Positions 1 through 20,364 of a DNA stretch of 20,364 nucleotides are shown here, piece by piece. The DNA comes from a virus. A program made the position numbers and the translations under genes. Each line of letters begins with the position of its first letter. The first letter of the stretch is position 1. The notes below the pieces were generated by a model. The model was not told the DNA's origin, made no database searches, and saw nothing but the letters and a program-made list of their open reading frames with translations. The stretch spans positions 1 to 20,364 of the IMG/VR virus record IMGVR_UViG_3300009320_000137. One strand, given 5' to 3'.

Positions 1-1
1 G

Positions 2-412
2 GAAGAATTAACCCAATTCAACCTCACGCAATTCGCGACAGTGTGGGGACCTGGTTTTATCATCCTGGTCGGATTCTTCCTTTTGCTTCGACGGCTCATC
101 GACCGCAGTTTCAGTGTCGCCGGTGAGCTTTTAAAGGGTGCGCGAAAGGACTTCAAGGAGTTTGTAAAAGCGCAGACTGATCAGGCAGGCGCAATGAGCG
201 AGATGGCACTCACCCTGAAGGGGCGCGATGAGTCCGAGCGGGACGAGCATCGCGAAATTCTCATGTGCCTGCGGCTTCAGCAGGGACATTTGGTAGAGAT
301 GCAGAAATCTATAGAGGCGCTGCAAAAGATATATATGGAACAAGTTCGATTCACGCCCGACCGAGTATCGGGTGCGACGAGAAAAGGAGATCAGGATGGG
401 TGTGCGCTTTGA
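2..412 (+). CDS. Mu gp25-like (DUF2730-type) membrane/coiled-coil protein, 5' end outside the window
   Basis: The frame is open to the left edge of the window, so the true start is probably upstream. An in-frame GTG at 41 has no Shine-Dalgarno sequence and would fall directly before the membrane segment. The visible protein has a hydrophobic helix (GFIILVGFFLLL) followed by a charged, probably coiled-coil helical region (about residues 30-105). Function is not known. In Mu-like phages a small protein of this design (DUF2730) lies just before gp26 and gp27, and the two genes that follow fit those positions. Its 3' end overlaps the next start by 17 bases. The family assignment rests mainly on synteny and topology. 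Another possibility is a lysis-related (spanin- or holin-like) membrane protein. Confidence 0.6.
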   Translation, partial: EELTQFNLTQFATVWGPGFIILVGFFLLLRRLIDRSFSVAGELLKGARKDFKEFVKAQTDQAGAMSEMALTLKGRDESERDEHREILMCLRLQQGHLVEMQKSIEALQKIYMEQVRFTPDRVSGATRKGDQDGCAL

Positions 413-689
413 CCCGGAATTTGCCAGGGCCCAAGTGATCGAGCTCCTGTATCAGGAACATCCGGAGTTTACGCCGCGAAAGCTGCTCATTCGCTCGCTG
501 GACACGTTGAATGTGACCCTATCGAACCAGCAGTTCAACTCCGTGGCCACGTATCTGCGCGACAAGGGATACGTGGAATTTCGGGTGAAGAAGCAGGCCG
601 GGCGTGAGGATCATTACGCTTTTCGGCTGACTCCGAAAGGAGTCGATCTTTATGACGGTCACATCACCGACGAGGCGATCGCCCTGTAG
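396..689 (+). CDS. Mu gp26-like small winged-helix protein
   Basis: This is a 97-residue protein starting at ATG 396, chosen because AAGGAG (384-389) sits six bases upstream. A GTG at 372 in the same frame has no comparable site. The sequence reads as a winged helix: a helical N-terminus, a recognition-like stretch (LSNQQFNSVATYLRDKGYVEF, given here only as the segment around residues 45-65) and a wing ending in FRLTPKGVDLYDG. Mu gp26 homologues share this 'new line of lambda-like winged helix' pattern, ending in LTxxGxDxxxG. Their role is unknown, and they always lie between the gp25- and gp27-like genes, as here. DNA binding during packaging is an inference. It is unlikely to be a classical repressor, given its place in the late operon. 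Confidence 0.65.
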   Translation: MGVRFDPEFARAQVIELLYQEHPEFTPRKLLIRSLDTLNVTLSNQQFNSVATYLRDKGYVEFRVKKQAGREDHYAFRLTPKGVDLYDGHITDEAIAL

Positions 690-698
690 GGGACTTCA

Positions 699-1307
699 AT
701 GAAGTCGAAGGCAAGACGACATTTCGCGGTGGACAAGCTTTCGGAGGAGGGGCGGGAGCTGGTGGTGGGCATGCTTTCGGTAGATGTGGGGCGGCGCCCT
801 CCGTACATGGAGATCATCGGCGCCTTGCGGAACAGGACAGGCGAGGAGATATCTCTTTCGTCCCTGTCTCGTTATTACCATGCAATCGTGCTTTCGAGGC
901 TCGAGGAAGAGAAGGAGCACTGGAAGACGATCCGGGAGCTCCAGGAAGCAGTCAAGACGGTTATCCGAGAGGCCCCGGAGAGTGACGCCGAGGAGATCGC
1001 CACGTACCTGGTGAACACGGCGCTCGTGGCGAACAGAGACAAGATCAGCGAGCTAGACATGGATCTGCTGCTTTTCGAGCAGAGAAAACGTGCCCAGCTC
1101 CAGCTCCAGCGCGACAAGCTCGATCTGGGCCACGAGAAGCTCGATCTCGACCGGGAGAAGCTGGCGTTGCTCAAGGCCAGGGCGGATCAGGCGGTGAAGG
1201 AAATCGAGGCGATTGCTCAAAAAAGCAACATTAGCGAGGAATTTTTAAAAGAAGTTCGAGAGCGATGTTATGGGATCATCGAACCAGCCGGCAATACGGC
1301 TAACTGA
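699..1307 (+). CDS. Mu gp27-like protein (DUF3486), probable terminase small subunit
   Basis: The protein has 202 residues and ATG 699 is preceded by AGGGGA. The N-terminal half (about residues 1-70) matches the Mu gp27/DUF3486 pattern: a short basic start, a 'L.EEGRELVVGMLS' helix, then a helix-turn-helix with the SLSSLSRYYH recognition helix. The C-terminal half (about 110-175) is a long charged coiled coil that includes three seven-residue repeats of the type (D/E)KLxLxx. By position directly before the terminase and by the small-terminase layout of an HTH plus an oligomerising helix, it probably recognises phage DNA and recruits the large subunit. That role is inferred from the family. 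It overlaps the terminase start by 38 bases, suggesting translational coupling. Confidence 0.82.
   Translation: MKSKARRHFAVDKLSEEGRELVVGMLSVDVGRRPPYMEIIGALRNRTGEEISLSSLSRYYHAIVLSRLEEEKEHWKTIRELQEAVKTVIREAPESDAEEIATYLVNTALVANRDKISELDMDLLLFEQRKRAQLQLQRDKLDLGHEKLDLDREKLALLKARADQAVKEIEAIAQKSNISEEFLKEVRERCYGIIEPAGNTAN
1113..1175 (+). repeat. Three tandem 21-bp units encoding a coiled-coil heptad
   Basis: Three consecutive 21-base units (1113-1133, 1134-1154, 1155-1175) begin GACAAGCTCGATCT, GAGAAGCTCGATCT and GAGAAGCTGGCGTT. They encode DKLDLGH, EKLDLDR and EKLALLK. The period equals one heptad, so this is the duplicated core of the coiled coil of the gp27-like protein and not a separate element. 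Confidence 0.75.
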
Positions 1308-2697
1308 ATATCAGAAGGACTGGTTTCTGGACAAGAGCCGGTTCAAGATCGGCATGATGTCCAGGCAGGCCGGAAAAAGCTTCGGCACATCCCTGGAGGC
1401 AGTGGATGATTGCATGGAGCGCCGAACGACGTGGGTTCTACTCTCTGCCGGGGAGAGGCAGAGCAAGGAGCTCATCGCCACGGCGGCCATGCACGCAAGG
1501 GCGTACAGCATGGCGATCCAGGAGCTCGACGAAACGTTCAGGGCTGAAAGCACTGAGTACAAGCAGCTCACGATCGCCCTGCCCAACGGCAGCCGGATCA
1601 TCGGGCTCCCGGCGAATCCGAACACAGCCCGAGGCCATTCGGCCAACATCCTGCTCGACGAGTTTGCTTTCCACAAGGACTCGCGTGCGATCTGGCGAGC
1701 CCTGTTTCCTACGGTCACCAGGGGCTTCAAGCTCCGGATCATAAGCACACCCCAGGGGAAGAAGAACAAATTTTATGATTTGTGGTCCACGGGCGAGAAG
1801 TACAGCAAGCACCGTGTCGACATATACGACGCTGTGAGGGGCGGGCTCGAGCTCAAGGACGAAGAGGGTCGACCGAGCACACCTGAAGATCTGAGAGCAG
1901 CCCTCAACGATGAAGAGGGCTGGGCACAGGAATATCTACTCGAGTTCCTTGACGAGGTCTCGGCCTTCCTGACTTACGATTTGATCTCGACAGTTGAGCA
2001 CCCGCAGGTCCACACCACGCCTTATTGGGTGGAGCTGCTCGTGGAGTCGGCCAAGAGAGCACACGAGGAGTACCTGAGATCGAAGATCGATCCGGGCGTG
2101 GACTACGAGGAAATCTTTGACGGTGTGGAGTTTCAGGGGGATCTCCACCTCGGGATGGACATCGGCCGAAAACGGGACCTCTCGGTGATCTGGCTCGACC
2201 GTGTGGTGGATCGAATCGCATGGACGGAGGCCGTGATCGAGTTGTCAAAGTGTCCATTTTTTATACAGAAGAAGGTGCTCTGGGGACTTCTCGGGCTGCC
2301 GGGAATGCGGCGGGGCTGCATCGACGAGACCGGGATCGGGGCTCAGCTCGCAGAGGAGGCGATCGAGCGGTTCGGCGAGCACATGGTCGAGGGTATCACC
2401 TTCACCAATGCGAACAAGGAAGTGCTGGCCGGAGGGCTGAAGACGAGCATCGAGGACCAGGCGTGCCGGATCCCGGTGGCCCGGACAGTGAGAGACAGCC
2501 TTCACTCGATCAAGAGATTCCAGACGCCCACGGGGCATTTCCGGTTCGACGCCGAAAGGACCGAAGCCACGGGACATGCGGATCACTTTTGGGCCAAGGC
2601 CCTTTCGACCCATGCGAATTCCGGAAGCTTTGTGGGCAAAGCTGATTACTTGAGCATAGGAAAGAGGCGTATGGCCTCTATACGTGGGACCTACTGA
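1270..2697 (+). CDS. Terminase large subunit (Mu gp28-like)
   Basis: This 475-residue protein is the ATP-driven DNA packaging motor and headful nuclease. The ATPase domain shows a Walker A-like loop SRQAGKS (residues 31-37), Walker B ILLDEF (127-132) and the coupling motif ISTPQG (158-163). The C-terminal RNase H-fold nuclease has GMDIGRKRD (D297), CIDETGIG (D352) and HADHFWAKA (D438), the three acidic positions expected for metal binding. The length is somewhat shorter than Mu gp28 but complete. ATG 1270 has only a weak ribosome site and overlaps the gp27-like gene, so coupled translation is likely. Its stop overlaps the next start as TGATG. Confidence 0.93.
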   Translation: MGSSNQPAIRLTEYQKDWFLDKSRFKIGMMSRQAGKSFGTSLEAVDDCMERRTTWVLLSAGERQSKELIATAAMHARAYSMAIQELDETFRAESTEYKQLTIALPNGSRIIGLPANPNTARGHSANILLDEFAFHKDSRAIWRALFPTVTRGFKLRIISTPQGKKNKFYDLWSTGEKYSKHRVDIYDAVRGGLELKDEEGRPSTPEDLRAALNDEEGWAQEYLLEFLDEVSAFLTYDLISTVEHPQVHTTPYWVELLVESAKRAHEEYLRSKIDPGVDYEEIFDGVEFQGDLHLGMDIGRKRDLSVIWLDRVVDRIAWTEAVIELSKCPFFIQKKVLWGLLGLPGMRRGCIDETGIGAQLAEEAIERFGEHMVEGITFTNANKEVLAGGLKTSIEDQACRIPVARTVRDSLHSIKRFQTPTGHFRFDAERTEATGHADHFWAKALSTHANSGSFVGKADYLSIGKRRMASIRGTY

Positions 2698-4994
2698 TGA
2701 CCCAAGAAAAAGCTACACGGCCCTCGCGGCCCAGGTCGGAGAAGGGCAGTCGATATCGAGGCCGGAAACCGAACCGGAATAAATCCCGGGCCCGTAATTC
2801 CGGGGACAAGCGGCGTAAGAAGCCGAACCTCCGGGAGGTGGCGGTCGTCTCCATATCCGATCGCTACAGCTCGTACCCGACGAGCGGACTCACACCGGAA
2901 AAGCTTGCTCTAGTGATCCGGGAGGCCAACGCCGGGTATTACACCCGGCTCATGGAGATTTATCAGGAGGTCCTGGAGAAGGACACGCACATCAAATCCC
3001 AGCTCAACACCCGGTACCTGGCAGTGACCGGGAAGCCCTGGGCGATCAAGGAAGCGAGCGACGATCCCCTCGACATGGAGATCGCCTATGCGGTGCGCGA
3101 GGGATTCAACTACATCGACCGATTTCGCACCGGGATCAGGGATCTGCTGGATGCGATCGCCAAGGCGTGGGCGGCCAGCGAGGTCATGTGGGAGTGGGTG
3201 AATACGGAGAACTCGAACGGAGGAGCCGTGGAGCGCGTCTATCCCTGGGCGATCAAGGCCCGGCCGCAGATAAAGTTCACGATGGATGAACAGGAGAATT
3301 TCCGGCTTCTCACGAAGACTAACCGGGTCAGGGGAGAGGCGATTCCGGATCGCAAGTTCATCTTCCACAGCCTGCCGGAACAAGGAAGCCTTCTTCGGGC
3401 CGGCGTGCTGAGAACGTTGCTTTGGCTCTTTCTCTTTAAAAACTACACGATCAAAGACTGGGTGAGCTTCGTGGAGGTCTACGGTCAGCCCTATCGAGTT
3501 GGGAAATACCCGGTGGGCGCCGGCGAGGAATACAAGGATGTGCTCACGCAGGCTGTGATCGGGATCGCCACGGACGCCGGGGCCGTGATTCCGCAGAACA
3601 TGGAGATCGAGTTCAAGGAAGTGAATCGGACCGGATCGGTGCAGGCTTATGAGCGGTTCGCCGGATTCTGCAATGCCGAGATCTCCAAGATCATCCTGGG
3701 CCAGACGCTCACGAGCGATGTGGGCCGGGGCGGAGGAGGAGCTTATGCCCTGGGCAAGGTTCATGCAGAGGTGCGCCAGGACATCCTCGAAGCCGATTGC
3801 GTCGACTTGGAAGATACGCTCAACAGCACGCTCGTGGTGTGGATCACTGAGTTCAACTTCGGCAGCCAGGTCCGGTACCCGGAATTCAAGATCTTCTGCG
3901 AGCCCGAGGAGGACCTCAAGGTCCTGGCCGAGACCCACAAGACGGTGATCGTGGACATGGGCCTGCCGGTGGCCAAGGATTTTCTCTATGAGAAGTACAA
4001 CATTCCCCGGCCGGCCGAGGGGGAGGAGCTCCTCGAGTTGCCGACCGGGGGGACTGATCCTTTGATGGCCAGGCGGCGAACTGCTTCCCCGATCGCTTCG
4101 GCGCGGGGCGTTCAGGACGATGATACAGCCGATCAGCGCACCCTCTGGGAGAGCGCCACTCGGGAGGGCATAGAAGCTTTCAAGCAGATCCTCGAGGCGA
4201 TCGAGGCCGAGAGCGACGATGACCTGGTCAGTGAGGTTCCGGAGGCGGTTCTTTCGAATCTTGCCGAGCTTCTCTTCCGCACGATCATCACCGGCAAGCT
4301 CCTGGGCGAGGCGCATGTGTATAGCGAAATTAAGGAGGTGAAGCTCACGCAGAACGTGCGGGAGTTTCCGACGATCAAGCCCCTGACGCCGCAGGAGGCA
4401 CTGGAGTATTTCAAGGCGAAGATTCCTGTGTGGCCCGAGGCATACGAGAAGCTGGCCGAGGCGGACCGGCCGCTGGCGTTCAAAGTGGCCGGGGTAACGA
4501 GCCAGACGCTCATCGACCGGCTGCATGAGAGTCTCACAAAGGCGATGGCCGAGGGCGAGAGCTTTAGGACGTGGAGAGAGGGGATCGATGAGCTCTTCGA
4601 TCGGTACGGCTATACAGAGCTCGATCCTCACCACATCAAAAACATCTTCACCACGAACGTGCTTGCAGCCTATAGCGTGGGCCGCTACGAGAAGCTCCAC
4701 GATCCGGAGATCGAGGATCTGATTCCGTATTTCAGGTACTGGTCGGCCCGGCAGCCGACTACACGGCCGAATCATTTGGCCATGCACGGGGTCCTGGTGA
4801 GTCGCCATCATCCGGTCTGGAAGAAGTGGTGGCCGCTCAACGGGTACCAGTGCAAGTGCCGGGTCACGGGGGCCACGGAGCGCCAGAAAGAGCGCTGGGG
4901 AATCAAGGAGCCGCCGCCCTTTGTCGAGCCGGATCCGGGCTGGGCCGGATCGCCTGGCACGCTCACGCAAGAGCAGATTTTCGGGGTGAAATAA
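2697..4994 (+). CDS. Portal protein (DUF935, Mu gp29) fused to a gp30/SPP1 gp7-like head morphogenesis domain
   Basis: This is a single uninterrupted 765-residue frame. Residues 1-45 form a very basic, low-complexity extension. About 55-460 is the DUF935 portal (gp29-type), including the YGQPYRVGKY motif and the ILGQTLTSD..GGGAYALGKVH segment conserved in that family. After a linker and a helical region (about 480-640), residues 645-730 match the Mu gp30/SPP1 gp7 head morphogenesis (minor head) domain: IFTTNVLAAYSVGRY, RPNHLAMHGVL and a final NGYQCKCR motif. In Mu the portal and gp30 are separate genes. Here no stop or frameshift separates them. The portal forms the ring through which DNA enters, and gp30-type proteins associate with it inside the procapsid. 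The ATG overlaps the terminase stop (TGATG). Confidence 0.9.
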   Translation: MTQEKATRPSRPRSEKGSRYRGRKPNRNKSRARNSGDKRRKKPNLREVAVVSISDRYSSYPTSGLTPEKLALVIREANAGYYTRLMEIYQEVLEKDTHIKSQLNTRYLAVTGKPWAIKEASDDPLDMEIAYAVREGFNYIDRFRTGIRDLLDAIAKAWAASEVMWEWVNTENSNGGAVERVYPWAIKARPQIKFTMDEQENFRLLTKTNRVRGEAIPDRKFIFHSLPEQGSLLRAGVLRTLLWLFLFKNYTIKDWVSFVEVYGQPYRVGKYPVGAGEEYKDVLTQAVIGIATDAGAVIPQNMEIEFKEVNRTGSVQAYERFAGFCNAEISKIILGQTLTSDVGRGGGGAYALGKVHAEVRQDILEADCVDLEDTLNSTLVVWITEFNFGSQVRYPEFKIFCEPEEDLKVLAETHKTVIVDMGLPVAKDFLYEKYNIPRPAEGEELLELPTGGTDPLMARRRTASPIASARGVQDDDTADQRTLWESATREGIEAFKQILEAIEAESDDDLVSEVPEAVLSNLAELLFRTIITGKLLGEAHVYSEIKEVKLTQNVREFPTIKPLTPQEALEYFKAKIPVWPEAYEKLAEADRPLAFKVAGVTSQTLIDRLHESLTKAMAEGESFRTWREGIDELFDRYGYTELDPHHIKNIFTTNVLAAYSVGRYEKLHDPEIEDLIPYFRYWSARQPTTRPNHLAMHGVLVSRHHPVWKKWWPLNGYQCKCRVTGATERQKERWGIKEPPPFVEPDPGWAGSPGTLTQEQIFGVK

Positions 4995-5057
4995 GCGTCA
5001 GAACGCCGTGACCCGAGAGGTAATGGAAAGGGTCAGGAGAGATTGAAAAGCCCGCCA

Positions 5058-5094
5058 CAGGGCCAGGACGGCCCTGGAAAGGCTCGAATTCGAG
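5058..5094 (+). other. Two inverted repeats in the leader of the protease gene
   Basis: The 112-base gap before the protease gene holds a perfect 7-bp stem, CAGGGCC (5058-5064) with GGCCCTG (5070-5076) and loop AGGAC. It also holds a 12-base palindrome CTCGAATTCGAG (5083-5094) that touches the GAGGGA ribosome site (5092-5097). Neither stem is followed by a T tract, so this does not look like an intrinsic terminator. RNA processing or control of protease translation is possible but unproven. Confidence 0.5.
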
Positions 5095-5106
5095 GGACAC
5101 GAGACA

Positions 5107-6498
5107 ATGCCATTGACCACGGAAGAAGCCAGGCGCCGGCAGGAAGATCGGGCCGGCAAATACAAAATCGAGATTAAAGAAGGCGGTCACGTCACCAAGG
5201 CGGCCGAATGCACTCATCTCAACGATGACGAATTCGCCGATCCGGTGAATTACCGCTGTCCCATTGACCAAGCCCACATTCGAGCGGCTGCGAGGTACTG
5301 GGGAAAGGAGGAGAACAGGGCTCTATATACAGAGGCCGAACAGGCGATCGTCACGGAGCGAATCGATGAAGCGTTCAAGCGCTTTAAAGTAGGGCCGTAC
5401 AGTGAGAACTCAGCCATGGGACCCTCGGTGCCTTTTGCGCAAGGCGAAGGCGAGTCCCCACGCGAAATCCAGCTCTGCCCCCTTGGCTATCATTACCGGG
5501 GAAGCCGGCCCTTCTATCTCGCTTCGGAAGATATACCGACGATCATAGCCAACTTCGAGGAATGGCCTCCGGACGTGCCAATCGATTATGAGCACGGCAC
5601 CCACAGGCAGGGCGAACAGGGGCTCAAGGCGCCGGCTGCCGGCTGGATCGGCAGGCTCATTGACGGAGGCGACAGGGGGCTACTGGCAGAGGTTACAGAA
5701 TGGACGCCGGAAGGTGCTGATCACGTGCTCGATAAGGAATATCGCTACGTCTCCCCGGTATTTCTCCTGGACGAGAATGAGCACGCCATGGATCTGTTGA
5801 GCGTCGGCCTCACGAATATCCCAGGGACACCCATAAATCCGGTGATGAACCGGAAAAATCAAAACCAGAAGGAGATGCAAATGGAAGAGTTAATCAAGAA
5901 ACTTCGAACTCTCTTCGGCTTGAATGACCAGGCCGGGGAGGATGACATTTACAAGTCGGCCGAGACGAGTATGAACCGGATGGACCCGGTTCGCAAGGAG
6001 CTGGGTTTGGCCGATGACGCGGCCGACGAGCAGGTGCTCGAAGCGATCAAGGTGAGTGCTAACCGGATCGCGCATCCGGAAGTGCTCAAGCTTCTCAAGC
6101 TCGATGACAAGGCCGGTGTGGCCGAAGTCACCGGCAAAATTGTTACTCTCCAGAACGCAAGCGAAAACCGGGGGGATGTGGGCACCCGGATCGAGCAGCT
6201 CGAGAAGGACGCCAAGGAGCGGCGCCGTGATGAGCTCGTGGACCGGGCCAAGAAGGAGGGGAAGATCACGGCAAATCAGCTCGACTGGGCCAAGAAGATG
6301 GCCGAGGACGATCCCAAGGGATTCGAGAAGTTCCTCGAATCGGCCCCTGTGGTCGTAAACACCCGCGAGCTCGGCAACGAGAACGCGGACACAGGCAGTG
6401 GGGATGCTCTGATAGATGAGGGCCAGGCATCGGTCAACCGGCAACTCGGCATCACGGACGAGGTCTTTAAGAAGCACAACACACCGGCCACGGCCTGA
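5107..6498 (+). CDS. Head maturation protease with C-terminal scaffold (Mu gpI/gp32-like)
   Basis: This 463-residue protein has three parts. Residues about 30-97 (ECTHLNDDEFADPVNYRCPI and a helical tail) resemble a small accessory domain (DUF6582-like, by eye) seen next to phage capsid proteases. Residues about 115-250 are the Mu I protease: IQLCPLGYHYRG, VPIDYEHG (H163), PAAGWIG, EYRYVSPVF (S216) and LTNIPGTPINPV. H163 and S216 are the likely catalytic pair for a procapsid serine protease, by family analogy. Residues 259-463 are helical, acidic and scaffold-like, ending in a capsid-binding-type helix RQLGITDEVFKKHN. It lies directly before the decoration and capsid genes. ATG 5107 is preceded by GAGGGA. 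Confidence 0.88.
   Translation: MPLTTEEARRRQEDRAGKYKIEIKEGGHVTKAAECTHLNDDEFADPVNYRCPIDQAHIRAAARYWGKEENRALYTEAEQAIVTERIDEAFKRFKVGPYSENSAMGPSVPFAQGEGESPREIQLCPLGYHYRGSRPFYLASEDIPTIIANFEEWPPDVPIDYEHGTHRQGEQGLKAPAAGWIGRLIDGGDRGLLAEVTEWTPEGADHVLDKEYRYVSPVFLLDENEHAMDLLSVGLTNIPGTPINPVMNRKNQNQKEMQMEELIKKLRTLFGLNDQAGEDDIYKSAETSMNRMDPVRKELGLADDAADEQVLEAIKVSANRIAHPEVLKLLKLDDKAGVAEVTGKIVTLQNASENRGDVGTRIEQLEKDAKERRRDELVDRAKKEGKITANQLDWAKKMAEDDPKGFEKFLESAPVVVNTRELGNENADTGSGDALIDEGQASVNRQLGITDEVFKKHNTPATA
5869..5874 (+). promoter_or_regulatory. Internal ribosome binding site for the nested scaffold
   Basis: AAGGAG lies inside the protease gene, six bases before the in-frame ATG at 5881. It is better than the ribosome site of the full-length gene at 5092-5097. 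It sits in an A-rich, apparently unstructured stretch at the junction between the protease and scaffold domains. Confidence 0.75.
5881..6498 (+). CDS. Nested in-frame scaffold protein (Mu gpZ-like)
   Basis: An internal start at ATG 5881 (residue 259 of the protease) would give a 205-residue protein identical to the C-terminal part of the protease gene. ATG 5875 is in frame two codons earlier but lies too close to the ribosome site. The product is charged and helical: MEELIKKLRTLFGL start, coiled-coil section RIEQLEKDAKERRRDEL, and a C-terminal helix QLGITDEVF. Mu makes its scaffold Z in this way from gene I. The role here is to shape the procapsid and then be degraded by the protease. The strong ribosome site exactly at the domain boundary is direct evidence, and expression is inferred. 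Confidence 0.78.
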   Translation: MEELIKKLRTLFGLNDQAGEDDIYKSAETSMNRMDPVRKELGLADDAADEQVLEAIKVSANRIAHPEVLKLLKLDDKAGVAEVTGKIVTLQNASENRGDVGTRIEQLEKDAKERRRDELVDRAKKEGKITANQLDWAKKMAEDDPKGFEKFLESAPVVVNTRELGNENADTGSGDALIDEGQASVNRQLGITDEVFKKHNTPATA

Positions 6499-6599
6499 GT
6501 GCCGGAGCGGCAAGAGAACGACGAAGAGAGCGGAGAAGAAGCGAGGGGAGCCGGAAAGCAGTCAAGCACTGAAGAATAACGCGAAAGGAGAAAATAACA

Positions 6600-6998
6600 A
6601 TGGCACTCACTGCAGATCGAAATACCAAACGGAAGGACGGCGAGCTCATCACCGGAAAGATGGCCGCCTCCGAGATGATCTACCAGGGGGCCCTGTGCAT
6701 GTTCGACGGCGGCTACGTGAAGAACGGAGCCGAAGCGGCAAGCAAGGTCGTGGCCGGCGTGGCCGAAGCCCAGGTGGACAACTCGGCCGGCGAAGACGGG
6801 GATCTCACGATCACCCTGCGCCGGAAGAAGATGTTCCTGTTCGCCAACAGCTCCACGAACGCCCTGGACCAGACCCACGTGGGCGGCCCCTGCTACATCG
6901 AGGACGAGGAGACCGTGAGCTCCAACTCCACGGACACCACGGAGGCCGGAACGGTCATCGAGGTCACCTCGGAAGGAGTGTGGGTCCACATCCCGTAG
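6600..6998 (+). CDS. Capsid cement/decoration protein
   Basis: This 132-residue protein starts at ATG 6600 after AAAGGAG (6584-6590). It begins ALTADRNTKRKDGEL and contains GVAEAQVDNSAGEDGDLTITLRR and CYIEDEETV..., ending in EVTSEGVWVHIP. This is the typical all-beta pattern of capsid cement proteins (DUF2190-like) found between scaffold and major capsid genes. Such proteins coat and stabilise the expanded shell. Classical Mu has no gene at this place, so it is an accessory head gene for a Mu-type layout. The preceding 100-base gap holds only a small stem just after the protease stop (TGCCG/CGGCA, 6500-6512). Confidence 0.8.
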   Translation: MALTADRNTKRKDGELITGKMAASEMIYQGALCMFDGGYVKNGAEAASKVVAGVAEAQVDNSAGEDGDLTITLRRKKMFLFANSSTNALDQTHVGGPCYIEDEETVSSNSTDTTEAGTVIEVTSEGVWVHIP

Positions 6999-7061
6999 CG
7001 GCATGAGGGAACACGGTTTTCACTGACTACTGACTGTAATTTCACAAGGGAGGAAATCACC

Positions 7062-7958
7062 ATGATATTGGACAAAGCAAATCTGGAACGGGCGGCCAAG
7101 AGCTTCCGGGCTCTCTATTACGAGGCCCTGGAAAAGCTTCCCGACCCGATTTACAAGCTTCTGGCAATGGTTGTGACGAGCTCGGCACAGGAGGAGAGCT
7201 ATAACTGGCTCGGCGAGACTCCCCTTCTCAAGGAGTGGTTCGATGAGCGGCAGATCGAGCGGTTCAAAGCCTACGATTACACGGTCCGAAACAAGGACTG
7301 GGAAGCCACGATCGCGGTCGGTCGGAATGACATCCTGTTTGACAAGCTGGGTCTCGTGCGGCCGAGGATCGAGGGCCTGGCGGCCGAGGGTCCGCGCCAC
7401 TACGAGCGTCTGATCCTGGCGCTCTTCCTGGCGGGATTCGATACTGCCTGCTACGACGGGCAATACTTCTTCGATTCCGACCATCCGAACGACTCCGAGG
7501 GCACGCAGAGCAACGTCACCGATGCGGTACTGGCGGCAGACGCCTATGCCGATGCTTATGCAGCGATGATGTCCCTCAAGAGCCACAAGGGCGAGCCCCT
7601 GGGCGTGCGGCCCACTCACCTCGCCGTTCCGCCCCAGCTTCGCGCGACGGGTTTGGAGATCCTCAAGGCGGAGCGGCTGGACAGCGGGGCCACAAACGTC
7701 AACAAGGACTCGGCCGAGCTCATCGTGGTTTCAGAGTGGAGCGGAGACGCCACGAAGTGGGGGCTTTTCGATCTGAGTAAGCCGATAAAACCCTTCATCC
7801 TCCAGATCGTCAAGGAGGCCGAGTTCGTCGCCCTGGACATACTCACCGACGAAAACGTGTTCATGCGCAAGGAATACCTCTACGGCATCGACACGATCGA
7901 CAACGTCGGCTTCGGGCTCTGGGAGCTGGCCTACGGGTCGACCGGGGACGCCGAATAA
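7062..7958 (+). CDS. Major capsid protein (Mu gpT/gp34-like)
   Basis: This 298-residue protein matches the Mu-like major head subunit family. It shows WLGETPLLKEWFDERQI, YDYTVRNKDWEATIAVGRNDI, CYDGQYFFDSDHP, the late LAVPPQLRATGLEILKAE and the C-terminal DENVFMRKEYLYGID stretch. This is an HK97-type fold by family, forming the shell after scaffold-directed assembly. The length is close to that of Mu T. There is a strong ribosome site AAGGGAGG (7046-7053) eight bases before the ATG, as expected for the most abundant protein. A GC-rich stem-loop follows the gene. Confidence 0.93.
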   Translation: MILDKANLERAAKSFRALYYEALEKLPDPIYKLLAMVVTSSAQEESYNWLGETPLLKEWFDERQIERFKAYDYTVRNKDWEATIAVGRNDILFDKLGLVRPRIEGLAAEGPRHYERLILALFLAGFDTACYDGQYFFDSDHPNDSEGTQSNVTDAVLAADAYADAYAAMMSLKSHKGEPLGVRPTHLAVPPQLRATGLEILKAERLDSGATNVNKDSAELIVVSEWSGDATKWGLFDLSKPIKPFILQIVKEAEFVALDILTDENVFMRKEYLYGIDTIDNVGFGLWELAYGSTGDAE

Positions 7959-7995
7959 GTCGTCGGGGCACTGAAGCAAAGATACGCTGAAGTTT

Positions 7996-8023
7996 CCTGG
8001 GCGGCGCTCAGCCGCCGCCCAGG
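7996..8023 (+). other. Perfect 11-bp GC-rich stem-loop after the capsid gene
   Basis: CCTGGGCGGCG (7996-8006) pairs perfectly with CGCCGCCCAGG (8013-8023) around the loop CTCAGC. It stands between the capsid stop and the next ribosome site. It lacks the following T tract (ATTCACC instead), so a full intrinsic terminator is unlikely. A 3'-end stabiliser, a partial (leaky) terminator or a processing barrier would fit its place after the highest-demand gene. Confidence 0.7.
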
Positions 8024-8047
8024 ATTCACCAGAAAGGAGCTAGCAAA

Positions 8048-8236
8048 ATGGCAATCAAGATCATCTCGAAGCAGGAAGGGTTCATGCGGTGCGGAATCAA
8101 GCACTCCGCGGAGCCGAAGGTCTACCCGGACGACAAGTTCAGCAAAAAGGAGCTCGCGCGCCTCGAGGGCGACAAGATGCTCATCGTCGTCGATGTGCCG
8201 AATTCCGAGCTCAAGAAGAACGGTAAGGAGAAGTAA
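8048..8236 (+). CDS. Mu gp35-like small protein (FluMu N-terminal domain type)
   Basis: This 62-residue protein starts at ATG 8048 after AAAGGAG (8033-8039). IKIISKQEGFMRCGIKHSAE, then KFSKKELARLEGDKMLIVV, resembles the short domain at the start of Mu-like gp35/HI1506 proteins ('F.R.G..F....t.....t..ql..L..d..L.V'). Here only that domain is present. The function is unknown, and its position between capsid and gp36 matches gp35. The stop TAA is followed at once by the GTG start of the next gene. Confidence 0.7.
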   Translation: MAIKIISKQEGFMRCGIKHSAEPKVYPDDKFSKKELARLEGDKMLIVVDVPNSELKKNGKEK

Positions 8237-8665
8237 GTGCCTTACCTGGAGCAAACCGACCTTCTTGAGCTCATCGACGAGGCGACTCTCATCTCCCTCA
8301 CCGATGATGCAGATGACGGCTACGTGAACGAGGAGATCGTTGCCGAGGTCCTCGATACGGCCGAAGAGGAGGCCATGGGGTACATAGCAAATCGGTACTC
8401 CGTGCCTCTTGTAGAGGTGCCCGGCGTAGTGAAGAAGCACACGGTGGCGATCGCCGCCCATGCTCTTTACTCGAGGCGCATGGATCCTCCCGATCGGATC
8501 GTGACGGCCCACAAGAATGCGATCAATTATTTCCTCAAGGTCGCAGACGGCAAGGCCCACATTCAGGGGGCGACTCCGAAGACCGATCCGGCCACGCGCA
8601 CGAGCGCCGGCCGCACTGACGGGAACGAGAGGCTCTTCACCCGAACGAAGCTCGAGGACGCCTGA
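8237..8665 (+). CDS. Mu gp36-like head-tail connector (DUF1320)
   Basis: This 142-residue protein has a GTG start directly abutting the previous stop, with AAGGAG at 8225-8230. MPYLEQTDLLELIDEATLIS, the acidic DDADDGYVNEEIVAEVLDTAEEEAMGYIANRYSVPL segment (about residues 22-58) and HTVAIAAHALYSRR define DUF1320. The family forms the head-completion adaptor under the portal. The C-terminal 40 residues (TKTxP..RTSAGRTDGNERLF, as a loose description) are low in structure, as is common in the family. TGATG overlap with the next gene. Confidence 0.87.
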   Translation: MPYLEQTDLLELIDEATLISLTDDADDGYVNEEIVAEVLDTAEEEAMGYIANRYSVPLVEVPGVVKKHTVAIAAHALYSRRMDPPDRIVTAHKNAINYFLKVADGKAHIQGATPKTDPATRTSAGRTDGNERLFTRTKLEDA

Positions 8666-9114
8666 TGAAGATCGCAATGAGGACCGAGGGGCATGCCAAG
8701 CTCGACGACATCCTATTCAGGGTATTCGAAGGCGGGGCGTCTCCTCGGCCGCTCATGAAGGCGATCGGGGCGGCTCTTGTGGCGTCTACAACCGATCGGT
8801 TCGACCGGGAGGTCGATCCGGACGAGGAGTCCTGGGAGCCTCTCAAGCCGGCTACGGAAAAACGAAAAGGGCACAAGCGAATCCTCCAGGATACTGAGGA
8901 CCTTGCCGGGAGCGTCGACAGCCAGGTGGATGACGACGGTGTCCAGGTCGGTACGAATAAGGAATACATGGTCTACCACCAGGACACTGAGGAGACCGAG
9001 GACATGGAGCGCAAGATCATCCCGGAGCGGGGTGTTTTCGGTATCAGCGATGAGGACCGCGAAGACATCGAGGACTTGGCTGATCGATTCATGAAGAAGC
9101 TTCTCAAGGTGTGA
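8665..9114 (+). CDS. Mu gpG-like virion morphogenesis / tail completion protein
   Basis: This 149-residue protein matches the phage virion morphogenesis family (Mu gpG, P2 gpS). It has a helical N-terminus with LMKAIGAALVASTTDRFDRE, the WEPLKPATEKRKGHKRILQDTEDL segment (about residues 52-80), the VQVGTNKEYMVYHQ strand pair (about 93-106) and a C-terminal PERGVFGISDEDREDI helix. Members finish the head-tail joint. In Mu the G gene precedes the protease gene I, whereas here it follows gp36. Translation is coupled on both sides by TGATG. Confidence 0.83.
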   Translation: MKIAMRTEGHAKLDDILFRVFEGGASPRPLMKAIGAALVASTTDRFDREVDPDEESWEPLKPATEKRKGHKRILQDTEDLAGSVDSQVDDDGVQVGTNKEYMVYHQDTEETEDMERKIIPERGVFGISDEDREDIEDLADRFMKKLLKV

Positions 9115-9623
9115 TGATGCTCGAAGAGATCGGAAATTTTCTCACGGACACCCTGGTCACGGCCGGGATCAAGGAGAGTGCTATCTGGGTCTCTTTTCTC
9201 GGACGAAAGGACGAGAAGGAAAAGGCCCAGACGCTCAAGCCTCCATCGGCCGAGCTCAGAATAAGGCGCGATGAGAGGAGTCGCGACGGCACGATCGTCA
9301 AGCGCACGGTAGATGATGAGAACAACCAGATTCATCTCACCAGGCGCATCAACAAGCGCGAAGTGGACATCGAGATCCACCTTCGGGTTATAGAGCAACG
9401 CGACTTCGATGGGATCAAGGATGCCTTCGTCGATGCTCTCGATCACTGGGTGGTCGATGCTGAATCGTTTGATATTCGATCGGTACCGAGCAGTTGCCGG
9501 TGGCACCAGAAGGCCCGGCGCGATCGGCGCAGATCGGCGCTTGTGGTGAGCTTCGAAGGGGGAGATTACAAGACAACCAGTGTACCGAGATTTACGGAAG
9601 TAACCTTTGACATACCGGAATAA
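9114..9623 (+). CDS. Mu gp37-like tail terminator / neck protein
   Basis: Product of 169 residues from ATG 9114 (TGATG with the gpG stop). ATG 9117 is equally possible because AAGG at 9106-9109 suits it better, and a GTG at 9111 is less likely. The protein has a helical start (MLEEIGNFLTDTLVTAGI), a beta-rich middle with EVDIEIHLRVIEQRDFDGIKDAFVDALDHW, and a beta C-terminus. This layout and its position before the sheath fit tail terminator or neck proteins (gp37 place in Mu). The assignment is mostly by synteny and fold impression. Confidence 0.6.
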   Translation: MMLEEIGNFLTDTLVTAGIKESAIWVSFLGRKDEKEKAQTLKPPSAELRIRRDERSRDGTIVKRTVDDENNQIHLTRRINKREVDIEIHLRVIEQRDFDGIKDAFVDALDHWVVDAESFDIRSVPSSCRWHQKARRDRRRSALVVSFEGGDYKTTSVPRFTEVTFDIPE

Positions 9624-9637
9624 GGGGGCTTGAAAAC

Positions 9638-9841
9638 ATGCCATCCGAAGAGAAGAAGGAAAAATCAGGTCGGCCTCAGACTTATACGATCGAACAGCTC
9701 GAGCGCCGCACTGATACGCCGAGCTATGTCACAGCCGGAGCACAAGTGCGCTACGGCTGGACCACGGAGACTCGGCTCGCTCAGGCGGAATTCGAGCGCC
9801 AGATCAAGCAGTTCCTGGGGCCGAAGCGAATCAGGAAATAA
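9638..9841 (+). CDS. Small hypothetical protein before the tail sheath (gp38 position)
   Basis: This 67-residue basic protein starts at ATG 9638 with AAGGGGG at 9622-9628. It starts with a charged, likely disordered segment (MPSEEKKEKSGRPQTYT), then IEQLERRTDTPSYVTAGAQVRYGWTTETRLAQAEFERQI forms a probable helix-containing unit. I do not recognise a family. Mu-like phages carry a short gene (gp38) in this place, but this sequence does not show the DUF2635 pattern. A longer overlapping frame at 9630-9884 reads as serine/arginine-rich noise and is not preferred. Confidence 0.6.
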   Translation: MPSEEKKEKSGRPQTYTIEQLERRTDTPSYVTAGAQVRYGWTTETRLAQAEFERQIKQFLGPKRIRK

Positions 9842-9868
9842 CGACTCCAACCATAAGGAGGAACGATC

Positions 9869-11266
9869 ATGTGGGGAGGAGTAACAGAATACATCCAGGA
9901 CGGCAACCTTGGGTTGCCGCCCACGGAGGTGGAGGGTGCTCTGTTTTTCGTCGGCGTGAGTGATACCGGCGAAGCGGAAACCCTCTACTATATCGACAAG
10001 AACAGCAACGTCCGGGGCGATCTGGGCCTGGGACCATTGCCCACCAAGATCCTCGACGCCCTGGCCGTGGGATCTGAGAAGACCAAGATCGTCGCGGTGA
10101 AGGCCACGAGCGACGTGACCGGCTCAAGGGGTACCATCACGCACTCCGGGACCGGGAGCGCCACGTATGCCTCCAGCGGGGATCCCAAGGACGAGTACCA
10201 GTTTCTCCTCGAGATCCTCACGGGAGGAGAGCTCGCGGATGCCGTCTACAAATGGTCCCGCGACGGCGGGCGTCACTGGTCCGGAGAGCTCGCGTTTTCC
10301 GGTGTCGGGGCGGTCGTGCTCGGGGATACCGGCGTGACGATCACCTTCACCGAGGGCGTGCCGCCGAGCTTCGTTGCCAGCGACACCTACGCCTTCAACA
10401 CCACGGCTCCGGATGCCTCGCTGGCGAACAAGCTCTCGGCGCTCAACTGGGCGATCGAGCGCGTGGCCGTGGAAGGCATCGTGATCCTGGGCGAGAGCGA
10501 TGCAGCGGCTTGGGCCTCGTTCGGAACGTGGGCCGACACGAAATTCACCGAGCACCGGCCGATGTTCATGCTGCTCGAGTCCACGGCTCCGGCCGATGGG
10601 GAGGCGCTGGCCACATGGGTTGCGGCCCGAGTGACGGAGAGGGCCACCTACTCCCATGCGCGTGTTTCTGTGGTGGCCATGGGAGCGAACATTACTGACG
10701 CCGATGGCAACGCGATCGGCCGAAACGGAATCGGCCTGGTGGCCGGGACCATTTCGAAGATTCCGACGATGCGATCGATGGGGAACGTGAACGAGTGTCC
10801 CCAGACGCCGGCGTTGGCGCTCTATCCGGCGCTCACAACAGCGCAGGCCAAGACCCTCGACGACAACGATCTCATCACCTTCCGTCATTACGTGGGCCTG
10901 GAGAACATCTTCATCACAGACGGCCACACGATCGCCGCCGCCACGAGCGACTATCAGAAGCTCGAAACGCGGCGCGTGGTGGACAAGTCCGTGAGGCTGT
11001 GCCGTGTGGCGGCGCTACGGAAGGTCCATAGCGAGACCGAAGGGGCCGAGGGCGACGAGAGCGGTCTCAAGGACCTCGAGAATCACCTCGAACAGGCCCT
11101 GGAGCGTATGAAGCATCCGGTACGCGAGATCACGAACTACGGTGTCGTGATACCGGAAGGCCAGGACATCATCGGCACGAGCGAGGTTCAGGTGCAGCTC
11201 TCGATGGTGCCGGTGCCGATCATGCGGAATATAACCCTTAACTTCGGGCTGGCTGTTTCGCTGTAG
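9869..11266 (+). CDS. Contractile tail sheath protein (DUF2586-like)
   Basis: This 465-residue protein has strong AAGGAGGAA (9855-9863) before ATG 9869. The start is MWGGVTEYIQDGNLG, followed by a beta-rich domain (about residues 100-180) likely exposed on the sheath surface. The C-terminal half carries HYVGLENIFITDGHTIAAA and SDYQKLETRRVVDKSVRL (about 335-375), with the final VPIMRNITLNFGLAVSL. These C-terminal motifs recall DUF2586-type sheath proteins more than classical Mu gpL, by eye. It polymerises around the tube and contracts on infection. The position before the tube gene and the contractile baseplate genes downstream support this. Confidence 0.82.
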   Translation: MWGGVTEYIQDGNLGLPPTEVEGALFFVGVSDTGEAETLYYIDKNSNVRGDLGLGPLPTKILDALAVGSEKTKIVAVKATSDVTGSRGTITHSGTGSATYASSGDPKDEYQFLLEILTGGELADAVYKWSRDGGRHWSGELAFSGVGAVVLGDTGVTITFTEGVPPSFVASDTYAFNTTAPDASLANKLSALNWAIERVAVEGIVILGESDAAAWASFGTWADTKFTEHRPMFMLLESTAPADGEALATWVAARVTERATYSHARVSVVAMGANITDADGNAIGRNGIGLVAGTISKIPTMRSMGNVNECPQTPALALYPALTTAQAKTLDDNDLITFRHYVGLENIFITDGHTIAAATSDYQKLETRRVVDKSVRLCRVAALRKVHSETEGAEGDESGLKDLENHLEQALERMKHPVREITNYGVVIPEGQDIIGTSEVQVQLSMVPVPIMRNITLNFGLAVSL

Positions 11267-11294
11267 TCCGGCCGAGCCTCAGTAAGGAGAGATC

Positions 11295-11750
11295 ATGAGT
11301 GTCAATGGCAAATATTTCTCATGGGAGGACATCACCATTTTCCTCCCTCAAGGTGCGCTCCTCGATGTCCAGGACATCGAGTACAGTGATGAGAAGGAGG
11401 TGGAGGAGGTCTACGGCAAGGGCTCCAAGCCGGTGGGCTATGGGCGCGGCAACTACAAGGGAGCGGGGAAGCTCACCCTGAAGCGTGAGGGCTACGATCA
11501 GCTCATGGCTTACTGCAAGACCCAGGGCAAAGCCTTCTACGGCCTGGATCCCTTCCCCATCACGGTGAGCTACGCCAACAGCAATGATGCGCCGGTCACC
11601 GACAAGCTCAAGGACTGCAAATTCACGAAGCGTGATTTCAAGGGCGCCCAGGGCGACAAGAGCGTAAACGTGGAGTTGCCGTTCATCATCATCGGTGGGA
11701 TCAACTCCGATGGAGTGGACGCGACCGCAGACAACACGAGCCTTCACTAG
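11295..11750 (+). CDS. Tail tube protein (Mu gpM-like)
   Basis: This 151-residue protein starts at ATG 11295 after AAGGAG (11283-11288). GKYFSWEDITIFLPQGALLDVQDIEYSDEKEVEEVYGKG, then KPVGYGRGNYKGAGKLTLKREG, is the pattern of contractile-tail tube proteins (reported here as two segments, about residues 5-45 and 45-65). The rest is beta-rich, ending in VELPFIIIGGI. It forms the inner tube polymer and directly follows the sheath gene. Confidence 0.82.
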   Translation: MSVNGKYFSWEDITIFLPQGALLDVQDIEYSDEKEVEEVYGKGSKPVGYGRGNYKGAGKLTLKREGYDQLMAYCKTQGKAFYGLDPFPITVSYANSNDAPVTDKLKDCKFTKRDFKGAQGDKSVNVELPFIIIGGINSDGVDATADNTSLH

Positions 11751-11755
11751 GCGAT

Positions 11756-11772
11756 TCGGCCTAACTGGCCGA
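11756..11772 (+). other. Stem-loop between tube gene and chaperone gene
   Basis: TCGGCC (11756-11761) pairs with GGCCGA (11767-11772) around TAACT. The right arm covers the GA of the GAGG (11771-11774) just ahead of ATG 11777, so the fold may hide a ribosome site if that ATG is used. No T tract follows. Confidence 0.5.
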
Positions 11773-11776
11773 GGCG

Positions 11777-12130
11777 ATGATGGAGAGTAAGGAAATGACG
11801 AACGAGTTGAAGGCCAAGATCGAGGCTTGGAAGAAGGAGCACGGCGAGCTCTCAGAGCTCATTGTGAGCTGGGATGTGGAAGGCGTTGAGCAGAGCCGTT
11901 CCTTTATCGTTCATAAGCCGAAGCCGGCGAGCTTCGATATTCTCATGCAGGGGATCATGCAGAAGCCCACGAAGGCGATGAAGAACTTCGTGATCTCGGT
12001 GCTCCTGCATCCGAGCCAGGAGGAGTTCCTCTCCCTGGCGGAGAAGTATCCCGGCGTGCTCATGAACCTGGGCAACTCGATCCTCGAGGAGTTCGGCATC
12101 AAAGCCGACGTAGTTAAAAAAAAGCTCTAG
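11777..12130 (+). CDS. Tail assembly chaperone, short (unshifted) form
   Basis: The product is 117 residues, the 0-frame of a tail chaperone pair analogous to lambda G, P2 E and the Mu gp41 region. MTNELKAKIEAWKKEHGEL is followed by a beta strand region and the helical VLLHPSQEEFLSLAEKYPGVLMNLGNSILEEFG, typical of chaperones that bind tape measure proteins. The ATG at 11777 or the one at 11795 (with GGAG at 11782-11785) could be used. The last codons read GTT AAA AAA AAG CTC TAG, ending in the frameshift site described separately. It lies between the tube and tape measure genes, as in many phages. Confidence 0.82.
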   Translation: MMESKEMTNELKAKIEAWKKEHGELSELIVSWDVEGVEQSRSFIVHKPKPASFDILMQGIMQKPTKAMKNFVISVLLHPSQEEFLSLAEKYPGVLMNLGNSILEEFGIKADVVKKKL

Positions 12131-12315
12131 AGATAAGGTCCTCGCCTCTGCGCGAGGGCCTTGTCCTCATCAGGCACTACTTCGGCATAGACGCACGGAA
12201 ATTCAACATGGATGAATTCATCGAACACTACTCAGAAGCTTGGTACATGGTGGAGTTGGAGCGGGATATCCTGGCCAGCGCGATCGGGAAGGCTTTTGGC
12301 GTGAAAGATCAGTGA
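11777..12315 (+). CDS. Tail assembly chaperone, -1 frameshift fusion (GT-type)
   Basis: A -1 slip on A_AAA_AAG (12118-12124) moves ribosomes into a frame open to TGA 12313-12315, adding 63 residues after residue 116 for a 179-residue product. The added part reads ALEIRSSPLREGLVLIRHY, then FGIDARKFNMDEFIEHYSE and a helical end, a plausible domain for tape measure or tube binding. No start codon with a good ribosome site serves this second frame alone. Fusions like this are conserved in most long-tailed phages (Xu, Hendrix and Duda). The site, the downstream stem and the open frame are seen here. The amount produced is inferred to be low. Confidence 0.82.
12118..12162 (+). promoter_or_regulatory. 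Programmed -1 ribosomal frameshift signal: A_AAA_AAG plus downstream stem-loop
   Basis: Slippery heptamer A AAA AAG at 12118-12124, within a run of eight A. A stem of AAGGTCCTCGC (12135-12145) pairs with GCGAGGGCCTT (12152-12162): 11 pairs with one G-T wobble, loop CTCTGC. The spacer is ten bases, slightly longer than the usual five to nine. The 0-frame stop TAG 12128-12130 lies in the spacer. Confidence 0.8.
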
Positions 12316-12533
12316 TTCGCAGATGAAAGATTGGAGGCTTTCAGGGCTTTTTCACGGGCATCTTGAGCCCGCCAGCCCTCTATAAAGGACTCTTTCCAGA
12401 CGTGGGTGACAATGCGGAAACAGGCATAGGTGAGTTTGACAAGCTTGGGACCGAAATAAACCAGAGCCCAACAGAGACCGATGATCGCGCCAATGCCGAA
12501 GAAAAAGAAGACGGGACCGAGAGCTTCAAACAT
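12309..12533 (-). CDS. Reverse-strand small membrane protein with its own promoter (candidate moron)
   Basis: The protein has 74 residues and is read opposite to every other gene here. ATG 12533 is preceded by a perfect AGGAGGT (12542-12548) at eight bases, and a sigma-70-type promoter lies just upstream. Residues about 5-30 (VFFFFGIGAIIGLCWALVYF) form one transmembrane helix, followed by a cationic segment (GPKLVKLTYACFRIVTHVWK) and a charged tail WRAQDAREKALKA. No family is recognised. It fits a lysogenic conversion gene (moron), perhaps for superinfection exclusion or another change at the inner membrane, by inference from context. Its stop overlaps the end of the frameshift fusion by seven bases. 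The DNA looks less GC-rich than its neighbours, suggesting later gain. Confidence 0.78.
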   Translation of the reverse strand: MFEALGPVFFFFGIGAIIGLCWALVYFGPKLVKLTYACFRIVTHVWKESFIEGWRAQDAREKALKASNLSSANH

Positions 12534-12541
12534 GGCAGCAC

Positions 12542-12548
12542 ACCTCCT
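12542..12548 (-). promoter_or_regulatory. Shine-Dalgarno of the reverse-strand gene
   Basis: AGGAGGT on the minus strand (ACCTCCT on +), eight bases before the ATG. It is the longest match to the anti-SD sequence noted in the window and decides the start of the 74-residue protein. Confidence 0.8.
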
Positions 12549-12559
12549 GAGATGATTAC

Positions 12560-12588
12560 AGTATAGGGCAACAAGGACCTCCAGTCAA
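12560..12588 (-). promoter_or_regulatory. Sigma-70-type promoter for the reverse-strand gene
   Basis: On the minus strand, TTGACT (-35, 12588-12583) is 17 bases from TATACT (-10, 12565-12560). Each box is 5/6 to consensus and the spacing is optimal. Transcription would begin near 12553, about 20 bases before the ATG. The -35 box overlaps the leader just before the tape measure start (12589). Confidence 0.75.
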
Positions 12589-14670
12589 ATGGATTCGATC
12601 TTCGAATTGGCCGTCATAATCAAGGCCATTGATCAGATCTCCGGGCCGATAAAGAGCGCTCGCAAGGTGCTCGGGGATTTCGATAAATGGGCCGGCAAGG
12701 CTGACGGTATGGTTCGGTTCGGAGAACGGGCCGGCGTGGCCAGCGCCTTCATAGGTGCATCGGCGGCCAAGATGCGCGGAGCTCTGGGAGAAATCCTGGG
12801 GCCGCTCACTGAGGTCGAAGACTCCATGGCCAAGGTGCAAAGCGTCATTACTCCGATGAGCGGGGATATGGCCGCCTCGATGGCGAACATGAAAGCGGCG
12901 GCCCTGGACTGGAGCAAGGCTCATACCGACAGCGCCACAGAATTTCTCGACACCTCATACATGATGCTCTCAGCCGGACTCAACGAGGCAGCCGCTGTTG
13001 AAGCAACGCGTACAGCGATGGCCGTGGCCACGGCTACGATGGGCGATAACGTCGAAGCGGCTGATCTCATGGCACGCGTTTACAACAACCTGGGTGATCA
13101 GAGTGCCGATGTAGCAGGGGAGATGAGCCGGCTGGGCGATATCCTCACCAAGACTCAGCAGACCTTCCAGATCGCAAACCTCAACCAGCTCGCCACGGGC
13201 CTTCAGTATGGGATCCCAGTGGCCAAGCAGTTCGGTATCTCTGTTGAGCAGGTCAATGCCTCTATCGGCATGCTCAATACTCTCGGCCTGCAAGGATCGA
13301 TGGCAGGCACGGCTTTTGCCGCTACCATGCGGAACATGATCAAGGCCAGCGGTGAGCTTGGATTTGAGATGGCTCGAACGGCCTCTGGCGGTATCGACTT
13401 TGTCGGAACCGTGGAGAACATCCGGGCCGTGTACGGTGATTTTTCAAAGATGACCGATCGACAGAAGACTGCCTTCCAGAAGGCGTTTGGAGACGAGGGC
13501 CTGCGGGCTGTCTCGGTACTACTTGGCAAGACAGGGGAGCTGCGATCGGCCCTGGGTACAGTGACCGGATCGGCCGGGGCGACCACGGCGGCGATGATCA
13601 CGATGGAAAGTACATCCAGCGCCCAATTCAGAATTCTTCACAACAACCTGGACGCTGTGAAGGTGACGATCGGCGAGCACCTTCTTCCTATGATCAATCG
13701 CGGGATCCCCATTGTACAGAAGCTCATCACGAACATGGGCCGGTTTGCCGAGGCTCATCCGGGACTGATGAAGATCGGCGTGAGCCTCCTGGCGATCATG
13801 GCAGTGCTCCTAAGCATTATTGCTCCTATCCTCTCGGTAGGTGCCGGTTTTATGTTGATGGGAGGCTATGGGCTCAAGGCGGTTCTTGGAGTAGTGAGCG
13901 CGCTGCAGTGGCTCCTGCGGATCATGATATCCGGCAGTATCCAGGGCGCTGCAAAATCGATCGGTGTGGGATTCAGGTGGGGCTTCGGCCTGGCCAGGAC
14001 GGCCGTGCTTCGAAGCGTTACGGTCCTCCGAGCGTTCTCTCTCGGAGTTCTCCAATTGGCACGCCAGGCGCTCATTGCACTGATCGGCGTGCTGCCCGGC
14101 CTTATCGCTTCGGTATGGGCCTTCACGGCCGCTCTGCTTGCCAACCCGATCACATGGGTCGTGCTGGCTGTCGTGGGCCTTGGAGCCGGGCTCTGGGCCC
14201 TGATCAAGCACTGGGACACTGTGAAGGTGGCTTTCATGCAGGCCGTCGACTGGATCATGGGGTTTGGAAAACAGATGTATGCAGCCGGGGCTGCCCTATT
14301 TGCTTCCTTCACCGAGGGCCTGAAAAGCCTGGCCTCCAAGCCCGTCGAGTTCGTGAAGAATACCCTGGGTAAAATCCGGGCAATGCTTCCGTTTTCCGAT
14401 GCCAAGATGGGGCCGCTGGCTGATCTGAGCCGGTCCGGGGAAGCATTCAACGAAACCCTGAGCCGGTCGATCGAGAAGTCGAGCCCCCGGCTGATCTCTA
14501 CAGTGAAAGCCGAGCTCGGCGAGCTCCTCCCACAGCCGGCTCCGGCAGCCGCGCCGGCAGCCGAAACAGGTAGCGGCGAGAGGGTGATCAATATCAATAT
14601 CAACGGCGCAGCTCCGAATATGATCGAGCAGATTGCGGCAGCCGTTAAACTAGCCGTGGAGGCCACCTGA
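12589..14670 (+). CDS. Tail tape measure protein (TP901-type)
   Basis: This 693-residue protein begins MDSIFELAVIIKAIDQISGPI. About residues 75-300 are the PhageMin_Tail/TP901 core domain: VEDSMAKVQSVITPMSGDM, LDTSYMMLSAGLNEAAAVEA, TKTQQTFQIANLNQLATGL, and an MTDRQKTAFQKAFGDEG motif. Two hydrophobic blocks (about 395-440 and 485-540) may enter the host membrane during DNA passage. The C-terminus has KIRAMLPFSDAKMGPL, common to these proteins, followed by a Pro/Ala linker. The length of this protein sets tail length. At about 0.15 nm per residue, a tail near 100 nm is inferred. AAGGA at 12573-12577 is the likely ribosome site. TGATG overlap with the next gene. Confidence 0.9.
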   Translation: MDSIFELAVIIKAIDQISGPIKSARKVLGDFDKWAGKADGMVRFGERAGVASAFIGASAAKMRGALGEILGPLTEVEDSMAKVQSVITPMSGDMAASMANMKAAALDWSKAHTDSATEFLDTSYMMLSAGLNEAAAVEATRTAMAVATATMGDNVEAADLMARVYNNLGDQSADVAGEMSRLGDILTKTQQTFQIANLNQLATGLQYGIPVAKQFGISVEQVNASIGMLNTLGLQGSMAGTAFAATMRNMIKASGELGFEMARTASGGIDFVGTVENIRAVYGDFSKMTDRQKTAFQKAFGDEGLRAVSVLLGKTGELRSALGTVTGSAGATTAAMITMESTSSAQFRILHNNLDAVKVTIGEHLLPMINRGIPIVQKLITNMGRFAEAHPGLMKIGVSLLAIMAVLLSIIAPILSVGAGFMLMGGYGLKAVLGVVSALQWLLRIMISGSIQGAAKSIGVGFRWGFGLARTAVLRSVTVLRAFSLGVLQLARQALIALIGVLPGLIASVWAFTAALLANPITWVVLAVVGLGAGLWALIKHWDTVKVAFMQAVDWIMGFGKQMYAAGAALFASFTEGLKSLASKPVEFVKNTLGKIRAMLPFSDAKMGPLADLSRSGEAFNETLSRSIEKSSPRLISTVKAELGELLPQPAPAAAPAAETGSGERVINININGAAPNMIEQIAAAVKLAVEAT

Positions 14671-15266
14671 TGGCCCTCGATGTGAGCAAAATAGCCTCCA
14701 AGGACGTGGGGGCCGTAAAGCTCGATTCATCCCTGTTTCCGGATGCGATCCAGTTCATGCGGATCGAGCAGGAAGTGAAGATGGAGCGCGTCGAGGTGGA
14801 AGGGCGAAGCGGCCGGGCAAAGCTCGCAGAGGGATTCCAGGACGCAGACATCTCCATTGAGTTCAAGCTCACGGACGACAGCCCCGAGGGGGGCGCCACG
14901 GCAGTCGAAAAGCTCCAGTACATCCAGGACTTCTTCAGGAAAACGGACAACAGGGGCAAGCCCAATATCTACAGGCTCTCAAATGCACACACCAAGGCGC
15001 GAAAGATCGGGCAGGTGATTTTCCTTCGGCTCAGCAGCCGGGAGACCAACAGCAAGGATACCCTGATTGCGACGCTGCATTTCACCGAGTATGAGCCGAT
15101 CGCAGTCACGATCGAGGATCAGGCCAATCAGATGAGCCTGGCCGAGTCAACCCGGCCCTCCGAGGCAGACGAACTGGATCAGCTCATGAGCTATGAGGAG
15201 CCCGACATGTCCATAGGTCCTCCCTGGCCTACGGATGACGCCGTGGCTCCCGAGATGCCTTCGTGA
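14670..15266 (+). CDS. Putative baseplate hub / tail-tip associated protein (Mu N position)
   Basis: This 198-residue protein is coupled to the tape measure by TGATG. It is mostly beta: FMRIEQEVKMERVEVEGRSG, DADISIEFKLTDDSPEGG, RLSNAHTKARKIGQVIFLRL and LIATLHFTEYEPIAVTIED. The last 50 residues (STRPSEADELDQL to the end) are acidic and proline-rich, probably disordered. In Mu this position is filled by the much larger gpN (circulation protein), to which I see no similarity. Small beta proteins joining tape measure and hub (LysM-less gp53-type) are the closest idea. I do not recognise a definite family. Confidence 0.6.
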   Translation: MALDVSKIASKDVGAVKLDSSLFPDAIQFMRIEQEVKMERVEVEGRSGRAKLAEGFQDADISIEFKLTDDSPEGGATAVEKLQYIQDFFRKTDNRGKPNIYRLSNAHTKARKIGQVIFLRLSSRETNSKDTLIATLHFTEYEPIAVTIEDQANQMSLAESTRPSEADELDQLMSYEEPDMSIGPPWPTDDAVAPEMPS

Positions 15267-16042
15267 AGACACCATACTTTGCAGTGAAGCTCGAACTCTA
15301 CATCAACGGACGGATTGTGGACGATCTGCCGAGCGAGTTCGAGGTGTGGCATTCGGTTGCCAACAGCAACGGTGAGGGAAGGCTTCTGTGGAGATCCCCG
15401 AGCACCGATCTCCTCGAGGTATGCAATATCGCCAGGGACGATCTGATCGAGGTGAAGTGGGGATTCAGAGAGCAAGCCATCAATACGATCTTCCAGGGAT
15501 GGATATTTGATGTAAGCCCGACAAAGACGCTCGTGCTTCAAGGAACCTCGGCGAGCCCGACCTTCCGGTCGACCCGGATCACCAGGTCCTGGAGCGACAT
15601 CGATCCCTACACGGTGATCAACTACGCCCTTGAGCAGGCAGGCATTACCGATTTCGACCTCTCTGGGCCGGCGCTTCCAAAGCGGGATCACTTCGTGGCC
15701 AACAGCGATACTATCCCGGCGCTGCTCGCCAAGATCCGGAAGACCTGGGAGATCGGCTGGAAGTGGTATTTCGACCTGGAAGGGAAATTTCACTTCCATC
15801 CATGGATCAATCCGGGCAACAAGATCACCAAGCTCGAGTATGCCCAGAACATAGTCAGCCTCGAGCCCGGTGAGACAGTGAGCCGGCTCCTTACAATTCC
15901 GATGAGTCATATCTGGGCCGGGGATATCATTACGATCGTCCATCCCCAGGTCGGCCAGGGCAACTTCAGAGTGGATACGGTCAATCATTATCGACGCGCA
16001 GGGCAGAACCGTACTGCGCTTTTCTATCGAGAGACAGCGTGA
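15263..16042 (+). CDS. Baseplate hub protein (Mu gpP/gp44, P2 gpD-type)
   Basis: This 259-residue protein starts at GTG 15263, overlapping the previous stop (GTGA). It opens YFAVKLELYINGRIVDDLPSEFEVW, then a beta domain with EVKWGFREQAINTIFQGWIFD (about residues 65-90), a helical DPYTVINYALEQAGI segment, a WKWYFDLEGKFHFHPW strand pair (about 172-190), and a C-terminal MSHIWAGDIITIVHPQ..FRVDTVNHYRR barrel. This matches hub proteins that continue the tube symmetry into the spike. It lies directly before the spike gene, as in Mu and P2. Confidence 0.82.
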   Translation: MKTPYFAVKLELYINGRIVDDLPSEFEVWHSVANSNGEGRLLWRSPSTDLLEVCNIARDDLIEVKWGFREQAINTIFQGWIFDVSPTKTLVLQGTSASPTFRSTRITRSWSDIDPYTVINYALEQAGITDFDLSGPALPKRDHFVANSDTIPALLAKIRKTWEIGWKWYFDLEGKFHFHPWINPGNKITKLEYAQNIVSLEPGETVSRLLTIPMSHIWAGDIITIVHPQVGQGNFRVDTVNHYRRAGQNRTALFYRETA

Positions 16043-16638
16043 TGGATGTGGCGGAGCTGAGATATCTGTTCAAGCGGCTCGTCGAGAGCCTCATGCCGGA
16101 CCTCTCCACATATCGGCAACATCCGGTGCGGGCTCGGGTAACTAAGGTCTACACAGACAGATACGTGGTCGACGTGCAGCCGATAAAGCCCGACCTCTCC
16201 GATGATGAAGCGAAGCCTGAAATCCCCACGGTTCCACTTCCTACGCGATGGGCGGATCCGAGTGAGACAGTCGGGCTGTTTGCCCACATCCCGGTGGACA
16301 CGATCGTTCGAATCGGATTCTATGGCGGCGATCCGAACCAGCCCTATATCGATGACGTTCTCGGCAGCAGTTCTCCCGAGCTCTCCGAGGGCCTGGTATC
16401 GCTCAAGGCGGCAAAGGATTTGAAGCTTGAAGCGATAGCAGGGGATGCGACGATCGCGGGAACAAACACCAGGCTGGGAGATGGGGCAAATAAGAAGCTG
16501 ATCATCGAGACGTTTCAGGCCCTGTTCGATACCCATACACACGCTGGAGTTCAGGCCGGATCCGGAAGCACCGGGCCTCCGAGCACTCCAATGAATCCGT
16601 CTCATATGACCACCACAGTGGTGGCAAAGGCTGACTGA
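16042..16638 (+). CDS. Baseplate spike protein (gpV/Mu gp45-like)
   Basis: Product of 198 residues from ATG 16042 (TGATG with the hub stop). A GTG at 16039 is an alternative. An OB-fold lies at about residues 28-110: RARVTKVYTDRYVVDVQPIKPD, TRWADPSETVGLFAHIPVDTIVRIGFYGGDPNQPYI. This is followed by a short beta-helix (LSEGLVSLKAAKDLKLEAIAGDATIAG as two stretches, about 113-150) and the tip region with H165-T-H167, then GSGSTGPP. An HxH near the tip binds iron in P2 gpV-type spikes, and here the same role is inferred. It forms the trimeric needle that pierces the outer membrane. Confidence 0.85.
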   Translation: MDVAELRYLFKRLVESLMPDLSTYRQHPVRARVTKVYTDRYVVDVQPIKPDLSDDEAKPEIPTVPLPTRWADPSETVGLFAHIPVDTIVRIGFYGGDPNQPYIDDVLGSSSPELSEGLVSLKAAKDLKLEAIAGDATIAGTNTRLGDGANKKLIIETFQALFDTHTHAGVQAGSGSTGPPSTPMNPSHMTTTVVAKAD

Positions 16639-17045
16639 TGAGTAGCTTTCTGGGTGCTGATATCGCTCTCGATGCAAACGGAGACTTCATCGTCGACACC
16701 GATGGGGATCTGGCATTGGTAGAGGGTCGCGATTGTCTCGGTCAGGACATCCGGCATCGGGTTATCACTCCCAAAGGAGCCCTCTGGTACGACGAAGATT
16801 ACGGTGTTGGGCTGCAGCAGCATCTTCACAGCGAAGATCGCTCTGGATCACGAACTGAGATCGAGAAGAACATAGAGGAAGACCTCACGAAAGAACCCAG
16901 GGTCGATCCTTTTTCCATCGAAGCACAAGTTACGGAAATGACCGCCGACGAGATCAAGCTTATGCTCGCGGCCACTCCCCAGGGCGAGTCCAATCCACTC
17001 AACCTGGTCGTGGGCGCCGATTCAGAAGGCGTTACGGAGGAGTAG
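16638..17045 (+). CDS. Baseplate wedge protein (gpW / T4 gp25-like; Mu gp46)
   Basis: This 135-residue protein is coupled by TGATG to the spike. It shows the W/gp25 pattern: FLGADIALDANGDFIVDTDGDLALVEGRDCLGQDIRHRVITPKGALWYDEDYGVGL (about residues 4-60, read as two pieces), then the helix RTEIEKNIEEDLTKEPRVDPFSIEAQV (residues 71-97) and a beta end. The family anchors the baseplate to the sheath. GGAGGAG near its end provides the ribosome site of the next gene. Confidence 0.88.
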   Translation: MSSFLGADIALDANGDFIVDTDGDLALVEGRDCLGQDIRHRVITPKGALWYDEDYGVGLQQHLHSEDRSGSRTEIEKNIEEDLTKEPRVDPFSIEAQVTEMTADEIKLMLAATPQGESNPLNLVVGADSEGVTEE

Positions 17046-18182
17046 ATGGCAGTCACCATAAAGGACGAGGATACTCTTTACGAAGAGTTAAAAACGGACG
17101 CACAGTCCGAGATCCCCGCCATCACAAATTACAATACCGGGGGCGTGTGGGCTTCCATCCTTCGAATCATCGCTCGGGGCCTGGCCGCCCTGTACAGCCT
17201 TCTTCGCACAATCATCCGTTTGCTCTTCCTGGATACCTCAGAGGGGGGCTGGTTGGATCTCAAAGCGGCCGAGTACGACAACACCCGTCATGCGGCTGTC
17301 AAGACCGAAGGTGACGTCACCTTCGGCCGGACCGGCACTATCGGCAATATCACGATCGAAGTGAATAAGATCGTAGCCACCGAGGTCGACTCCCAGGGGC
17401 ATGAATATCGCTACCTGGTGACCGAGGAGACAGTCCTCGAGGACGGCGAGAGCGAAGTGGATGTTCCAACGAGAGCAGAGCAGGCGGGAGCATCCTACAA
17501 TGTGGGGCCAGGCACGATCACCCGTCTTATCACCCCGATCACAGGGATCGAATACGTCACGAACGGAGCCAGTTGGCTGACCAAGGAGGGGAGCGCCGCC
17601 GAGGAGGACGATGCGCTGATATCGCGCTGTCAGAACAAGTGGCCGCAACTGGCCCGAGGATCCAACGACGAGGCGTATCAATCCTGGGCCATGGAAGTGA
17701 CCGGTGTGGTCAGCGCTTTTGTAAACGGAAACGATCCGAGGGGCAGGGGAAGTGTCGACGTGCTCATCACCGGAGCTGCCGGGCCTCCTTCGCCCGAGTT
17801 GGTGGAGGATGTTCAGGATTATATCGATGCCCGCAGGCCGCTGTGTGCCGACGTGCTCGTGAAAGGACCCGATGAGGTTCCGGTCAATATTGATATCACA
17901 GTGACCGCAGAGCCCCACGACGGCGATCTCGATGCGATCAAGCTGGACTGTGAGAATGCGATCAACGCTATGTTCACGGCCAGTGAGGATTATCCGGCGA
18001 TCGCCCAACAGCAGCCGGGATGGGACTTCCGCAAGGCTCGAATTGTTTCCTCTGTCATGTCATGCGAGCATGTCATTAACGTCGTCGTTAACACTCCGGC
18101 CCTGGATGTAGAGATCGATCCTGACGAGCTGGCGACCAAGGGCACCGTGAACGTCACCGTAGTTCGAGGCGAGCAATACTGA
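17046..18182 (+). CDS. Baseplate J-like protein (Mu gp47)
   Basis: This 378-residue protein starts right after the W-type gene (stop 17043-17045) with CGGAGGAG ahead of the ATG. The N-terminal helical part TLYEELKTDAQSEIPAITNY...LDTSEGGWLDLKAAEY is followed by the beta domain with VTFGRTGTIGNITIEVNKIV and a PTRAEQAGASYNVGPGTI motif, then ITGIEYVTNGASWLTKEGSAAEEDD and RGRGSVDVLI; the C-terminal third has the repeating ferredoxin-like pattern. This is the Baseplate_J family, which builds the wedge ring holding fibres. Translation is coupled on (TGATG) to the gp48-type gene. Confidence 0.9.
   Translation: MAVTIKDEDTLYEELKTDAQSEIPAITNYNTGGVWASILRIIARGLAALYSLLRTIIRLLFLDTSEGGWLDLKAAEYDNTRHAAVKTEGDVTFGRTGTIGNITIEVNKIVATEVDSQGHEYRYLVTEETVLEDGESEVDVPTRAEQAGASYNVGPGTITRLITPITGIEYVTNGASWLTKEGSAAEEDDALISRCQNKWPQLARGSNDEAYQSWAMEVTGVVSAFVNGNDPRGRGSVDVLITGAAGPPSPELVEDVQDYIDARRPLCADVLVKGPDEVPVNIDITVTAEPHDGDLDAIKLDCENAINAMFTASEDYPAIAQQQPGWDFRKARIVSSVMSCEHVINVVVNTPALDVEIDPDELATKGTVNVTVVRGEQY
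17305..17326. repeat. 22-bp perfect palindrome inside the J gene
   Basis: CCGAAGGTGAC (17305-17315) is followed immediately by its exact reverse complement GTCACCTTCGG (17316-17326), with GTGACGTCAC at the centre. It codes for TEGDVTFGR, part of a conserved J-protein strand, so coding constraint may explain part of it. Confidence 0.85.
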
Positions 18183-18769
18183 TGACCTTTCTCTCGTACC
18201 TGTGGGAAAAGCTGGCCCACATCATCTTCAAGAAGCGCGTGCTCGCCACGAAGCGAAAGGTGCAGGCGCTCCTCGAGATTGTCGGCGACAAGATGGACGA
18301 TCTCCGAGCAGAGATATATCAGGCCAGGCTCGATCTGCTACTAGCTAAAGCTACTGGCGAAGGGCTCGATCGTCATGGCAGGAACCGTAAGCTTTACAGG
18401 CAGAGCGGAGAGAGCGATGAGGACTATCTAGACCGCTTGCTCGGTGCCTGGGATTATTACGGCATGACCGGCACACTAAACTTATATGCGGTAGCGCTGC
18501 ATATGTATCTAAGTAGCGGATTTTTAATTGACCAAGCCTATGAGCTCTTTGAAGCCTATGAAACCGACGATCCTCGTCCGAACTGGAATGAGTTTGCTTT
18601 CATTGTCGATGATGTAATTCATCCTACGATCACGGAGGCCGAGCACAGGGTCCTCAAGCAGGCAATGAATAAGTATAAGCCCTCACATACACGGGGTCAG
18701 GTCGGGTATTGCCAATTTCAATGTGATGATACAGGGTCTCTCGTGGATCGAGACCTGCTTACTGTGTAG
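18182..18769 (+). CDS. Tail/baseplate protein, Mu gp48 / gpI-type
   Basis: This 195-residue protein starts at ATG 18182 (TGATG with J). It is a helical protein with KVQALLEIVGDKMDDLRAEI, ATGEGLDRHGRNRKLYRQSGE and SDEDYLDRLLGAWDYYGMTGT (about residues 57-100), the pattern of P2 I/Mu gp48 proteins that follow J and connect the fibre. The C-terminus is beta (WNEFAFIVDDVIHP) and ends with SHTRGQVGYCQFQ. Codon use between about 18330 and 18540 looks more AT-rich (CTA, TTA, AGT) than in the rest of the operon, perhaps from recombination near the fibre. Confidence 0.78.
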   Translation: MTFLSYLWEKLAHIIFKKRVLATKRKVQALLEIVGDKMDDLRAEIYQARLDLLLAKATGEGLDRHGRNRKLYRQSGESDEDYLDRLLGAWDYYGMTGTLNLYAVALHMYLSSGFLIDQAYELFEAYETDDPRPNWNEFAFIVDDVIHPTITEAEHRVLKQAMNKYKPSHTRGQVGYCQFQCDDTGSLVDRDLLTV

Positions 18770-18778
18770 GAGCCACAA

Positions 18779-20314
18779 ATGCCGATAAGAGATTACCAGC
18801 CCTATATGGATGTTCGAAGTGCAGATCTGGACGACTGGCAGGCCAAGATACATTCGATGCTTCGGCCTGGGTTGCTCGGTGATGCTGATCTTATGGAACC
18901 AAACCTCAACGTGCCAGGCGATTCTGTTGGATTCAGTGAGATTCCCTCCGGAGAAGCCATCTATTCAGATTATACGTACCTCTCCGAGCTCAAATCGCAA
19001 AACCATACCTTCACCTCTGAGGCAACCGGCACGTACAAGGTCTACATCGATTCGTACTACAATGAAACTGGCAATCCTTATTACCAGGCTGAGATCAAGG
19101 TCACTACCGGATCGGTAGACGAGGATCGGTACCTGGTGATCTGCACAGTGGACTGGGATCTTCCAACGACCACTTTATCAAACCTAGTCGACCTGAGAGA
19201 GGGGAAGTTCGGACACATTTGGCGCTACGCAGATAAGAGCCTGCTGCATCGTCAGATCGCGTCTGGAGTGATCCACGACCAGCGCCGTAATGTCCCGGAG
19301 CTGGCCCGCCTGTTGGACGTGCCCTATATAGATGATCGCCCAAAGATCTTCGAAGCAGACACGGGTGAGAACTACTGCCGGGCCCTCTGCTTTGACGGCA
19401 CATATATGTACATGGGCCTCTACACCACACCGGGCAAGATCATCAAGATCGATCCTGCAACAATGACCCAGGTAGGAAGTACCCTCACTCTCAATACCGG
19501 TGAAGATTATATCACGGCACTCATCGGCGGGATCGGTGTCAATCCAAATTTGTATGCCGTCTGTCACACAAATCCGTTTGTTTTGGTGGCAATACAGGCC
19601 GGGGGCACTGGCGATATGATTCGGCTTGGGTCGTTTACCGGTGACTCAGGAAACAACGAACGCAATGCTAACGCGATCGCCTACGACGGAACCTATCTCT
19701 ATGTTGGCATGGGGCATGCTGTTCCTTTTCGAATCGTAAAAATCGATCCTGGAACTATGGCTCAAATGGGAAGTACCCTGAACGGCACCTCTCCGGAGGA
19801 TGGATGTCTGAGCCTCGTTTTCGATGGAGAATATCTCTATGCCGGCCTCGATGAGGATCTTTCCACAGATCCGTGGCGTGTTGTGAAGATCGACATCTCC
19901 GGTACCAGCCCGACCAAGATAAGCACAATGTCCTTCGATGACAACTACAACAAAGTCGCTGATCTCGCCTTCAACGGAACATCTATTTTCGGCATTCTCA
20001 ACACGGGTCCACCACGCATTATCGAGATCAATCCGAACGGCGACGAGACCGACATGATCTACTGCGGTTATCTGGATCTTAACAGCGATGATGGCGAAGA
20101 GGGCCATGCACTTGTTTTTGATGGTCTCCATATCCATGCTGCCGTGTATTCAGGTACGAGGGCATTCATCTGCAGAGTGCTCGGCAATCGGGCTCAGATC
20201 GATGCCTGGGCGAATCAACTCGCAGTTCCCAAAGCATTATGTTTCGATGGGAGATATATCTACGCAGGTTTTGATTCATCTCCGGCGAAGCTCCTTCAAA
20301 AACTGCCGATATAA
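18779..20314 (+). CDS. Tail fibre / receptor-binding protein with a C-terminal beta-propeller
   Basis: This 511-residue protein starts at ATG 18779 with TAGGAG (18767-18772), which includes the stop of the previous gene. About residues 1-190 attach the fibre (MPIRDYQPYMDVRSADLDDWQ, a beta sandwich, then LSNLVDLREGKFGHIWRYA). From about 199 to 511 there are repeats of the form (A/L)xFDGxYLYxGL...RIVKIDPxTMxQxGSTL, starting near residues 199, 244, 298, 343, 393, 444 and 485. The last is shortened (KALCFDGRYIYAGF) and could close the ring, giving six or seven blades. The propeller probably binds a surface glycan or protein of the host. Homology of the attachment part is by position (Mu S). Confidence 0.72.
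   Translation: MPIRDYQPYMDVRSADLDDWQAKIHSMLRPGLLGDADLMEPNLNVPGDSVGFSEIPSGEAIYSDYTYLSELKSQNHTFTSEATGTYKVYIDSYYNETGNPYYQAEIKVTTGSVDEDRYLVICTVDWDLPTTTLSNLVDLREGKFGHIWRYADKSLLHRQIASGVIHDQRRNVPELARLLDVPYIDDRPKIFEADTGENYCRALCFDGTYMYMGLYTTPGKIIKIDPATMTQVGSTLTLNTGEDYITALIGGIGVNPNLYAVCHTNPFVLVAIQAGGTGDMIRLGSFTGDSGNNERNANAIAYDGTYLYVGMGHAVPFRIVKIDPGTMAQMGSTLNGTSPEDGCLSLVFDGEYLYAGLDEDLSTDPWRVVKIDISGTSPTKISTMSFDDNYNKVADLAFNGTSIFGILNTGPPRIIEINPNGDETDMIYCGYLDLNSDDGEEGHALVFDGLHIHAAVYSGTRAFICRVLGNRAQIDAWANQLAVPKALCFDGRYIYAGFDSSPAKLLQKLPI
19445..19485 (+). repeat. Imperfect 41-bp repeat in the fibre gene, copy 1 (copy 2 at 19739-19779)
   Basis: The units begin AAGATCGATCC and AAAATCGATCC and both end GAAGTACCCT, with 33 of 41 positions equal by eye. 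They encode KIDPATMTQVGSTL and KIDPGTMAQMGSTL, the outer strands of two propeller blades, and show that blades arose by duplication at the DNA level. Confidence 0.75.
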
Positions 20315-20328
20315 AACGGACGATCGAA

Positions 20329-20364
20329 ATGTCGAAACCAGAGCCCATAGCGGTTAAAAAGACT
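20329..20364 (+). CDS. Start of a further late gene, cut by the window end
   Basis: ATG 20329 opens a frame reading MSKPEPIAVKKT to the edge. The ribosome site (CGGA at 20317-20320) is weak. By position, after the fibre, it may be a fibre chaperone or a second fibre gene. Only 12 residues are seen, so no function is given. Confidence 0.4.
   Translation, partial: MSKPEPIAVKKT

Follow-up and report, generated by a model that had tools for sequence, protein, structure and literature searches.

Organization of the antisense gene

The window, a 20,364-base fragment catalogued as a virus contig, comes from a Mu-like phage with a contractile tail (Mu portal, DUF2586 sheath, and tape measure), and its clear phage genes all read on the plus strand, as the first-pass annotation of this DNA had stated. 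Lysogeny genes are absent from these 20,364 bases, which contain neither an integrase nor MuA. On the minus strand, an ATG-initiated open reading frame encodes a 74-residue product, MFEALGPVFFFFGIGAIIGLCWALVYFGPKLVKLTYACFRIVTHVWKESFIEGWRAQDAREKALKASNLSSANH, and fits into the gap between the frameshifted tail assembly chaperone and the tape measure gene (Table 1). The fit noted in the annotation is close: at its 3′ end, the antisense gene shares 7 bases with the close of the chaperone extension produced by −1 frameshifting, and at the other end the −35 hexamer lies directly next to the tape measure ATG. The near-consensus promoter TTGACT-17-TATACT was found on the minus strand as described, with a spacer of 17. 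A transcript starting near 12553 would have a leader of 20 bases, in agreement with the length proposed, and AGGAGGT stands eight bases ahead of the ATG. The hydrophobic N-terminal helix and cationic tail were recovered as a predicted helix and a basic C-terminal part.

Taken alone, the window promoter is at about chance level (2 sites in 3 kb vs. 1.2 expected) and is not decisive; the case is settled by comparison, which shows the frame, start, ribosome-binding site, and hexamers unchanged. No plus-strand promoter was found in positions 11000–14000 of the window. No terminator follows the window gene, and terminators were found only after two members of its family (L097 and L049). In L097, a perfect intrinsic terminator (about 185–220) overlaps the stop codon of the member, just ahead of the convergent chaperone end. 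An alternative minus-strand ORF in a different frame (12380–12574, best 19-residue hydropathy mean 1.46) is less hydrophobic than the 12309–12533 ORF and was set aside.

Table 1 Coordinates of the antisense gene and its neighbours in the window
Feature	Position	Strand	Description
Antisense moron CDS	12309..12533	-	74 aa; predicted N-terminal membrane helix, ~residues 8–28; C-terminal part cationic and helical, bearing a W..(S/A)F.EGW motif
Ribosome-binding site AGGAGGT	12542..12548	-	8 bases before ATG; identical in the 90% lineage
−10 box TATACT	12560..12565	-	Unchanged in the 90% lineage
−35 box TTGACT	12583..12588	-	Abuts tape measure start codon; promoters at the matching place in other junctions
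Tail assembly chaperone, N part	11777..12130	+	Ends after A8 slippery run; phrog_20303 and DUF6848
Chaperone −1 frameshift extension	12118..12315	+	phrog_8523, E 1.7e-4; stop 12313–12315
Tape measure protein (PhageMin_Tail)	12589..14670	+	693 aa; profile matches

Conservation and selection

The antisense gene is present in three further virus contigs, identical in one and ~90% identical in DNA in two. In the ~90% lineage, the frame, start, ribosome-binding site, and both hexamers are kept despite a 6-base indel in the leader. The annotation had named a frame broken in a retained region as evidence against the gene; in this lineage the frame is intact. Twelve synonymous and 8 non-synonymous changes separate the window gene from its sister (dN/dS 0.21). 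Most other member pairs give 0.17–0.28, with outliers at 0.07 (L064/L070), 0.39 (L023/L050), and 0.58 (L054/L055), two comparisons involving L082 being excluded from the range. By these codon comparisons, the amino-acid sequence of the antisense gene is under purifying selection.

The proposed comparison of the chaperone–tape measure junction was run on related loci collected by tape measure searches, most at 35–51% identity. An antisense ORF with a hydrophobic helix (26–98 aa) occurs at 20 of the 32 junctions, which are partly non-independent (e.g., window/L019 and L136/L137). The gene is absent at the other 12, a distribution typical of a moron, that is, an extra gene missing in some relatives; at the sequence level it also has a promoter of its own. 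The arrangement recurs where tape measure identity is only 37–51%. The best junction promoter matches at least 10 of 12 consensus bases in 12 of the 32 junctions and at least 9 in 17, as against none and 8, respectively, of 9,630 random control windows from the same loci; one member (L027) carries the full consensus TTGACA-17-TATAAT. Low dN/dS, together with the promoter enrichment at junctions relative to random windows, led us to reject a chance ORF.

At three junctions (L031, L038, and L057), the ORFs (57, 39, and 26 aa) are antisense and encode predicted membrane proteins without clear homology to the family; their −10 boxes lie only 6–7 bases ahead of the start codon, so that the mRNAs would have almost no leader. 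An isolate prophage (L013, 2157–3812) has a transposase-like ORF of 551 aa fused in frame to the tail chaperone end; an insertion sequence seems to have entered the chaperone gene. Another prophage junction (L051, about 2430–2500) has lost both the chaperone frameshift extension and the antisense gene.

A family of predicted small membrane proteins

Most family members share the core FFFFGIG...GW, with a C-terminal GW motif, and the motif is common to members only 20–40% identical. Searches of Pfam, PHROGs, PADLOC, NCBIfam, and PDB with 17 members gave no credible match, and the window protein had none among INPHARED phages and PLSDB plasmids. The sole match to known anti-phage families (PADLOC) was to ZorA (E 0.048, 1 of 17 members), and Phage_holin_3_6 stayed below the Pfam cut-off (best E 0.039, 2 of 17 members). 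The suggestion in the annotation that the protein might be new is borne out by these library searches insofar as the family is undescribed, but the protein is not peculiar to this phage: the family is widespread. Weak genome matches (L075, L076, and L078–L080) were unrelated or too weak and were discarded.

AlphaFold2 predicts a single helix (residues 5–72, mean pLDDT 86). All 17 aligned members have no Lys or Arg before the membrane helix and one to three after it, a distribution that, with hydropathy and the positive-inside rule, predicts an N-out/C-in topology; HK97 gp15 shows the same distribution of charges. Judged from sequence, the antisense small membrane genes are a real, previously unrecognised moron family.

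Hosts and lone chromosomal copies

A Mu-type transposase is encoded in 9 of the 12 records searched (three host genomes, plus 6 of the 8 virus contigs related to the window), and no integrase was found in any virus record searched. Since the relatives bear MuA without an integrase, they are transposable temperate phages. The silent prophage assumed in the annotation is not shown for the window fragment itself, which carries neither type of gene. Bacterial genomes with members are mostly Clostridia/Bacillota assemblies. One prophage (L051/L084) lacks the gene at the junction, yet has a member at a later position, in antisense orientation and ahead of a Mor-like regulator. Six intact lone copies lie in chromosomes with no other intact phage genes nearby (L081, L082, L083, L085, L086, and L087). 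The L082 copy is accompanied by a frameshifted chaperone relic, and the L083 copy has a chaperone fragment nearby and retains the promoter TTGAAA-17-TATAAT. In L083 (G061, 6150–6569), the stretch from the chaperone relic to a CO dehydrogenase-type gene contains seven tandem copies of a 42-base repeat.

Conservation of the promoter, ribosome-binding site, and ORF as a unit, purifying selection, terminators on some members, relocation, and intact lone copies together support the reading of the antisense gene as an autonomous moron whose product is a small membrane protein of a new kind.

Three of the six lone copies (L083, L085, and L087) are at CRISPR loci. In L087 (G315:C64, 1534–5824), the member begins 28 bases downstream of a WYL regulator gene and belongs to a series of genes on one strand, among them Csa1, Cas4, Cas2, and Cas1; it is located between these genes and an 8-repeat array ~330 bases away. 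In L083, an array of 21–22 repeats begins 1.2 kb from the member. In L085 (G172:C34, 5865–6104), the member with its ribosome-binding site replaces the spacer between two CRISPR repeats near the array end, and no separate promoter for it was detected there; this contig has an N run nearby, and the CRISPR-linked loci are mostly metagenome assemblies. The L081 contig contains cas4 ~4 kb from the member and no array, and no CRISPR array or cas genes were found within the sequence read for L082 and L086. By our own estimate, well under 1% of genes would be expected this near CRISPR, given the few arrays per genome. Tentatively, the members might form an antiphage membrane-peptide family shared by transposable phages and bacterial CRISPR loci, captured beside cas1-cas2-cas4 and once between repeats. 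The CRISPR-linked copies hint, independently, that these peptides, which are missing from the profile libraries searched, may serve in immunity.

Proposed function and alternatives

On balance, the antisense gene is best explained as acting against phages at the membrane. The host sigma-70 polymerase would transcribe the moron unit against the late tail operon, and because the promoter is the gene's own and faces that operon, the gene could be expressed in the lysogen while the tail genes stay silent. Its product would be a 74-residue cytoplasmic-membrane protein with one helix, the N-terminus outside, and a basic helical tail inside. It would most likely shield the lysogen from infecting phages by disturbing tape measure-dependent DNA entry, as HK97 gp15 does. 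Recurrence of the family at one spot in many related viruses and, in bacteria, sometimes beside CRISPR genes points to a probable role in guarding infected cells against other viruses. Several observations count against exclusion: Bacillota hosts seem prevalent, and gp15 works in Gram-negative cells; the gene is missing from 12 of 32 junctions; there is no homology to gp15; and L082 and L086 have no nearby array and L081 only cas4.

The tape measure is a plausible target, a weaker proposal than antiphage action itself. A virus (L089/G791) and a prophage (L050/G002) are collinear and 94.5–99.3% identical over ~32 kb, moron included. The single exception is 1.07 kb inside the tape measure (codons ~65–410), where L089 (G791:C1) and L050 (G002:C6:40898-41968) mostly share 12–40% identity. 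Such a replacement would look like escape from a tape measure-directed block, and other pressures would give it too; the moron is nearly unchanged despite the swap, so no co-change of moron and target is seen. The pair offers ready targets for mapping any recognised part of the tape measure.

A lysogenic-conversion moron that changes either the envelope or the host's physiology (transport, stress, or surface), with a fitness gain unrelated to phage exclusion, would also fit the autonomous unit and the intact lone copies, and two lone copies (L082 and L086) sit beside ordinary cellular genes only. The CRISPR location of half the lone copies, and the junction and topology shared with the exclusion protein gp15, make this alternative rather unlikely. 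It is improbable that the antisense transcript is the functional element, repressing chaperone and tail expression in the lysogen by interference, with the peptide incidental. Its promoter does face the operon, and as the window gene is not followed by a terminator, transcription may extend into the chaperone gene, but selection acts on the amino acids, a motif is shared across members 20–40% identical, the ribosome-binding site is strong, the ORF is retained where the tail operon is gone, and the L097 and L049 members end with terminators.

TxpA and BsrG are type I hydrophobic-peptide toxins of Bacillus prophages, and the window protein resembles such toxins in its size, single helix, and charged tail, and its family in the Bacillota hosts. 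A small type I prophage toxin with an antisense RNA antidote is nevertheless very improbable: the 11000–14000 region offers no plus-strand promoter for the antidote, the leader is short, the ribosome-binding site is open and strong, and the late operon would be silent in the lysogen, exactly when the antidote is required. Least probable of all is a holin or antiholin. The one-helix protein with a charged tail and the weak Phage_holin_3_6 matches would suit it, but the gene is antisense to the late operon under its own host-type promoter, copies are kept at CRISPR loci, and no holin family reaches the cut-off.

Comparison with known systems

Antiphage action at the membrane has several precedents. 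In Gram-positive phages, TP-J34 Ltp and Tuc2009 Sie2009 are prophage-expressed, membrane-located blockers of DNA injection, and Ltp, a cell-surface lipoprotein, acts via the tape measure protein (PMC3952083, PMC10883804); the window gene, in contrast, encodes a one-helix membrane protein within the tail operon, and the likeness is one of description only. SNIPE, a membrane-bound nuclease with DUF4041, becomes associated with the tape measure protein as DNA is injected (PMC13190303). It resembles the proposed role of the window protein in membrane defence, whereas the window protein has no catalytic domain. The HK97 "reverse moron" gp23 (NC_002167) is encoded against the direction of the tail operon, as is the window gene, but sits elsewhere in that operon; the comparison is one of strand and place.

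The closest parallel is HK97 gp15, described as a superinfection-exclusion moron and predicted inner-membrane protein (Cumby et al. 2012, via PMC10883804). Its gene (8203–8391) occupies the same slot as the window gene, between a frameshifted chaperone ending at 8145 and a tape measure starting at 8435, and both proteins are about 62–74 aa long, with a predicted single N-out/C-in helix and charged C-terminal part. Unlike the window family, which is antisense, gp15 is on the sense strand; it is found only in phages of E. coli and Klebsiella, whereas the window family occurs in Mu-like phages, mainly linked to Bacillota. Homology of the family to gp15 was not detected (hhalign profile probability 0.1%), so we do not claim membership in the gp15 family; that the window protein works like gp15 is a reasonable analogy. 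The presence of unrelated families at one junction, gp15 in sense and the window family in antisense, suggests that exclusion genes have repeatedly settled in the slot adjacent to the tape measure, a place open to systematic survey.
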